The position numbers and the translations under genes are program-made. A DNA stretch of 64,000 nucleotides from Arthrobacter wenxiniae (lineage in GTDB: Bacteria; Actinomycetota; Actinomycetes; Actinomycetales; Micrococcaceae): NCBI RefSeq assembly GCF_013376105.1, contig NZ_JAAMFM010000003.1, positions 1-64,000 on the forward strand, given 5' to 3'. Positions 1 through 64,000 of the stretch are shown one piece after another. Within the stretch, counting starts at the first letter, position 1. Each line of letters begins with the position of its first letter. Below the pieces are notes generated by a model. It was not told the origin of the DNA. It worked only from the letters and a program-made list of their open reading frames with translations, and did not search any database.

Positions 1-337
1 ACGTGCTCCCGCTGCCCGTGAGGTCATGGAGGAACTTCGGCGCCGCCGCCCGCGACAGGGGCCACAGCCGCGTTCCGACACCCCCGGCGGGAATCACGGC
101 AAAAAACTTCTCAAGCGGGCGAATATTCAACTCACGTGCGTCAGCGAAAGAGAAAGTATTAATGATTCACCTATTCAATATCAAAACATCAGTTTGCCTC
201 AATAGAGGATTGACAAATATTCATCAGGTGCAAATTAGTCTGACGAATACAACTATTATAGTGAATGGCTTAGATCGCGTATCTCATCTGCCAGGAAGCC
301 ATATTCTATAACTCGTAGAAGGGTTTGCCAATTACTC
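1..337. other. Unassigned left edge; possible end of an upstream plus-strand gene
   Basis: No confident gene is visible. On the plus strand an open frame from the window edge to a TAG at 203-205 begins with a charged stretch (REVMEELRRRR) that could be the C-terminus of a gene starting outside the window; this is weak. The first ~110 bases are GC-rich like the rest of the window, then base composition drops sharply to AT-rich and stays low to about 1140. The break suggests a junction between native DNA and an acquired polysaccharide-locus segment. Confidence 0.25.
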
Positions 338-850
338 TCAATTGTCTTGAATCTTTCTTAGTCCTTGTAAAACTTTATAGGCATGTCGCAATACAGGATT
401 CTTCGCCGTTGGAGCTTCCAAACGTCGCACGATCTTTGCTGGCACCCCGGCCGCAAGGCAGTTGTCAGGTATATCCTTAATCACAACTGAACCCGCGGCA
501 ATCACACAACCTCTACCTATCTTTACGCCCCCGAGTATAGTCACAGAAGCACCAATCCATGTTCCGTCTCCAACGAAAATTGGATTTACGGTGTTTTTCC
601 CTGCCCTACGATTTGTCGATCCAATTTCATGGCTATCAGTTACAAATCTACAAAACGGACCAACTGCCACATGGTTTCCAATGGTAGTTTCAGCCCGAAT
701 GTAATTATCTCGATTTATATATGTATTAGAACCGATGACTACGGGGCCCAAGATTTCAGTACCCCGCAAAATTTGAGTGTGATCGCCAACTGTGACGTCT
801 CGCCCACCGTCGGTCATTATCACCACGCTTGAGTCAATTTTTGCTTGCAT
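338..850 (-). CDS. Left-handed beta-helix (hexapeptide) O-acyltransferase
   Basis: A 170-residue protein built from repeated [LIV]-G-x4 hexapeptides, with the usual C-terminal cap ending in the motif AAGVPAKIVRRL found in the serine/maltose/sugar O-acetyltransferase (LbH, XAT) family. A plausible catalytic His lies in the segment FVTDSHEIGS. The family moves an acetyl group from acetyl-CoA to a sugar or amino-sugar hydroxyl. The start is well placed: AAGGA lies six bases before the ATG. It has its own short leader and is not coupled to the neighbouring wecC-like gene, though it reads the same way. Its base composition is clearly lower in GC than the genes above 1142, consistent with transfer as part of a variable surface-glycan locus. 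The role, decorating the polymer made by the adjacent genes, is inferred from position; the acceptor is unknown. Confidence 0.8.
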   Translation of the reverse strand: MQAKIDSSVVIMTDGGRDVTVGDHTQILRGTEILGPVVIGSNTYINRDNYIRAETTIGNHVAVGPFCRFVTDSHEIGSTNRRAGKNTVNPIFVGDGTWIGASVTILGGVKIGRGCVIAAGSVVIKDIPDNCLAAGVPAKIVRRLEAPTAKNPVLRHAYKVLQGLRKIQDN

Positions 851-1141
851 TTAAAGTCCTTCAGAATAACAGGCTACAAAAGGTCAATTGCCGATGATGA
901 TTATTACGCAACCTCGAGGCCGAATGGTCGGATCTGAAATCACGCTTTATTATGATGCAGGATATTTATGTTAGTAAATTTCCGTATTTATCCAAAAAAA
1001 GTTAAATAATTAGAACTCACGCTTTGATTACAGGTACTCAGATTCCCCGGAGAAAGATGGATATATTCCGAAAAGTGTTGAGCCTAATAGCTCATACATG
1101 GAGTCTGTTGCGGTTAATTTCGGTTTCTTGCTGACGAATTC

Positions 1142-2422
1142 CTAGTTTCGCCAGAAGCCTCGCGTGTCAACTAAGTGCTTGCCGGCTAGGGTGGCTCTGT
1201 CGATCTCGCTGAACTTGTCGTGGTTCACCAACAATGCGACTACGTCTGCGGCAGAAATCGCCTCAATCGCAGTCGTTTGCTTGATGTTGGAGAATCCCAC
1301 CAGCTTCTTAGGCAGGATCTCTGAGTGCGGTGCCACCACCAGAATGGTGACGTCCGGACGCTGCGTGGCGAGTTTGTGGACAATGTCCACTGCCGGGGAT
1401 TCCCGCATGTCGTCGATGTTCGGCTTGAATGCCAGGCCCAAGGCTGCAACGGTGGCAGCAGGATTGTCAGCAATCGGAGCCAGAATTTGCTCCACGACCC
1501 GCTGAGGCTTGGAATCATTTACCTCGCGTGCGGTCCTGATGAGCTTGGAGTTCTCAGGATCGGCGGCAACAATGAACCAGGGGTCAACGGCAATGCAGTG
1601 GCCCCCCACCCCAGGACCTGGCTGGAGGATGTTGACCCGCGGGTGGTGGTTGGCAAGTTCAATGAGTTCCCACACGTCCACACCCAGGTTCTTGCTGACG
1701 ATGGAGAGCTCATTGGCGAAGGCGATGTTGACGTCCCGGTACGCATTCTCCACGAGCTTGGACAGCTCGGCCGTGGTGGCATCCGTTTCCAGGATTTCGC
1801 CCAGGCAGAAGACCTTATACAGGGCGGTCGCCGCAGCGGCGGCCCCCGGATTGAGCCCGCCAACAATGCGGTCGTTCGTGACCAGCTCGATCATTACCCG
1901 GCCGGGCAGTACGCGCTCGGGACAGTGGGCAAACAAAATTACCGGGCGGTCCTCTGAACCGTCAAGACTCAGGTCTGGGCGGCGGTCCAGAATGACCTGC
2001 GCCATGTGTGCCGTGGTCTGGGGAGGTGAAGTGGATTCGAGAATGACAAGCTCACCACCGCGCAGCTGGGGCGCAATCGCGCGGGCCGCGTCCTCGATGT
2101 AGCTGAGATCTGCGGACTTGTCGGCAAGGAACGGCGTGGGAACGGCGACGATGAACGCGTCCGCCCGGGGGGTTTCCTTTTGGGCGCTGAGGAAGCCTTG
2201 CGCCACCGCGCCGGCAACATTGGTCCCCAGATCGGGTTCAACGAACGGAACTTCGCCGCGGTTGACCGCCTCCACCGTGTCCGCCGAAACGTCCACACCA
2301 ATGACCTTGACCCCGTTGCCCGCCAAAATTGCAGCCGTGGGCAGCCCGATGTAGCCCAGGCCAATGACGGCAACGGTTTCGATGCCAGCTGCAGTTGCTG
2401 AATTAGATGTCGGTGTGTTCAT
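1142..2422 (-). CDS. wecC: UDP-N-acetyl-D-mannosamine dehydrogenase-type nucleotide-sugar dehydrogenase
   Basis: About 426 residues. The N-terminal Rossmann motif VAVIGLGYIGLPTA, a central EN(A)YRDVNIAFANEL helix, and the segment GPGVGGHCIAVDPWF with the catalytic Cys identify the UDP-glucose/UDP-ManNAc dehydrogenase family; the wording of the active-site loop (GGHCIAVDPWF) matches the WecC branch. The enzyme oxidises C6 of a UDP-N-acetylhexosamine with two NAD+ to the uronic acid, supplying an acidic sugar for a surface polymer. The ATG at 2422 is preferred over the ATG at 2434 because GGGGAG lies four bases before it; the start overlaps the end of the upstream glycosyltransferase by 20 nt, so translation is probably coupled. 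It is the last gene of the glycan operon. Assignment to ManNAc rather than another amino sugar is by family resemblance only. Confidence 0.88.
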   Translation of the reverse strand: MNTPTSNSATAAGIETVAVIGLGYIGLPTAAILAGNGVKVIGVDVSADTVEAVNRGEVPFVEPDLGTNVAGAVAQGFLSAQKETPRADAFIVAVPTPFLADKSADLSYIEDAARAIAPQLRGGELVILESTSPPQTTAHMAQVILDRRPDLSLDGSEDRPVILFAHCPERVLPGRVMIELVTNDRIVGGLNPGAAAAATALYKVFCLGEILETDATTAELSKLVENAYRDVNIAFANELSIVSKNLGVDVWELIELANHHPRVNILQPGPGVGGHCIAVDPWFIVAADPENSKLIRTAREVNDSKPQRVVEQILAPIADNPAATVAALGLAFKPNIDDMRESPAVDIVHKLATQRPDVTILVVAPHSEILPKKLVGFSNIKQTTAIEAISAADVVALLVNHDKFSEIDRATLAGKHLVDTRGFWRN

Positions 2423-4304
2423 TGGGCTCCCCATAGAATTTTAGGTCGCCGGATGCGAGCAGCTCGGCGTCTTCCACTTGCCAGGTGTGTCGGTTGCCAG
2501 CCCTCACCTGGTAAAAATTGAACCTGTCTGCAGAATAGATCTGCATTCCGGCTTTTCCCGCATTGCGCAAGAATCCCGTGTCCTCCCCCAGCCCAAGGGC
2601 CGGGAACGGATTGGCATTGAAGGTTTCCTTGCGGGCCACAATGGTCGGGCCCATCACGAAGTCCGTGTACCGGTGTTCCTTGTGACCAAAGCGCAGGATG
2701 GTGGCCTTGGAAGCCTCCAGATGCATGTAGTGCGCCTGCTTGCCCACAATGTCCGCCCTGGAGAAGTCCATGGCGAACAACTGGTCCGAGAGGTAGGCCG
2801 TACCGTAGTGGTCGTCGTCGTCCATCTTTGCCAGGACATCCCCGTCGGCTGCGGCAACACAACGGTTCAGGCACTCCCCCAATGACACCTCGCGTCCAGC
2901 CGTCAACAGGACGACGTCAGCAAGTCCGTGGCGTTCCTGCAGCTCGCGCAATGAATGAGGCTCCATTTCAAAGCCGTGGGTCAACAGCACCAGCTGGGTG
3001 GTGACGCCGTGCTGCGCGGCGACGGTGCGGAGGACGTTGTCCACCTGCTGCGGACGGATAGTGGGAACCAGCGCCGAGGCCGTGGGGCGGAGCACTCCGG
3101 AAGTCTTGTCCGGGAGGGCTCGGGCCAGAACGGATTCCACGCGGTGGGCGTAGGTGTGTTCCTGCCAGATGCGCCGCTGGGCCAGGTGTGCAGTCCTGTC
3201 GTTGAGCTCGGGATTTTTTACCAGAGCCCGGCTCAGATGCGCGGCGGCCTGGCGGGTGTCAGCCACCGGGACCTCGTCCTCCGTGAAGAAGTTCCTGATC
3301 GCGGCGCTGGGTGTGCTGATCACCGGCGTGCCCGCGGCCGAGATTTCAAAGATCCGCCGGGCGCACATGCTGGCGGAATCCACCACGGAATTGACGTTGA
3401 GGAAGACCTTGTAGGCCTTGTAGGCAGAGAGCATCTGCGGGTAGGTGAGCGAGCCGACCACGCGGGAATCGAGCGGGGCCGGGAACTGGTAGTCCGGGTT
3501 GCCGCCCAGCTGCCGGGAGAAGATCTCCAGGCCCGTGTCCATTTTGGCCGAGGCATCCATGACGCCGTTGAGCAGCAGGTCCATTTGTTCCCGGCGTTCA
3601 GGATACTTGTGCGCAAAGTACATGCCGCCAAATGCCGCGTCCCTCCGGTGCCAGCCCTTTGCAGGCCGGACAGGATTGTGCACGGCGGGTTGCGCGGCAA
3701 AGGGCAGCACGCCGATGCGGTCGTGGCTCAAGTCCTTCCGGTAGCTGGCAATGCGGCCTTCATCCGAGGTGAACACTACATCGAAGAGCTTCGCGGCCGG
3801 CAGGAAGTCGTCGTAGTGCGGTGGGTCTTCCTTGTTCCAGAAAACGGTGGGGATGCCCCGTTCCCTACAGGCGGCGAGCATATCGATGAACGTCTGTTCT
3901 GGACCACCGTTGCCCGCTATCTTGCCCCGCCACAGGCGGTCGTTCCCGGCCCAGGCAGATTCGATGAAGACTAAGTCAAGGCCGTCAAGCTGCTGCATCC
4001 AGGCGGCTGGGTCCAGGGCCACGGAAGTCCATTCAAACTGGAAAGCCATGGCCGAGAAGTCGTCGAGAATGACGCCCACGGTGAGATCGTCCCGTCGGGC
4101 ATGGCCCTTCGGAAGGACGGCTGCTGCGAAGGACAGGTGGCGGTTCCTGCCTCTGCCCACCCAGCCGGCCTCCACGCCCTGGACACTGGTCGGGGCAGCG
4201 AAGCCCCGATCAACCCGGCGGCGGTTCTGCCACCGCTTCAATTGCCCGGGACCACCGTTCCGCAGGTGCCAAAGTGCAGTTTTCGCCTCACTGACGGTGT
4301 ACAT
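2403..4304 (-). CDS. Two-domain glycosyltransferase: CgeB/GT-B-like module plus GT2-like module
   Basis: A 633-residue protein that appears to join two transferases. The N-terminal two thirds (about residues 70-360) look like the CgeB/YkvP 'spore protein' glycosyltransferases: a FWNKEDPPHYDDF segment, then RRIFEISAAGTPVIST typical of their nucleotide-sugar half. The C-terminal ~270 residues resemble a GT-A fold (GT2-like) with an acidic DDDD cluster at residues 495-498 serving as the DxD-type metal site and a late GEDTGF motif. The frame is open upstream into the ABC ATPase, but the first plausible start is ATG 4304, which overlaps the stop of the upstream gene as TGATG. It is likely cytoplasmic or membrane-peripheral and builds the repeat unit of the exported polymer. 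Donor and acceptor sugars cannot be read from sequence. Confidence 0.8.
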   Translation of the reverse strand: MYTVSEAKTALWHLRNGGPGQLKRWQNRRRVDRGFAAPTSVQGVEAGWVGRGRNRHLSFAAAVLPKGHARRDDLTVGVILDDFSAMAFQFEWTSVALDPAAWMQQLDGLDLVFIESAWAGNDRLWRGKIAGNGGPEQTFIDMLAACRERGIPTVFWNKEDPPHYDDFLPAAKLFDVVFTSDEGRIASYRKDLSHDRIGVLPFAAQPAVHNPVRPAKGWHRRDAAFGGMYFAHKYPERREQMDLLLNGVMDASAKMDTGLEIFSRQLGGNPDYQFPAPLDSRVVGSLTYPQMLSAYKAYKVFLNVNSVVDSASMCARRIFEISAAGTPVISTPSAAIRNFFTEDEVPVADTRQAAAHLSRALVKNPELNDRTAHLAQRRIWQEHTYAHRVESVLARALPDKTSGVLRPTASALVPTIRPQQVDNVLRTVAAQHGVTTQLVLLTHGFEMEPHSLRELQERHGLADVVLLTAGREVSLGECLNRCVAAADGDVLAKMDDDDHYGTAYLSDQLFAMDFSRADIVGKQAHYMHLEASKATILRFGHKEHRYTDFVMGPTIVARKETFNANPFPALGLGEDTGFLRNAGKAGMQIYSADRFNFYQVRAGNRHTWQVEDAELLASGDLKFYGEPNEHTDI

Positions 4305-5200
4305 CAGCCAGCCGCCGTAAAGCTGCGGTCGCCGCCGCGCTGGTTGACGACGTTGGCCACTTCCAACGAAGCCATGACGTCGGCACGCAGCCCATGGGCG
4401 GAGATATTGTTCCCCCTGGCCAAGTGGTTGGTGAACTCCATGTATTTCTTGGTGACGTCCTTCGGATTGCCATCCATGATGAGGTCCCCCTTGTCCAGCC
4501 ACACCACCCGCCCCGTCATGTCCTTGATGGTGTCCAAGCTGTGGCTGACCAGCAGGACGCAGCCGGCCTTCTCGCGAAGTTCATCCATGCGGCGCTTGCT
4601 GCGCGCGGCAAACTGGGCGTCGCCGGTGTTGAGGGCTTCATCGACGAGCAGAATTTCGGGATTTCCACAGGCGGCAATGGCAAAGCGAAGGCGGGACCCC
4701 ATCCCCGACGAATACGATTTCATGGGCAGGTGGATGGATTTTTCCAGTCCCGAAACTTCCACGATCTCATCAAATCGTGCGTCGATTTCATCGCGGCTCA
4801 GCCCCATGGCAAGGCAGCCCAGAACAACGTTCTGGTCCCCAGACAGTTCCGGAACCAGCGCAGCGTTGACGCCCAACATGATGGGTGTGCTGGAGGCATG
4901 TATGGCCCCGCCGGTGGGTCGCACCTGGCCACTCACCAGCTTCATCAGGGTGCTCTTGCCCGAACCGTTCCGGCCAATGATTCCCACTGATTCGCCGCGC
5001 CGGACCACCAGGGAAAGTCTATTCAAAGCGTGGACGGTGACTGTGTTGGGGCGTGGAGTGAATCGCTGCAGGATCTTCCAGCCAAAGCGAGGAACCTCAG
5101 TTTGTTCCTCTGTCGAGATGACCTGGTACTTCATGGCCACGTTGTCTGCCACAACGCAGGGGTCAGCCGTCAAACGCGCAAGTTCATCAGCCGCGGACAT
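4304..5200 (-). CDS. ABC-2 polysaccharide exporter, ATP-binding subunit (Wzt/TagH type)
   Basis: 298 residues. Walker A GRNGSGKST at 76-84, signature YSSGMGSRL at 163-171, Walker B ILLVDEAL at 183-190, and a switch His in LLVSHSLDT. The long lead-in before Walker A and the signature wording are those of the polysaccharide/teichoic-acid exporter ATPases (Wzt, TagH). It powers export of lipid-linked glycan through the permease encoded immediately upstream, with which it overlaps by 14 nt. It lacks the extra C-terminal carbohydrate-binding domain of chain-length-regulating Wzt proteins, so it is the short form. The ATG at 5200 (MSAADEL) is used; the frame upstream of it lies inside the permease gene. 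Confidence 0.9.
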   Translation of the reverse strand: MSAADELARLTADPCVVADNVAMKYQVISTEEQTEVPRFGWKILQRFTPRPNTVTVHALNRLSLVVRRGESVGIIGRNGSGKSTLMKLVSGQVRPTGGAIHASSTPIMLGVNAALVPELSGDQNVVLGCLAMGLSRDEIDARFDEIVEVSGLEKSIHLPMKSYSSGMGSRLRFAIAACGNPEILLVDEALNTGDAQFAARSKRRMDELREKAGCVLLVSHSLDTIKDMTGRVVWLDKGDLIMDGNPKDVTKKYMEFTNHLARGNNISAHGLRADVMASLEVANVVNQRGGDRSFTAAG

Positions 5201-6074
5201 AGGATTCCTCGGCTTTCCAGAAGAACAACATTCCCACGATGAGGGCAATGGAAGCCCACGCACTGAGCATGGCCCAGGAATGCCACGATGGCGTCACGCC
5301 GTACATGACCGCATCCCGGGTTATGTCGATTATGAGGAACATGGGGTTGGCCTGCATAAGCCAATAAATTGTCGGATGGTTCGAGAATCGGTCCAGAGAA
5401 TAAAAAACGGCGGACATGTACATCAACAGCCGCAACGTGAATGGCAGCAGGTGCGTAACATCGTTTACGCGCGAAATAATCCGGGCAAGAATCAAGCCGA
5501 TGCCCAGATTGAAAATGAATTGTAGTGCCAAGACTGGCACCAGTAACAACCATCGCCAGCTGATAGGTTCCACAGGTGGAACCACCAAAATTATGAGCAA
5601 CATAGCTATGATAAGTGGGATGTTGGCCAACAATTCACGAACATTGACGCCGATCGGCAGTGCCGCGCGAGGGAAACTGAAGCCCTGCACCAGGGCCTTG
5701 TTCTGCTGCATTGACCGGGCACCGCTTACGATGGCACCAGAGGTGATTTGGAACATGAAAATGCCGATGACCAAGTATGAAATAAAATTTGGTATGCCCT
5801 TGCTTGTCTTTAACAAGAGTCCAAACACCAGAAAATATGTCATGCCATTGAAAACGGGATTCAAGATAAGCCACGCGCTGCCAAGCTTGTCGCGGCGGGT
5901 GCCGCTTTGTACGCGGGCGCGGGCGTCGTAGTAAATGAACTGGCGGAAGTCCCAGAGCTGTACCAGATAGTCCAGAAACGGCGGCCGTGCACCAACCCTG
6001 CTCAGCTTGCTCAGGTCGACCGGCACGTCACGGACCACGGCCGGTTTCGGCAATTCAGCTGTAATCTCAGTCAT
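5187..6074 (-). CDS. ABC-2 polysaccharide exporter, permease subunit (Wzm/TagG type)
   Basis: 295 residues with about six hydrophobic segments. A cytosolic N-terminal amphipathic stretch precedes a motif resembling that of TagG/Wzm permeases (DYLVQLWDFRQFIYYDARARVQSGTRRD, split across residues 40-70). With the following ATPase it forms the transporter that moves undecaprenyl-linked polymer across the membrane. The ATG at 6074 (MTEITAEL) overlaps the end of the upstream glycosyltransferase by 8 nt; the longer frame to 6095 would extend further into that gene. Codon use is slightly more AT-rich in the central membrane region than in the flanking genes, which could mean either membrane-protein bias or a separate origin. 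Confidence 0.88.
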   Translation of the reverse strand: MTEITAELPKPAVVRDVPVDLSKLSRVGARPPFLDYLVQLWDFRQFIYYDARARVQSGTRRDKLGSAWLILNPVFNGMTYFLVFGLLLKTSKGIPNFISYLVIGIFMFQITSGAIVSGARSMQQNKALVQGFSFPRAALPIGVNVRELLANIPLIIAMLLIILVVPPVEPISWRWLLLVPVLALQFIFNLGIGLILARIISRVNDVTHLLPFTLRLLMYMSAVFYSLDRFSNHPTIYWLMQANPMFLIIDITRDAVMYGVTPSWHSWAMLSAWASIALIVGMLFFWKAEESYVRG

Positions 6075-7827
6075 GCGCGCCACTCCGGCTAGCAAATTTC
6101 AAACGTGCAACTTTCTTGTAGGCGGCACTGTAGGCCGCGGCGTTGGCATTCCACGTGCGCAGTTCCAAAACACCCCTGCGCCCCGCCGTGCCCAAACGCT
6201 TCCGCAATTCGGGGTCCTGCAACATCCCGGACAAAACTTTGGCCAAGCCTGACGGATTGTCCGCCGGACTCAGCCTGCCGTTCACATTCTCTTCGATGAT
6301 CTCACGAAGCGCGGGCAGGTCGCTGGCCACCACGGGGCGGGCGCTGGCCAGCGCCTCCACGGGCTTGAGCGGCGTGACGGCCCGGGTGACGGCCAGGTCC
6401 TTGCGGGGAACCACAAAGACGTCCAGCGCCTGGTGGTACAAAGGCGTGGACTCGCGGGGAACCCGCCCAGTAAATGTGACCTTGCCGGCCAGTCCCAGTT
6501 GCTTGGCCTGGTCCTGCAGGGCAGGCAGGGATGTGCCACTTCCCACAATCAACAGGCGGAGCTTGGGGAATGTCGGCGCCAAAATGGCGAAAGCGTCCAC
6601 CAGGTCATCAATGCCCTCGTAGTCCACCAGCGAGCTGACGGTGCCGATGTAGTCGAGCGCGGGATCCAGCCCCAATGCCCTCCTGGCCTCTTCATGGGTC
6701 CTGGGCTCTTCCAGGAACGGCCCGCCCACGGCGTTGGGCGCCAGCAGGACCTTGTCTGCGGGAATGCCCGCGTCCACGATCCTTTCCTTCATCGCCTCGC
6801 CCAGGGTGAACACCTGGTCTGCGGCCTGCATGACGTCCACCTCGCGGGCCTGGAACTGCACATAACGCTGGCTGGCCCTCGCCTCCTCGCCGCGCGTGGA
6901 GGCCCACGTGTCCGCCAGCTGCCCCCGCACCTCGTAGACCCACGGAATGCCCAAGGCGCGCGCCACGGCACCCACCACGAGGCCGTTGGCAAAGTGCGTG
7001 GTGGTGTGCAGCACCTCCGGCCGGAATTCCAGAGCGATCCGCAACAGCGCTTCGGCTTCCTGCTGCATGCGGGCATCCGCCGTGGCCGCCAGCCGCGACG
7101 GAATCATCCGGCGGTACATGATGCCGTCAATCACGTCCTGCTCCCGCGCCGTCACCTTGCCCACCTGCACCGGGTAGCCAAGGCGCGTGACGGCAAGAAC
7201 GTCCCAACCGGCGTCGCGCTGGGCGGTGAGGATGGAGTGGCTACGCTGGGCATACCCGCTGCCCGTGTGGGGCAGGGAATTCGTCAGGAAGTGCAGCACG
7301 CGGCCGGGCACGGGTTCCATGGGAACAGCCCCCAGCTCCGGGGCCCAGCCCGAAAAGGTGCGCAGCTCCCCCGCCAGGCGCCGGCGGTGCTTCGCCATGC
7401 CCCCACGCTGGGAGGCGAGGGCGGCCACGGCACCCGCCATGTCGCCGTCGTACCACTTGCGCCGGGCAAGCGTGGCGGGCAGCCGTCGTGCCCCCGTTGC
7501 GGCCGGCAGGAACTTGTCCGCCCAGGCGGGCTCCCCCGCGGCCAGTGCGACGTCGGCCGCGAGCCTTGCGCGGTTGCCCGCCAATCCGCCGGAAAGCGCC
7601 TTGTCAAGGCGGCGGGCCAGCCCGCCGGAGTCGCCGGATACGAAGGCGGCCACCAGCGCCGGCGCTGCCGCGGAGTACGGCAGTACCCGGCAGACGGCCC
7701 TGGCCACGGGCTGCACCAGGCGGGAGGGAAGCCGGCGGGAAATCTGCAGGGCCAACACCACCGGATCGTCCAGCAGGTGCCGGGCAGCTGTGGTCGCTGC
7801 CAGGGTGAGGTTCTTGCGCAGGTCCAC
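6067..7827 (-). CDS. GT4-family glycosyltransferase with long N-terminal extension
   Basis: 586 residues, GTG start sharing one base with the TAG of the upstream gene. Residues ~1-175 are an alpha-helical, Ala/Leu/Arg-rich extension without a recognisable domain. The rest is a GT-B transferase: N-terminal lobe with a loop of the type LTNSLPHTGSGYAQRSHS, and a C-terminal lobe with VGSGTSLPALQDQA, KVTFTGRVP and the sugar-nucleotide segment TPLKPVEALASARPVVASDLPALREII. The protein has no clear signal or membrane helix and is predicted to act at the cytosolic membrane face on the lipid-linked acceptor. Such helical N-terminal extensions occur in other actinobacterial wall-glycan transferases, but I cannot say what this one binds. 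Donor sugar unknown. Confidence 0.85.
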   Translation of the reverse strand: MDLRKNLTLAATTAARHLLDDPVVLALQISRRLPSRLVQPVARAVCRVLPYSAAAPALVAAFVSGDSGGLARRLDKALSGGLAGNRARLAADVALAAGEPAWADKFLPAATGARRLPATLARRKWYDGDMAGAVAALASQRGGMAKHRRRLAGELRTFSGWAPELGAVPMEPVPGRVLHFLTNSLPHTGSGYAQRSHSILTAQRDAGWDVLAVTRLGYPVQVGKVTAREQDVIDGIMYRRMIPSRLAATADARMQQEAEALLRIALEFRPEVLHTTTHFANGLVVGAVARALGIPWVYEVRGQLADTWASTRGEEARASQRYVQFQAREVDVMQAADQVFTLGEAMKERIVDAGIPADKVLLAPNAVGGPFLEEPRTHEEARRALGLDPALDYIGTVSSLVDYEGIDDLVDAFAILAPTFPKLRLLIVGSGTSLPALQDQAKQLGLAGKVTFTGRVPRESTPLYHQALDVFVVPRKDLAVTRAVTPLKPVEALASARPVVASDLPALREIIEENVNGRLSPADNPSGLAKVLSGMLQDPELRKRLGTAGRRGVLELRTWNANAAAYSAAYKKVARLKFASRSGAHD

Positions 7828-9113
7828 TAGACGGCACTCTTGCTGCGGACCAGCGCCCCGATGGTGTCCATGTACTTGAGCGCCAGCGACGGGTAGTTGG
7901 CGTGTTCGCGGACCCAGTCCCGGCCCGATGTTCCGGCCTGGAGCCGCGTCCTGTCCGCCGCCAGCGTGCGCCAGAGTTCCGCAACGGCCTCGGGCTTCCA
8001 GGCGACCACGTCGCCGCCGTCGGCCTCCTGGACGATGCGTGCCGCCTCGCCGCGCACAATGGCGGTGACGTGGCGGCCGATTGACATGACCTCATACGTC
8101 TTCGACGGCACGGTGGCCTCGAAGGACTTCCAGTCGTCGCGCAGGGAGACGATGCAGGTGTCCGCCTTCTTGTAGCGGTTCAGCACGTCCTGGCCGTGGA
8201 GGGACTCATGGAAGGTGACGGGTGCGTTGAGTTCCTCGGCCAGGTCCATCAGGCCCGGGCGCTGGGTGCCGTGGCCCACCATGTGCAGGCGCATGGAATC
8301 ACCCACCAGGGCGCTGGCGCGGACCACCACGTCCAGGCGCTGGCTCTCGCCGTGGTTGCCCAGGTAGAGCGCCTCGAAGGTGTCGCGTTCCTGCGCGGGC
8401 GGCTCAAAGACCGGCACGGAATCCAGGTCCAGCCCGTTGCTGATGGTCACCACGTTCTTCACGCCGCGGGCACGGAGGGTCTCCGCGAAGCCTTCCGTCA
8501 CGGACACGACGAGATCGGCACGCAGCTGGATGGCCTCCACCACGCGCTCCACGACGCTCTTGACGCTGCCCTTGACGATCCGCGCATCGCGGGCCAGGTC
8601 CGGCCAGGCGTCGCGCATTTCAACGATCAGGGGGACGTGGCGGAGCTTGGCCACCACATACCCGGCCACCATGATGGGCAGGCTGGGCGCGGTGACTACC
8701 ACCACGTCCGCCTTGCGCCACATCAGCCCGGCGGGGATGGACATGGCCGCCGAGAACACCTGGTCCACCAGCCGCGCGGCGTGGAAGTTGCCGCTGTGGC
8801 GGATGTAGGGTACGCGCTTGATCCGCTCCCCGTGGGGTCCCATTTGGCCGCGGAACGGACTGCCGGCCTTTTCCCGCGGGAGGCTGCGGCGGCCTTCCGG
8901 GAAGTGTGCCACAGGTGCCACCACGTCCACGTCCCAGTCGGCCTTGCGAAATTCACGGATCAAGGTGGTCCAACGCCGCTGCGGCGGGCTGTGCTCGGGC
9001 CAGTAGGAGTGGATCAGGAGCATGAGGCGAAGCGGACCACCCGGCACGTCCGCCGGGCTGGTCCTCCGGCTGATTCGTGGGCGGCCGGAACGGGGAGGGG
9101 TCTTCTTAAGCAA
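7827..9113 (-). CDS. GT4-family glycosyltransferase (WbuB-like)
   Basis: 428 residues. The N-terminal Rossmann lobe starts at LRLMLLIHSYWPEHSPPQRR, and the motif VEMRDAWPD followed by VSVTEGFAETLRARGVKNVVTISNGLD is typical of the WbuB/PimB-like GT4 enzymes that use UDP- or GDP-sugars. The C-terminal lobe has ALYLGNHGESQRLD and the segment VPSKTYEVMSIGRHVTAIVRGEAARIVQEA, with the donor-binding Glu. The annotated TTG start overlaps the preceding small gene by 8 nt; an internal start near residue 30 (MLLIHSYW) is possible because the first ~28 residues are basic and unconserved-looking. It follows the small membrane protein and precedes another GT4, so the two enzymes probably add successive sugars. 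Confidence 0.85.
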   Translation of the reverse strand: MLKKTPPRSGRPRISRRTSPADVPGGPLRLMLLIHSYWPEHSPPQRRWTTLIREFRKADWDVDVVAPVAHFPEGRRSLPREKAGSPFRGQMGPHGERIKRVPYIRHSGNFHAARLVDQVFSAAMSIPAGLMWRKADVVVVTAPSLPIMVAGYVVAKLRHVPLIVEMRDAWPDLARDARIVKGSVKSVVERVVEAIQLRADLVVSVTEGFAETLRARGVKNVVTISNGLDLDSVPVFEPPAQERDTFEALYLGNHGESQRLDVVVRASALVGDSMRLHMVGHGTQRPGLMDLAEELNAPVTFHESLHGQDVLNRYKKADTCIVSLRDDWKSFEATVPSKTYEVMSIGRHVTAIVRGEAARIVQEADGGDVVAWKPEAVAELWRTLAADRTRLQAGTSGRDWVREHANYPSLALKYMDTIGALVRSKSAV

Positions 9114-9465
9114 CGTCCGCCGGCTCCGTCCTTGTTGCCGGCATGCGGCGCCCCGAATGTCCCATCACGCGGAAGTATCCGGCGCCCAGGACCAGCAAAA
9201 TGGCGATCGTGGTGATTTGGACGGGCAGCGGGCTGCCCTTTGGCGTGCCCTGCTCCATGCCGGCCTTGGACGTTGCGGGCTGCTTTGCCTGGTAATTCTG
9301 TGCGTCAGCCTTGGGCACGGCACCGCTGCTGCCGAGGCCCGACGCGGCAACCGCGTTGGGGGAGCTGGCCAGCGCGGGACCGGCAATAAAAAGGGTCCCG
9401 AAAATAGTTGCCACGACAATGGCAACGGCCAGCACAAACTGCTGGCGTGAGAGCTGCAGCCCCAA
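9106..9465 (-). CDS. Small secreted or membrane-anchored protein of the glycan operon
   Basis: About 119 residues from the TTG at 9465. It begins with a signal-like helix (QQFVLAVAIVVATIFGTLFIAGPALA, split at the AxA site) and has a second hydrophobic segment near residues 83-100 followed by a basic tail, so the likely topology is a processed or two-helix protein with an extracytoplasmic Ser/Ala/Gln-rich middle. I recognise no family. The start at 9465 is preferred to the TTG at 9486 because AGGGGA lies just before it and because 9486 lies inside the T-tract of the hairpin at 9492-9512. It heads the run of overlapping genes down to 1142. A role in polymer export or assembly is a guess from position. 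Confidence 0.6.
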   Translation of the reverse strand: MGLQLSRQQFVLAVAIVVATIFGTLFIAGPALASSPNAVAASGLGSSGAVPKADAQNYQAKQPATSKAGMEQGTPKGSPLPVQITTIAILLVLGAGYFRVMGHSGRRMPATRTEPADVA

Positions 9466-9474
9466 AAGTTCCCC

Positions 9475-9512
9475 TAAAAATCTCAAACAAACCCGGCTGT
9501 GATGAAGCCGGG
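9475..9512 (-). terminator. Intrinsic terminator or leader attenuator before the glycan operon
   Basis: Read on the minus strand, CCCGGCT (9512-9506) and AGCCGGG (9498-9492) form a perfect 7-bp stem with a 7-nt loop, followed by a T-rich run TTTGTTTGAGATTTTT. The ribosome-binding site of the next gene begins right after the T-run. Transcription from the LCP gene would stop here, or the structure could attenuate expression of the glycan operon. Confidence 0.6.
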
Positions 9513-9597
9513 AACGGTGCGAGTGTGCGTCGGGTGGACGGAATTCGTTGCCCCACCCAATAGTCCAGACAGATTATTATCTCATACCCGGCGGGAG

Positions 9598-9812
9598 GCG
9601 CCGGGCTCCGGGTCTCGACGCGCTCGCAGAGCTCGCTGCTCGACCACCGGAACGCGCCCGCAGAGCTCGCTGCTCGACCACCGGGGCTGGGGTCTCGACG
9701 CGCGGATTTCGACAGGCTCAATCACCGGGTCTCGACGCGCGGATTTCGACAGGCTCAATCACCGGGTCTCGACGCGCTCGCAGAGCTCGCTGCTCGACCA
9801 CCGGGGCTCAAC
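9598..9812. repeat. Cluster of dispersed 'GGTCTCGACGCGCTCGC' repeats
   Basis: At least four copies or part copies of a module reading GGGTCTCGACGCGCTCGC... to ...CTCGACCACCGG, interleaved with two copies of a shorter GGATTTCGACAGGCTCAATC form. The modules are imperfectly self-complementary around AGAGCTCG. They occupy the spacer between the LCP gene stop and the small-protein gene; the last module touches the LCP stop codon. The rest of 9513-9597 is unremarkable, with an AT-rich stretch near 9565-9590 that may hold the glycan-operon promoter. Confidence 0.85.
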
Positions 9813-10845
9813 CGCCGAGGCCGGCGGATTTCAGGTATGTTCCGAGTGAATCGTCGGTGAGGGCCTTCGCAATGGCCGAGATGGCGGCGTCGTCCTTCAG
9901 CACAATCGACTGGCCGTCCGCGCTGGTGCCGGTGCCCAGCGTGGGCAGCGTGAAGGACACGACGTCCGAACCACGCACGGCGTTCAGGCTCACGGCCAGG
10001 GCACCCACCGTGGCCGCGTCCAGGCCCTTGTCCACGCTCAGGTACGGGGACACCTGGTTGACCAGCTCCGTGACCTTGACGGGGTTGGTCAGCGTGGCCG
10101 GGGTCAGCACGGTGTTCATGACGGCCTTGAGGAAGATCTGCTGGTCCTTCACCCGCTGGTAGTCGCCGTCCACAAACGCGTACCGCTCCCGCGCAAAGGC
10201 CAGGGCCTGGTCCCCGTTGAGCTTTTGCGGGCCCGCCTTGAGCGTGATGTCCGCCGTGTACGCCTTGAAGCCGATGGGCACGTTGACCTCCACCCCGCCC
10301 AGGGCGTCCGTGATGGCCTTGAAGCCCTCAAAGTCCACGATCGCCACGTGGTCGATCCTGCTCTTGAACAGCCCCTCGAGCGTCTGCACCACCAGCGGCA
10401 CCCCCCCGTACGCCATGGCCGCGTTGATCTTCGCCTGGCCGTGCCCGGGGATGTCCACCCAGGTGTCGCGCATGACCGACATCATGTAGATGTGCTTGCG
10501 GTCCGCCGGGATGTGCACCCACATCATGGTGTCCGAGCGCTGGTTGGACGGCTGGCCCTCCTCCGCCTGGGCCAGCGCCGCACCGCGGGTGTCGCTGCCC
10601 AGCAGCAGGATGTTCATGGCGTTCGACGCCGGACCCTCCGTGGGCTTGACCGGCCGCGCCGCCTCGCTGGGGAACGCCTGCCCGATTTTTTGCGTCTTGG
10701 TGTCAAAGCTGTGGGCCAGGTTGTAAACGAACAAGCCGCTGACCACGGCCGCCACCACAAAAATGGCCAGGAAGAACAGCAGCACGTTCCTGCGCGCGTT
10801 GCGTCTGCGGCGGGCCGGGACGGGCGGGGCCAAGTCTTCACTCAT
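9808..10845 (-). CDS. LytR-CpsA-Psr (LCP) family wall-glycopolymer ligase
   Basis: 345 residues: a basic cytosolic tail (PARRRRNARRN), one membrane helix at about 21-43, then an extracellular LCP domain with NILLLGSDTRG, RSDTMMWVHIP, SVMRDTWVDIPGHGQAKINAAMAYGG and the late FARERYAFVDGDYQRVKDQQ signature (Arg residues that hold the lipid pyrophosphate). LCP enzymes transfer undecaprenyl-pyrophosphate-linked polymers onto peptidoglycan. Placement beside the Wzm/Wzt-type exporter and glycosyltransferases fits attachment of that polymer to the wall. ATG 10845 (MSEDL) is chosen over the longer frame, whose extra residues are Arg/Trp-rich and unlike a real N-terminus. It is separated from the rest of the locus by a repeat cluster. 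Confidence 0.9.
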   Translation of the reverse strand: MSEDLAPPVPARRRRNARRNVLLFFLAIFVVAAVVSGLFVYNLAHSFDTKTQKIGQAFPSEAARPVKPTEGPASNAMNILLLGSDTRGAALAQAEEGQPSNQRSDTMMWVHIPADRKHIYMMSVMRDTWVDIPGHGQAKINAAMAYGGVPLVVQTLEGLFKSRIDHVAIVDFEGFKAITDALGGVEVNVPIGFKAYTADITLKAGPQKLNGDQALAFARERYAFVDGDYQRVKDQQIFLKAVMNTVLTPATLTNPVKVTELVNQVSPYLSVDKGLDAATVGALAVSLNAVRGSDVVSFTLPTLGTGTSADGQSIVLKDDAAISAIAKALTDDSLGTYLKSAGLGG

Positions 10846-11006
10846 GGCGCCATCATGCCACCGCCTTGGTGTGAATCTCCGGCAATTTCGCTGGGTGCGG
10901 CCCCATTGTTGCTGCGCCGTGACCATCGCGGGCCGGCCGGCTGCGCGGTGCTTTGCTGCGTTTTGAGGTGGGGGGCGTTCCCAGTTTCACCGGATAGGGT
11001 TGATTC

Positions 11007-11504
11007 ATGCGCTTGAAATCCCTGTCCTGGCGGTTCGCTGTGCCCTGTGCGGCGCTGTCCCTGATGGTCCTGACCGGCTGCGCGCCGTCGGTGAGCATCG
11101 CGGCCGCCCAGGATTCGAACAATCCGGCCTGCGCGCCCATGATGGTGTCCCTGCCGGACACCCTGGCCGGCGCCAAGCGCCGGACCACCACCAGCCAGGC
11201 CACCGCCGCCTGGGGCGACCCGTCCCTGGTCGTGCTGCGCTGCGGCGTGGCCGTACCGGGGCCCACCACCACCAAGTGCGTGGGCGTCAACGGCGTGGAC
11301 TGGATCATCAAGGAAGGCGAGCAGAACTGGACCATGACCACCTACGGCCGCAACCCGGCCGCCGAGGTGACCATCGATCCGAACAAGATCCCCTCCAGCT
11401 CCGTCCTGGCCGGACTCTCCAATGCCGCGGAGAAGCTGCCCAAGGAGCGCGCCTGCGTGGGGCCCAGCGACGTCGAGAACCTGCCCACGGCGAAGGCGGG
11501 CTAG
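11007..11504 (+). CDS. DUF3515-type lipoprotein
   Basis: 165 residues with a lipoprotein signal: basic start, hydrophobic run and lipobox LTGC, Cys at residue 25. The mature part has paired cysteines and the pattern VVLRCGV...PTTTKCVGVNGVDWI typical of actinobacterial DUF3515 proteins, whose function is not known to me. In related genomes this family often lies near ddl; here it is four kilobases from ddl, separated by the methyltransferase, the TauE-like gene and a toxin-antitoxin pair. It is divergent from the LCP gene (161-bp spacer) and ends in a 4-bp convergent overlap with the methyltransferase. Confidence 0.8.
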   Translation: MRLKSLSWRFAVPCAALSLMVLTGCAPSVSIAAAQDSNNPACAPMMVSLPDTLAGAKRRTTTSQATAAWGDPSLVVLRCGVAVPGPTTTKCVGVNGVDWIIKEGEQNWTMTTYGRNPAAEVTIDPNKIPSSSVLAGLSNAAEKLPKERACVGPSDVENLPTAKAG

Positions 11505-12667
11505 GGCTTCGGCGGCTTTGCCGCGAGCCGCCAGAGCGAGGTGACCTCCTGGGAGCGGGCGGCAAAGAACGGGTCGCTGCGGTCCATGGACCGCGGGTGT
11601 TTCGCCCGGGTGTCCAGCCGGTCCTTGACCGTGAGCCCGGCCTCTTCGATCCATTGGAGCAGTTCCTCGCGGGACCGCAGGCCCAGGTGCTCGGCCAGGT
11701 CGGAGAGGACCAGCCAGCCCTCTCCCCCAGGCTCCAGATGCTCCGTCAGGCCGGCGAGGAAGGCCGTGAGCATGCGGCTCTTGGGATCGTAGACGGCGTT
11801 GTCCAGCAGGGTGTGCGGCGTCCCGGGCAGCCACGGCGGGTTGCAGACCACCAGCGGCGCCCTCCCCTCCGGGAACATGTCCGTCAGTTCCGGTTCCACG
11901 CGCCCGTCCAGCCCGAGCCGCTGCAGGTTCTCCACGGCGCAGGCAATGGCCCGCGGCTCGCTGTCCGTGGCGACGACCCTTGTGACGCCGCGCCGGGCCA
12001 GGATGGCGGCCAGCACGCCGGTGCCCGTGCCGATGTCGAACGCCAGCTCCGTTGAGGGCAGGGGGGCCCGCGCCACGAGGTCCAGGTACTCGCTGCGGAT
12101 GGGCGCAAACGTCCCGTAGTGCGGATAAATGACGGCCTCCAGCGCGTCGACATACAGCCCGTTCCTGCGCCATTCCCAGGCGCCGATGGCACCGAGCACG
12201 TCCTGCAGCGGCGCCACCTCCGCCTCCGTCACCGGCCCGGCGGCGGCCAGCCAGGCCTCCTTGACGTCCGGGGCCCGGCGCAGGGCAACGGCCGGGCCGG
12301 GCTCCAGCGGAACCAGCAGCAGGCCCAGCACCCGGGCGCGCTGGGAGCGGGCCTGGCGGTAGCGGTAAAACGCCTCGGCGACGGTGCCGCCGTCGTGCTT
12401 CTTCCCCTTCGTGGTGCCGTCCGGCAGCCTTCGCGCAATGGCGGAGAGGAGCTGGCGGGCGTTGTGGTAGTCGCCGGTCCACAGCAGGGCGGTGCCCCGG
12501 GCGGCGAGGCGGTAGGCGTCGTCGGCCGTCAGGGAGTCGTCAACGGCCACCACGTTCCTGGGCGCCCGGGCCCCGCTGGCGGAATGCCACAGGGCCGTGC
12601 GGTCCACGCCGTCCTGCGTCCACGTGACGGTTCCGTGTGGCTCGGGCGGCGTCTGATCGGGGGTCAT
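11501..12667 (-). CDS. Class I SAM-dependent methyltransferase with NPPW motif
   Basis: 388 residues. The C-terminal half is a Rossmann methyltransferase with the SAM-binding DIGTGTGVLA at 211-220, an acidic residue after the second strand (TDSEP) and NPPW at 276-279, the (N/D)PPY-like motif of N-methyltransferases acting on glutamine amide, adenine or rRNA bases. The first ~170 residues are a separate domain without a named match. A similar overall plan is seen in rRNA/protein N-methyltransferases of actinobacteria, so an rRNA or release-factor target is possible but not shown. AGGAG lies four bases before the ATG. Confidence 0.75.
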   Translation of the reverse strand: MTPDQTPPEPHGTVTWTQDGVDRTALWHSASGARAPRNVVAVDDSLTADDAYRLAARGTALLWTGDYHNARQLLSAIARRLPDGTTKGKKHDGGTVAEAFYRYRQARSQRARVLGLLLVPLEPGPAVALRRAPDVKEAWLAAAGPVTEAEVAPLQDVLGAIGAWEWRRNGLYVDALEAVIYPHYGTFAPIRSEYLDLVARAPLPSTELAFDIGTGTGVLAAILARRGVTRVVATDSEPRAIACAVENLQRLGLDGRVEPELTDMFPEGRAPLVVCNPPWLPGTPHTLLDNAVYDPKSRMLTAFLAGLTEHLEPGGEGWLVLSDLAEHLGLRSREELLQWIEEAGLTVKDRLDTRAKHPRSMDRSDPFFAARSQEVTSLWRLAAKPPKP

Positions 12668-12680
12668 GGTGCTCCTGGGT

Positions 12681-12755
12681 TGGGGTCTCGACGCTCGGCC
12701 AGAGGGGTTTCGATGTCAGGCTTGACCAGCGGGGTTTCGATGTCAGGCTTGACCA
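12681..12755. repeat. Degenerate copy of the TCTCGAC/TTTCGA repeat with a 25-bp duplication
   Basis: A partial GGTCTCGACGCTCGGCCAG module is followed by two 25-bp direct copies (12704-12728 and 12731-12755) that begin GGGGTTTCGATGTCAGG and end TTGACCA, separated by two bases. They lie just upstream of the methyltransferase start and are a variant of the dispersed repeat family seen at 9598, 14298, 15064 and 59745. Confidence 0.75.
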
Positions 12756-13524
12756 TGGACGGCCAGTCCTCAAGTCTAGACGTTCGCGGTTGCGGCATTG
12801 GAGCCTGCAAGGCGATGCGGTTCTTCTGCAGAAACCCTGCAATCCTGGCAAAACCTGCGAATCATGGATCGACCAAGGGTTACGACACGGCCTCCGGGCA
12901 TGATCAAAGGAACCGACCATGAGAGCCGGGCCCGCCCGCACGCAGCTTCGGCGCGACGTTGCCACGTACCTGGGAATTTCCGTTGACACGGTGGCCCGCT
13001 TCGGAAGGAAAACCGCCCACCGCAGATCTGAGGATCGGAACCAGCGTGGACAAGACCGCATTGCTTCACAGCAGCGTGGAAGTCCTCCGCCCGCTCCCGG
13101 CTCCGCAACGGGCCAGCCTCGGCCGTCGGGTCGGCGCCCGGTACGCCCGTGTTCCGCACCCTGACAATCTGGAAAGGTGTGTCCTGCCGAAATCCGTATC
13201 CCTCATTCGCAAGCTGGCCGGGAACTTCTCCGGGGGCGCCGCAAGTGATCCCGAGACCTGCCTGATCGGTGCCGCGGAGGGCTGGCACCTCGGCGGGAAC
13301 GACAAACGGGTTGTCTTCATCCCCATGATCTCTGGAGCCTCGGCCAAGGCCGCCGGTCTTTGGGACGGCGCCGGTGCAACATTTCAGACAGGTACCTTGG
13401 CATCAGCCGAAAAGACCCTGTCGATCCACTCGAGGCCTCCGCCTGCCCCTGAACGATCCTGCCGAAATAACGTCCCCGACGTGCCTTCGGCCACCGGGGC
13501 CTCTGACCCATTCCTTCCACACAG
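12756..13524. other. Gene-poor spacer, possible decayed gene
   Basis: No frame in this 770-bp stretch gives a recognisable protein. Short pieces look protein-like in different plus-strand frames (a helix-turn-helix-like TYLGISVDTVARFGRKT near 12965, and a segment LIRKLAGNFSGG...GNDKRVVFIPMISGASAKAAGLWDG near 13200-13370), as expected for a frameshifted remnant of a gene or mobile element. Codon-position GC bias is not consistent along any one frame. I cannot name a parent family. Confidence 0.35.
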
Positions 13525-14262
13525 TCACAGGAGCGCTGCGGCACCGCGGACCATGGCTGCCGCCCCGCCGGCAAAGGCGAGGATGACGACCAGGAGGCGA
13601 CCGGCGTCGTGCGTGACATGCTTGGCGGCCCACTCCCCCGCCACCAGGCCCAGCACCATCGCCAGGCATACCGCGATCCAGGCCCAGGCCGGCAGGTCCG
13701 GAAAGGATGCCGGGTTGGTGACGGCCTTGGCCGAAATCGAGGCCAGCGAGGTGACCATGAAGTATGGCTGCATGGTGGCGGCAAAGCCCTTTTGCCCCCA
13801 CCGCGTGGCAACGGCGTAGACGCTCATGGCGGGGCCGCCAACGCCTGCCAAAACGCTCATGCCCCCGCTGGCGGCACCCGCCGCGAACATGGTCCCCGCG
13901 CCCGGGTCGCCCGGCCGCGGCCTGGCGAACAGCGTGATGGACAGCCCGGCGATGATGAGTGCGCCAATGCCGACGTCAAGCCAGGCGGCGGGGGCAACTT
14001 TCAGCAGGAGGGCGCCGGGGATGACGCCCACCAGCGCCGCAAGCGCAAGTCCGGCAAACTTCCGCCACTCAATGTCTGCCACCACGCGGCCCAGGATCAA
14101 GGCCGACGCCGTGGCGCCGCAGATGTTGGCGGTGACCACGCCGCTGACGGGGCCCAGCAACAGGACCATGAACGGGGCCGACACCAGCGCAAATCCCATG
14201 CCCGTCAGCCGCTGCAGGGACGCGCCCACAAGGATCGCAAGCAGGAGGAGTGCAATCAGCAT
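13525..14262 (-). CDS. TauE/SafE-family membrane permease (sulfite/organosulfonate-type exporter)
   Basis: 245 residues with about eight hydrophobic segments and an internal duplication. The first half has QRLTGMGFALVSAPFMVLLLGP and the second half ASGGMSVLAGVGGPAMSVYA, the paired Gly-rich motifs of the TauE/SafE (DUF81) family. Members move sulfite, sulfoacetate or related anions; the substrate here is unknown. The ATG at 14262 gives a first helix (MLIALLLLAILVGA) directly at the N-terminus; the open frame further upstream runs through the repeat module and is not coding. No sulfur-metabolism neighbours are present. Confidence 0.85.
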   Translation of the reverse strand: MLIALLLLAILVGASLQRLTGMGFALVSAPFMVLLLGPVSGVVTANICGATASALILGRVVADIEWRKFAGLALAALVGVIPGALLLKVAPAAWLDVGIGALIIAGLSITLFARPRPGDPGAGTMFAAGAASGGMSVLAGVGGPAMSVYAVATRWGQKGFAATMQPYFMVTSLASISAKAVTNPASFPDLPAWAWIAVCLAMVLGLVAGEWAAKHVTHDAGRLLVVILAFAGGAAAMVRGAAALL

Positions 14263-14297
14263 GGCGGGCTTCCTGGATAGTTGGGCTGTGGGTTGCT

Positions 14298-14364
14298 GGG
14301 TCTCGACGCGCTCGCAGAGCTCGCTGCTCGACCACCGGGGGGTTTCGACAGACTCGACCGGCGG
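14298..14364. repeat. Dispersed 'GGTCTCGACGCGCTCGC' repeat, one full copy plus a short form
   Basis: One full GGGTCTCGACGCGCTCGC...CTCGACCACCGG module followed by GGTTTCGACAGACTCGACCG. It lies in the spacer between the TauE-like gene start and the toxin-antitoxin operon. Confidence 0.8.
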
Positions 14365-14559
14365 ATCAGCCCCTGCCGCCGTAGATGGCGGGCACCGCCC
14401 AAGTTTAGACGATGTGAGGTGTTGAGCCCCAGCGCTACCCATTACCAGGCGCGCGGGTCCGAGGCTGCGTTTGAAGTGTTCAACGTTCCCGCCCACTGGA
14501 ACCCATGACTGCTCGGGCGTAGCATAGTGAATACATGTAATCTTTGTGAAGGAGGGGCC

Positions 14560-14787
14560 ATGCCTACTTCGGTTCGTCTACCCCCGGAAACTGAAAAGCG
14601 CCTCGACCGGTTAGCCGCTTCCACGGGCCGGACCAAGGCGTTCTACGTTCGAGAACTCATCGTCTCCGGCCTCGACCGTCTGGAATGGGAATACTCCGTT
14701 GCGCAGAACGCGCACGACATTCGTGCTGGCCGCAGGCGGACCATCCCCAGTGACGAGGTAAGGCGCACTCTTGGCTTGGAAGGTTGA
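14560..14787 (+). CDS. RelB-type ribbon-helix-helix antitoxin
   Basis: 75 residues from the ATG at 14560, which has GGAGG seven bases upstream. The N-terminal strand-helix-helix MPTSVRLPPETEKRLDRLAASTGRTKAFYVRELI fits the ribbon-helix-helix DNA-binding fold of RelB/ParD-type antitoxins, and the C-terminal half would be the toxin-wrapping tail. The protein should neutralise the toxin encoded by the next gene and repress the operon promoter upstream. The toxin gene begins inside its last codons. The longer frame from 14527 adds residues that overlap the ribosome-binding site and is rejected. Confidence 0.88.
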   Translation: MPTSVRLPPETEKRLDRLAASTGRTKAFYVRELIVSGLDRLEWEYSVAQNAHDIRAGRRRTIPSDEVRRTLGLEG

Positions 14788-15034
14788 GTACGACCCGGAC
14801 GCGGTGAAGGCCCTCAAACGACTCGACAAAACTGTCGCCCGACGTATTGTGGACTACCTCGATGAAGTTGCTGCCCTCGAAGATCCACGCTCGCGCGCCA
14901 AAGCACTCACCGGATCCTTTGGCGGCCTGTGGCGTTACAGGGTTGGCGATTACCGCATCATCTGCGACGTGATCAGCGAGGAGCTCGTCATCGTTGCCCT
15001 CGACCTCGGCCACCGCTCAAAAATCTACCTGTGA
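14771..15034 (+). CDS. RelE/ParE-superfamily toxin
   Basis: 87 residues, TTG start overlapping the antitoxin gene by 17 nt, so its translation is coupled and probably weak, as usual for toxins. The fold signature is VEYDPDAVKALKRLDKTVARRIVDYL followed by LWRYRVGDYRIICDV and a closing strand-Arg segment (LDLGHRSKIYL). The basic/aromatic set (R in WRYRVGDYRI, terminal R and Y) is that of RelE mRNA interferases, which cut mRNA in the ribosomal A site. ParE-type gyrase inhibition cannot be excluded by sequence alone, but the RelE-like C-terminal Arg-x-x-x-Tyr favours RNase activity. Confidence 0.88.
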   Translation: MAWKVEYDPDAVKALKRLDKTVARRIVDYLDEVAALEDPRSRAKALTGSFGGLWRYRVGDYRIICDVISEELVIVALDLGHRSKIYL

Positions 15035-15063
15035 CGGAGGATTTGTCCGGGTAGCTTGGCTCT

Positions 15064-15206
15064 GGGTCTCGACGCGCTCGACCGGCGGGGCCTGGGTCTC
15101 GACGCGCTCGCAGAACTCGCTGCTCGACCAGCGGGCTGACCCTGGGTCTCGACGCGCTCGCAGAGCTCGCTGCTCGACCACCGGGGGCTCGCTGCTCGAC
15201 CACCGC
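15064..15206. repeat. Three to four copies of the dispersed 'GGTCTCGACGCGCTCGC' repeat
   Basis: A short form (GGGTCTCGACGCGCTCGACCGGCGGG), two full modules and a terminal half module fill the spacer between the convergent stops of the RelE-like toxin and ddl. One module has a base change (CAGAACTCG for CAGAGCTCG). Confidence 0.85.
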
Positions 15207-15213
15207 TAGTCAA

Positions 15214-16362
15214 TCAGCGCAGGCCGGTCTTTCTGGTCAGCGCCAGCTGGATTAGCTCGTCGATCAGGTCAGGGTAGGACAGCCCGGAGGCGGCCCACAT
15301 CTGCGGGTACATGGAGCTCGGCGTGAAGCCGGGCATCGTGTTGATCTCGTTGATGACCAGCTCGCCGGCGGCCGTGTAGAAGAAGTCCACGCGGGAGAGG
15401 CCCTCGGCCCCCACGGCATCGAACGCCGCCGCGGCCTGCTCCTGGACGCGGGCGATGTCCGCCGCCGGCATGTCCGCCGGGCAGCTGAGGTTCACGGCAC
15501 CGCCCTGGACGTACTTGGCCTCGAAGTCGTAGAACTGGTGGTGCGCGCCGTCCACCATGGCGATCTCGCCCGGCAGCGAGACGCGCGGGGCGTCGCTCCC
15601 CCGGCCCTCCAGCACGGCGATCTCAATCTCCCGGCCCACGATCCCGGCCTCGATGACCAGCTTGAGGTCGTGTTCCCGTGCGGCAAGGATCGCGGCGTCC
15701 AGGCCGTCCAGGGAATCGACCTTGGAGATGCCCATGGAGGAGCCGGCGCGGGCGGGCTTGACGAAAACGGGGAAGCCCAGCGCGGCCACACGCTCCCGCA
15801 CCCGCTCCGGGTGGACGGTCCAGTCCCTGTCCGTCACGGCCACGTACGGGCCCACCGTGAGCCCGGCCGCCTCGAACACGACCTTCATGAAGTGCTTGTC
15901 CATGCCGATCGCGGAGGCCAGCACGCCGGCACCCACGTACCGGGTGTCGGAAAGTTCCAGCAGCCCCTGGACGGTGCCGTCCTCGCCCCACGGCCCGTGC
16001 AGCAGCGGGAACACCACATCCACCGACCCCAGCTCCTGCGGCACGCTTGACGGCTCGGTCACCACCAGCTGGTGGTCCCCGCCCAGGTGGGCCAGCGAAA
16101 CAGACTTGTCCCCGGCCACCACCTCAGGCAAGGTGCCCGCGGTCAGGGACCAGCCGGCGACCTCATTCCCGGCCAGCACCCACTGGCCGTTCTTCGCAAT
16201 GCCGACGGGGACGACGTCGTACTTGGTCCTGTCAATGGCACCCATCACCCCCGCCGCCGTGACGCAGCTGACGGCGTGCTCGCTGGAGCGCCCGCCAAAC
16301 AGGATGGCCACCCGGATGCGGCCGGGCGCAGCTGTGGAGGGACGTTGTGCTTGAGTGCTCAC
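15214..16362 (-). CDS. ddl: D-alanine--D-alanine ligase
   Basis: 382 residues, GTG start. ATP-grasp enzyme that joins two D-Ala using ATP to form the peptidoglycan terminal dipeptide. Family signs are the N-terminal VAILFGGRSSEHAVSCVTA, PLLHGPWGEDGTVQGLLEL, FVKPARAGSSMGISKV, and the C-terminal metal-binding VINEINTMPGFTPSSMYP. It is the last gene of murA-plsC-gpsA-ddl, starting four bases after the gpsA stop. It ends against the repeat block that separates it from the toxin-antitoxin pair. Nothing in the active-site loop suggests the D-Lac variant of vancomycin-resistant strains, though this cannot be judged firmly by eye. Confidence 0.95.
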   Translation of the reverse strand: MSTQAQRPSTAAPGRIRVAILFGGRSSEHAVSCVTAAGVMGAIDRTKYDVVPVGIAKNGQWVLAGNEVAGWSLTAGTLPEVVAGDKSVSLAHLGGDHQLVVTEPSSVPQELGSVDVVFPLLHGPWGEDGTVQGLLELSDTRYVGAGVLASAIGMDKHFMKVVFEAAGLTVGPYVAVTDRDWTVHPERVRERVAALGFPVFVKPARAGSSMGISKVDSLDGLDAAILAAREHDLKLVIEAGIVGREIEIAVLEGRGSDAPRVSLPGEIAMVDGAHHQFYDFEAKYVQGGAVNLSCPADMPAADIARVQEQAAAAFDAVGAEGLSRVDFFYTAAGELVINEINTMPGFTPSSMYPQMWAASGLSYPDLIDELIQLALTRKTGLR

Positions 16363-16365
16363 GCG

Positions 16366-17403
16366 TTAATCGCCTTCGGATTTCAGTTCGCGGGCCAGGA
16401 GGAGCGGCCCCAGATCGTCGACAGTCAGTTTACCTTCCAGCACGGCGACCACCGCGTTGGTGATGGGCATGTCAACCCCCATCTTGGCGGCCAGGTCCTT
16501 CACCGCGCGGCCGGACTTGATGCCCTCGGCCGTCTGCGTCATGCGGTTGTTGACCTCCTCCAGCGTCAGGCCCTCGCCCAGCATGCGCCCGGCCGTGTGG
16601 TTGCGGCTCAGCGAGGACGAGCACGTGGCCACGAGGTCGCCCAGCCCGGCCAGCCCCGACAGGGTCTCGGCCTTGCCGCCCAGCGCCAGCGCCAGCCGCG
16701 TGGTTTCCGCCAGCCCGCGCGTGATGACGGACGCCTTCGTGTTGTCGCCCACCTTCTGCCCCTCGCAGATGCCCACGCACAGCGCAATCACGTTCTTGAC
16801 GATCCCGCCGATCTCCACGCCCACCACGTCGTCGTTCGTGTACGGGCGGAAGTACGCCGGCTGGCACAGCTCCGCCACCCACTTGGCGGTCTTTTCCTCG
16901 GCGCACGCCACCACCGACGCCGTGGGCTCCTGCCGCGCGATCTCCATGGCCAGGTTGGGCCCCGAGACCACCACCACCCGGTCCTTTGCAATGTGCAGTT
17001 CCTGCTCGATCACCTGGGACATGCGCTGGTCGGTTTCCAGCTCCAGCCCCTTCATCAAGCTGACGACGACGGCGTCCCGGGCCAGGTGCCCCGCCCACCC
17101 GCGCAGCTGCCCGCGCAGGGATTGGGCCGGGACCGCCAGCACCACGAGTTCGGCATCCTTGAGGACCTCGACGACGTCCGTGGAGGCGGTGATGTTGTGC
17201 GGCAGATCCGTGGTGGAGAGGTAGCGCGGGTTGCGGTGGTGGACGTTGATCTGGTCCACCACCTCCTGGCGCCGGCCCCACAGGACAATGTGCCGGCCGG
17301 TGCCCTGCGAGGCGTCGGCCAGGATCTTGGCAAAGGTGGTGCCCCAGCTGCCGGCCCCCAGCACCGCGACCTTGCACGGCGCCGTGCCATCCACGTAGCT
17401 CAC
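16366..17403 (-). CDS. gpsA: NAD(P)+-dependent glycerol-3-phosphate dehydrogenase
   Basis: 345 residues. GTG start overlapping the plsC stop as GTGA. The nucleotide-binding motif GAGSWGTT is at 16-23, followed by LWGRR, the substrate segment VSGPNLAMEIARQEPT, the catalytic-lysine region EIGGIVKNVIALCVGI and the C-terminal GLAGLGDLVATCSSSLSRN. The enzyme reduces dihydroxyacetone phosphate to sn-glycerol-3-phosphate, the acceptor for phospholipid synthesis, which fits the acyltransferase encoded just upstream. The apparent open frame continues 950 bases upstream, but that part is an off-frame reading of plsC. Confidence 0.95.
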   Translation of the reverse strand: MSYVDGTAPCKVAVLGAGSWGTTFAKILADASQGTGRHIVLWGRRQEVVDQINVHHRNPRYLSTTDLPHNITASTDVVEVLKDAELVVLAVPAQSLRGQLRGWAGHLARDAVVVSLMKGLELETDQRMSQVIEQELHIAKDRVVVVSGPNLAMEIARQEPTASVVACAEEKTAKWVAELCQPAYFRPYTNDDVVGVEIGGIVKNVIALCVGICEGQKVGDNTKASVITRGLAETTRLALALGGKAETLSGLAGLGDLVATCSSSLSRNHTAGRMLGEGLTLEEVNNRMTQTAEGIKSGRAVKDLAAKMGVDMPITNAVVAVLEGKLTVDDLGPLLLARELKSEGD

Positions 17404-18251
17404 TGGGCGTCCCCTGCTTCCGGTGTGCCGGCGTCGTCCTTGTGTTGTTCGGTGGGATTGTGTTGGTCGGTGGGCGTGGCGCCGCGGTCCACGAAGCGGC
17501 CATGCGTGGACTGGTGGTGGGCCGCGGGGTCCCAGCGCTGCACGGGGGCCTTCTGGCCGCGCAGGGTTTCCAGCAGGGCCGTGATGTCCTTCATGATGAC
17601 CTCGGTCATGGCTTCCAGCGTGGCCTTGTCCCCGGGCAGCTTGGCGAATTCGGACAGGTCCACGGGATCGCCCACCAGGACGCGGACCTTCTTGCGTGGA
17701 AACACCTTGAAGCCCTTGGCGTAGCGGGGGAACAGCTCCTGCGCGCCCCAATGGGCCACCGGAACCACCTTGGCACCCGTGCTCAGGGCAAGGCGGGCTG
17801 CGCCGGTGCGGCCCTTCATCGGCCAGAGGTCCGGATCGCGGGTCAGCGTGCCCTCGGGGTAGACCACCACGGCGCCGCCTTCCGCCAGGACCCTTTCGGC
17901 GCCCTCCAGCGACTTCCCCGCCCCCGCACCGGTGCGCTCCACCGGGATCTGCCGGGCACCGCGCAGCAGCGCGCCTATGACGGGGACGTCGAACAGGCTG
18001 TCCTTGGCCAGGAAGTGGGGCATGGCATTTTGGGAGTAGAGCATGTGGCCCACCACGATCGGGTCGATCTCCGTGCAGTGGTTGGGCACCACAATGAAGC
18101 CTTCCCTGGCCGGCAGCTTCTCCAGCCCCCGCCATTCCTTGCCGGTGAGCGTGTTCATGACGGGCAGGGCAATCCCGGCCATGAAGGCAAAGACCAGGCG
18201 CGTGGACCACGGCATGTTCTTGGGCTTGAAGGGGCGTTTGTGGCCGCTCAT
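17400..18251 (-). CDS. plsC: 1-acyl-sn-glycerol-3-phosphate acyltransferase (PlsC family)
   Basis: 283 residues. An N-terminal hydrophobic helix (LVFAFMAGIALPVMNTL) anchors it to the membrane. The HX4D catalytic motif is NHCTEID at 57-63 and the phosphate-binding YPEGT at 131-135. It transfers an acyl group to lysophosphatidate to form phosphatidate. The last ~45 residues are hydrophilic and low in complexity (His/Gln/Thr-rich) and look unconserved. It is coupled to murA (ATGA overlap) and to gpsA (GTGA overlap), linking peptidoglycan and phospholipid precursor supply. Confidence 0.9.
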   Translation of the reverse strand: MSGHKRPFKPKNMPWSTRLVFAFMAGIALPVMNTLTGKEWRGLEKLPAREGFIVVPNHCTEIDPIVVGHMLYSQNAMPHFLAKDSLFDVPVIGALLRGARQIPVERTGAGAGKSLEGAERVLAEGGAVVVYPEGTLTRDPDLWPMKGRTGAARLALSTGAKVVPVAHWGAQELFPRYAKGFKVFPRKKVRVLVGDPVDLSEFAKLPGDKATLEAMTEVIMKDITALLETLRGQKAPVQRWDPAAHHQSTHGRFVDRGATPTDQHNPTEQHKDDAGTPEAGDAQ

Positions 18252-19591
18252 CCCTTGACCAGCGCCTGCTTGGAGTCGTGGACGTCGAAGTCGGCGCCCA
18301 GCCCTTCCAGCTTGGCGGTGAAGCGTTCGTAGCCGCGGCTGATGATGTCAATGCCGGTCACGGTGGAGGTGCCCTCGGCGGCCAGCGCCGCGATCATGTG
18401 GCTGAAGCCGCCGCGCAGGTCCGGGATGTCAATGGTGGTGCCCCTGAGCGGGGTGGAGCCGGAGATGACGGCCGAGTGGATGAAGTTTCGCTGGCCAAAG
18501 CGGCACGGGACGCTGCCCAGGCATTCGCGGTGCAGCTGGATGTTCGCGCCCATCCGGGTGAGCGCCTCGGTGAAGCCGAAGCGGTTTTCATAGACGGTCT
18601 CGTGCACGATCGACACGCCCTGGGCCTGGGTCAGCGCCACGACGAGCGGCTGCTGCCAGTCCGTCATGAAGCCGGGGTGGACGTCCGTCTCCAGCACCAG
18701 CGGCTTCAGGTCGCCGCCGGGATGGTAGAAGCGGATGCCGTCGTCGTGGATGTCCATGCCGCCGCCAATCTTGCGGAAGGTGTTCACGAATGTCATCATG
18801 TCCCGCTGGCTGGCACCCTCAACATAAATGTCGCCGCCGGTGACCAGGGCGGCCGACGCCCAGGACGCTGATTCGTTGCGGTCCGGCAGTGCCGTGTGGA
18901 CGTAGCCGCCGAGCTCCTTCACGCCTTCAATGCGGATGGTCCTGTCCGTCTGGACGGAGATGATGGCGCCCATTTTTTGCAGGATGGCGATCAGGTCGAT
19001 GATCTCCGGCTCCGTGGCCGCGCCGCTGAGCTCGGTGATGCCCTCGGCCCGCGTTGCCGAGAGCAGGACCTGTTCGGTGGCGCCCACACTGGGGTAGGGC
19101 AGGGAAATCTTGGTGCCCTTCAGGCCCGTGGGTGCCGAAATCAGGATCCCGGTGCCCGTCTTGTCCACCACGGCGCCGAACTTGCGCAGCACGTCCAGGT
19201 GGTAGTCGATGGGCCGGTCGCCGATCTTGCAGCCGCCCAGGTCGGGGATGAACGCGTGCCCGATGGAGTGGATCAGCGGCCCGCAGAGCAGGATCGGAAT
19301 GCGGGAGTCGCCGGCGTGGGTGTTGATTTCCGAGCTGGAGGCCGTCTTGGCGTTGGCCGGATCCATGGTCAGGTCCCCCGTGACGGGATCCTTGACCACC
19401 GTGACGCCGTGGATCTGGAGCAGGGATGTGACAACCTCCACGTCCTTGAGTTCTGGGACGTTGCGAAGGGTTGACGGGGCATTGCCGAGCAGCGCCGCCA
19501 CCATGGCCTTCGGCACCAGGTTCTTCGCACCGCGAACCAGCACCCGTCCCTTGAGCGGGACACCTCCACGGACCGTCAGAATCCTGCTCAT
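18248..19591 (-). CDS. murA: UDP-N-acetylglucosamine 1-carboxyvinyltransferase
   Basis: 447 residues. First committed enzyme of peptidoglycan synthesis: moves enolpyruvate from PEP to UDP-GlcNAc. The N-terminal GAKNLVPKAMVAALL contains the conserved Lys-Asn pair, and the active-site loop DLGGCKIGDRPIDYH keeps the cysteine that fosfomycin alkylates, unlike mycobacterial MurA, which has Asp there. The C-terminal segment DIPDLRGGFSHMIAALAAEG and SRGYERFTAKLEGLGAD complete the two inside-out domains. It heads the operon murA-plsC-gpsA-ddl. The 330-bp upstream spacer holds an unremarkable GC-rich stretch and one of the palindromes described next. Confidence 0.96.
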   Translation of the reverse strand: MSRILTVRGGVPLKGRVLVRGAKNLVPKAMVAALLGNAPSTLRNVPELKDVEVVTSLLQIHGVTVVKDPVTGDLTMDPANAKTASSSEINTHAGDSRIPILLCGPLIHSIGHAFIPDLGGCKIGDRPIDYHLDVLRKFGAVVDKTGTGILISAPTGLKGTKISLPYPSVGATEQVLLSATRAEGITELSGAATEPEIIDLIAILQKMGAIISVQTDRTIRIEGVKELGGYVHTALPDRNESASWASAALVTGGDIYVEGASQRDMMTFVNTFRKIGGGMDIHDDGIRFYHPGGDLKPLVLETDVHPGFMTDWQQPLVVALTQAQGVSIVHETVYENRFGFTEALTRMGANIQLHRECLGSVPCRFGQRNFIHSAVISGSTPLRGTTIDIPDLRGGFSHMIAALAAEGTSTVTGIDIISRGYERFTAKLEGLGADFDVHDSKQALVKG

Positions 19592-19737
19592 GTATACACA
19601 TCCTTTGTTCCGGTTCGGATCCCCCCAGGCTCGGAAGCCTCAGTCAAGCATAGTTTCTTCCCTGGGGGATGCCGAAACGGCGGGGCTGCGCGGGGCGGGA
19701 GGCGGGACCGGCGTCGGTCCGGCGTCGCACTTCCGGG

Positions 19738-19801
19738 CAGGATGACAATATGGATATTTGAGGCCGATATATCGGGATCAAATGTCCATCGCGTCATCCT
19801 G
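19738..19801. repeat. Palindromic element B, copy 1 (upstream of the AbiEi/DUF559-like gene)
   Basis: Two 24-nt arms (19738-19761 and 19778-19801), matching at 20 of 24 positions, flank a 16-nt loop that itself contains the perfect palindrome CCGATATATCGG. The outer ends are CAGGATGAC/GTCATCCTG. The element is AT-richer than its surroundings. It sits between the divergent murA and AbiEi/DUF559-like starts, 123 bp before the latter, so it is not placed as a terminator. Its right arm is an exact inverted copy of the left arm of copy 2 at 20911-20934. Confidence 0.85.
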
Positions 19802-19864
19802 GGCGGCGGCACCCGGCGAGGGCGGCCGCGGCTGCCTCCTCCACAAGTCCAGCGGGGATCCCGC

Positions 19865-19873
19865 TTGTCCACA
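19865..19873 (+). promoter_or_regulatory. TTGTCCACA box before the AbiEi/DUF559-like gene
   Basis: One mismatch from the DnaA-box consensus TTATCCACA. It is 51 nt before the start codon; the paralogous gene at 56941 has a perfect TTATCCACA 52 nt before its start. The shared position suggests a functional leader element rather than chance, but its role is unknown. Confidence 0.45.
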
Positions 19874-19924
19874 ATTTGCAGGAACGGGCGGGCGGGCGCC
19901 GCGCAGCCGGAGAATCATGAACGC

Positions 19925-20905
19925 ATGACCATGCTGGAATTGCCTCCGTTCATCACTGCGCCAAGCAAATTCATGAACGAGCACGCCAGCCGACAACTTT
20001 CAAAGCGCGCTGACGCCGGCGAACTGGTCCGGATCCGGCAGGGCCTCTACCTGCCAACCGAGGTTTGGGCCGCACTAAAGCCGTGGGAGAAGCACCGCAT
20101 GAAGGTCCAGGCGGTGCATGAGCTGGCGCTGGCGCCGCCCGTGTTCGCGAGGGAATCCGCGGCAGAGGTCATGGGACTGCCCGTGGTCGGTATTCCACGG
20201 GACGTCCAGACGCTCGTCCCGCCGGGCACTCCCGGGGGTCAAAGCAGACGCGGCGTCCGGCGGATCATGGCTGTCGCAGGAGACCCTGAACCGTGGACCA
20301 TGTTCGGCCTCCTGGTGACCCGGCCGGTCGAGACGGCGCGGGACCTGGCCGTTCATTTGCCCCTCGAGCGGTCCTTGCCGGCCATGGACAAGCTGCTTCA
20401 ACGCAAGGCGCTGCCCGGCTCGCCCAACAACACCAACTTGGTGTTCGGCGAAGAGGACGTATGCGAATCTGCTGCCAGGCTGCCCTCGATGGCCAAACAG
20501 CGCCGGGTCCTGCGGGTGCTTGATGTTGCGGATGGAGGTTCGCAGTCCGCCGGGGAGTCGAGGAGCAGGGCGATCATGATCCTGAATGGATTCCCCCGGC
20601 CCGAGCTGCAGAAGCCCTTCCATGATGACCGGGGACTGATAGGTTACCCGGACTTCGACTGGGAGGAATTCAAGATCCTTGGCGAATTTGACGGTTTGGA
20701 AAAGTACTCTGCCCAGCGCTATCTCAAGGGAAGGACGCCGTCCGCGGTGGTCGTTGAGGAGAAAAAGCGGGAGGACCGCCTGCGGGCGCGGGGCTACACG
20801 GTGGTGCGGTGGATCTGGGACGACCTCAGGGACCCGCGCGTGCTTGTCGCCAAGCTGCACCGGGCGGGCCTGCCCTCCAACGCGGGACGCCGGGTCGGAC
20901 CATAG
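19925..20905 (+). CDS. AbiEi-like winged-helix protein with C-terminal DUF559/Vsr-like nuclease domain
   Basis: 326 residues. Residues ~10-100 resemble the winged-helix N-terminus of type IV antitoxins of the AbiEi family, with the hallmark GELVRIRQGLY at 32-42. The C-terminal ~90 residues look like a DUF559/Vsr-type PD-(D/E)XK fold: an acidic strand (YPDFDW at 241-246), GEFDG at 253-257 followed by a lysine-tyrosine, then EKKRED at 279-284 and a closing VVRWIW strand. No AbiEii-type nucleotidyltransferase toxin lies nearby, so it is not an ordinary antitoxin operon. The ATG at 19925 is used; the frame extends back into palindrome B1. It is enclosed by two inverted palindromes and has a paralogue at 56941 with the same plan. 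Function unknown; nuclease activity is an inference from the fold. Confidence 0.7.
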   Translation: MTMLELPPFITAPSKFMNEHASRQLSKRADAGELVRIRQGLYLPTEVWAALKPWEKHRMKVQAVHELALAPPVFARESAAEVMGLPVVGIPRDVQTLVPPGTPGGQSRRGVRRIMAVAGDPEPWTMFGLLVTRPVETARDLAVHLPLERSLPAMDKLLQRKALPGSPNNTNLVFGEEDVCESAARLPSMAKQRRVLRVLDVADGGSQSAGESRSRAIMILNGFPRPELQKPFHDDRGLIGYPDFDWEEFKILGEFDGLEKYSAQRYLKGRTPSAVVVEEKKREDRLRARGYTVVRWIWDDLRDPRVLVAKLHRAGLPSNAGRRVGP

Positions 20906-20910
20906 GCGCG

Positions 20911-20974
20911 CAGGATGACGCGATGGACATTTGAGGTCGATAAATCGGGATCAATTATCCATATCGTCATCCGG
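20911..20974. repeat. Palindromic element B, copy 2 (downstream of the AbiEi/DUF559-like gene)
   Basis: 24-nt arms (20911-20934 and 20951-20974) around a 16-nt loop. It starts 5 bp after the stop codon and ends 20 bp from the stop of the convergent ABC exporter. The loop differs from copy 1 at two positions and has the same direction, but the two arms are exchanged: the left arm here equals the inverted right arm of copy 1 at all 24 positions. There is no T-tract after the stem. Confidence 0.85.
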
Positions 20975-20994
20975 GGCCGGTCGGGGGCCGGGTT

Positions 20995-23900
20995 TCAGTG
21001 TTCGAAGGCTTCCCACATGGCCGCGTAGGCGCCCCGGCGGGCCAGCAGTTCGTCGTGGGTGCCCGTCTCGGCGATCCGGCCGTGGGCCAGCACCACGATC
21101 CTGTCCGCCGCCCGCGCCGTCTGCAGCCGGTGCGCGATGACCACCGTGGTGCGGCCCTGGGCCAGCCGGTGCATGGCCGCGGTGACTTTCGCTTCCGTGG
21201 CCAGGTCCAGGTTGGAGGTCGCCTCGTCCAGCAGCAGGATCGCGGGGTCCACCAGTTCGGCGCGGGCCAGGGCGATGAGCTGGCGCTGTCCGGCGGACAG
21301 CGAGCGCCCGCGTTCGGCAAGCTCGTGCCGGTAGCCGCCGTCGAGGCCGGCGATGAAGTCATGGGCGCCCACCGCACGTGCGGCCGCCTCCACCGCCTCG
21401 TCGCCGGCCTCCGGGCGGCCATAGGCGATGTTGTCCCGTACTGTGCCCGTGAACAGGAACGCCTCCTGCGGCACGTAGCCGAGGCGGTGCCGGTAGCCTG
21501 CCAGGTCCAGCCGGCGAAGTGCGGTGCCGTCGACGCACACGTTGCCGGCCTGGGGATCGTAAAAGCGCAGCAGCAGCTTCATCACCGTGGACTTCCCGGC
21601 CCCGGTCTCCCCGACCAGGGCCACGGTTTCGCCCGGAGCAATCCGCAGGTCCATGCCGCGGATCGCCTCCGGCGGCTTGAGGTACCGGGCATAGTCCGGG
21701 CGGAGGGTGCGGGGATCGGCGGGCCCGCGCAGCTCCGCGCCGGCGCGCGCCGGCGGGGCGGGGTAGCTGAAGTGGACGCCGTCCAGGGACAGCTCTCCGG
21801 CGATGTCCACGGATTCGCCCGGACCCCGCACGCCCGCGGGCCGCGCGCCCGCCGGTCGCACGCCCGCGGGTCGCACGCCCACGGGTTCCGGGTCGTTGGG
21901 CGTCAGCGTCTCCAGCTGCATCAGCTCGGCGATCCGCAGCACCGACACCCGCGTCTGCTGCCAGGCGTCAAACACCTGCGAGAGCTGCTGGATGGGTGAA
22001 AAGAACATGGTGATGTACAGCAGGAACGCGATCAGGGCGCCGGTGGTCAGCGCCCCGGCCACCACCATGTGCGATCCCACGCCAAGCACAATCGCGTCGG
22101 CCACGGCGGAGAGGAACGCCACGAACGGGAAGTACACCGCCACGAGCCGCTGTGCCGCCACCCTCGAGGAAAGGTACCGCCGTCCCAGCGCCCGGAACCG
22201 CGTTCCGGTTGCGTCCTCGTGGACGAACGCCTGCGATTCCCGCACGCCGGACAGGCTTTCCTGGAAGTCGGCGTTCACCACGGCGATGCGCTCCCGCGAC
22301 TGGTCGTACAGCCTGCCCGCACGGCGCCGGAAGATGACGGTGGCGGCGGTCAGCGGGACCACCACGGCAAACACGCACAGGGCCAGTTCGGCGTTGAAGA
22401 TGACCAGCGCCGTGCCCACCCCGGCAAACGTCACGAAGGCCACCAGCGCCGAGAGCAGCCCGTTCTGGATCAGCGACTCAAACTGGTCCACGTCGGTGGT
22501 CATCCGGGTCATGATCCGCCCCGCCATCTCCCGCTCGTAGTAATCCAGCGAGAGCCGCTGCAGCTGCGCCCAGATCCGCAGCCGGAGCGAGAGCATGATC
22601 CGCTGGGCCGTGCGGCCGGTGATGAACGTCTCGCCAATTTCAATGAACAGGTCCGCCAGGGTCGCCACCAGGTAGACGCCCGACGCCGCCAGCAGGACCG
22701 CCACCGAGCCCCGGCTGACGCCCTGGTCGATCCCGGTGCGCACCAGGACGGGCCCCACCAGGGAGGCGACGGCGTCGAGCACCACCAGCAGCAGGCCCAG
22801 CAGCAGCGGCCGGCGGAACTCGCCCATGAGCCGCCACAGGCTGAACCGCGGATCCGGCCGGGTTTCCCGCGCCAGGTCCACCGCGGCGGCGTCCCTGACC
22901 GGGCGCAGCGCCGCCACGCGCGCCAGCAGCTCGGGCGTGGGTGCCAGGCTCCGCCGCCAGCCGCCGCCCCCGCCGCGCCCCAGGCCGCCGCCCAGGCTCG
23001 GGGCACCAATCGCGGGTCCGGCGCCGGACAGTTCCTTCGCCCGGTGGGCGCCCCAGGCCGCCGCCGTGACGCCGCGCTTTTCGGGCACGACGCCGGCCGG
23101 GTCGCCGTGCGCTTCCGTCTCACGCTCGGCCAGGCCGGTCAGCAGCGTGCGGTACAGCGCGCTGGACTTTTGCAGTTCGTCGTGCGTGCCGGCCGCGGCG
23201 ATGCGGCCGCCGTCGAACACCACGATGCGGTCGGCCAGGTGCAGGGAGGAGAGCCGGTGCGCCACCAGGAGCACCGTCATGCCCGCCGTGGATTCCCGCA
23301 GGCCGGCGTGGATGGCCTCCTCGGTGCGGGAATCGACGGCGCTCGTGGCGTCGTCGAGGATCAGGATCCGCGGCCCTGACACCAGGGCGCGGGCCAGCGC
23401 GATGCGCTGGCGCTGCCCGCCCGAGAGGACCAGCCCGCGCTCGCCGACCATGGTGTCGTAGCCGGCGGGCAGGGCCCGGATGAACTCATGCGCCTGGCAG
23501 ATGCGGGCCGCGGCCTCGATTTGCGCGTCGGTGGCGTCGGGGCGCCCAAAGGCGATGTTGGCGCGGACGGTGTCGGAGAAGAGGAAGCTTTCCTCAAAGA
23601 CGGTGCCGATCCGGCGGCGCAGCGAGTGCAGCGTCAGCCCGCGGACGTCATGCCCGTCCACCAGCACCTGCCCGGCGGCCGGGTCGTAAAAGCGCGGGAC
23701 CAGCAGCGTCGCGGTCGACTTTCCGCTGCCGCTGGCACCCACCAGGGCCACCCGTTCACCCGGCGCCACGCTTAAGGTGACGCCGTCCAGCACGGGGCGG
23801 GAGCCGGCGTCGTACGTGAAGCGCACGTCGCGGAACTCAATGGCGCCGCGCAGGTCCGGCACGGGGACCGCGGACGGCGCGTCGGTGATGGCCGGCTTGA

Positions 23901-24917
23901 GGTCCAGGAGCTGGAAGATCCGCTCCACGCCGGCACGCGCCTGCTGGCCGATGGTCAGCAGACCGGCGAGCTGGCGGGCGGGCGCCATGAGCTGGGCCAC
24001 ATAGGTGGAAAACGCCAGGAACGTGCCCAGCGTGATCTGGTGGTGCAGGACCATGAAGCCGCCAGCACGGCCACCTGCCCCAGCGACGGGACGGCCTGCA
24101 GCAGCGGCTGGTAGCGGGCCTGCAGCCGGGTGGCCCGCATCTGGGAGCCGTAAAGGGTGCCGGCGGCCCGCTCCATGCGGCCGATCTCATGCTGCTCCTG
24201 GCCGAAGGCCTTGACCACGCGGACCCCGTTGACGGCCTCGTCGACGATCTGCGCAACCTCGCCCTCGCGCTGCTGGGCGTCCCAGGTGGCCGGGAAGATC
24301 CGCCAGCGCATCCGGTAGGAAACCGCCAGCAGCGCCGGCGCCATGACCAGGCTGATGATGGCCAGCAGGGGCGAAAGGTACAGCATGACCGCCATGGACA
24401 GCAGCAGCATCAGCACGTTCCCGCTCATCATCGGCAGGAACGCGAGCAGGCCCTGGACCAGTGCGGTGTCCGAGTTGGCGCGGGCCACGAGCTGGCCGGT
24501 GGGCATGGTGTCCAGGTGGGCGGCGTCCATCGACTGGAGGTGCGACTGCATGTCGTTGCGGAGGTCGTACTGCACGTTCAGGGCCACGCGGCCGCCCCGG
24601 TACCGGCGGAGGTAGGAGAAGCCGAACGTCGCCGCCGCGAGCGCGAGCAGCAGCACCAGCCACGGCAGCAGCGGCGAGCTCCGCGTGATGATCACGTTGT
24701 CCACGATCTGCCGGGTCACCAGCGGCACCACCGTCTGGCAGGCGCTGCCCGCCACGGCCGCGGATACCGCCAGCGCCATGTCCAGCTTGTGCCGGAGCAG
24801 GTAGCCCCAGAGCCGGCGGATCCAGCCCGGCGCGGCCGTCCGGCCCGGCGTTTGCCGGACCCTGTCCTGGTGTTCGACGCCGTCCCCCTGCGTTCCGCGG
24901 TCCCTCACCTGGGTCAC
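20995..24917 (-). pseudogene. Fused two-half ABC exporter (TMD-NBD-TMD-NBD) interrupted by a frameshift
   Basis: One continuous design of about 1,307 residues. TMD1 is read in one frame from GTG 24917 to near 24060; NBD1, TMD2 and NBD2 follow in another frame to 20995. Both NBDs are complete: NBD1 has GASGSGKST, LSGGQRQRIALARA and ILILDDATSAVD (degenerate Asp instead of the catalytic Glu); NBD2 has GETGAGKST, LSAGQRQLIALARAE and ILLLDEATSNLD. Such asymmetric NBD pairs are typical of heterodimeric multidrug exporters, here joined through a Gly-rich linker. The frame change falls in GGCGGC repeats at 24055-24063 in the last helix of TMD1 and corresponds to one missing base. It may be a true inactivating mutation or a sequencing error. 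The GTG start overlaps the MarR stop as GTGA, so a drug-responsive operon is likely. Confidence 0.75.
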
Positions 24918-25417
24918 GGCGTCGCCACCCCGCGGGCCTGCGCCCTCCTGCGTTCGGCGTACACGAGGCTGACGGCGTCGTTGAGCAGGCCCATCGCGTC
25001 CATGAGGTGTTCCGGTTCGCCGGTCGCTGCGGCAATTTCGCGCAGTTGGGCGGCCATGGCGGCGTCGGCGCGCGCGAGTGCCGCCCAGCCTTCTTCGGTC
25101 AGTTGCAGGCCGGCCGCGCGCTGGTCCCCCGCAACGTCGACGCGGACCAGGAAGCCGCGATCGGCAAGTGCCGCGACCGCGGCACTGACGGCGGGACGGC
25201 CCAGGGCCAGCCGGGCGGCCACGCGGGAGGCAATCTCCTCGCCGGCGGACACTGCCGCCAGGACCCGGTAGTGCGGCAGGCTCAGCTCCTCGAGGGAGCG
25301 TTCCAAAAGACGCGACACACGCACCATTGCCCGGACTGCCGCGACTGCGGGATCCGGGCCGGCTTTGCATTCCCGCGTTTCCGCCACCCATCCAGCGTAG
25401 ATACATTGTTCGGGCAT
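24914..25417 (-). CDS. MarR-family transcriptional regulator of the ABC exporter
   Basis: About 167 residues from ATG 25417. The winged-helix core reads RLLERSLEELSLPHYRVLAAVSAGEEIASRVAARLALGRPAVSAAVAALADRGFLVR, then a beta-wing with DVAGDQRAAGLQLTEEG, and C-terminal dimerisation helices. It is directly coupled to the ABC exporter (GTGA overlap), the usual layout for a ligand-relieved repressor of a drug pump. The start is uncertain: the ATG chosen lies inside an inverted repeat (25408-25422), so a start further downstream, for example GTG 25387, is possible. The longer open frame to 25567 contains Pro/Arg-rich residues unlike a MarR N-terminus. Confidence 0.82.
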   Translation of the reverse strand: MPEQCIYAGWVAETRECKAGPDPAVAAVRAMVRVSRLLERSLEELSLPHYRVLAAVSAGEEIASRVAARLALGRPAVSAAVAALADRGFLVRVDVAGDQRAAGLQLTEEGWAALARADAAMAAQLREIAAATGEPEHLMDAMGLLNDAVSLVYAERRRAQARGVATP

Positions 25418-25422
25418 CGAAC
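25408..25422. promoter_or_regulatory. Candidate MarR operator
   Basis: Inverted repeat GTTCG-GGCAT-CGAAC directly over the first plausible start of the MarR gene, next to a run of seven A/T. Its size (5-nt arms, 5-nt spacer) suits a winged-helix dimer and would give autorepression of the marR-ABC operon. Confidence 0.4.
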
Positions 25423-25611
25423 CATTTTTTTGGCTGTGAATTTGCCGGGAAGCGGGGGGCGGGGCCGTGGCGCGCGGTCCCGCACGGCACGGCTTCGACG
25501 CCCCGGCCCGTTCGACGGTGCAGGTAATGCGAGCCGGCCACCAGTCAGCCCACGGGAGCAGCACCACCGAATCCGCCTCCGGCCGCCGTTTTCAGCCCCC
25601 GACGGCAAAAT

Positions 25612-26211
25612 CTAGCTCTTGGCGGGCAGCGTGGTCGGCTTGAAGGACGGGCGGGTGGCCTCGAAGGCGGTGATGGCCGGCTCGTCCCGCAGCGTCAGGC
25701 CGATGTCGTCCAGGCCCTCGAGCAGGCGCCAGCGGGTGTAGTCGTCGATCTGGAACGGCGCCGCCACGGTTCCGGCGGTGACCATCTTGGATTGCAGGTC
25801 CACCGTGACTTCGGTGCCCGGGGCGTTTTCCAGGACCTTCCAGATCAGCTCGATGTCATCCTGGGCCAATTCCGCGGCGACCAGCCCCTGCTTGCCGGAG
25901 TTGCCGCGGAAGATGTCCGCGAAGCGGGAGGACAGCACGGCCTTGAAGCCGTAGTCCTTCAGCGCCCAGACGGCGTGCTCGCGGGAGGAGCCGGTGCCGA
26001 AGTCCGCGCCGGCCACCAGCACGGAGCCGGCGTTGAAGGGCTCCTGGTTGAGGATGAACTCCGGGTTCTTGCGCCAGCTGGCGAAGAGGGCGTCCTCAAA
26101 GCCGGTGCGGGTGATGCGCTTCAGGTAGACCGCGGGGATGATCTGGTCGGTGTCGACGTTGCTCTGGCGCAGCGGAACACCGATGCCGGTGTGGGTGGAG
26201 AACTTTTCCAT
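25612..26211 (-). CDS. leuD: 3-isopropylmalate dehydratase small subunit
   Basis: 199 residues. It forms the swivel domain of isopropylmalate isomerase with LeuC; the pair converts 2- to 3-isopropylmalate in leucine synthesis. Typical sequence: [21 protein letters not shown] at the start and [39 protein letters not shown] in the middle, containing the substrate-discriminating loop. It starts 12 bp after the leuC stop and has the same direction, so the two are one operon. The 190-bp spacer to the MarR gene shows no clear hairpin. Confidence 0.96.
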
Positions 26212-26223
26212 GGTGTGAGCTCC

Positions 26224-27732
26224 TTACGCTACGGTGCTGGCTGGTTCGAGGTCCGACGGCGAGCTGAGGGTTCCGCGCACGGCCGTCGCCGCCGCGACCA
26301 CGGGCGAGACCAGGTGGGTGCGCCCGCCCTTGCCCTGCCGGCCCTCAAAGTTGCGGTTGGATGTCGACGCGCAGCGCTCGCCCGGTTCCAGCTGGTCCGG
26401 GTTCATGCCCAGGCACATGGAGCAGCCGGCAAAGCGCCACTCGGCGCCGAAGTCCAGGAAGACCTGGTCCAGCCCCTCGGCCTCGGCCTCGAGGCGGACG
26501 CGGGCGGAGCCCGGCACCACCAGCATGCGGATGTTCGGGTCCTTTTCGCGGCCGCGGATGATGTCCGCTGCGGCGCGCAGGTCCTCGATGCGGGAGTTGG
26601 TGCAGGAGCCCAGGAACACGGTGTCGACGCGGATGTCCTTCATGGGCGTCCCGGCCTCCAGGTCCATGTAGGCCAGTGCGCGCTCGGCGGCGGCCTTGGC
26701 GTTTTCGTCGCCGAAGGACTCGGGCGAGGGAACGGCGTCGTTCAGGGAAACGCCCTGCCCCGGGTTGGTGCCCCAGGTGACAAAGGGTTCCAGCGTGTTG
26801 GCGTCCAGGGACACCTCGGCGTCAAACTCGGCGTCGTCCTCGGTGGCCAGCGACTTCCAGTACGCCACGGCGGCGTCCCACTCGGCGCCGACCGGGGCGT
26901 GCGGGCGGCCCTTGAGGAATTCAAAGGTGGTCTCGTCGGGGGCGATCATGCCGGCCCGGGCGCCCGCCTCGATGGACATGTTGCAGATGGTCATGCGGGC
27001 GTCCATGGACAGGGCGCGGATGGCGGAGCCGCGGTATTCCAGGACGTAGCCCTGGCCGCCGCCGGTGCCGATCTTGGCGATGACCGCCAGGATGATGTCC
27101 TTGGAGCTCACGCCGGGGCGCAGCGTGCCCTCGACGTTGACGGCCATGGTCCGGAACGGCTTCAGCGGCAGGGTCTGGGTGGCCATGACGTGCTCCACCT
27201 CGGAGGTGCCGATGCCGAACGCGAGCGCGCCGACGGCCCCGTGGGTGGAGGTGTGCGAATCGCCGCAGACCACTGTCATGCCGGGCTGGGTCAGGCCCAG
27301 CTGGGGGCCCACCACGTGGACGATCCCCTGTTCGGCGTCGCCCAGGGAGTGCAGCCGGACGCCGAATTCCTTGCAATTGTTGCGCAGCGTCTGGATCTGG
27401 GTGCGGCTGGTCAGGTCCGCGATGGGCTTGTCGATGGCCAGCGTGGGCGTGTTGTGGTCCTCGGTGGCGATGGTCAGGTCCGGGCGGCGCAGCGGCCGCC
27501 CGGCCAGGCGCAGCCCTTCAAACGCCTGCGGGGAGGTGACCTCATGGATGAGGTGGAGGTCGATGTAGAGGAGGTCCGGCTGTGCGGCGTCGCCATTGCC
27601 CTCGCCCTGCTTGACCACGTGGTCGCGCCAAACTTTTTCGGCCAGCGTCTTCGCGGCCCGCCGCGGCGCCGTCGCGGATACCGTGGGCGCCTGTGCTGGG
27701 CCTTGTGCGTCGGGTGTGGTTGCCTCGGTCAC
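26224..27732 (-). CDS. leuC: 3-isopropylmalate dehydratase large subunit
   Basis: 502 residues, GTG start with AAGGGAG six bases upstream. Aconitase-superfamily protein with a [4Fe-4S] cluster held by the cysteines in [13 protein letters not shown] and [12 protein letters not shown]; other family motifs are ATEDHNTPT and [27 protein letters not shown]. The first ~27 residues (Ala/Thr/Pro-rich) extend beyond the usual start at KTLAEKVW and may be a true short extension, since no better ribosome-binding site is visible inside. Divergent from the IclR-type regulator with a 158-bp spacer that holds an inverted repeat, described separately. Confidence 0.96.
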
Positions 27733-27860
27733 GGCCAGCTCCCTTCATCAATTGAACCCGCCCGCGCCCATGGAAGTGGGGGGCGCGGACGGTGCTCGGT
27801 GGTTTGTATGATTCCACTGTCCCAGCGTTGTTGGCACAGATGCCAGCCCGCCGATTTGCA

Positions 27861-27875
27861 TCTCACATGCTGAGA
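27861..27875. promoter_or_regulatory. Candidate LtbR/NdgR operator between leuC and ltbR
   Basis: Perfect inverted repeat TCTCA-CATGC-TGAGA, 15 bp upstream of the regulator's ATG. On the leuC side a TTGACG hexamer lies at 27881-27876 directly before it, so a bound regulator would occlude the leuC promoter spacer. In Corynebacterium and Streptomyces the orthologous IclR proteins (LtbR, NdgR) act from the same intergenic position; the GTGAGA/CTCAC core agrees with what is reported for them, as far as I recall. Confidence 0.6.
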
Positions 27876-27890
27876 CGTCAATATCATTAC

Positions 27891-28610
27891 ATGGACAATT
27901 CTAGTGGCGTTGGCGTCATCGATAAAGCGGCCCTCGTGCTTGATGCACTGGAGGCCGGCCCCACCACCCTGGCGCAGCTGGTTGCCGCCACCGGATTGGC
28001 CCGCCCCACGGTGCACCGGCTGGCCCTTGCCCTGGTGCATCACCGGCTGGTCAGCCGGGACATGCAGGGCCGCTTTGTGCTCGGCAGCCGCCTCGTGGAG
28101 CTGGCCTCCGCGGCCGGCGAGGACCGGCTGATTGCCGCGGCCGGCCCCGTGCTGCTTCAGCTGCGCGACTCCACCGGCGAGAGCGCGCAGATCTTCCGGC
28201 GCCAGGGCGACTCCCGCGTGTGCGTGGCCTCCGCGGAGCGCCCGATCGGCCTGCGCGACACCATCCCCGTGGGCACCCAGCTCACCATGAAGGCCGGCTC
28301 CGCCGCGCAGGTCCTGCTGGCCTGGGAGGACCACGAGCGCCTGCTGGAGGGGTTGCACAACGCCCGCTTCACCCCCACCGTCCTGGCGGGCGTCCGACGC
28401 CGGGGCTGGGGCCAGAGTCTGGGCGAACGCGAGCCCGGGGTCGCCTCGGTCTCGGCGCCGGTGCGCGGCCCGTCCGGCCGCGTGATTGCCGCCGTCTCCA
28501 TCTCCGGGCCCATTGAGCGGCTCACCCGCCAGCCCGGGCGCCTGCACGCGGAGGTGGTCTGCAACGCATCCCGCATCCTGACCGAGGCCCTGCGCAAGAC
28601 GGCGGAGTAG
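27891..28610 (+). CDS. ltbR: IclR-family regulator of leucine biosynthesis
   Basis: 239 residues. N-terminal winged helix-turn-helix (IDKAALVLDALEAGPTTLAQLVAATGLARPTVHRLALALVHHRLV) and C-terminal ligand-binding IclR domain (CVASAERPIGLRDTIPVGTQLTMKAGSAAQVLLAW, then GVASVSAPVRGPSGRVIAAVSISGP). The divergent position next to leuCD is the one of LtbR in Corynebacterium glutamicum and NdgR in Streptomyces, repressors or regulators of leucine, tryptophan and sulfur-amino-acid genes. ATG 27891 begins at MDNSSGVGVIDK, as in those orthologues; the longer frame upstream crosses the operator. Orthology is inferred from position and domain order. Confidence 0.88.
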   Translation: MDNSSGVGVIDKAALVLDALEAGPTTLAQLVAATGLARPTVHRLALALVHHRLVSRDMQGRFVLGSRLVELASAAGEDRLIAAAGPVLLQLRDSTGESAQIFRRQGDSRVCVASAERPIGLRDTIPVGTQLTMKAGSAAQVLLAWEDHERLLEGLHNARFTPTVLAGVRRRGWGQSLGEREPGVASVSAPVRGPSGRVIAAVSISGPIERLTRQPGRLHAEVVCNASRILTEALRKTAE

Positions 28611-28640
28611 CCTGGCGGCTGGGATCCCCCGTGTTTTCAT

Positions 28641-28696
28641 CTGTGGCGCACTTGTTGTTGATTCCGCGGCGATTTTCAGCAACAAGTGCGTCACAG
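28641..28696. repeat. Palindromic element with 17-nt arms between ltbR and the DUF1697 gene
   Basis: Arms CTGTGGCGCACTTGTTG (28641-28657) and CAACAAGTGCGTCACAG (28680-28696) pair with one mismatch around a 22-nt loop. It lies 30 bp after the ltbR stop and 29 bp before the next ATG. There is no T-tract, so it is either a Rho-dependent/structured terminator or a small palindromic mobile repeat. It is unrelated in sequence to elements A and B. Confidence 0.7.
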
Positions 28697-28725
28697 TTGG
28701 GACGCGGGGCGGGTAGGGTCTTGCC

Positions 28726-29259
28726 ATGACGAACTACGCGGTGTTCCTGCGCGGCATCAACGTGGGCGGCATCAACATCAAGATGGCCGATCTCCGCGCG
28801 GCCCTCGAGGCGCTGCCCGTCACCGGTGTCAAGACGCTGCTCGCCTCCGGCAACTTTGTGTGCGCCGCGAAGGCCACGGCTGGGGAACTAAAGTCGCTGG
28901 TGGAGGCCTGCCTGCGCGAAGACTTCGGCTACGACGCCTGGGTGGTGGTCCTGGACCAGGCGCGGCTCAACGCCATCATCGACGCCTGCCCCTACCCGTC
29001 CGACAACAAGGAACAGCACAGCTACGTCACGCTGTCCTCCGACCCCGCCATCCTTGACGAGCTGCAAACGCTGGGAGGCGCGCTGGCCGGCGTCGACCTG
29101 GCCAGGCTGTCCCCCGAGGCGCTCGCCTGGCTGGCCCCGGCGGGGGGCACGCTCGACTCGCCGTTCAGCAAGCTCTCCGCCAAGGCCAAATACAAAAGCA
29201 CGACGACGACCCGCAACCTGCGCACGCTCCTGAAGTGCCGCGACGCGCTGTCGCCGTAG
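28726..29259 (+). CDS. DUF1697 family protein
   Basis: 177 residues. The opening NYAVFLRGINVGG...IKMADLRAALEALPVTGVKTLLASGNFV is the signature of DUF1697, a widespread small cytosolic family without an assigned reaction. The C-terminal TTTTRNLRTLLKC is also typical. It is monocistronic, with the palindrome at 28641 before it and the 19-bp tandem array just after it. Nothing in its neighbours suggests a pathway. Confidence 0.88.
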   Translation: MTNYAVFLRGINVGGINIKMADLRAALEALPVTGVKTLLASGNFVCAAKATAGELKSLVEACLREDFGYDAWVVVLDQARLNAIIDACPYPSDNKEQHSYVTLSSDPAILDELQTLGGALAGVDLARLSPEALAWLAPAGGTLDSPFSKLSAKAKYKSTTTTRNLRTLLKCRDALSP

Positions 29260-29297
29260 GCGACAGGGCCGGCGTTTCCGCAGGCTGCGTAAAGGAG

Positions 29298-29411
29298 GCC
29301 GTAAGGCCGGATGGCAGCCGTAAGGCCGGATGGCAGCCGTAAGGCCGGATGGCAGCCGTAAGGCCGGATGGCAGCCGTAAGGCCGGATGGCGGCCGTAAG
29401 GCCGGATGGCA
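29298..29411. repeat. Six tandem copies of a 19-bp unit
   Basis: Unit GCCGTAAGGCCGGATGGCA repeated six times without spacers (29298, 29317, 29336, 29355, 29374, 29393); only the last base of unit five differs. Each unit holds interleaved GCC/GGC complementarity, so the array can fold into several small hairpins. It occupies the space between the convergent DUF1697 and GTPase genes. Because 19 is not a multiple of three, the repetitive open frames across it are artefacts. Confidence 0.95.
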
Positions 29412-29441
29412 GCCGAGGGAATGCTGGTTCCGTCGCGACAC

Positions 29442-31052
29442 TCACCGGGCGGCGTCGAGGGCTTCCTGGAACCTGCGGTAGCGGGCGAGTTCGGCCTCGG
29501 TGGGTTCCAGCACGAGGGACTCCGCCGCGCCGGCAACGCCCTCCCGCAGCCGGCGCCGGGCCGCGGCGGCCCGTCCCCGGGCGCCCGCCGCGGCAAGGAA
29601 TCTCGAGGTCACGGCCAGGAATAACCCCACCACCACGCCGGCCGCAACCATCAGCGTGGGCAGCGGCCAGCCCTCCACCCGCGGCGCCTGCGGCACCGGC
29701 AGCTGGAAATAGCCCAGCGCGGCGAGCACGCCCAGCCACACCAGCCCGCCCACGGCCACCAGCAGCGCCAGCCACTGGATGAGCGAAAACACCGGCCACC
29801 ACCAGGCGCGCGCGTTCGCCTTCAGGTCCGCGGAGGCGACGGCCTGGTCCAGCGCGTCGGGCAGGGCTTCCCGGTTGCTCCGCGCCGCCGCCCGGATGGA
29901 GGCGCGCCAGGGCCCGGCGGCGCCGTCGCTTGCGGCGTCGGCGAAGTCGCGCAGCGCCGAATCCAGCCGGGCCTGCCCGGCCGCGTCCGCGGGGGGCAGC
30001 GACGTCCGGTTCACCTCGGACGCCCCTTCCCGGCGCAGGCCCAGCCGGCGCAGGGGGTCCTTCCGGAACCGGGCCATCCACCGCGTCACCGGCCAGCCGG
30101 TCCGTTTCACGGCCTCCAGCCGGTAGGACGTGCGCACGGCGGACACCACGGTCTCCACGTGCACGGCGTCCGCCAGCCCGGCAGCCAGCGCCTTGCGGTC
30201 CTGCTGGTGGATCCCGGCGGCACGGCCCGTGCCGGCCGCGGCCCCGAGGTGCCCCGCGGCCACGGCAACGTCGGCGGCCAGCCGTGCCGACTGCGCCGCC
30301 TTGGCCTTGACGACGGCGGCCACGCGCCGGCGCAGCTCGTCCACTCCGTCGCCCGTCACCGCGGATACGGCCAGCACGGAGACCTTCCCCAGCCCGTCGC
30401 GGTCCAGGATCGAGGACAGGGATTCCAGGACCGGCTTCACCTCGGAGGCGGCCAGCCGGTCCACCTGGTTGAGCACCACCAGGGTGACGGCCGCGTGGGC
30501 GGAAAACGGCCGGATGAACTCGTTGTGGATGGCGGCGTCGGCGTATTTTTGTGGGTCCACCACCCACACCAGCACGTCCACCTGCCCGGCCAGGCGCTCG
30601 GCGGTCTCGCGGTTCGCACGCTGCACCGAGTCGAAGTCGGGGAGATCCAGCAGGACCAGGCCGCCGCCGTCGTCCCTCAGGCAGGGCACGGGCCCGCCTT
30701 CGCGGCGCTCCGCCACCTCCAGCCAGTCCAGCAGCGGCGCGCTTCCGTCCGGCTGCCACACCATGGCCAGCGGCTCGCTCGTGGTGGGCCGGCGCACGGC
30801 CATGCGGGCGGCGTCCGTGGCGGCCACGGCGTTGAACAGCGACGACTTCCCGCTGCCGGTGGCCCCGAAAAATCCCACCACGGTGTGGTCCGCGCTCAGG
30901 GAGCGGCGGGACGTGGCCCGTTCCAGGACGCCGTACGCCTGCTGCAGCGCGGCGTCGTCGAGCCTGCCTTCGCCCAGCTCCCGCGCCTCGTTCAGCGCGT
31001 CGAGCCTGCGGGCCAGGGCCGATTCGGTGCGTGCGTCGCGGTGCCGGCTCAT
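29442..31052 (-). CDS. Dynamin-like/HSR1-type membrane GTPase (second of pair)
   Basis: 536 residues. GTPase domain with G1 GATGSGKSS, a threonine-containing switch (RRPTTSEPL), G3 LLDLPDFDS and G4 NQVD, followed by helices and two adjacent membrane segments around residues 420-490 (SLIQWLALLVAVGGLVWLGVLA and LMVAAGVVVGLFLAV). The arrangement resembles bacterial dynamin-like proteins and YfjP/EngA-related membrane GTPases. It overlaps the preceding GTPase gene as ATGA, and such paired genes (DynA/DynB of Streptomyces, IniA/IniC of mycobacteria) act together in membrane remodelling. A joint role here is inferred. Confidence 0.82.
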   Translation of the reverse strand: MSRHRDARTESALARRLDALNEARELGEGRLDDAALQQAYGVLERATSRRSLSADHTVVGFFGATGSGKSSLFNAVAATDAARMAVRRPTTSEPLAMVWQPDGSAPLLDWLEVAERREGGPVPCLRDDGGGLVLLDLPDFDSVQRANRETAERLAGQVDVLVWVVDPQKYADAAIHNEFIRPFSAHAAVTLVVLNQVDRLAASEVKPVLESLSSILDRDGLGKVSVLAVSAVTGDGVDELRRRVAAVVKAKAAQSARLAADVAVAAGHLGAAAGTGRAAGIHQQDRKALAAGLADAVHVETVVSAVRTSYRLEAVKRTGWPVTRWMARFRKDPLRRLGLRREGASEVNRTSLPPADAAGQARLDSALRDFADAASDGAAGPWRASIRAAARSNREALPDALDQAVASADLKANARAWWWPVFSLIQWLALLVAVGGLVWLGVLAALGYFQLPVPQAPRVEGWPLPTLMVAAGVVVGLFLAVTSRFLAAAGARGRAAAARRRLREGVAGAAESLVLEPTEAELARYRRFQEALDAAR

Positions 31053-32869
31053 GCGCCCTCCCCCAGTTTCGCCAGCCCCGCGGCCAGCCCGTCAAGCCTG
31101 TCCGCCGCCGTGCCGCACCGCAGCGGCCCGATCCGCTCCAGGAAGCGCCGCTCCTGGCCTTCCAGCAGGCCGGCGCAGCGCCTTTCCAGCGACTGGCGGG
31201 CCTCGTTGGCCAGGCGCCGCACGGCATCCTCGCCAAACACGGCTTCCAGCAGTTTTTGGCCGACGACGGCGGTGCCCCCCGCAATGCCGATCTCGGCTCC
31301 CGTCAGTCCCCCAGTCAGCGAAAAGACGACGATCATCAGGACCACGCCCAGGCCGTTCACCCCGAAGGACAGCCACCGGGCCTGCGACCGCTTGGCCGCC
31401 CCCTCGGTGCGGATCATGGCCAGCACGTCCCCCTGCCAGGCGCGGATCCCGGCGGCGACCTGCGCCGGGAAGTCCGGCGTTGTCCCGGAGAGGTCCTCGG
31501 CGCCCAGCAGGGCGCGCCCGGCGGGATCGGCCCGCCAGCGCTGGTCGGCATCCTCGGCGGCCCGCGCGGCCTGGTCCACGATGACGGCCTGCAGCCCGGT
31601 TTCGATGGCTGCCTCCACCTTCACGGCCGGCGGCGGCTGTCCCTTGAAGAAGGCGCCGATCCGGTCCCGGACGCGGCCGATCCCGCTTTCCAGCGCCCGG
31701 AAGAAGTCGCCCGTGCCCACGAAGTCCTGCCAGCGGGCCAGCACCTCCCCGCGCAGCAGGGAGCCGTCGCTGGTGGCCTTGGAAATGCGCGCCCGGGCGT
31801 CGGTGAAGGCGGCGGCGGCGTCGTCCGCCAACTGCCGGCCGGCGTCGTCCTGGTCCCTGGCGGCGTCGGCGAGCCCGGCCACCTTGCCGGAGAGGGAGCG
31901 CACGGTGCCGTTGAGGGTGCGGCGGGCGATTTCCGCGCGGCCCGCGGAGTCCGCGGCGAGCTCCCGCAGCCACAGCGAAATGGGCGCGGTGCCGGCGGCC
32001 GGGAGCATGCCCAGTGCGTCCAGGGCCGCCTCGGGCACCACGAAGAGCGTGGAGCCGGCGAGGCCCTCCCGGGTGAGCATGGCGCGCAGGTCCGCGCTGA
32101 CCTCGCCCTCCGCGCCGGGCGGCACCCGGTCCAGGACCACGGCCACCAGGATGTCGCGGGAGGCGGCGTCGACCAGCAGCTTCCAGGGCACGGCGTCGGC
32201 GTAGCGGTTGGCCGTGGTGACGAAAAGCCAGAGGTCGGCGGCGGCCAGCAGCTGGGCGGCAAGCTGGCGGTTGTCGTCGGAGACGGAGTCGACGTCCGGG
32301 GCGTCGAGCAGGGCCACGCCCTCGGGGACGGCAGGGTCGGCGACGAGCACCAGGGACTGCATGGCCGCCGCGTCCGGCGTGGCCCCGGCACGGGTGGCGG
32401 GGGTGCCGGCGCCGGACAGTTCGCCGCGGACGCGGGACAGGGTGGGCAGGACGCGGGCGGACGTGAACCAGGCGGCATCGTGCGGATGGTGGAGGAGGAT
32501 GGGCTGGCGGGTGGTCGGGCGGATGGCGCCGGCGCGTGTGACGGGGTGGCCGGCCAGGGCGTTCACCAGCGTGGACTTCCCGGCGCCCGTGGACCCGCCC
32601 ACGACGGCCAGCAGCGGGGCGTCCAGGCTGCGGTAGCGGGGCAGGATGTAGTCGTCGAGCTGGCCCAGGGCGTTGCCGGCGGTCCGGCGTGCGGCGGCGG
32701 CGCCGGGCAGTTCGAACGGGAGTTCCAGCGAGGCCAGCTCGCCGCGCACCTGGTCCAACAGCGCGACCGCGGCTTCCTGGGCAGGGGCGGCGTCCTGCGC
32801 AGGGGCGGCGTCCTGCGCCCGCCCGGGATTGCCGCTTTCCGGGATATTGCCTGAATTTGTTGGATTCAC
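31049..32869 (-). CDS. Dynamin-family GTPase (first of pair)
   Basis: About 606 residues from GTG 32869. G1 GGSTGAGKST, a PTTRQP switch, G3 LLDAPDVDSVSDDN and a G4-like VLDRV (Asn replaced by Asp-Arg, so the guanine-specificity motif is degenerate). A helical middle region and a hydrophobic C-terminal hairpin (GLGVVLMIVVFSLTGGLTGAEIGIAGG) follow, ending in a helical tail. The N-terminus carries a short Ala/Pro/Gln repeat (AQDAAPAQDAAPAQEAA). The longer frame starting at 32908 is less likely because its first residues are His/Arg-rich. Overlaps the next GTPase gene. Likely a membrane-bound fission, repair or stress protein, as for IniA/DynA, but not proven. Confidence 0.8.
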   Translation of the reverse strand: MNPTNSGNIPESGNPGRAQDAAPAQDAAPAQEAAVALLDQVRGELASLELPFELPGAAAARRTAGNALGQLDDYILPRYRSLDAPLLAVVGGSTGAGKSTLVNALAGHPVTRAGAIRPTTRQPILLHHPHDAAWFTSARVLPTLSRVRGELSGAGTPATRAGATPDAAAMQSLVLVADPAVPEGVALLDAPDVDSVSDDNRQLAAQLLAAADLWLFVTTANRYADAVPWKLLVDAASRDILVAVVLDRVPPGAEGEVSADLRAMLTREGLAGSTLFVVPEAALDALGMLPAAGTAPISLWLRELAADSAGRAEIARRTLNGTVRSLSGKVAGLADAARDQDDAGRQLADDAAAAFTDARARISKATSDGSLLRGEVLARWQDFVGTGDFFRALESGIGRVRDRIGAFFKGQPPPAVKVEAAIETGLQAVIVDQAARAAEDADQRWRADPAGRALLGAEDLSGTTPDFPAQVAAGIRAWQGDVLAMIRTEGAAKRSQARWLSFGVNGLGVVLMIVVFSLTGGLTGAEIGIAGGTAVVGQKLLEAVFGEDAVRRLANEARQSLERRCAGLLEGQERRFLERIGPLRCGTAADRLDGLAAGLAKLGEGA

Positions 32870-32957
32870 TGCTTCATCATGCCAGTTCCGGTGCCGGGCG
32901 GGCGGCATTGCTGCACGGAACCCGTGAACATGCAGGGAGCGGCGGGGCGGGGGAATG

Positions 32958-32998
32958 CAAAAGGCCGGAAAGCCTTTAGCTTCCCGGCCTTGCTTTTG
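32958..32998 (-). terminator. Intrinsic terminator of the tRNA-Gln/tRNA-Glu transcript
   Basis: Minus-strand stem AAGGCCGGGAAGC / GGCTTTCCGGCCTT, with small internal differences and a short AT-rich loop, begins right after the tRNA-Glu 3' end and closes with TTTT. Confidence 0.8.
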
Positions 32999-33071
32999 TG
33001 ACCCCAGCGGGATTCGAACCCGCGTTACCGCCGTGAGAGGGCAGCGTACTAGGCCGCTATACGATGGGGCC
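32999..33071 (-). tRNA. tRNA-Glu (CTC)
   Basis: 73-nt cloverleaf. Acceptor stem GGCCCCA/TGGGGTC with a discriminator A, anticodon loop CCTCTCA giving anticodon CTC, T-arm GCGGGTTCGAATCCCGC. The CCA end is not encoded. It is 91 nt downstream of tRNA-Gln in the same transcript. Confidence 0.97.
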
Positions 33072-33162
33072 CTAATACATTCGATTCATTGCTCGGCGAA
33101 CTCCAGAAACATTACCGGAATTTTGCCGTGCATGCCAATCGAAATGGCAGCTTTTGCAAGCG

Positions 33163-33234
33163 CTGGGATACCAGGACTCGAACCTAGAATGTCGGTACCA
33201 GAAACCGATGTGTTGCCAATTACACCATATCCCA
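33163..33234 (-). tRNA. tRNA-Gln (CTG)
   Basis: 72-nt cloverleaf. Acceptor TGGGATA/TATCCCA with discriminator G, D-arm ATGGTGTAATTGGCAACAC, anticodon loop TTCTGGT giving CTG, T-arm CTAGGTTCGAGTCCTGG. Its first pair is U-A, as in bacterial tRNA-Gln. In organisms without GlnRS, as most actinobacteria, the neighbouring gltX product charges it with Glu before GatCAB amidation. Confidence 0.97.
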
Positions 33235-33302
33235 AAGGCTGCGTTCTGCCGTGAAATCCGCGGGTTTCCCCGGTCCTTCAGCGGCCCTCGCGCCGGGATA
33301 AA

Positions 33303-33331
33303 ACTATACCCGAGACTTTGCCAGACGCCAA
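33303..33331 (-). promoter_or_regulatory. Promoter of the tRNA-Gln/tRNA-Glu operon
   Basis: Minus-strand TTGGCG, 17-nt spacer, TATAGT. The -10 lies 69 bp before the tRNA-Gln 5' end and matches five of six consensus positions; the surrounding AT-rich GGGTATAGTTTTATCCC stands out in this GC-rich region. Confidence 0.65.
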
Positions 33332-33363
33332 AACCGCGGGCCGCCGCGGGACTGCGCGGTGAA

Positions 33364-34155
33364 TCACTGGCCGGAGGGCGCCGCAAGCGCCGCGAGCGCG
33401 TCCAGCCCCACTACCACGCGCACTCCGTCCGCCACCCGGCCAGCCACGCGATCCACCACCGGGTCCGCCCTGCCGTCCGACGGCGCGCCCGTGCCTTTCC
33501 TGTCCAGCCAGACCGCCTGCAGCCCCGCCGCGGCGGAGCCCACGCCGTCGATCAGGTAGTTGTCCCCCACGTACAACGTTTCCCCCGGCAGGGTGCCCAG
33601 CAGGCGGCAGCCTTCCCAGAAGACCTTGGGCTCGGGCTTGGCCGCGTTGACGGTGTCAATGCCCACCAGGATGCCGATGCGCTGCAGCCCCGCGTGGTCG
33701 AGCTTGGCGCGCTGGTAGTCGTGGACGTTGTTGCTGACGGCGCCGTAGGGAATGCCTGCGGCATCCAGTGCGTCGAGGGTGGGCGCCACGTCCGGATAGG
33801 CCTTGATGGAGCGGGGCTGGGCACGTTCAAAGTCCTCGATCCACTCCTGCTCGGCCACGGCGTCGAAGCCGGGGACGCCGAGGTGGGCAAACACGGCCCG
33901 GGCCCGCAGCCCGCGCTGCTCCGTAAAGGAGAACTCGCCCGCCACGTACCGCTCGTAGTACCTCCCGGCGTCGGCCATGTACAGGGCCGCGAAACCATCC
34001 CAGTCACCCGGGCCGAAGTTCGGCAGCAGGGGCCGGCCCGCGGCGATCATGGCGTCCTTCATGGCCGCGTGCAGGTCCACCAGGGTGTCGTCAATGTCAA
34101 ACAGGACGCCCCTGACCGGGGGCGCGGGGGCGCCCGGAACAGGGGTGCTGTGCAC
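33364..34155 (-). CDS. HAD-superfamily hydrolase, subfamily IA
   Basis: 263 residues, GTG start 7 bp after the gltX stop. Motif I DIDDTLVD near residue 20, motif II AVSNN, motif III Lys in NAAKPEPKVFW, motif IV GDNYLIDG. An alpha-helical cap sits between motifs I and II. These Mg-dependent phosphatases act on small phosphoesters such as phosphoglycolate or sugar phosphates; the substrate is not evident. The gene follows gltX in the same direction and is probably co-transcribed. The C-terminal ~35 residues are Val/Asp/Ala-rich and may be a variable tail. Confidence 0.88.
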   Translation of the reverse strand: MHSTPVPGAPAPPVRGVLFDIDDTLVDLHAAMKDAMIAAGRPLLPNFGPGDWDGFAALYMADAGRYYERYVAGEFSFTEQRGLRARAVFAHLGVPGFDAVAEQEWIEDFERAQPRSIKAYPDVAPTLDALDAAGIPYGAVSNNVHDYQRAKLDHAGLQRIGILVGIDTVNAAKPEPKVFWEGCRLLGTLPGETLYVGDNYLIDGVGSAAAGLQAVWLDRKGTGAPSDGRADPVVDRVAGRVADGVRVVVGLDALAALAAPSGQ

Positions 34156-34162
34156 GGCCAGG

Positions 34163-35662
34163 TCAGCCGCGGAAGGCCTTGAGGCGGGCCAGCGAGGAGT
34201 CGCGGCCCAGGATGACCATGGATTCAAACAGGGGCGGGGAGATGCGGCGGCCGGACACGGCCGTGCGCACCGGTCCAAACGCCAGCCGCGGCTTGATGCC
34301 CAGGCCTTCCACCAGGGCGGCCTTCAGCGCTGCCTGGATCGACTCGGCGTCCCAGGAAACCACGGGTTCCAGCGCCGCCAGCGCGGTGTCGAGGACCTCG
34401 GTGAGGTTGTCGGGCAGACCCTTGCGCGCATCGTCGGCGACGTCAACGGCGTCGTCCTGCTTGAAAAGGAACGCCAACATCTCAGGCGCCTCGCCCAGGA
34501 GGGTGATGCGCTCCTGGACCAGGGGGGCGGCCTCGGTCAAAATCTCAGATTCGCGCTCGGTCAAAACATCCCCCACCACGCCGGCGGCCCGCAGGTACGG
34601 GACCAGGCGGTTGCGGAAGTCCGTGGCCTCCAGCATGCGCACGTGCGTGCCGTTGATGGCCTCGGCCTTCTTGATGTCGAAGCGCGCCGGGTTGCCCAGG
34701 ACGTCGTGGATGTCGAAGCTGGCCACGAGCTGCTCCACGGTAAAGATGTCCTCGTCGGCGGAGAGCGACCAGCCGAGCAGGGACAGGTAGTTCAGCAGGC
34801 CCTCGGGGATGAAGCCGTGGTCCCGGTGCAGGAACAGGCTGGCCTCGGGATCGCGCTTGGAGAGCTTCTTGTTGCCGGCGCCCATGACGTAGGGCAGGTG
34901 GCCGAAGAGCGGCTGGTACTTGGCCACGCCCACTGCGTAAAGGGCCTGGTACAGGGCGATCTGGCGGGGCGTGGAGGAGAGCAGGTCCTCGCCGCGCAGC
35001 ACGTGGGTGACACCCATGAGGGCGTCGTCCACGGGGTTGACCAGCGTGTACAGCGGTGCGCCGTTGGGGCGGACCAGGGCGTAGTCCGGGACTGATCCTG
35101 CCTTGAAGGTGATCTCGCCCCGGACCAGGTCCGTGAAGGTGATGTCCGCATCCGGCATCCGCAGCCGCAGCGCAGGCTTCCGGCCCTCCTCCTTGAACGC
35201 CGCAATCTGCTCCGGGGAGAGGTCGCGGTCAAAGTTGTCGTAGCCAAGCTTGGCGTCCCGGCCGGCCGCCTTGTGGCGCGCCTCGACCTCTTCCGGCGTG
35301 GAATACGACTCGTAGACGTGCCCGCCGGCCACCAGCTTGTCAATGACACCCTGGTATATATCGCCACGTTGCGACTGCCGGTAAGGTTCGTGCGGGCCGC
35401 CCGTTTCCACTCCCTCGTCCCAGTCGATCCCCAGCCACTTCAGCCCGTCCAGCAGCTGCAGGTAGCTCTCCTCGCTGTCCCGCTTCGCGTCGGTGTCCTC
35501 GATGCGGAAAATGAGCCTGCCGCCGGTGTGGCGCGCGTACGCCCAGTTGAACAGCGCGGTGCGGATCAGCCCGACGTGCGGCGTTCCGGTGGGCGAGGGA
35601 CAAAACCGCACCCGGACAGGGGTTTCGGCGGTGACAGGGGGGATCTGGGCTGCAGTAGTCAT
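34163..35662 (-). CDS. gltX: Glutamate--tRNA ligase
   Basis: 499 residues. Class I synthetase with the HIGH-type signature [19 protein letters not shown] and the KMSKS-type [11 protein letters not shown], plus the C-terminal anticodon-binding helices. It charges tRNA-Glu and, in organisms lacking GlnRS, also tRNA-Gln for GatCAB. The genes for exactly these two tRNAs lie 1 kb downstream, a conserved actinobacterial neighbourhood. ATG 35662 begins [20 protein letters not shown]; a short Thr/Ala/Pro leader before the Rossmann fold is common in this genus. Confidence 0.97.
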
Positions 35663-35757
35663 GATGGTTCAAGTTTAGACGCACCGGGGGGCCGTCCTGG
35701 CCGGTGCCTGGATGGGCCCCGGCCGAACGGTTGACAGGCCGCCGGCCCCTGCGTAAC

Positions 35758-35775
35758 GTACAACCAAATGGTTGT
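35758..35775. promoter_or_regulatory. Perfect palindromic operator over the arsR-type start codon
   Basis: TACAACCA-AA-TGGTTGTA: perfect 8-nt arms with a 2-nt spacer, with the repressor's ATG at 35768 inside it. This placement and size fit autorepression of the ArsR/SRPBCC operon by a winged-helix dimer; it also implies a leaderless or near-leaderless start. Confidence 0.65.
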
Positions 35776-36124
35776 AGATGAGCTTCGTGAGGCCGAGCTG
35801 GACCGCGTGTTCCGCGCGTTCGCCGATTCCACCCGCCGGGACATCGTCCGGAGGGTCACCGGCGACGGATTGAACGTCTCCGGCCTGGCGCGGCACTACG
35901 CCATGAGTTTCGCGGCCGTCCAGAAACATGTGGCCGTGCTGGAACGTGCCTGCCTTGTCACCAAGGAACGGCGCGGAAGGGAGCAGCTGGTGCGCGCAAA
36001 CCGCGACGGCCTGGAAAGGGCCCGGCGGCTGCTTGAGGAGTATGAGGCGATCTGGCGGCAGCGGGCCGGGCGGATTGCGGACATCCTGGCCGAAGGAACG
36101 GCGCAGGGAAGGGAAGCACCATGA
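35768..36124 (+). CDS. ArsR-family winged-helix repressor
   Basis: 118 residues. ArsR/SmtB fold: FRAFADSTRRDIVRRVTGDGLNVSGLARHYAMSFAAVQKHVAVLERACLVTKERRGREQLV. No metal-binding cysteines occur in the recognition or terminal helices, so it is the type that controls a neighbouring SRPBCC gene rather than metal resistance. It overlaps the next gene as ATGA. The start codon overlaps an AT-rich box (TACAACCAAATGGTTGTA) that is an inverted repeat and probably the autoregulatory operator (TACAACCA/TGGTTGTA, 35758-35775). Confidence 0.88.
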   Translation: MVVDELREAELDRVFRAFADSTRRDIVRRVTGDGLNVSGLARHYAMSFAAVQKHVAVLERACLVTKERRGREQLVRANRDGLERARRLLEEYEAIWRQRAGRIADILAEGTAQGREAP

Positions 36125-36618
36125 CAGTCATCAGTTCCACCAAAAACCCCGAGGCGCTCAGCCTCACCATCGTCGCGGAGTTCGACGCCGGCGTCGAGCG
36201 CGTGTGGCAGATCTGGGAGGATCCACGCCAGCTGGAACGCTGGTGGGGGCCGCCCACCTGGCCGGCCACCTTTGAGGAATTCGACTTCCGCCCCGGCGGC
36301 AAGTCCACGTATTACATGACCGGGCCCGACGGCAGCAGGGCCCGCGGCTGGTGGCGCTTCACCGCCATCGGCGCCCCGGGCCGCCTGGAGCTCGACGACG
36401 GATTCGCCGACGACTTCGGCAACCCCGTCGAGGACATGGGCACCGCCCGCATGGCCGCCACGCTGGAGGACTTGGGCGGTCGCACCCGGATGACCATCGC
36501 GTCCACCTTCGAAAGCGAGGAACAAATGCAGAAGATGCTGGACATGGGCATGGAAGAGGGAATGGGCCAGGCCATGGGACAGATCGACGCGATCCTGGCC
36601 GGCCAGCCGGCCGCCTGA
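36121..36618 (+). CDS. SRPBCC (AHSA1-like) domain protein
   Basis: 165 residues. AHSA1/START-like fold with the family phrase VWQIWEDPRQLERWWGPPTWPATFEEFDFRPGG and a C-terminal helix (EEQMQKMLDMGMEEGMGQAMGQIDAIL). These proteins bind hydrophobic ligands in a helix-grip cavity; the reaction, if any, is unknown. Coupled to an ArsR repressor, a very common bacterial pair thought to respond to a small molecule. A T-rich palindrome follows the stop codon and probably terminates the transcript. Confidence 0.88.
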   Translation: MTVISSTKNPEALSLTIVAEFDAGVERVWQIWEDPRQLERWWGPPTWPATFEEFDFRPGGKSTYYMTGPDGSRARGWWRFTAIGAPGRLELDDGFADDFGNPVEDMGTARMAATLEDLGGRTRMTIASTFESEEQMQKMLDMGMEEGMGQAMGQIDAILAGQPAA

Positions 36619-36624
36619 ACCAAC

Positions 36625-36688
36625 AATGCCGCCGCTCCCGCAAAATGCCGCCGCCATACCTGCGGCAGAATGCGGGAGCGGCGGCATT
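36625..36688. repeat. Palindromic element A, solitary copy
   Basis: 27-nt arms (36625-36651, 36662-36688), paired except for three or four inner positions, around a 10-nt loop ending ACCT. It lies between the convergent SRPBCC and monooxygenase genes, 7 and 29 bp from the stops, and the plus-strand side is followed by TTTT, so it can act as a terminator. Its arms share AATGCCGCCGCTCCCGC-type sequence with the two copies that flank the gene at 56941. Confidence 0.85.
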
Positions 36689-36717
36689 TTTCACCGCCGG
36701 GGCTCCGCGACCGGGAG

Positions 36718-38508
36718 TCACCGCGGGTGGTGGGACTCCTGGAGCTGGTAGACGGGGGTGTCCAGCCCTTCCATGCGGGCCTTCAGCTGCAGGGCCAGGT
36801 ACTTGGAATAGTGGCGGCTCTGGTGCAGGTTGCCGCCGTGGATCCAGAGGTTCGCCACGTTGGTGGGCTTCCACATGTTGCGCAGCTCCCCCTCCCACGG
36901 GCCCGGGTCCCGCGTGGTGTCCGAACCGTAGCCCCAGCACTTGCCCACGGCATCGGCCACCTCGGGGGAGACCAGGTCGGACAGCCAGCCGTTCATCGAG
37001 CCGTAGCCGGTGGCGTACACGATCAGGTCCGCCTCCAGTTCCGTCCCGTCCGCCATGACCACGGCGTTGCCGGTGATCTTGGCCACCTGGCCGGCGGCCA
37101 GGCGGACACGGCCGTCGATGATCAGCTGGGAAGCGCCCACGTCGATGTAGTAGCCGGAGCCGCGCCGCAGGTACTTCACGAACAGGCCGGAGCCGTCCTC
37201 GCCGAAGTCCAGGTCGAAGCCGGCCGCCTCAAGGTCGCTGTAGAACGCCGCGTCCCGCGTGGCCATTTCCGCGTAGACGGGCTTCTGGGCGTCGGGCAGG
37301 ATCCGGTAGGGCAGGGAGGCAAAGAGCAGGTCCGCCTTCTCCGTGGTGACCCCGTTGGCGAGCGCCTTTTCCGAGTACAGGTCCCCCAGCCCCAGGTCCA
37401 TGAGCGACTCGCTGCGGGAGATGTGCGTGGAGGAGCGCTGGACCATGGTGACGTCGGCCCCATGCTCCCAGAGGTCGGCGCAGATGTCATGGGCCGAGTT
37501 GTTGGAACCGATGACCACGGCCTTCCTGCCGGTCCAGTCGCCGCCGCCCGGGTGCCGGGAGGAGTGGTACTGCTCGCCCAGGAACGCGTCGGCCCCGTCG
37601 AAGTGCGGAACGTTCGGGTAGCCGGAGACACCCAGCGCGAACACGAGCTGCTTGGGGCGCAAGGTGACGGGAACGCCGTCGCGCCTGACCTCCACCACCC
37701 ACTCGCCGGCGGCCTCGTCGAAGGCCGCCTTCACCGCCTCCGTGCCGGACCAGTAGTTCAGCTCCATGATGGCCGTGTAGTGCTCCAGCCAGTCGCCAAT
37801 CTTGTCCTTGGCGGCAAAGACCGGCCAGTCGTCGGGAAAGTCCAGGTACGGCAGGTGGTCATACCAGACCGGGTCGTGGAGGTGGAGGGACTTGTAGCGG
37901 TTGCGCCAGGAGTCCCCGGCCCGGGCGTTCTTCTCCACCACGATGGTGGGCACGCCTTGGCGGCGCAGGCGGGCGGCCAGGCCGATGCCGCCCTGCCCGC
38001 CGCCGATGATCAGGCAGTACGGCTGTTCGTCATATCCGAGCCGGGCCTCGTTGTCCTCCTTGCGCTCCAGCCACGACCTGCGGCCCTGGGTGATCTGGTG
38101 CGCCACGCCCTTCTCGCGCCTGGGACCCTTCCGCTCTTCGAAGCCCTTGAGCTCCTGCATGGTGGTCAGCAGCGTCCAGCATTTCCCGTTCTTCAGCCGG
38201 AGGTGGCCGTAGCCCGTGGCGGCGCCGGTCTCGAAGCGGATCCAGGCCTCGGCGCTGTCCGTGTCGCCCGTGGCGTCCTCGGCCAGTTCCCAGCCGCTGG
38301 GGGCCACATGGTCCAGCCGGTCCGCGAGCATCTGGCCGATCTGCTCCCGGCCTTCGAGGGTTTTCAGGTTCCAGGTGAAGGCGACGAAGTCCCGCCAGTA
38401 GCTGTCCGGCGCAAATAGCTCCGTGGCCACGCCAATGTCCCTGGCAACGAGTGCCGCATTGAGGCTGGCCAGCCAATCCGAGACGATGTTGTTCGGCGTG
38501 CGTGACAT
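36718..38508 (-). CDS. Flavin-containing monooxygenase (NAD(P)H/FAD dependent)
   Basis: 596 residues. Residues ~1-150 resemble an NTF2/SnoaL-type domain (SDWLASLNAALVARDIGVATELFAPDSYWRDF). The rest is a two-dinucleotide flavoprotein: FAD motif IIGGGQGGIGLAARLRR, the FMO-like stretch YLDFPDDWPVFAAKDKIGDWLE, and NADPH motif VIGSNNSAHDICADLWEHGADV. The family oxygenates N- or S-nucleophiles or performs Baeyer-Villiger oxidation; the substrate is unknown. ATG 38508 is favoured over GTG 38514 by AGGGAG six bases upstream. Divergent from the GAF-domain regulator across a 157-bp spacer with a CRP-like site. Confidence 0.85.
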   Translation of the reverse strand: MSRTPNNIVSDWLASLNAALVARDIGVATELFAPDSYWRDFVAFTWNLKTLEGREQIGQMLADRLDHVAPSGWELAEDATGDTDSAEAWIRFETGAATGYGHLRLKNGKCWTLLTTMQELKGFEERKGPRREKGVAHQITQGRRSWLERKEDNEARLGYDEQPYCLIIGGGQGGIGLAARLRRQGVPTIVVEKNARAGDSWRNRYKSLHLHDPVWYDHLPYLDFPDDWPVFAAKDKIGDWLEHYTAIMELNYWSGTEAVKAAFDEAAGEWVVEVRRDGVPVTLRPKQLVFALGVSGYPNVPHFDGADAFLGEQYHSSRHPGGGDWTGRKAVVIGSNNSAHDICADLWEHGADVTMVQRSSTHISRSESLMDLGLGDLYSEKALANGVTTEKADLLFASLPYRILPDAQKPVYAEMATRDAAFYSDLEAAGFDLDFGEDGSGLFVKYLRRGSGYYIDVGASQLIIDGRVRLAAGQVAKITGNAVVMADGTELEADLIVYATGYGSMNGWLSDLVSPEVADAVGKCWGYGSDTTRDPGPWEGELRNMWKPTNVANLWIHGGNLHQSRHYSKYLALQLKARMEGLDTPVYQLQESHHPR

Positions 38509-38569
38509 GTTCACTCCCTTGTGTGCTTCCCCGCGCCCCGCTGCAGGGGGGGGCGTAGGCTGGTGGAAA

Positions 38570-38585
38570 CGTGATTGATCTCACA
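38570..38585. promoter_or_regulatory. Candidate CRP/GlxR-type binding site
   Basis: CGTGATTGATCTCACA matches the TGTGA-N6-TCACA pattern at all but the first base. It lies between the divergent monooxygenase and regulator genes, 61 and 80 bp from their start codons, suggesting cAMP-linked carbon control of one or both. Confidence 0.45.
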
Positions 38586-38665
38586 AGTAAAGCCCCGCGG
38601 GGGTTGCACGGGCGTTACACGCGCTCCCCGTCCCGGCGTTCCGTTGTCCGGCACAGGAAGAATGC

Positions 38666-40063
38666 ATGTCCCAGCAGTTGTCCACCCCAAGCACGACGGC
38701 GGCTTCGTCGTTGCGCTTTTCCGATCCCGTGAACTATTCCCGGTTGTTGCGCAACGCGCACGAGGATGTCATTTCCGGCGGCCACCGTTCCGAAATCGCG
38801 GAGGGGATCCAGGAATCCTGGCACCGGTCCCTGGCCCTGGGGATCAGCCCGGACCAACACAGCCCGCGGCACGTGCGCGAGTCCGCCGACGTCGTTGGGG
38901 TGCGCGCGGAGCATCCCCTGGCTGACGCCGTCCCGGCCCTGGCGGAGCTGCTGGGTGACGATTCCCCGGACGGCCGGCGGCTGGTGATTGTCACCGACGC
39001 GCTGGGCGAGGTGCTGTGGCGGATCGGCAGCCGGGACGCGCTGACGCTGGCCGAGAGGTTGGAATTCGTGGAGGGCGCGGACTGGTCCGAATCCGGCATC
39101 GGCACCAACGCGATCAGCGAGGTGTTGCGCACCGGTTCCCCGGGCCAGTTGTTTTCCGCTGAACACCTGGTGCGCACCCATCACGAGTGGGCCTGCACCG
39201 CCGCCCCCATTCGCAACCCGCTGACCGGCGAACTGCTGGGCGTGCTGGACGTCTCGGGGCCGCTCACCACGCTGACGCCGGATTCCCTGCGGATGGTCCG
39301 GTGCGCCGTCCGCGTGGCCGAGGAAATTCTGGGCCGCGCCAGCGGAGCCGGGGCACGGTCCGGCGCTGCAGGCCCGGTCTGTTCCGATGCGGCGGCGATG
39401 CGCGGCGCGTTGGGGGCGCACGATGCGCGGGCAGCGCAAGGCGCGGGTTCCGGCGTCGTTCCTCCCGAGGCCGGTGGCGGCATCGCGGCAATTGAGCTTT
39501 TGGGCGAACAGCCGTCGGTGGTGTGGGCCGATGGCCGCCGGGTTGCCCTGACGCTGCGGCGGGCGGAAATCCTGGCCCTGCTGTGCTCGCGGCATCAGGG
39601 GTGGAGCGCCGACGAACTCGCGTATGAGCTCTACGGGGAAGCGGGGACGGCGGCAAGCGTGCGGATTGAGGTGCACCGGCTCCGGAGTGTGCTGGGGCCG
39701 GTGATTGCTTCGAATCCGTACCGGCTGGCAGGGAACGTGCGCGAAGTGGTCGACGCCGGCCGCGTGCTGGCGGCGCTGCGCGGCGGGGACGTGCGGGCGG
39801 CGATGGCGCTGTACGGCGCGCCGCTGGTGAGCCGGTCGTCGGCGGTGGCCGTGGAACTGTTGCGGGAGGAGCTCGACGCCGCCGTGCGGACTGCCCTGCA
39901 CGCGGACGCCTCCGTGCCAGCGCTCACCCGCTGGCTGGCAACGGACATGGGCGCCGGCGACGCTGCTGCCGTGGAGGCGTTGGAGCGGCTGGTCGGCGCC
40001 GGCGATCCGAGGGCGGCCGTATTTTCGGCCCGGGCCCGGCGGCTCGAGAACGCGCTTTTGTAG
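38666..40063 (+). CDS. GAF-domain transcriptional regulator with C-terminal winged helix
   Basis: 465 residues. An N-terminal region (residues ~25-80) with IAEGIQESWHRSLALGISPDQ is the phrase found before GAF domains of acetoacetate/acetoin-type activators. The GAF domain covers ~80-220 (SGIGTNAISEVLRTGSPGQLFSAEHLV...CTAAPIRNPLTGELLGVLDVSG). Instead of a sigma-54 AAA+ module, the C-terminal half has a winged-helix domain (LTLRRAEILALLCSRHQGWSADELAYELYGEAGTAASVRIEVHRLRSVLG). It is divergent from the monooxygenase, so it probably activates that gene in response to the substrate or an aldehyde/ketone product. This is the usual arrangement in Arthrobacter-type genomes. Confidence 0.8.
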   Translation: MSQQLSTPSTTAASSLRFSDPVNYSRLLRNAHEDVISGGHRSEIAEGIQESWHRSLALGISPDQHSPRHVRESADVVGVRAEHPLADAVPALAELLGDDSPDGRRLVIVTDALGEVLWRIGSRDALTLAERLEFVEGADWSESGIGTNAISEVLRTGSPGQLFSAEHLVRTHHEWACTAAPIRNPLTGELLGVLDVSGPLTTLTPDSLRMVRCAVRVAEEILGRASGAGARSGAAGPVCSDAAAMRGALGAHDARAAQGAGSGVVPPEAGGGIAAIELLGEQPSVVWADGRRVALTLRRAEILALLCSRHQGWSADELAYELYGEAGTAASVRIEVHRLRSVLGPVIASNPYRLAGNVREVVDAGRVLAALRGGDVRAAMALYGAPLVSRSSAVAVELLREELDAAVRTALHADASVPALTRWLATDMGAGDAAAVEALERLVGAGDPRAAVFSARARRLENALL

Positions 40064-40105
40064 CTTTTCACGGCCCTTCCTGCAGGTGCGGCGCAGTCGA
40101 GGGGC

Positions 40106-41551
40106 TCAGCTGAACAGCTCGTTCGCGGGCTCGTTGTCCTTCACGAACTGCCAGCCGATCCAGAGCAGCAGGGCGAAGACCGGGATGGCGCAGAGTGTCC
40201 ACAGGCCCAGGTGGAAGACCGTCCCGTCGGGCCCGGTCATGGTGTCGAAGCCGATCAGCCCGGTGATGGCCAGCAGCGCGGCCAGGCCCACCCAGCTGGT
40301 CCACGGCGAGCCGGGCATGGGCAGCGAGGACACCTTGCCCTTTTTGCGCCGCAGCATGATCTGGCTGGCGAAAATGGTGCCCCACGTGAAAATGACGCCA
40401 ATGGAGGCGGTGTTCAGCGCCAGGTCGAAGGCGTGCGAGCCGCCCAGCAGGACGTTGGCGCCCACGCCCACGACGTAGACCGCGGCGATGGCCAGGATCG
40501 CGGCGTAGGGCACGTGGCGGGAGGACATCCTGGTCAGCCACTGCGGCGCATGGCCGTTGTTGGCCATGGTGCGGAAGATCCTGCCAATCGAATACAGGCC
40601 GGAATTGCAGGAGGACAGCGCGGCAGTGATGACCACAAAGTTCATCACCGAACCCACCCAGTCCAGCCCCATCGAGGCGAACACCGTGACGAACGGGCTC
40701 TCGCCGTTCTTGTAGTTCCCGGACGGCATGATCATCGCCAGCAGCGTCACCGAGCCGACGTAGAAGACAACGATGCGGACCACCACGGCGCGGATGGCGC
40801 GGGGCACCTCGCGCTCCGGGTTCTCCATTTCGCCGGCCGTGATGCCCACGAGTTCAATGGCGTTGTAGGCAAAGATGACGGCGTTCAGCACCAGGATCAT
40901 GACGAGCCCGCCCTTGGGGAACATGCCGCCGTCGGCGTGGAAAAGGTTGCCAACGGTGGCATGCTGGCCCCCCACTTGGGCGTTCATGATCACCATGACC
41001 GTGCCCACCACCAGGAACATCACAATGGCCGCGACCTTCAGGCAGGACGCCCAAAACTCAAACTCGCCAAAGGCCTTCACGCTGAGCAGGTTCACCGCCA
41101 CCAGCAGCACCAGGGCGCACAGGGCGCTGGCCTCCACCGGGACGCCGGGGAAGAAATATTGGAAGTACAGGCCTATGGCGATCAGCTCGGCCACGCCCGT
41201 CATGGCCCAGTTGATGAAATACATCCACCCGGACAGGTACGCGCCCTTCCTGCCAAACAGCTCCCCCGCGTAGGAGACAAAGGAGCCGGAAGTCTGCCGG
41301 TACATGACCAGTTCCCCGAGGGCCCGCATGAGCAGGTAGGCAATGGCGCCGGCGATTGCATAGGAGAAGATCAGCGCCGGGCCGGTCGACGCTAGCCGGC
41401 CTCCGGCACCCATGAACAGGCCGACGCCGATGGCCCCGCCCATGGCGATCATGGTCACGTGGCGCCGGGACAGCGTGCGCTGGTAGCCCTCGCCGGTAAT
41501 GGATCCGGGAATGGGCGCAGCGGTGGCTGTGCCGGTGGCGTTTTGTGACAC
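40106..41551 (-). CDS. Amino-acid permease, APC superfamily (AnsP/GabP-like)
   Basis: 481 residues, about 12 membrane helices. Family motifs are TLSRRHVTMIAMGGAIGVGLFMGAGGRLASTGPALIFSYAIAG (helix 1 region) and FAYNAIELVGITAGEMENPEREVPRAI. The protein is a proton-coupled importer of amino acids; sequence flavour is closest to asparagine/GABA permeases, but the substrate is not certain. GTG 41551 has AAGGAC six bases upstream; the long frame beyond it contains Arg/Pro-rich filler. It converges on the GAF-regulator gene with a 42-bp gap. Confidence 0.87.
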   Translation of the reverse strand: MSQNATGTATAAPIPGSITGEGYQRTLSRRHVTMIAMGGAIGVGLFMGAGGRLASTGPALIFSYAIAGAIAYLLMRALGELVMYRQTSGSFVSYAGELFGRKGAYLSGWMYFINWAMTGVAELIAIGLYFQYFFPGVPVEASALCALVLLVAVNLLSVKAFGEFEFWASCLKVAAIVMFLVVGTVMVIMNAQVGGQHATVGNLFHADGGMFPKGGLVMILVLNAVIFAYNAIELVGITAGEMENPEREVPRAIRAVVVRIVVFYVGSVTLLAMIMPSGNYKNGESPFVTVFASMGLDWVGSVMNFVVITAALSSCNSGLYSIGRIFRTMANNGHAPQWLTRMSSRHVPYAAILAIAAVYVVGVGANVLLGGSHAFDLALNTASIGVIFTWGTIFASQIMLRRKKGKVSSLPMPGSPWTSWVGLAALLAITGLIGFDTMTGPDGTVFHLGLWTLCAIPVFALLLWIGWQFVKDNEPANELFS

Positions 41552-41702
41552 GCGAAAGTCCTTAAGATCGGCTTGTGCCCTGCAAAAGGCCCCCAAATCA
41601 CGCACTGGCGGCGGGTGGGGGCGCAGAAGACGTGTCAATACTACTACGACGCCGGACCCGCTTCCGTGGCGTGGAGCACAGCCGCCCGCGTGGGGCAGCC
41701 CC

Positions 41703-42479
41703 TTAGCGGCGCACCACCGGGTTGGAGAGGCGGCCGATCCCCTCGATCTCGACCTCATAGCGGTCGCCGTCCTTGACCAGGCCGACGCCGGCGGGGGTGC
41801 CGGTCATGATGACGTCGCCGGGCAGGAGGGTGAATGCGCGGGAGACGATGGAGACCAGTTCGCGGACGCCGCGGACCATCTGGTTGGTGTTGCCGTCCTG
41901 GCGGAGCTCGCCGTTCAGCCAGCCCTGGATGCGGAGGTCCTCGGGGTCCAGCTCGGTTTCAATCCACGGGCCCAGCGGGGCGGACGTGTCGAAGCCCTTG
42001 GCGCGGGCCCACTGGCCGTCGGTCTGCTGGACGTCGCGGGCGGTGAGGTCGTTGCCGCAGGTATAGCCGAAAATGACCTCGTCCGCGCGCTCCTCCGGCA
42101 CGTCCTTGCAGATGCGCCCGATCACGATGCACAGCTCGGCCTCGTAGGAGATTTCTTCCGAGAATTCCGGCATGACAACGGGTTCGTTGGGGCCGACGAC
42201 GGACGTGTTCGGCTTGAGGAACAGCAGCGGGTGGACGGGGACCTCGTTGCCCAGTTCGCGTGCGTGCTCGGCAAAGTTGCGGCCAACGCCCACCACCTTG
42301 CTGCGCGGGATGATCGGGGCCACCAGGCGCACGTCCTCCAGCGGGTACTTGATGGTGGTCCGCTCCACGCCGTTGAAGAACGGATCGCCCTTGATGACAG
42401 TGACGACTTCACTGCCGGGCTCCCCCTCCACCACGCCGTACATCGGGTCATTGTCTACTACAAAACGGGCGATTCTCAT
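41703..42479 (-). CDS. Fumarylacetoacetate hydrolase (FAH) family protein
   Basis: 258 residues. MRIARFV start, then VVGVGRNFAEHA, FLKPNTSVVGPNEPVVMP, the metal ligands in SYEAELCIVIGR and GYTCGNDLTARDVQ, and the late MTGTPAGVGLVKDGD. Members hydrolyse or decarboxylate 2,4-diketo acids or remove acylpyruvates; the actual substrate is open. In related actinobacteria this gene lies just upstream of gltX, so the block 35.7-41.6 kb may be an insertion into that pair. ATG 42479 gives the conserved N-terminus. Confidence 0.9.
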   Translation of the reverse strand: MRIARFVVDNDPMYGVVEGEPGSEVVTVIKGDPFFNGVERTTIKYPLEDVRLVAPIIPRSKVVGVGRNFAEHARELGNEVPVHPLLFLKPNTSVVGPNEPVVMPEFSEEISYEAELCIVIGRICKDVPEERADEVIFGYTCGNDLTARDVQQTDGQWARAKGFDTSAPLGPWIETELDPEDLRIQGWLNGELRQDGNTNQMVRGVRELVSIVSRAFTLLPGDVIMTGTPAGVGLVKDGDRYEVEIEGIGRLSNPVVRR

Positions 42480-42639
42480 GGAGTTGAGTCTAGCTTCCAG
42501 GATTGGTTTGCCGGCAACGGCAGTGAGGGGGCCCGACGGCGATCGGCGATCGTTAGGGGCGCCACGGGGCCGGGCCAGTGCGGGCGGGGCCGGTGCGGGG
42601 CAGGCCCCGGGGCTGGCCCCGCCCGTCGGCGAACGGTTC

Positions 42640-43020
42640 CTAGAACCCGGGCGCGGCCGGGGGCGGAGTCGGGGACGCCGGCGGGTACTGCGGGGCGTAC
42701 GGATAGTTGGCCGGCGCCCCGGGACCGGCATTCGGCCGGCCGCCACCGCTGAGGCGCACAAGCTCCGCCGTGTTCTCCGCGGTGCGGATGGCCGCGATCA
42801 GCGATTCCAGCCCGACCCTCGCCAGCACCAGGTACAGCAGTGCCACGATCGGGCCGACGATGATCAAGACCAGCAGCCCGATGACGGCATTGACCCTGAA
42901 GGATGCGATGACTGCAATCAGGTAGGTCAAGCCAATGACCACCATGATCAGGACGTAAACGATCTTGGCAATGCTGGGTGAGATGAATTTGGTAAATGAC
43001 AGGTCAAAGAGTGCCTTCAA
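42640..43020 (-). CDS. DUF4282 membrane protein
   Basis: 126 residues from TTG 43020, with AGAGGGGG five bases upstream. Two to three hydrophobic segments (SPSIAKIVYVLIMVVIGLTYLIAVIASF and VIGLLVLIIVGPIVALLYLVLARVGLE) are followed by a Pro/Ala/Tyr-rich cytosolic tail (NYPYAPQYPPASPTPPPAAPGF). The pattern of F-D-L-S-F-x-K-F before the first helix is typical of DUF4282. Function unknown; a membrane scaffold role has been suggested only by its domain partners in other proteins. The open frame further upstream to 43263 is out of character (Gly/Arg-rich). Confidence 0.75.
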   Translation of the reverse strand: MKALFDLSFTKFISPSIAKIVYVLIMVVIGLTYLIAVIASFRVNAVIGLLVLIIVGPIVALLYLVLARVGLESLIAAIRTAENTAELVRLSGGGRPNAGPGAPANYPYAPQYPPASPTPPPAAPGF

Positions 43021-43121
43021 TTTTTCCCCCTCTAAAGTGATGAGCCCATTGCTCCGTCCGAGTCCACCACGGCGCCGGCTCCAGGGCAAGTCCTTTCCGG
43101 CATGTGGCGAAAGGGCCCGCC

Positions 43122-43952
43122 CTATCGCTCCCGGGCGCCGCCCTCCGCGTCCGAGCGCCGTTCCTTGATGAGCTCCTTGGTGCGCACCAGGCGCAGCACC
43201 GTCACGAGCCCCAGCCCGCCGGCCACGTTGAGCAGCACCGTGTACCAGAACCAGCCGAGCCACTGCAGGTAGCCAAAGGGGGCGCCGGCGTGGATGGCCC
43301 CGAAAATCAACAGCGAATCCAGCACGGAGTGAAAGAGCGGCAGGCCCGCGAGCAGGAAACCCCCTCCGACGGCAGCCGCGATCTTCGCCGGCACGGAATC
43401 CGTTCCGTGCTGCATGCGGGTCATGAGGGTTATGGTGCTTCCGCCCAAAATGGCCAGCGCCGCGGTCTGCACCGACAAGGGCGCCATGGCATAGTGCGCC
43501 GCGGCGTCAATGACTGTGTCCCGCCATTCGGGGAAGGCCTGCATGACCAGCCACATGAAGATCCAGCCTCCCACGAGGTTCGCCGCCAAGGTGCCGCCCC
43601 ACAGCTTGAACAGCTGGCCCGGGCGCGCCTCCTTGGCGGCGACGGCGGCGACGGGGACCAGGAACCCCTCCGTGAACAGCTCGCTCTTGGCCAGCAGCAG
43701 CGCGATGAACCCGATGCTGAAGGCAAGCCCGGCCAGGAGCCGGCTGCCGGTCTCATGTTCGACGGCCAGGTAGGCCATGACACCCAGCCCAACCTCAATG
43801 CCGCCAAACAGTCCCGTCACCAGGACCGAGGCCCACGTCCTGTGCAGCCGCTGGGCGCCTTCCTCCACGATGCGGTCAAAGGTGGTTTCCAGCTCCTCCT
43901 CCACCGGGGCGTCATTGTTGCCAAGCTCGCGCCTGCGTTCCTCGTCGTCCAT
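43122..43952 (-). CDS. Formate/nitrite transporter (FNT) family protein
   Basis: 276 residues with six predicted helices. A long acidic N-terminal tail (MDDEERRRELGNNDAPVEEELETTFDRIVEEG) precedes GFIALLLAKSELFTEGFLVPV, LWGGTLAANLVGGWIFMWLV and a third-quarter GLPLFHSVLDSLLIFGAI. The protein forms pentameric channels for formate, nitrite or related small anions; the family member YfdC is closest in outline, with an acidic N-terminus. ATG 43952 selected; the frame to 44723 is an antisense shadow of the MscS gene. Divergent from MscS. Confidence 0.82.
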   Translation of the reverse strand: MDDEERRRELGNNDAPVEEELETTFDRIVEEGAQRLHRTWASVLVTGLFGGIEVGLGVMAYLAVEHETGSRLLAGLAFSIGFIALLLAKSELFTEGFLVPVAAVAAKEARPGQLFKLWGGTLAANLVGGWIFMWLVMQAFPEWRDTVIDAAAHYAMAPLSVQTAALAILGGSTITLMTRMQHGTDSVPAKIAAAVGGGFLLAGLPLFHSVLDSLLIFGAIHAGAPFGYLQWLGWFWYTVLLNVAGGLGLVTVLRLVRTKELIKERRSDAEGGARER

Positions 43953-44079
43953 GGCTCCTCCTCGCCAACAGGGTCCGCCGCCCTGGAGCGCGCCGACACT
44001 TCGATCGATGTGTTTCTGTGCGTCATTCGCCCGGCCGGTCCCAGTTGGACAAACCCCCCGGGTCCTCTGACACGATCGA

Positions 44080-45123
44080 ATGATGGCAGACCTTAACGTA
44101 ATGATTCCACCCATTCTTGCCGTTCTTGCCGCCATCGCGGCCGCGCTGCTGCTCACCACGGTGCTGCGCCACGGCGCCAACCGCGTCTTTCGGAACGTTC
44201 CGGACTTTCGGCGGCGGTCCGCGCAGGCCAAGCTTCCGGTGTTCGGGGTGTTGTCCTTTCTGGGCGTTCGCATTGCAATTTCCGCCACGGTTTCCGGCCA
44301 GCCGTGGTTCCAAGCTGTCGATTTTGTGCTCGTCGCCGGACTCATCGCGGCCCTGTGCTGGCTGGCACTGGCCGCGCTGTCCATCACCGAGCGGCTGGTG
44401 CTGCGTCGCTTCTCCGCCCGCGTCGGCGACAACCGCCGGCTCCGCCGGCTCACCACCCAGGTCACGCTGGGGCGGCGCTTCCTGGCGGCCCTGCTGATCA
44501 CCCTGGCCGTTGCCGGGCTGCTGCTGACCATCCCGGAAGTGCGGGCGCTGGGCACCGGCCTGCTCGCCTCTGCCGGGCTCATCTCGATCGTGGCCGGCCT
44601 GGCCATCCAAAGTTCCCTCTCCAACGTCTTCGCCGGGGTGCAGCTGGCCTTCACCGACGCGATCAGGATTGACGACGTCGTGGTGGTCGAGGGCCTCTGG
44701 GGAAGGATCGAGGAAATCACCATGACCTACGTGGTGGTCCGCGTGTGGGACGAGCGGATGTTGATTCTTCCCTCGACCTACTTCACCACCACGCCCTTTG
44801 AGAACTGGACACGGAACAGCCCCAAGATCATGGGCGCCGTCGAACTGGACCTGGACTGGCACGCTCCCGTGGCAGAGCTTCGCGCCCACCTCGACGACGT
44901 CCTGGCCGCCACCGCGCTCTGGGACGGGCGCACCGGGAAGCTGGAGGTGACCGACGCCGTGGACGGCCTGGTCCGTGTCCGGATTGTGGTCAGCGCCGCC
45001 GACAGCGGTGCCCTCTGGGACCTGCGCTGCCTGGTGCGGGAGTCGATGATGGCGCATGTGCAGCAAAGGCACCAGTCCTCGCTCCCGCGGCAGCGTTGGG
45101 AAATGATCAGCGCCTCAACTTAG
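44080..45123 (+). CDS. MscS-type mechanosensitive channel
   Basis: 347 residues. Four hydrophobic segments, the last being the pore helix GTGLLASAGLISIVAGLAIQSSLSNVFAGVQLAFTDAIRIDDVV, characteristic of MscS (Gly/Ala-packed TM3 followed by the beta domain). The beta/C-terminal part has GRIEEITMTYVVVRVWDERMLILPSTYF. It releases osmolytes upon hypo-osmotic shock. The start has two adjacent ATG codons (44080 and 44083). Convergent with ilvE across a spacer with short imperfect CCAGGAATC duplications. Confidence 0.9.
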   Translation: MMADLNVMIPPILAVLAAIAAALLLTTVLRHGANRVFRNVPDFRRRSAQAKLPVFGVLSFLGVRIAISATVSGQPWFQAVDFVLVAGLIAALCWLALAALSITERLVLRRFSARVGDNRRLRRLTTQVTLGRRFLAALLITLAVAGLLLTIPEVRALGTGLLASAGLISIVAGLAIQSSLSNVFAGVQLAFTDAIRIDDVVVVEGLWGRIEEITMTYVVVRVWDERMLILPSTYFTTTPFENWTRNSPKIMGAVELDLDWHAPVAELRAHLDDVLAATALWDGRTGKLEVTDAVDGLVRVRIVVSAADSGALWDLRCLVRESMMAHVQQRHQSSLPRQRWEMISAST

Positions 45124-45225
45124 CCGCCGGCGGCCGGGCGCCCCGACGGCGCAGGGCGACGTCCCGGCGTTGTGCCTCCAGGAATCAGGAGCCAGGAATC
45201 GGGAACCAGGTAACGAGGACGCGGA

Positions 45226-46335
45226 CTACGCCAGGCGGGTCAGCCAGCCGTGCAGGTCCTCGAGCCCGCCGGTCTGGATGCCCAGGAGCTGCTCGCGGAT
45301 GGCCATGGTGACCTCGCCGGTGCCGGACCCGGGCGACGCGATGGTGCCGTCGGCCGTCTTCAGCTCGCCGATGGGGGTGATCACGGCCGCCGTGCCGCAC
45401 GCGAAGGCCTCGGTGATTTCGCCGGACGCCACGCCTGAGCGCCACTCGTCGATGGTGATCTTGCGTTCCTCGACCTTCATGCCGCGGTCCGCCGCCAGCT
45501 GCATGACCGAGGAGCGGGTGACGCCGTGCAGGATGTGGCCGTTGAGCGCGGGGGTGACCAGGCGGCCATCCTTGAACACGAAGAAGATGTTCATGCCGCC
45601 GAGTTCCTCGATGGCGTTGTCGTTGAACGGGTCCAGGAACAGCACCTGCTTGCAGCCCTGGGCCTCGGCCTCCATCTGCGCGGCCAGGGACGCGGCGTAG
45701 TTGCCGCCGCACTTGGCCTCGCCGGTGCCGCCCTCGCCGGCCCGGGCATACGAGGTGGACAGCCAGATCGAGACGGGCTTGAGCTCGCCGCCGAAGTAGT
45801 TCCCGGCCGGGGAGGCGATGACCCGGTAGGAAACTTCGCGGGCCGGGCGGACACCCAGGAAGGCCTCCGTGGCGATCATGAACGGACGCAGGTACAGGGC
45901 CTCCCCGTCGCCGGAAGGAACCCAGTCCACGTCCGTGGAGACCAGCTGGCGCAGGGATTCGATGAACGTTTCCTCGGGCAGCTCGGGCAGGGCCAGGCGG
46001 CGTGCGGAGGTGTTGAAGCGGGCCGCGTTGGCCTCGGGGCGGAACGTCCACACCGAGCCGTCGGCGTGCCGGTATGCCTTCAGGCCCTCGAAAATCTCCT
46101 GGCCGTAGTGCAGCACGGCGGCCGCGGGGTCCATGGCGATGGGCCCGTACGGCTCAATGCGTGCGTTGCTCCAGCCGCCCTGGCCGTCGGCGCCCACCTT
46201 GTAGTCCACCACGGCGGTGTGGTCGGTGAAGTAGTCGCCAAAGCCGGGGTTCGCCAGAATGGCGCTGCGCTCGGCGGCACTCTTCGGGTTGGCGCTGCGG
46301 TGCTGGGTGAATGCCAGCTGCGCTGTCTGGGTCAT
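45226..46335 (-). CDS. ilvE: Branched-chain amino-acid aminotransferase
   Basis: 369 residues, fold type IV PLP enzyme; GGAGGAAGC directly precedes the ATG. Motifs: [24 protein letters not shown], the Schiff-base Lys region ([36 protein letters not shown]) and LFVFKDG..., [12 protein letters not shown]. It transfers an amino group between glutamate and the 2-keto acids of valine, leucine and isoleucine. It lies downstream of leuB with a 176-bp spacer holding its own promoter region; both are transcribed the same way. Serves the same pathway as leuBCD and ilvBNC. Confidence 0.96.
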
Positions 46336-46511
46336 GCTTCCTCCACATGGTTGTGCCCGTCGTGGGTGGTGCCAGCCTGGGCGGAGTCTTTGCCGAAAAA
46401 TCCGAACGTTGAATCGTGTTCCTGCGCCGAATGTTTCAGTTACGGTGCATTCACTCTATTGGTTAAGCGTACTCCTGCCCACCCCGCGGAAAGCGCGCCG
46501 GTACGACGCCG

Positions 46512-47564
46512 TTACACGGCCAAGGCGATGGCGTCGCCGATGGCGCCGGTGGGGCGGGGGGACGACGGGCTGCGGGTGGCAATGTCCGCCGCGACGGCCG
46601 CCTCGATGCGGGCCGCGGCCCCCGGGTGGCCCAGATGGTGCAGCAGCAGCGCCGCGGAGAGGATGGCCGCCGTCGGGTCCGCCTTTTGCTGCCCGGCAAT
46701 GTCCGGGGCGGAGCCGTGGACGGGCTCAAACATGGACGGCGCGGTCCGGTCCATGTTGATGTTCCCGGAGGCGGCCAGGCCAATGCCGCCGGTGACGGCC
46801 GCGGCCAGGTCTGTGATGATGTCGCCGAAGAGGTTGTCGGTGACGATCACGTCAAAGCGCCCCGGGTCGGTGACCAGGAAGATCGTGGCAGCGTCCACGT
46901 GCAGGTAGTCCACGCTGACGTCCGGGAATTCGGCGGCGACGGCCTCCACGGTCCGCTTCCACAGGTGCCCGGCGTGGACCAGCACGTTGTGCTTGTGCAC
47001 ATAGGTCAGTTTCTTGCGGGGGCGTTCGCTGGCGCGGCGGAAGCCGTCGCGGACCACCCGCTCCACGCCGTAGGCGGTGTTGACGGAAACCTCCGTGGCA
47101 ACCTCGTGCGGCGTGCCCTTGCGCAGCACCCCGCCGTTGCCGACGTACGGCCCCTCGGTCCCTTCGCGGACCACGACGAAGTCGATGGCGCCGGGCTCAG
47201 CCAACGGCGAGTCAACGCCGTCGTACAGGCGGGACGGGCGCAGGTTGACGTAGTGGTCCAGGGAAAAGCGCAGCTTGAGCAGCAGCTCGCGCTCGATCAG
47301 CCCGGAGGGGATGGCGGTGTCGCCGGGGGCCGCGCCGACCGCGCCGAAGAGGATCGCGTCGTGGCCGCGCAGTGCGTCGATGGTGGCGTCCGTGAGGGTC
47401 TCGCCCGTGGCCAGCCAGTGCTCGGCGCCGAGCTTGTAGTCCGTGATTTTCAGGCCAACGCCTTCGGTGGCGGTGACCTTCTTCAGGACCTTCACGGCCT
47501 CCGCCGTGACCTCGGGGCCGATGCCGTCGCCGGCGATAACTGCAATGTCAATCGATGCGCTCAT
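46512..47564 (-). CDS. leuB: 3-isopropylmalate dehydrogenase
   Basis: 350 residues. Isocitrate/isopropylmalate dehydrogenase fold: [19 protein letters not shown] at the start, [39 protein letters not shown] and the closing [30 protein letters not shown] with the NAD-specificity loop. It oxidatively decarboxylates 3-isopropylmalate to 2-oxoisocaproate, the substrate then aminated by IlvE. Upstream of ilvE in the same direction; the 58 bp to the photolyase gene hold no evident terminator. Confidence 0.97.
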
Positions 47565-47622
47565 GCGTCCACCCTAGCGAAACCATCCACATGATGGGCA
47601 AAGGGTCCCACATTTCGAGACA

Positions 47623-49044
47623 TTATTTGATGGAGGCATATGCGTCCAGGGCGGCCCGGCGGGACTCCTGCAGGTCCACCAGCGGGTCGGGGTAGTCCGG
47701 CGTCAGCAGCTCCGCAACCCAACGGCGGACGTATCTACCGTCCGGGTCAAATTTTTTTGCCTGGGTCTGGGGATTGAAGATTCGGAAGAACGGCGATGCA
47801 TCCGCGCCCGAACCCGCCACCCACTGCCAATTGGCAGGATTGGATGCGGCGTCGGCGTCCACCAGGGTGTCCCAGAACCACTGCTCCCCCACCCGCCAGT
47901 GGATCCCCAGGTTCTTCACCAGGAAGCTGGCCGCCACCATGCGGATCCGGTTGTGCATGAATCCGGTGTGCCACAATTCGCGCTGGCCCGCATCCACCAG
48001 CGGGATCCCGGTGCGCCCGTGCCGCCACGCAGCCAGGTGCCCTGCGGCGGAGCCGGGCTCCGCGCCGGCCGCACCCGCCCCGGCCCCGGCCGGATCCGCC
48101 CCATCCGCGGCGCCGGGCTGGCGCCACGGGAAGCGGTCGAACTGCGGGCGCAGGTTGGCGGTGGCCAGGTCCGGGTGGTGGAAGAGCTGGTGCCAACAAA
48201 ACTCGCGCCATCCCAGCTCCGTGCCGAACACTGCCGGCCCCGGGGATCCCGGCAGCTGGCCGCGCCGTGCCGCGAGCGCGGCCCAGACCTGGAACGGGCT
48301 GAGCTGGCCCCACCGCAGGTAGGGGGACAGGCGGCTGGTGCCTGGCCTGTCCGGCCGGTCGCGCGCCTCGGAGTAGTCGGCGACCGGGCCGTCAAGGAAT
48401 CCCGCCAGGACCCCGTGGCCGGCGGCCGCCGTGGGGATCCACGCCTGCCGCAGGCCGGCTGCCCAGTCCGGGGCGGTGGGCAGCAGCGACCAGTCCCCCA
48501 GCCCGTCGCTGCCCGCCAAGGGTCCGCCGAAGCCGTGTCCGGCGTCGGGCACGCCAAGCGGCGCCCGAAAGTTCCGGTCCGCCAGGGCACGCCAAAACGG
48601 CGTGAACACCTGGTATGGCTTTCCGGCACCGGTGCGGACCGTCCACGGTTCGTGCAGGAGCGAGGCCTGGAAACTTTCGGCGTGGAGTCCGGCACCGGCG
48701 GCCCCCTGCTTGACCGCCGCGTCCACGGCGCGTTCCGGGCCGCCGTAGCGCCGGTTCCAATACACCGCGCCCGCGCCCAATTCCCCGGCCACCGCGGTGA
48801 CCACGTCGGCGCCGGCGCCGCGGCGCAGTATCAGCGGAATGCCCAAGGCTGCCAGTTCGGCCCGCAGGTCCTCCAGCGCGAAGTGCAGCCACCATTTGGC
48901 CGCCCCGCCCAGGGGCCGGATGCCGTCGGATTCCTCATCCAGCACATACAGGGCCGCCGCGGCGCCATCGCCGACGGCGGCCAGCAGCGCGGGGTTGTCC
49001 GCCACGCGCAGGTCGTCCCGAAACCAGACGAGGGAAGCTTTCAT
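47623..49044 (-). CDS. phr: Deoxyribodipyrimidine photolyase
   Basis: 473 residues. N-terminal alpha/beta domain (SLVWFRDDLRVADNPALLAAV) for the antenna cofactor; C-terminal FAD domain with TSRLSPYLRWGQLSP, GWREFCWHQLFHHPDL, then GHLAAWRHGRTGIPLVDAGQRELWHTGFMHNRIRMVAASFLVKNLGIHWRVGEQWFWDTLVDAD, the region holding FAD- and CPD-contacting residues including the Trp triad. It splits cyclobutane pyrimidine dimers in blue light. Location beside the carotenoid cluster is a common light-protection grouping. A Gly/Ala/Pro-rich insertion (AGAGAAGAEPGSAAG) lies in the FAD domain and looks variable. Confidence 0.92.
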   Translation of the reverse strand: MKASLVWFRDDLRVADNPALLAAVGDGAAAALYVLDEESDGIRPLGGAAKWWLHFALEDLRAELAALGIPLILRRGAGADVVTAVAGELGAGAVYWNRRYGGPERAVDAAVKQGAAGAGLHAESFQASLLHEPWTVRTGAGKPYQVFTPFWRALADRNFRAPLGVPDAGHGFGGPLAGSDGLGDWSLLPTAPDWAAGLRQAWIPTAAAGHGVLAGFLDGPVADYSEARDRPDRPGTSRLSPYLRWGQLSPFQVWAALAARRGQLPGSPGPAVFGTELGWREFCWHQLFHHPDLATANLRPQFDRFPWRQPGAADGADPAGAGAGAAGAEPGSAAGHLAAWRHGRTGIPLVDAGQRELWHTGFMHNRIRMVAASFLVKNLGIHWRVGEQWFWDTLVDADAASNPANWQWVAGSGADASPFFRIFNPQTQAKKFDPDGRYVRRWVAELLTPDYPDPLVDLQESRRAALDAYASIK

Positions 49045-49102
49045 GGGTGGGCCTTTCGGTGGGGACGGGTGGCGTCAGGGACGGCGGACGGCACGGGCGG
49101 GT

Positions 49103-49170
49103 GGCGTCAGGGGCGGGTGGCGTCAGGGGCGGGTGGCGTCAGGGGCGGGTGGCGTCAGGGGCGGGTGGCG
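49103..49170. repeat. 16-bp tandem repeats spanning the crtEb stop codon
   Basis: Four perfect copies of GGCGTCAGGGGCGGGT (49103, 49119, 49135, 49151) followed by a partial unit inside the gene; a diverged copy lies at 49069. The unit equals the last codons and TGA stop of crtEb, so the gene end has been copied repeatedly downstream. Confidence 0.92.
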
Positions 49171-50003
49171 AGCCAGATCAGTGTCAGGGTGACGAGGAAG
49201 CCGGTCAGGTAGTTCAGCCACAGGAAGCGTTTCCAGGCGGCGTTGGTCCCGGCCGACGTCGCGTCGGTGACCCCAAGGCAGGGGGCGATGTTGAGCAGGT
49301 AGGGCCCGGCCAGCACGGCCGCAAACGGCGCCGCCGTCCCGAGCATCAGCACCCCGGCGCCGGCGTAGGCGGTGAACGCAAACCAGGCCGTGAACCGGGC
49401 CCCCAGCACCGTGCCGATGGAGGCCAGCCCGCCGTCGCGGTCCGGCACGATGTCCTGCACCGCGCCAAAAGCGTGGCTGGCCATCCCCCAGAGGAAGAAC
49501 GCCCCCAGGAACGCCCAGATGCCGGCCGTGAACGGGGCCTGGGCGAGCGCCAGGCCGTAGACGGCGGGTGAGACAAAGTGCGTGCTGGAGGTCAGCGAGT
49601 CCAGGAACGGGCGCTCCTTGAACCGCGGACCCGGCGCGCTGTAGGCAACCACGGCCAGGAGCGAGACCGCCAGGACAAGGTTCGCCACGGCCCCGCCCTG
49701 CGTGGCGAGCACCACGACGAAGGGGACGGTGGAGACGGCGGCGGCCCACAGGATGGTGCGGTGGTGCCGGCGGTCCAGCACCGCGCCCTCCACCCCGCCC
49801 TTGCGCGCATTGAGCAGGTCGGACTCGTAGTCAAAGACATCGTTGATGCCGTACATGGCCAGGTTGTAAGGCCCCAGGAAGAAAAAGGTTCCCACGGCCC
49901 AGAGCCAGTCGATCCGACCCGTCGCCAGAAAGTAGGCCGCCGCGAACGGGTAGGCCGTGTTGACCCAGGACACAGGCCGGGAGGTCACCAGCAGGTTCTT
50001 CAT
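49155..50003 (-). CDS. crtEb: Lycopene elongase (UbiA-family prenyltransferase, C50 carotenoid)
   Basis: 282 residues, seven to nine membrane helices. UbiA aspartate motifs NDVFDYESD (N54-D62) and DIVPDRDGG. In the Corynebacterium-type pathway CrtEb adds two C5 dimethylallyl units to lycopene to form flavuxanthin, the C50 precursor of decaprenoxanthin. It overlaps crtYf as ATGA and ends the crt operon. The four tandem copies of its last codons downstream do not change the protein. The assignment rests on gene order crtE-B-I-Ye-Yf-Eb as well as on sequence. Confidence 0.88.
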   Translation of the reverse strand: MKNLLVTSRPVSWVNTAYPFAAAYFLATGRIDWLWAVGTFFFLGPYNLAMYGINDVFDYESDLLNARKGGVEGAVLDRRHHRTILWAAAVSTVPFVVVLATQGGAVANLVLAVSLLAVVAYSAPGPRFKERPFLDSLTSSTHFVSPAVYGLALAQAPFTAGIWAFLGAFFLWGMASHAFGAVQDIVPDRDGGLASIGTVLGARFTAWFAFTAYAGAGVLMLGTAAPFAAVLAGPYLLNIAPCLGVTDATSAGTNAAWKRFLWLNYLTGFLVTLTLIWLATRP

Positions 50004-50353
50004 TTGGGCCTTTCCCGGGTGAACAGCAGCCAGAGGCCGGGCAGGAGCAGGGCCGCCGCGGCCGGGTACGCGAAATCCTCGACGGGCGCCAGACCCACAC
50101 GGGCGCCGGCGAGCGCGTGCCCGGCGTAGCCGAACAGCCCCGAGCCGATCATGAGGTTGTCGAAAACGCCCGTCAGGACCACCAGCACCACCAGGGTGGC
50201 GGCGACGCCGGCCACCGGCCGCGAGGTGCCGCGCCCGGGCGTGCCGCGCGCCGGGAGGCCGAGCCTGGGCTTGCCGCGCCGTCGGGCCAGGGCCGCGAGC
50301 AGCACGGCGAGCGCCGGGACCAGGAACAGTGCGTTGAGCTGGGCGTAGTTCAC
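50000..50353 (-). CDS. crtYf: C50 carotenoid epsilon-cyclase subunit
   Basis: 117 residues with about three membrane helices (LNALFLVPALAVLLAALARR, TLVVLVVLTGVFDNLMIGSGLFGY, AYPAAAALLLPGLWLLF). The phrase LTGVFDNLMIGSGLFGY and the ending motif resemble the lycopene-cyclase domain of the heterodimeric CrtYe/CrtYf cyclases of corynebacteria and micrococci. Works with the preceding CrtYe to close both rings of flavuxanthin. GTG 50353 overlaps the crtYe stop as GTGA. The extended frame to 50437 lies in crtYe. Which subunit is called e or f follows the C. glutamicum order. Confidence 0.82.
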   Translation of the reverse strand: MNYAQLNALFLVPALAVLLAALARRRGKPRLGLPARGTPGRGTSRPVAGVAATLVVLVVLTGVFDNLMIGSGLFGYAGHALAGARVGLAPVEDFAYPAAAALLLPGLWLLFTRERPK

Positions 50354-50688
50354 TGGGGTCCCCGCCCGCCGGCCAGCCGTTCCCGGAGCCGCAGCAGGCG
50401 CACCGCGCCGGTAAACAGGATCATGGTCTGGTAGCACAGGAACAGCAGGAAGAAGGCCTCCTCCAGGGGCAGCCCAGGACCCAGCATGACGCCTGTCATG
50501 AGCGGGGACTGCCGGTGCAGGAAGATGCCGGCCGCCAGGGCGGAGATGTCCCAGGCCAGGAAGAACACCGTGCCAAGGAGCAGCACGGCCGCCGCCGGCC
50601 CGGGCCGGGCAAAGAGGAACAGTTTCCAGCGGGCATCAAGCAGGGCCATGCACACGAGCAGGAGCAGCAGGATCAGCAGATAGCTCAT
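50350..50688 (-). CDS. crtYe: C50 carotenoid epsilon-cyclase subunit
   Basis: 112 residues with three membrane segments, beginning MSYLLILLLLLVCMALLDARWKLFLF and containing VFFLAWDISALAAGIFLHRQSP and LPLEEAFFLLFLCYQTMILF. These are the lycopene-cyclase-domain motifs (WD near helix 2, PLEE at helix 3). Heterodimeric partner of CrtYf. ATG 50688 overlaps the crtI stop as ATGA. Short length agrees with the split cyclase of Gram-positive C50 pathways and not with fused CrtY. Confidence 0.82.
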   Translation of the reverse strand: MSYLLILLLLLVCMALLDARWKLFLFARPGPAAAVLLLGTVFFLAWDISALAAGIFLHRQSPLMTGVMLGPGLPLEEAFFLLFLCYQTMILFTGAVRLLRLRERLAGGRGPQ

Positions 50689-52376
50689 GCGGCGCCCGCC
50701 GCCACGGCGCCCGCGGACGCGGCCACACCGGGCTCCGGCAGCGGCCCCGCCGAGCGGTCGCCCCTGACGGCCTTGAGGACGATCTCGGCGCTGATCATGC
50801 ACAGCGGCACGCCGATGCCCGGACGCACGGAACTGCCGGCATAAAACAGCCCCTCCACCTTGGCATTGCCGTTGCCCGGGCGCAGGAAGGCGCTCTGCCG
50901 CAACGTGTGCGCCAGGCCCAGCGCGCTGCCGCGCCACGCGTTGACGTCGTCCTGAAAATCCGCCGGGCCGTAGCTGCGCCGCACCGTGATGCGCTCGGCG
51001 AGGTCCGGCGTCCCCGTCCAGGCGGCGAGCTGGGCGATGGCGGCGTCGGCGACCCTCTCCACCACCGGCGAGCCGCCGCCGTCGGGCCCGCCCTTGCCCC
51101 ATGACGGGAGGGCCGGGGCGGGGATCAGCAGGAACAGGTTCTCGCCGCCGGCCGGGGCCACCGTGGCGTCCGTGGCACTGGGGCGGCAGACGTAGATGGA
51201 GGTGGTGTCCGCCAGGTCCCGGCCGTCCGCGATGCGGGCAAAATTGTCCTGCCAGTCGTCGGTGAACAGCAGGTTGTGGTGGGCCAGCCGCGGCAGTCCG
51301 CCCCGGACGCCCAGGCAGAGCAGGACCGCGCTGATGCCGGGGTCCGCCCGCCGCCACTTCCTCGCCGGCTGCGTGCGGAGCGCCTCCGGCAGCAGGGCCG
51401 TCTCCACGTGGTGCAGGTCCGCCGCCCCCACCACGATGCGTGCCGGCGTGCGCTGTTCGACCCCGGCCGCGTCCACCCAGGCGACGGCCTCGCACCGGGC
51501 GCGCTTGCCGGCCGGGCCGGTCACGATGCGCGTGGCGGTGGCCCCCGTGACGATGGTGACCCCCGCCCGGCGGACCACCCGCTCCAAGGCGTCGACGACG
51601 GCGGCAAAACCGCCCTGCGGGTACAGCACGCCGTCCTGGAGGTCCAGATGGCTCATCAGGTGGTAGAGCGCCGGCGCCTTGTAGGGGCTGGTCCCCAGGA
51701 ACACGGCCGGGTAGCCCAGGATCTTTTGCTGCAGCGGGTTCGGGAACCGGGAGGCCACGAAGGAGTGCAGGGACCGGGTCAGCAGTTGCGCCAGCCGCGG
51801 CGCCTGGCGCAGGACGGCCGGCGCGGCCAGGCCGCGCAGCGTGCCGAACGGGTCGTACAGGAAGTGCCTTTTGGCCAGCGTGTAGGCCAGTTTGGCGGAG
51901 TCGAGGTAGCCGTCCAGCCGCTCCCCCGACCCCCGCTCGAGGGAGTCGAACAGGTCCCGGGCCGCCGCGCGTCCGGTGTGGACGTCGACGGGGGCCTCCG
52001 TCCCCGCGTCCCAGAGCCGGTAGGCGGGGTCCAGGCGGGTCAGCTCGAGCTCGGCGGCGGCGCTGGTGCCCATCATCGCGAACCAGTGGTCGATCACCTC
52101 CGGCATCAGGTACCAGGACGGGCCGGTGTCAAAGGTGAAGCCGCCCTGTTCCCAGCGGCCGGCCCTCCCGCCCAGGACGGCCTGCTTTTCCAGCACCGTC
52201 ACGGCGTGGCCGTCCCGGGCCAGCAGGCCGGCGGCGGCCAGCCCGGAGATGCCCCCTCCGATGACGACGCACTCCGTGGAATCGGGCTGCTGCCACGGCA
52301 TGCCCCTTGCCGCCCTGCGGGAGGTCAAGCCGGCGTAGGGCAGCGCCCGCCGGAGCAGTTGCAGGCGCCGGTTCAT
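50685..52376 (-). CDS. crtI: Phytoene desaturase
   Basis: 563 residues. FAD motif VVIGGGISGLAAAGLLARDGHAVTVLEKQAVLGGRAG near the start, FTFDTGPSWYLMPEV, and the C-terminal carotenoid-binding end YAGSSVRPGIGVPLCMISAEIVLKAV. It converts phytoene to lycopene in four steps. ATG 52376 overlaps the crtB stop; a start at the internal MPWQQPDS (about residue 26) would give a shorter N-terminus. The C-terminus carries an Ala/Gly-rich tail (GVAASAGAVAAGAA) likely dispensable. Coupled to crtYe downstream. Confidence 0.92.
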   Translation of the reverse strand: MNRRLQLLRRALPYAGLTSRRAARGMPWQQPDSTECVVIGGGISGLAAAGLLARDGHAVTVLEKQAVLGGRAGRWEQGGFTFDTGPSWYLMPEVIDHWFAMMGTSAAAELELTRLDPAYRLWDAGTEAPVDVHTGRAAARDLFDSLERGSGERLDGYLDSAKLAYTLAKRHFLYDPFGTLRGLAAPAVLRQAPRLAQLLTRSLHSFVASRFPNPLQQKILGYPAVFLGTSPYKAPALYHLMSHLDLQDGVLYPQGGFAAVVDALERVVRRAGVTIVTGATATRIVTGPAGKRARCEAVAWVDAAGVEQRTPARIVVGAADLHHVETALLPEALRTQPARKWRRADPGISAVLLCLGVRGGLPRLAHHNLLFTDDWQDNFARIADGRDLADTTSIYVCRPSATDATVAPAGGENLFLLIPAPALPSWGKGGPDGGGSPVVERVADAAIAQLAAWTGTPDLAERITVRRSYGPADFQDDVNAWRGSALGLAHTLRQSAFLRPGNGNAKVEGLFYAGSSVRPGIGVPLCMISAEIVLKAVRGDRSAGPLPEPGVAASAGAVAAGAA

Positions 52377-53284
52377 CGGGACACCGCCGCGCCGGCCCGG
52401 AAGCCGCCCTGCACGAGGGTGCGGCGGTTGCCAGCGCACACGGCCAGCGCGATGCAGGCCTTCTGGACGGCGGGGACCCTGACGCGCCGCCGGGGCAGTT
52501 CCGCGGCCGGAACGTGCTCCAGCTTCGCCGCGAGGGCCAGGAAGAGGTCGTGGGCCAGGCGCACGGCCCGCCTGGCCGGCGGTGCCAGGTAGCCCATTCC
52601 GGCCTTGGCCACGGCCAGGTCGCGGCGGATCTCCGCCAGAAGCTCCCGCTTGTCCCGCTCGGTGAGTCCCTCCGGCCCCACGCCGGGAAGATAGCTGCGC
52701 CCCAGGTCGGCGCTGTCCGCCCCGACGTCCCGCAGGAAGTTGACCTTCTGGAAGGCGGCGCCCAAACTGCGGGCCGAGCGCACCAGCTCCTCGTCGTGGC
52801 CGGCGCTGGCGCCGTCCATGGCCCGGAAGACCTGCAGGCACATCAGTCCCACCACTTCGGCGGAGCCGTAGATGTACTCGGCCAGGGTGTCGGGGGAATG
52901 GGAGTCCACGTCCAGGTCGGTGCGCATGGACGCAAAGAACGGCCTGGTCAGCGAGGTGTCGATGGCGGTTCGCCGGGCCGTGGCGGCAAAGGCGTGCACC
53001 ACCATGTTGGTGCTGTAGCCGGTGGCCAGCGCCTGCTCCGTTTCGCGCTCCAGCCGGTCAAGCTGCGCACAGACGCCGGCCGGGTCGAGGCCGGCGGCGC
53101 GGGCGGCGCCGTCGACCAGTTCGTCAGCAACCCGGACCAGCGCGTAGATGTTCTCGATGTCCCGGCGCGGCTGGGCGCCCAGCAGCCAGCACGCCAGCCC
53201 GAACGACGTCGAATAGCTCCCGATCACCACCCCGGCGCTGCGCGAGGCGGTTTCGGAGTAGCGGGTGAGGGGGTCGGTTCCCAT
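52373..53284 (-). CDS. crtB: Phytoene synthase
   Basis: 303 residues. Squalene/phytoene synthase fold with the two Asp-rich sites: DELVDG and KVNFLRDVGADSADLGRSYLP. It condenses two geranylgeranyl diphosphates to phytoene. Starts two bases after the crtE stop and overlaps crtI. The membrane transporter gene that lies between crtE and crtB in C. glutamicum is absent here, so the cluster is more compact. Confidence 0.93.
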   Translation of the reverse strand: MGTDPLTRYSETASRSAGVVIGSYSTSFGLACWLLGAQPRRDIENIYALVRVADELVDGAARAAGLDPAGVCAQLDRLERETEQALATGYSTNMVVHAFAATARRTAIDTSLTRPFFASMRTDLDVDSHSPDTLAEYIYGSAEVVGLMCLQVFRAMDGASAGHDEELVRSARSLGAAFQKVNFLRDVGADSADLGRSYLPGVGPEGLTERDKRELLAEIRRDLAVAKAGMGYLAPPARRAVRLAHDLFLALAAKLEHVPAAELPRRRVRVPAVQKACIALAVCAGNRRTLVQGGFRAGAAVSR

Positions 53285-53286
53285 GG

Positions 53287-54432
53287 TCAGCTCCTTCTGG
53301 TCAAGACGTAGTCGCAGATCTGCCGCAGTTCCACCCGCAGGGATGCCGGCAGCTGCAGGTCCTCGGCCCGCCCCAGTGCCTGGGCCACGAGCGTCTCCGC
53401 GAGGTTCACGGCGTAGCTCTCCGCGCCCAGGTCCCGCAGCACGGCCCGGACCTCCGCGACGTCCTGGACGCCGCCGCGGAAGGCCTCCAGCGCCGCCGCA
53501 AAGGCTTCCGAGCCCTCCGCGAACGTGGTGAGGATGGTCCGCTTGCCTTCCCTCAGGTCCGACTCGACCGACTTGCCGGTCACGGCCGGCTGGCCAAAGG
53601 TGCCCAGCACGTCGTCGATGAGCTGGTAGGCCACCCCGATGTCGCGCCCGACGTCGGCGAGCGCGTCTGCCGTGCCGGGCGGTTCCCCCGCCAGCAGGGC
53701 CCCGGCCCGCAGGGGCATTTCAAAGGAGTAGACGGCGGTCTTCAGGCGTTCCATGTTCAGCACCTGCGGCAGCCCGGGCGGGGCGCTGCGCAGGGAGAAC
53801 AGCAGGTCGTCGAGCTCGCCGGCCGCGGCGGCGAAGAAGGCCTCGTGGATGGTCGCCACGATGGCGCCGGCGTGGGCCCGGCCCGCGCCGGCCAGCGTGG
53901 CCAGGCGCACCGCGCCGGTCAGCAGCAGGTCCCCGGCGATGATCGCCGCCGAGTAGCCGGCATGGTCGGCGTCGGCGGGGGTGTGGCCCTGCGCCAGGGC
54001 CGCGTCGCGGTAGACGGCGCCCAGGTTGCCGGAACCGCGCCGCACGAAGTCACGGTCGATGACGTCGTCGTGCACCAGCAGCGCGGCGTGCAGCATCTCG
54101 AAGGCCGCGGCCAGTTCGGCGCAGGCCGTCCGGTCCCGCCCGCCGAAGGCCTCGTAGCTGACGTAGACCAGCTTCGGCCTCATCAACTTCCCGCCGGTGA
54201 CGGTGCCGGCCATGTGTTCCCAGAGGGCGCTGAAGGAGGGGGAAAACGCGGCGGCCCGGCGGCGCTGCGCGGCAAAATGCTGGGCCAGGAGGGCCTTGAC
54301 CTGTCCTTGGAAATCGTCCCAGGCCACGGGCGCGCGGGTGTCCTCGGGGGGCGCGGCATCCGGGCTCCCGTCCCTGGGCGCGTACAGCGTGGCACCGCGG
54401 CGGGCGGTCTGGCTCTGATCAGTGACTGGCAT
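53287..54432 (-). CDS. crtE: Geranylgeranyl diphosphate synthase
   Basis: 381 residues. Isoprenyl diphosphate synthase with the first Asp-rich motif in LLVHDDVIDRDFVRRG and the second in YQLIDDVLGTFGQ. The residues before the first motif (AAFEMLHAALL) agree with a C20 product. An N-terminal 40-residue Gln/Arg/Asp-rich leader before the catalytic fold is variable. It starts 12 bp after the MarR-family regulator, in the same operon. Confidence 0.92.
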   Translation of the reverse strand: MPVTDQSQTARRGATLYAPRDGSPDAAPPEDTRAPVAWDDFQGQVKALLAQHFAAQRRRAAAFSPSFSALWEHMAGTVTGGKLMRPKLVYVSYEAFGGRDRTACAELAAAFEMLHAALLVHDDVIDRDFVRRGSGNLGAVYRDAALAQGHTPADADHAGYSAAIIAGDLLLTGAVRLATLAGAGRAHAGAIVATIHEAFFAAAAGELDDLLFSLRSAPPGLPQVLNMERLKTAVYSFEMPLRAGALLAGEPPGTADALADVGRDIGVAYQLIDDVLGTFGQPAVTGKSVESDLREGKRTILTTFAEGSEAFAAALEAFRGGVQDVAEVRAVLRDLGAESYAVNLAETLVAQALGRAEDLQLPASLRVELRQICDYVLTRRS

Positions 54433-54444
54433 GGCTGTGCTCCC

Positions 54445-54951
54445 TTAGTTGTCGCTGGGTGGGGCTGGCGGTTCTCCGGTCTGCTGTTCCAGCACGGCAA
54501 CCCGGTGGTTCATGGAGGAGACCACGCTGTCCAGGAAGTCGACGATGACCCGTTGGCCGTCGTCGTCGTAGCTGCGCACCTTGGAGTCGACCTCCAGGAT
54601 CATGGGCATGATCTTTTCCATGGTCCGGCGGATCGAGTCCTCGCTGGGACTGATCTGCCAGCGGCGCCTGTCGGTCGGGTGCGGCGTGCGCTCGGCGTGC
54701 CCCTTGGCCACCAGCCGGTCGATGACGGTGGTCGTGGCGGCGGCCGTCAGGTGCAGCGCCTGGGCCAGTTCCCCCGGCGACATGCTCCGCTGCTTGAGCA
54801 GGTGCTGCATCGCCTGGAAGTCGGTCTCGTTGAGGTCCATCTGGCGCCGCATCATGAACTCCATGACCTCGTTCAGCACCAGGATCTCGCGAATGAGCAC
54901 GGAGGCCCGGTGCATCGGCGCCGGGGGACGCCACCTGCTGGCATCGTCCAT
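54445..54951 (-). CDS. crtR: MarR-family regulator of the carotenoid operon
   Basis: 168 residues. Winged helix: NEVMEFMMRRQMDLNETDFQAMQHLLKQRSMSPGELAQALHLTAAATTTVIDRLVAKGHAERTPHPTDRRRWQISP. In C. glutamicum the MarR-type CrtR represses crtE and is relieved by geranylgeranyl diphosphate. There it is divergent; here it is the first gene of the operon, so it would autoregulate it. The spacer upstream is AT-rich and shared with a divergent SDR gene. Orthology is inferred from position and family, not tested. Confidence 0.82.
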   Translation of the reverse strand: MDDASRWRPPAPMHRASVLIREILVLNEVMEFMMRRQMDLNETDFQAMQHLLKQRSMSPGELAQALHLTAAATTTVIDRLVAKGHAERTPHPTDRRRWQISPSEDSIRRTMEKIMPMILEVDSKVRSYDDDGQRVIVDFLDSVVSSMNHRVAVLEQQTGEPPAPPSDN

Positions 54952-54961
54952 AACGTGTCCC

Positions 54962-55000
54962 TCATTCCTTCATAATAAGAAAATCTAATTACATAATGAT
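54962..55000. promoter_or_regulatory. AT-rich divergent promoter/operator of crtR and the SDR gene
   Basis: A 39-bp AT-rich stretch in GC-rich surroundings. It holds CATAAT twice (54971 and 54992) and the imperfect dyad TAAGA-AAA-TCTAA (54976-54988), a plausible MarR-dimer site. GAGGGA precedes the crtR start at suitable spacing on the other side. Confidence 0.5.
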
Positions 55001-55014
55001 GGAGGAAGGTGCGT

Positions 55015-56529
55015 TTGTCGAGTGGAAAGTTGGATGCCGTGGCCATCATCGCCGTAGCAGGCGCCACCGGGTACATCGGCGGCCGGCTGGTCCCGCTGCT
55101 GCTCGACGCCGGCGCAGAGGTGCGCGTGCTGACGCGCCACCGGGACAAGCTGCGCGACGTGCCGTGGCGGGCCCAGGTGGAGATTGTCGAGGGGTCGATG
55201 GAGGATGCCGCCACAGCCCGTGCGCTGTGTGAGGGCGCCGACATGGTGTACTACCTGGTGCATTCCATGTCCGGCAAACGGCAGGCTGCGGGCGCCTTTG
55301 AGAGGGTCGAACGCCGGTGCGCGCTGAATCTGGGCCGGGCGTCCCGCGACGCCGGCGTCAAGCGCCTCATCTACCTCTCGGGCCTGCACCCCCAGGGCGA
55401 ACTGAGCCGGCACCTGGCCTCCCGCACCGAGGTGGGGGAAATCCTGATGGCATCCGGCACGCCCACGGCCGTGCTGCAGGCGGGGCTGGTGATCGGCTCG
55501 GGATCCGCCAGTTTTGAAATGGTCAGGCACCTCACCGACGTCCTGCCCGTCATGCCGGCGCCGCGGTGGGTCCTGAACAAGGTCCAGCCAATTGCCATCC
55601 GCGACGCGCTGCACTACCTCCTCGGCGCGGCACGGCTCCCCGCGCAGACCAACAGGACCTTCGACATTGGGGGCCCGGAGGTGCTCAGCTATGCGGAGAT
55701 GATGCGCCGCTATGCCGACGCCGCAGGGCTGCGCCGCCCGCTCGTCGTCCCCCTGCCGGTCCTCACGCCGTGGCTGGCCGCGCAGTGGGTGAACCTGGTG
55801 ACGCCGGTCCCCCGGAGCCTGGCGGTGCCGCTCGTGGAATCCCTGCAGCACGACTGCGTGGCGCAGGAGCAGGACATTGCCTGCCACATTCCGGAACCCG
55901 ACGGTGGCCCGACCCCCTACGGGCGCGCCGTGCAACTTGCACTGCACAAGATCGAAGCCGACACCGTGGAAACCACCTGGGCCACCGCCCACGCGCTCAG
56001 CGCCCCCGCCGAGCCGCTGCCCAGCGATCCGGAGTGGGCCGGGTTGACGGTCTTCATCGATGAACGCAGCAAGGCCCCCAACGCCTCCGCCAGCCGGGTT
56101 TGGGCCGTCGTGGAAGGCATCGGCGGCGAGAACGGCTACTACTCACTGCCCGTCGCCTGGGCCATACGCGGCTGGATGGACAAGGCCGCCGGCGGGGTGG
56201 GGCTCTCGCGGGGCCGGCGGAGCAACCAGCACCTCCAGCTCAACGACGCCGTTGACTGGTGGCGGGTGGAGACCCTGGAACCGGGGCGGCTGTTGCGGCT
56301 GCGGGCGGAAATGATCGTACCGGGCCGCGCCTGGCTGGAATTTGAAGTCTCTCCTGTGGCACCGGCCGACGTCGGCTCCGCAGAAGGCGGCAGCATCTTT
56401 CGCCAGCGCGCCATCTTCCTCCCGCGGGGCCTGTCCGGGCGCCTGTACTGGCTGGCCGTGCTGCCCTTCCACGGCATCATCTTCAAGGACATGGCCAACC
56501 GCATCACGGCGGCCGCCGCCCGCCCCTGA
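55015..56529 (+). CDS. NAD(P)-binding SDR-like protein fused to DUF2867
   Basis: About 504 residues. The N-terminal ~290 residues are an atypical short-chain dehydrogenase/NmrA-like domain (VAGATGYIGGRLVPLLLDAGAEVRVLTRH, EGSMEDAATARALCEGADMVYYLVHSM, GGPEVLSYAEMMRRYADAAG). The C-terminal ~200 residues match DUF2867 (SKAPNASASRVWAVVEGIGGENGYYSLPVAWAIRGWMDKAAGGVG...PFHGIIFKDMANRI). The fused arrangement is common in actinobacteria; the reaction is unknown. The start is set at TTG 55015 because GGAGGA is eight bases upstream; GTG 55009 is too close. Divergent from crtR; a link to carotenoid metabolism is a guess. Confidence 0.82.
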   Translation: MSSGKLDAVAIIAVAGATGYIGGRLVPLLLDAGAEVRVLTRHRDKLRDVPWRAQVEIVEGSMEDAATARALCEGADMVYYLVHSMSGKRQAAGAFERVERRCALNLGRASRDAGVKRLIYLSGLHPQGELSRHLASRTEVGEILMASGTPTAVLQAGLVIGSGSASFEMVRHLTDVLPVMPAPRWVLNKVQPIAIRDALHYLLGAARLPAQTNRTFDIGGPEVLSYAEMMRRYADAAGLRRPLVVPLPVLTPWLAAQWVNLVTPVPRSLAVPLVESLQHDCVAQEQDIACHIPEPDGGPTPYGRAVQLALHKIEADTVETTWATAHALSAPAEPLPSDPEWAGLTVFIDERSKAPNASASRVWAVVEGIGGENGYYSLPVAWAIRGWMDKAAGGVGLSRGRRSNQHLQLNDAVDWWRVETLEPGRLLRLRAEMIVPGRAWLEFEVSPVAPADVGSAEGGSIFRQRAIFLPRGLSGRLYWLAVLPFHGIIFKDMANRITAAAARP

Positions 56530-56769
56530 CCCAAGGCACGGGCAACGGCACCTGGCGTGGATGTCGCCTGCGCCGCCAAGAAGACGCCCGTGGGGCACGT
56601 CCTGGCGACGCTGTGCGCCGGGGCCGCCGCCGTCATCGGCTCGGTCCTGGGACTGGTGTGCGGCTCGCTCGGTGCGCAGTCCGCGCCGGGCCGCTTCACG
56701 ACGGTGTTGGCCGTGGTTCCGTGGGGCCAGGTGCTGCTGGGGGTGCCCGCGGCCGCCTGTCACCGCGAC

Positions 56770-56835
56770 AATTGCCGCCGCTCCCGCATTTTGCCGCCAG
56801 TAGACCTGCGGCAAAATGCGGGAGCGGCGGCAATT
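56770..56835. repeat. Palindromic element A, copy upstream of the second AbiEi/DUF559-like gene
   Basis: Perfect 28-nt arms (56770-56797 and 56808-56835) around a 10-nt loop CAGTAGACCT. It lies 105 bp before the ATG at 56941. The 240-bp stretch before it, from the SDR stop at 56529, has an open plus-strand frame with hydrophobic residues and no recognisable gene. Confidence 0.9.
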
Positions 56836-56879
56836 ACTGCAGCTGGACCAAATTTCAGCTGGTGCAGGCCTGCCGAGGG

Positions 56880-56888
56880 TTATCCACA
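56880..56888 (+). promoter_or_regulatory. TTATCCACA box before the second AbiEi/DUF559-like gene
   Basis: A perfect match to the DnaA-box consensus, 52 nt before the start codon. The first paralogue has TTGTCCACA 51 nt before its start. Only one box occurs here, so an origin role is unlikely. Confidence 0.5.
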
Positions 56889-56940
56889 GAACCCGGATTG
56901 CCCCTGTTTTGGCACAGACCCTGATGACACGCTGGGAGGC

Positions 56941-57945
56941 ATGAACAAACCGCACCTTATCCTTCCGGCAGATTTGAGACTGGTTGGACAGGACTCCAGG
57001 AAGCTCGCCCAGCTCAAGAACAAGGGAGAGCTGGTGCGCATCCGTCGGGGCGTCTACACGAAATCCGACGACTGGAACAGTTCCAGTCCGGCGCAGCAAT
57101 ATGGGCTCCGTGCTTCGGCGTTCCAGGCGCTGGCACCGCGCCAACCCGTCCTGTGTCATGCAACCGCAGCACGCCTGTGGGGACTGTGGATTGTCGGACT
57201 GCCGTCAAAGCTGCACGTGGTGACGGAGACCGCCACCAGCGGACGCAACAACAATGGGGTCATGCGTCACCTTGGATCGCTGACCAACGGCGTCGTGCAG
57301 TGCGGTCCGTTCCTGCTTACCGACAAGCCGACCACCACCGTGGCACTGGTCAAGGAGTTGTCGTTCCCTTTTGCGGTCGCTGTCTGTGACTCCGCCCTGC
57401 GATCCCCCGAGGCCGGCCAGGCTGTCAACGAATTCACGGCCGCTGGCTCCGGGCCCGACCTCCATGAGCCGTCATGGGAAACAGACGGCCCACAGGGACA
57501 GGCCGTTTCGGTGGACGGTCTGCGCGCGGCCGCCGGCCGTCTCGGCAGCAGGGCAGCCCGCGAACGAACCTTGGCGGTCATCAACTTTGCCTCGGACCTG
57601 TCCGGGTCTGCAGGTGAATCCATCAGTCGCGCCAAAATGTTCCAATTCGGATTTCCCGCACCAGTGCTCCAACAACCGTTTGTCCTGCGTGACGGCAGAA
57701 AGGCAAGAGTCGACTTTTGGTTTGAGGAACAACGGGTCGTCGGCGAATTCGACGGCAAGGGCAAGTATCTCCGCGCCGACTGGGGTGCAGGCATGTCCAT
57801 CCAGCAACGAGTGATGAAGGAAAAGGCCCGTGAGGACCAGATCCGCGCCCAGGGCGTCGGGTTTGTCCGTTGGGAATGGAAGGAAATGATGAACCGTCAG
57901 CAGTTCATCCACTTGTTGCGCCAAGCCGGGCTGCCCCAGAAATGA
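56941..57945 (+). CDS. AbiEi-like winged-helix protein with C-terminal DUF559/Vsr-like nuclease domain (second copy)
   Basis: 334 residues. N-terminal AbiEi-like winged helix with GELVRIRRGVY at 29-39, then ASAFQALAPRQPVLCHATAARLWGLWIVGLPSKLHVV. C-terminal PD-(D/E)XK-like region with VDFWFEE from residue 257, GEFDG at 268-272 then GKY, EKARED at 294-299 and FVRWEW. The two paralogues share all these blocks and little else. No toxin gene partner is next to it. ATG 56941 is used; the frame upstream runs through palindrome A. Codon use is less GC-extreme than in metG beside it. It is enclosed by two inverted copies of palindrome A. Nuclease activity and any link to the palindromes are inferred. 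Confidence 0.7.
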   Translation: MNKPHLILPADLRLVGQDSRKLAQLKNKGELVRIRRGVYTKSDDWNSSSPAQQYGLRASAFQALAPRQPVLCHATAARLWGLWIVGLPSKLHVVTETATSGRNNNGVMRHLGSLTNGVVQCGPFLLTDKPTTTVALVKELSFPFAVAVCDSALRSPEAGQAVNEFTAAGSGPDLHEPSWETDGPQGQAVSVDGLRAAAGRLGSRAARERTLAVINFASDLSGSAGESISRAKMFQFGFPAPVLQQPFVLRDGRKARVDFWFEEQRVVGEFDGKGKYLRADWGAGMSIQQRVMKEKAREDQIRAQGVGFVRWEWKEMMNRQQFIHLLRQAGLPQK

Positions 57946-57960
57946 CGTGCCCCGGCAAAT

Positions 57961-58024
57961 ATTGCCGCCGTTCCCGCATTTTGCCGCAGGTCTACTTGCG
58001 GCAAAATGCGCGAACGGCGGCAAT
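57961..58024. repeat. Palindromic element A, copy downstream of the second AbiEi/DUF559-like gene
   Basis: 27-nt arms (57961-57987, 57998-58024) with one mismatch, 10-nt loop AGGTCTACTT. The inverse complement of this loop is 9/10 identical to that of the upstream copy, so the two copies are in opposite orientation. It begins 15 bp after the stop codon and ends 15 bp from the convergent metG stop. One arm pair shows a compensated C-G to T-A change relative to the upstream copy. Confidence 0.9.
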
Positions 58025-58039
58025 TCCGGGTGGTGGACG

Positions 58040-59614
58040 CTACGCCTCGGCGGGTTCCTCGTACTTGGGGAAGATCGGCGCCGGGGCGGGCAGGACTGTT
58101 CCGGGCACCAGGGGCACCCCAAAGGCAGCGAACTGGCGGATGGCGTCGTCCCGGGAAGCACCCTGGCCCAGGACCGTCAGCAGCTTCGCGGCGGCGTCCG
58201 GCATGACCGGCTGGACCAGGATGGAGACCATGCGCAGCACCTCGAGGGTCACGTACAGCACCGTTTCCATGCGGGCCACATCCGTCTTGCGCAAAACCCA
58301 CGGGGCCTGGTCGGCAAAGTAGGCGTTGGTGTCACCCAGGACCAGCCAGATCCTCTCCAGCGAGCCGTGGAAGTCCTGGACCGCGTACGCCGCCCGGGAG
58401 TGCTCCAGCAGCGCGCCGGCCGCGGCCAGGATCTCCGAGTCCGCGGCCGTGAACGCACCCGGAACCGGCACCGTGCCGGAGCAGTTCTTGGCCACCATGG
58501 ACAGCGAGCGCTGGGCCAGGTTGCCGAGGTTGTTGGCGAGGTCGTGGTTCATGCGACCCACCACGGCGTCGTGGTTGTAGGAGCCGTCCGCGCCGAACGG
58601 GACCTCGCGGAGCAGGAAGAAGCGCACCTGGTCCAGGCCGTACTGCGCCACCCAGTCGGCCGGTGCCACCACGTTGCCCAGGGACTTGGACATCTTCACG
58701 CCGTTGTTGTGCAGGAAGCCGTGGATCATGACGCGCTTGGGCAGCTCCAGCCCGGCGGACATGAGGAACGCCGGCCAGTACACGGCGTGGAAGCGGGAAA
58801 TGTCCTTGCCGATCACGTGCAGGTCGGCCGGCCAGAACTTCTGGAACGCCTCCGAGGACACGTCCGGGTAGCCCACGCCGGTCAGGTAGTTGGTTAGCGC
58901 GTCGACCCACACGTACATGACGTGCTTGTCGTTGCCCGGGACCGGAACGCCCCAGTCGAAGGTGGTGCGGCTGACGGAGAGATCCTCCAGGCCGCCCTTG
59001 ACGAAGCTGACGACCTCGTTGAAGCGGGTGCGCGGGGCGCCGAAGTCGGGCTGGTCCGCGTACAGGGCCAGCAGCCGGTCCTGGTAGTTGGAGAGGCGGA
59101 AGAAGTAGCTTTCCTCCTCCGTCCAGGTCAGCTCGGTGTCCGTGACCTTGGAGTAGCGCTTGCCGTCCTCGCGCAGTTCGGTCTCGTCCTCGCCGTAATA
59201 GGCCTCGTCGCGGACCGAGTACCAGCCCTCGTACTTGCCCAGGTAGATGTCCCCGGCATCCTCCATCTTCTTCCAGATGGCCTGCGACGCCGCATAGTGG
59301 TCCGCGTCCGTGGTGCGGATGAAGCGATCGTAGGTGATGCCGAGCGCCGCATGGGCTGCCTTGTACACGGCGGCGTTGCGGTCAACGAGCTCCTTGGGGG
59401 TGATGCCTTCCTTCTCGGCCGCCTGCGCGATCTTCATGCCATGCTCATCCGTGCCGGTCAGGAACATCACGTCGAACCCGTCCAGGCGCTTGAAGCGGGC
59501 CATGGCGTCGGTGGCGATGTACTCGTAGGCATGCCCGATGTGCGGAACACCGTTGGGGTATGTGATGGCGGTGGTCAGATAGTAGGGCGTCTTGGCCGGC
59601 TCAGTTGAGGTCAC
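58040..59614 (-). CDS. metG: Methionine--tRNA ligase
   Basis: 524 residues, GTG start. Class I synthetase: YPNGVPHIGHAYEYIATDAMARF (HIGH site) and KMSKSLGNV, GTDEHGMKIAQAAEKEG, and the CP-domain region WYSVRDEAYYGEDE without the zinc knuckle cysteines of the long MetRS type. It therefore is the shorter, zinc-free bacterial form lacking the C-terminal EMAP dimerisation domain. It charges initiator and elongator tRNA-Met. It ends beside palindrome A and begins in the spacer holding the 50-bp perfect palindrome. Confidence 0.96.
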   Translation of the reverse strand: MTSTEPAKTPYYLTTAITYPNGVPHIGHAYEYIATDAMARFKRLDGFDVMFLTGTDEHGMKIAQAAEKEGITPKELVDRNAAVYKAAHAALGITYDRFIRTTDADHYAASQAIWKKMEDAGDIYLGKYEGWYSVRDEAYYGEDETELREDGKRYSKVTDTELTWTEEESYFFRLSNYQDRLLALYADQPDFGAPRTRFNEVVSFVKGGLEDLSVSRTTFDWGVPVPGNDKHVMYVWVDALTNYLTGVGYPDVSSEAFQKFWPADLHVIGKDISRFHAVYWPAFLMSAGLELPKRVMIHGFLHNNGVKMSKSLGNVVAPADWVAQYGLDQVRFFLLREVPFGADGSYNHDAVVGRMNHDLANNLGNLAQRSLSMVAKNCSGTVPVPGAFTAADSEILAAAGALLEHSRAAYAVQDFHGSLERIWLVLGDTNAYFADQAPWVLRKTDVARMETVLYVTLEVLRMVSILVQPVMPDAAAKLLTVLGQGASRDDAIRQFAAFGVPLVPGTVLPAPAPIFPKYEEPAEA

Positions 59615-59682
59615 CCTACGAATTTACCGTGAACCGTCCAAAATCACCGCTTCGCGTCCCACCGGCCCAAAGCGTTAACGTT

Positions 59683-59732
59683 CGACGCCGGCACCTGGGT
59701 GGGATGTACATCCCACCCAGGTGCCGGCGTCG
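59683..59732. repeat. 50-bp perfect palindrome between serA and metG
   Basis: 25-nt arms without a spacer, outer ends CGACGCCGGCACCTGG, centre GGGATGTACATCCC. No T-tract follows on either strand. It is in the 194-bp spacer between the serA stop and the metG start. Confidence 0.97.
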
Positions 59733-59744
59733 TTCGCGGACCGG

Positions 59745-59803
59745 GGTTTCGACAAGCTCAACCAGCGGCAGGCTCAACCAGCGGCAGGCTCAACCAGCGG
59801 CAG
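59745..59803. repeat. TTTCGACAAGCTCAACC repeat with 16-bp tandem extension
   Basis: A GGTTTCGACAAGCTCAACCAGCGG module of the dispersed family followed by two further CAGGCTCAACCAGCGG units in tandem, directly after the serA stop. Confidence 0.85.
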
Positions 59804-59808
59804 GGGCG

Positions 59809-61404
59809 TCAGTCCTCCAGGTCGACCTCGCGGGTCACGGTGGCGCCGATCTCGGTCTTGATGGACTCGAGCACGCCCTGCGGGACGGAGCTGTCCACCG
59901 TGATGAGGGCCAGCGCCTGGCCGCCCTCGCTGTGGCGGGCCACCTGCATGCCGGCGATGTTCACGCCGTTCTCTCCCAGGAGCCGGCCCAAAGTTCCGAC
60001 CACACCGGGACGGTCCGCGTAGGAGATGACCAGGAGGTGGTCGCTCATCGGGATTTCCAGCTCGTAGCCGTTGACGCCAACGATCTTCTGGATCTGCTTC
60101 GGGCCGGTCAGGGTGCCGGAGACGGAGATCTGGGAATCGTCGGAGAGCGCGCCGCGGATGGTGAGCACGTTGCGGTAGTCGGCGGACTCGAGCGTGGTGA
60201 TCAGACGGGTGTTGATGCCGCGCTGCTCGGCCAGGATGGGGGCGTTGACGTAGGAGACCTGCTCGGAGACGACGTCCTTGAACACGCCCTTCAGCGCGGA
60301 GAGCTCCAGGGCCTTCACGTCCAGGGCGGCTATCTCCCCCGCGACCTCGACGTCGATCTGCGTCACCGAGGCGTGGGTCAGGGCGGTGAAGATGCGGCCC
60401 AGCTTCTCGATCAGCGGGATGCCCGGGCGGACGTCGGCGGCGATGACGCCCCCGGCGACGTTGACGGCGTCGGGCACCAGCTCGCCGGCCAGGGCCAGGC
60501 GGACCGACCTGGCCACGGACACGCCGGCCTTTTCCTGCGCCTCATCGGTGGAGGCGCCCAGGTGTGGGGTGACAATGACGTTGTCCAGCCCCAGGAAGTC
60601 GACGTCGGTGGCGGGCTCCTTGACGAAGACGTCAATCCCGGCGCCGGCGATTTCGCCGTCGCGCAGGGCCGTGTTGAGTGCTGCCTCGTCCACCAGGCCG
60701 CCGCGGGCGACGTTGATGACATAGGAGGTCTTCTTCATTTTTTTGAACGCTTCGGTGCCGATCATGCCGAGCGTTTCCGGGGTGCGGGGCATGTGGATGG
60801 TGACGAAGTCGGACTGTTCCAGCAGCTCGTCGAGCGTCACCAGCTGCACGCCCAGGCTGGCGGCGCGGGCGGAGGTGACATAGGGGTCGTAGGCGATGAC
60901 CTCCATGCCGAAGGCCTTGGCGCGCTCGGTGATGAGCGCGCCAATGCGGCCCAGGCCGATGATGCCGAGCTTCTTTTCCAGCAGTTCGGTGCCCGTGTAC
61001 TTGGAGCGCTTCCACTCGCCGTTCTTCAGCGCGGTGCTCGCGGCCGGGATGTGGCGGGCCAGGGAGAGGATGTGGCCGATGGTCAGTTCGGCGGCGGAGA
61101 CGATGTTCGACGTCGGCGCGTTGACCACCATGACACCGGCCTGCGTGGCGGCCTTGATGTCCACGTTGTCCAGCCCCACGCCGGCACGCGCAATGACCTT
61201 CAGGTTCTTCGCGGCCGCGATGGCCTCGGCGTCGACCTGGGTGGCGGAACGGACCAGGATCGCGTCGGCGTCCACAATGGCGGAGAGCAGCTGGGCGCGG
61301 TCGGACCCGTCCGTCTGGCGGATCTCAAAGTCAGGGCCCAGCGCCTCGACCGTGGCGGGTGAAAGTTCCTCTGCGAGGAGTACGACTGGCTTGGTGGCGC
61401 TCAC
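59809..61404 (-). CDS. serA: D-3-phosphoglycerate dehydrogenase
   Basis: 531 residues, GTG start: the long, type 1 form. Catalytic domain with IARAGVGLDNVDIKAATQAGVMVVNAPTSN and LGIIGLGRIGALITERA; His-Glu pair in TPHLGASTDEAQ; then the intervening (ASB) domain and a C-terminal ACT domain from about residue 455 (YELEIPMSDHLLVISYADRPGVVGTLGRLLGENGVNIAGMQVAR). It starts serine synthesis from 3-phosphoglycerate; the ACT domain usually binds serine for feedback. It lies downstream of ilvC but after a strong terminator, so it has its own promoter in 61405-61477. Confidence 0.96.
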   Translation of the reverse strand: MSATKPVVLLAEELSPATVEALGPDFEIRQTDGSDRAQLLSAIVDADAILVRSATQVDAEAIAAAKNLKVIARAGVGLDNVDIKAATQAGVMVVNAPTSNIVSAAELTIGHILSLARHIPAASTALKNGEWKRSKYTGTELLEKKLGIIGLGRIGALITERAKAFGMEVIAYDPYVTSARAASLGVQLVTLDELLEQSDFVTIHMPRTPETLGMIGTEAFKKMKKTSYVINVARGGLVDEAALNTALRDGEIAGAGIDVFVKEPATDVDFLGLDNVIVTPHLGASTDEAQEKAGVSVARSVRLALAGELVPDAVNVAGGVIAADVRPGIPLIEKLGRIFTALTHASVTQIDVEVAGEIAALDVKALELSALKGVFKDVVSEQVSYVNAPILAEQRGINTRLITTLESADYRNVLTIRGALSDDSQISVSGTLTGPKQIQKIVGVNGYELEIPMSDHLLVISYADRPGVVGTLGRLLGENGVNIAGMQVARHSEGGQALALITVDSSVPQGVLESIKTEIGATVTREVDLED

Positions 61405-61477
61405 CTATGACCTCTTTAGCTCTCGGGGATGTTCTGGTGGGGATTTTGGTGAAGGGTGCGGCAGTTGTGCATTAAGA

Positions 61478-61515
61478 CAAAAAAGCCGGACTCCAGTTTA
61501 TGGGAGCCCGGCTTC
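61478..61515 (-). terminator. Intrinsic terminator of the ilvBNC transcript
   Basis: Minus strand: AAGCCGGGCTCCC stem, short AT-rich loop CATAAACT, GGAGTCCGGCTT with one mismatch, then TTTTTTGTCTT. It lies 67 bp after the ilvC stop and before serA, which must start afresh. Confidence 0.92.
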
Positions 61516-61581
61516 CTTGCCGTAACAATTGGCCGGGGCGGCGACGCAAGCGACGCCCGTCACACGGCCGGGGGACGAGCG

Positions 61582-63227
<1,646 letters not shown>

Positions 63228-63229
63228 CT

Positions 63230-64000
63230 CTAGTCCTCTTCTTCCCACACCGGGGTCATGTTGCGGGCAACCTGGATCTGGTCGTTGCTGACGCCGGAGG
63301 GGACCATCGGCCACACCATGGAGTCGGGGCTGACCACAAAGTCGATGACGACCGGGCGGTCGTTGATGGACAGCGCCTTTTCAATGGTCGCGTCGAGGTC
63401 CTCCACGCGCTCGCAGCGCAGCCCCACGCACCCGTAGGCGTCCGCGAGCTTCACAAAGTCCGGGACGCGCATGGAGTCATGGCCCGTGTTCAGGTCGGTG
63501 TTGGAGTAGCGGCTGTTGTAGAAGAGCGTCTGCCACTGGCGCACCATGCCGAGTGAGGAGTTGTTGATGATGGCAACCTTGATCGGGATGTCGTTGATCC
63601 GGCAGGTGGCCAGTTCCTGGTTGGTCATCTGGAAGCAGCCGTCACCGTCAATGGCCCAGACCACGCGGTCGGGGTTGCCCACCTTGGCGCCCATCGCCGC
63701 GGGCACCGAATAGCCCATGGTGCCGGCGCCGCCGGAGTTCAGCCAGGAGTGCGGGCGCTCGTACTTGATGAACTGGGCGGCCCACATTTGGTGCTGCCCG
63801 ACGCCGGCAACGTAGACGCCCTCCGGGCCGGTCAGCGCGCCGATGCGCGAGATGACGCGCTGCGGGGACATGAGGCCGTCTTCCGGCTCGGTCCAGCCCA
63901 GCGGGTAGGTGTCGCGCAGGTTGCCCAGGAACGCCCACCAGTCACTGAGGTCCGGCGCCCCGTTGGCCTCGAACTCGGCCTTCACGGCGGCGGAGAGGTC
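63230..64000 (-). CDS. ilvB: Acetolactate synthase large subunit, 3' part (runs off the window)
   Basis: Only the last ~256 residues are in the window; the frame is open to base 64000. They comprise the C-terminal TPP-binding domain: [23 protein letters not shown], and the TPP/Mg motif [42 protein letters not shown]. IlvB condenses pyruvate with pyruvate or 2-oxobutanoate, the first step of valine/isoleucine synthesis. The segment [23 protein letters not shown] near the end is standard; resistance-type changes are not evident. First gene of the ilvBNC operon, whose promoter lies outside. Confidence 0.96.

Follow-up and report, generated by a model that had tools for sequence, protein, structure and literature searches.

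A candidate protein-palindrome system: AbiEi-Vsr-like nuclease genes and their flanking elements in Arthrobacter wenxiniae and related actinomycetes

Cassette 1 of Arthrobacter wenxiniae, which lies in the 64,000-nucleotide stretch of DNA analyzed here (the window), consists of an intact gene for a predicted AbiEi-Vsr-like nuclease set between two near-identical, imperfect palindromes of 64 bp. We think it somewhat probable that genes of this kind and their palindromes form a protein-palindrome system, that is, a chromosomal, mostly vertically inherited nuclease gene that is flanked by its own elements of ~60 to 66 bp and that works in the manner proposed below. The pairing of gene and element, their geometry, the 19-bp plan of the elements, the co-variation of their arms, their dispersed copies, the inversions, the absence of the unit as a block, and the near-invariant active site are each supported by comparison of sequences. 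Binding, cutting, and dissemination of the elements are activities that the protein would have.

The cassettes of the window and the predicted protein

The features of cassette 1 are as follows (no strand is given for palindromes).

19738 to 19801: type A element upstream of cassette 1, palindromic, with 26 of 32 arm positions paired
19925 to 20905, plus strand: cassette 1 AbiEi-Vsr-like nuclease gene, 326 amino acids, intact, assigned by model and fold matches
19937 to 20533, plus strand: AbiEi antitoxin-like part (residues 5 to 203), winged helix and C-terminal domain
20540 to 20878, plus strand: Vsr/EDxHD-type nuclease part (residues 206 to 318)
20911 to 20974: type A element downstream of cassette 1, palindromic

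A gap of 123 bp separates the upstream palindrome from the ATG, and one of 5 bp separates the stop codon from the downstream palindrome; the gene-facing arms (19778 to 19801 and 20911 to 20934) are identical at 24 of 24 positions as reverse complements. On all these figures a preliminary description made from the letters of the window was exact. When the two copies are aligned over 66 to 71 nucleotides, they agree at 86% as inverted repeats and at 83% as direct repeats. The inverted-repeat pair of the preliminary description is thus present at cassette 1, but the pair is not strictly one of terminal inverted repeats, and across the family the orientation of the flanking pair varies, often fitting better as direct than as inverted repeats. 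A reading of the flanking pair as terminal inverted repeats was rejected because its orientation is not fixed. Two block-shuffled versions of the window contain no palindromes at the same scan threshold.

An AlphaFold2 model of the cassette 1 protein, built with 36 sequences, has a pLDDT of 87.8 and a pTM of 0.86. Residues 5 to 203 of the model match an AbiEi antitoxin (6y8q_A; Z 11.3, rmsd 6.5, 173 residues aligned), and the nuclease part matches the catalytic domain of I-Bth0305I (3r3p_A, over residues 208 to 318; Z 11.0, rmsd 2.4) and Vsr (1cw0_A; Z 8.9). Six residues (E211, D256, K260, E279, R282, and E283) are invariant across 69 homologous proteins, and D243 and E254 are conserved in 68 of them. 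Based on the model, an AbiEi fold and a nuclease of the Vsr/I-Bth0305I type are fused in this protein, and the conserved acidic, almost invariant active site of the EDxHD/Vsr type is predicted to be in place. An HUH Y1 transposase (TnpA-REP) was not seen in the cassette 1 protein by fold matching or by Pfam. Sequence models match the family weakly: the Pfam matches are to AbiEi_4, MTES_1575, and DUF559 alone, the AbiEi_4 match to the cassette 1 protein falls below the model cut-off, and a PADLOC AbiEi model matches the same protein at 8.8e-5. PADLOC AbiEi models also match 35 of 36 relatives, as would be expected of a classic AbiE type IV toxin-antitoxin or phage defense gene. However, the neighbors of cassette 1 are murA (EPSP_synthase) and an ABC transporter gene, no AbiEii nucleotidyltransferase toxin partner is adjacent to the gene (the neighbors were checked at cassette 1), and a nuclease domain is fused instead, so that we regard such a role as very improbable.

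A paralogous gene with palindromes of its own lies farther along the window, and other homologues lie elsewhere in the host genome.

36625 to 36688: orphan (dispersed) type B element, a third copy that stands alone
56770 to 56835: type B element upstream of cassette 2, a palindrome
56772 and 56791, 19 bp apart: motif TTGCCGCC in the upstream type B element, mirrored in the opposite arm
56941 to 57945, plus strand: cassette 2 paralogous AbiEi-Vsr-like nuclease gene, 334 amino acids
57961 to 58024: type B element downstream of cassette 2, a palindrome
Contig C1 of the host genome: type C gene
C7:29683 of the host genome: type D gene

Cassette 2 and its palindrome pair are real, as had been described, and the type A and type B palindromes are unrelated in sequence. 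The earlier count of two cassettes was an understatement, since the host genome contains at least six homologous genes. Clear palindromes flank four of the six, and the type differs from gene to gene: A at cassette 1, B at cassette 2, and C and D at the genes listed above. Of the remaining two, the homologue at C7:86622 has a strong direct flank repeat without a clear palindrome, and the one on C78 has neither. The window also contains a perfect palindrome at 59683 to 59732, which is not aligned in G006 or G009; it was excluded from the element count because its arms are just 25 bp, shorter than those of the family elements.

Gene-element pairing and inheritance across genomes

Homologues are present in all 23 genomes of the genus. 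Matching repeats in the 5' and 3' flanks were detected at 50 of 70 homologues versus 8 of 242 neighboring control genes (Fisher p=6e-33). Within the genus set, 67 of 72 homologues have at least one element and 49 have both. The preliminary description had named homologues without palindromes as evidence against the pairing; such genes do exist, and they are a minority, with 5 of 72 having no element at the thresholds used. The median element of the genus is 64 nucleotides long; the upstream one ends ~125 bp before the start codon and the downstream one starts ~15 bp after the stop codon. The elements of the family are 60 to 66 bp.

A second set of loci, taken from genome_contigs and covering Arthrobacter, Sinomonas, Paenarthrobacter, Pseudarthrobacter, and Psychromicrobium, has the repeat pair at 63 of 80 loci. 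Because six of these loci overlapped the genus set, the tests of pairing and of 19-bp spacing were redone without them, and the pair is found at 59 of the remaining 74. The flank pair also extends to more distantly related families of the class, where many loci, but not all, have it; loci L301 and L311, with implausible full-flank matches, were excluded from this class-wide comparison. The search for related loci was built on a closer subgroup, as the full alignment has no sufficiently conserved stretch. Within the class, 212 of the 297 genomes sampled, representing 95 of 115 genera, encode members of the protein family, commonly several paralogues each. Two records titled Sporosarcina beigongshangi (L226 and L228) contain Arthrobacter-like family members, and the name may not fit the sequence.

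The similarity of the 5' and 3' elements has a median of 0.70 within a locus and 0.145 between loci, and element similarity tracks protein identity (Mantel r 0.51, with 0 of 2,000 permutations as high). Taken alone, the Mantel correlation mostly reflects common descent, since 60 of 63 similar-element pairs share flanking DNA. The census in genus, family, and class nevertheless supports the earlier proposal that protein and palindrome belong together and co-evolve, and this support comes more strongly from the dispersed copies, the co-drift of arms, and the shared 19-bp spacing than from the Mantel r.

Most of the genes occupy a few shared sites. Nine gene groups have flanks common to several species, the largest being the murA site (15 loci) and the cassette 2 site (14 loci). 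Two of the nine shared sites show an inversion of the cassette with the flanks still co-linear, and in the one case mapped, the breakpoints are at the elements; ordinary recombination between the repeats could produce such an inversion. In two genomes, the close relative G014 and G007, murA adjoins the ABC gene, with neither the gene nor the palindromes between them; absence of the unit as a block, which the preliminary description had proposed to look for in relatives, is therefore observed. More distant species carry the cassette at the murA site, and loss in G014 is therefore as likely as G014 never having had it. No half-element was recognized at the empty site of G014 or G007. Neither a target-site duplication, at the G014 junction or elsewhere, nor a cleanly empty single-element site came to light, the intergenic DNA being too diverged; at the single-element empty sites, which are those of G006 copies in L128 and those in L014 and L015, the flanks are likewise too diverged for precise junctions. 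In G013 (C141:431629-432009), a broken remnant of a cassette 1 gene with stop codons lies between murA and the ABC gene, and no palindrome was found near it in L045.

These observations bear on the possibility that gene and both palindromes are mobile as a unit, as a transposon or homing endonuclease element, with the orphan elements as solo remnants. The absence of the whole unit in G014 and G007, the presence of cassette-1-like genes at another shared site (G003, G011, G017, G019, and G020), and the match of the nuclease fold to a homing endonuclease are all consistent with such a selfish cassette. Against it stand the concentration of genes at the shared sites given above, the variable orientation of the repeats, and the near absence of matches on plasmids (5 of 72,556) with none in phage records, as well as the fact that orphans far outnumber genes for type A and for the element type of G002 described below. 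We judge a selfish cassette to be quite unlikely.

Architecture and dispersal of the elements

Elements from different sites have no overall sequence likeness, yet in each arm a word of ~8 bp recurs exactly 19 bp on. In 60 loci, the recurrence at 19 bp has a mean of 5.55 matches in 8 versus 2.85 in shuffled sequence (z 18.5), and no other spacing from 9 to 26 has a |z| of 4 or more. The result is replicated in 52 further loci from which the overlap was removed, with z 19.4 at 19 bp and at most 2.7 at other spacings. In the class-wide comparison, which has 11 arms, the recurrence is raised at spacings of both 19 bp (z 5.3) and 20 bp (z 3.9). Relative to the element center, the motif occupies about -29 to -22 and -10 to -3, so the full element holds four copies. 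The strength of the repeat differs between the cassettes of the window, being weak in cassette 1 (5 of 8) and perfect in cassette 2 (8 of 8). No foot motif is common to the elements inspected.

The two arms of an element at one site agree at medians of 0.83 to 0.96, whereas elements at the same site in different species agree at ~0.6, which is near random, at three of the four sites examined. In a set of 22 type A copies, both sides have changed at 11 of 27 pairs, and the covariation score is 0.176 versus 0.125 for shuffled copies (0 of 500 shuffles as high). Template switching could also give rise to this co-variation, without any protein.

Type A copies are confined to 3 of the 23 genomes (G000, G006, and G009), which are the genomes with a cassette 1 protein at least 83% identical to P0001, and the host genome has further type A copies away from the paralogues. 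Of seven G000 copies, three can be matched to a counterpart in the set of G006 copies retrieved. In G006 (C1:3427475-3427777, L097), an additional type A element lies upstream of the cassette 1 orthologue, in partly duplicated GC-rich sequence; it looks like a gain after the split from G000. Type B elements occur in several genomes, and at the orphan type B site, G006 and G009 also have an element after the same left flank. Around 36625 to 36691, the DNA shared by G000 and G006 extends up to the orphan element and diverges shortly beyond it, as if a rearrangement had ended at the palindrome. Type D is represented in the host genome by its two flanking copies only, with none dispersed.

The gene of G002 at the murA site has an element unrelated to type A that is found in ~20 places in G002 and in neither G000 nor G006. 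About a dozen copies of this type are present in G012, and no cognate gene was found near the ten G012 copies examined. The copies are more diverged in G012 than in G002 (1.7 versus 0.65 mismatches per 21-nucleotide arm, p=0.011), which may reflect decay after gene loss. The G012 copies speak against a protein-palindrome system, as do the lack of dispersed type D copies and the weak 19-bp repeat of type A. A 5-kb stretch of G012 (L193) that holds one G002-type copy also holds, at 1057 to 1116, a dispersed copy of the type found beside the gene that G012 itself carries at the murA site (L042). In the cases tested, copy number is ~0 to 20 per type. A count of elements in fetched DNA of the same versus other genomes (8 versus 29 matches, ~5-fold per base) was discarded, because some of the copies are orthologous.

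Of 38 copies tested, 37 are extragenic as called by a simple GC3-based gene caller, with 16 between convergent genes and 4 between divergent ones. A preference for convergent positions would suit terminators, supercoiling sites, or similar host features that lie near the genes by chance or convenience. However, the same locus-specific sequence is present on both flanks and is lacking at control genes, the 19-bp plan is largely particular to these elements, most other long palindromes (456 kb) lacking it, and an Rfam search of the window returned two tRNAs only and no RNA-family match to the palindromes. We attach very little probability to this explanation.

The palindromes could instead be binding sites of an AbiEi-like autoregulator, with the scattered copies as a small regulon and another role for the nuclease half. 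AbiEi is known as a repressor of its own promoter, acting on a palindrome in which a 3-bp spacer separates two 23-bp inverted repeats (PMC3985639), and the upstream element is in the promoter region. This explanation does not account for the matching element just past the stop codon, for the preference of copies for convergent over divergent gaps, for the turnover of copy sites between close species, or for the almost invariant active-site residues, and we consider it unlikely.

Relation to known systems and proposed mode of action

The closest likeness is to REPtrons, or REPIN-RAYT systems (TnpA-REP), in which the gene is flanked by palindromes that are also scattered extragenically (PMC8266576, PMC3116915, PMC8049555). 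In both, each gene has its own element type, the gene is chromosomal and vertically inherited, and element presence follows the gene. Flanking palindromes of a gene's own are found in the genus and at further loci, and extragenic dispersal of the cognate palindromes is found for types A, B, and G002, not for type D. In contrast, RAYT is an HUH tyrosine transposase rather than an AbiEi fold with a Vsr-type nuclease, and REPs are 20 to 50 nucleotides long with a conserved tetranucleotide (GTAG-type) foot and hundreds to thousands of copies, whereas the present elements, as described above, are longer, have four motifs and no common foot, and are few. Because enzyme and element both differ, the family does not belong to the REPtrons, and we infer a system that is analogous, not homologous, to REPIN-RAYT.

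Other comparisons are partial. AbiEi antitoxins share the fold of residues 5 to 203 and bind long inverted repeats, but the present protein has an additional C-terminal nuclease and no AbiEii partner at cassette 1, and its elements are also located 3' of the gene and elsewhere. I-Bth0305I and Vsr share the nuclease fold, and I-Bth0305I dimerizes on a target of nearly 60 bp (PMC3943268); unlike I-Bth0305I, the present gene is not phage or intron borne, and its presumed targets flank it rather than being interrupted by it. Some family members weakly match the models of the Pfam DUF559/REase_MTES_1575 proteins. Our search of the open-access literature turned up no report that connects DUF559 or AbiEi proteins with palindromes at their flanks and no paper describing a palindrome-flanked AbiEi-Vsr system, and the novelty of the system is relative to that scope. 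In a REP survey of 2025 (PMC12306157), palindromes are counted for an Arthrobacter, and neither a nuclease nor a RAYT is mentioned.

Based on the binding of a palindrome by AbiEi (PMC3985639) and the long target of I-Bth0305I (PMC3943268), we propose that the protein binds the motifs of its element and nicks it. The AbiEi half, as dimers, would bind the ~8-bp motif, of which there are four per element in most types (two per arm, 19 bp apart and mirrored). The nuclease half would then nick or cut the element, perhaps in an extruded hairpin form, and repair or strand transfer at the breaks would lead to elements being copied, converted, inverted, or lost. In this way, cognate copies would reach extragenic sites, and the gene itself would remain where it is.

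Annotation of the family to date ends at "AbiEi antitoxin" or "unknown function." We give an even chance to the broader view that dispersed palindromes maintained by a nuclease evolved in bacteria a second time, independently of REPIN-RAYT and convergent with it. In this view, AbiEi-Vsr nucleases recognize a palindrome of four motifs with a 19-bp spacing through a site-specific code and disseminate it across the genomes of Actinomycetes. If true, scattered palindromes would have a dedicated partner that is not a RAYT, which would suggest that this lifestyle arose twice. With its many natural protein-DNA pairs, whose motifs diverge within one fixed geometry, the family would make the co-evolution of such pairs directly testable.
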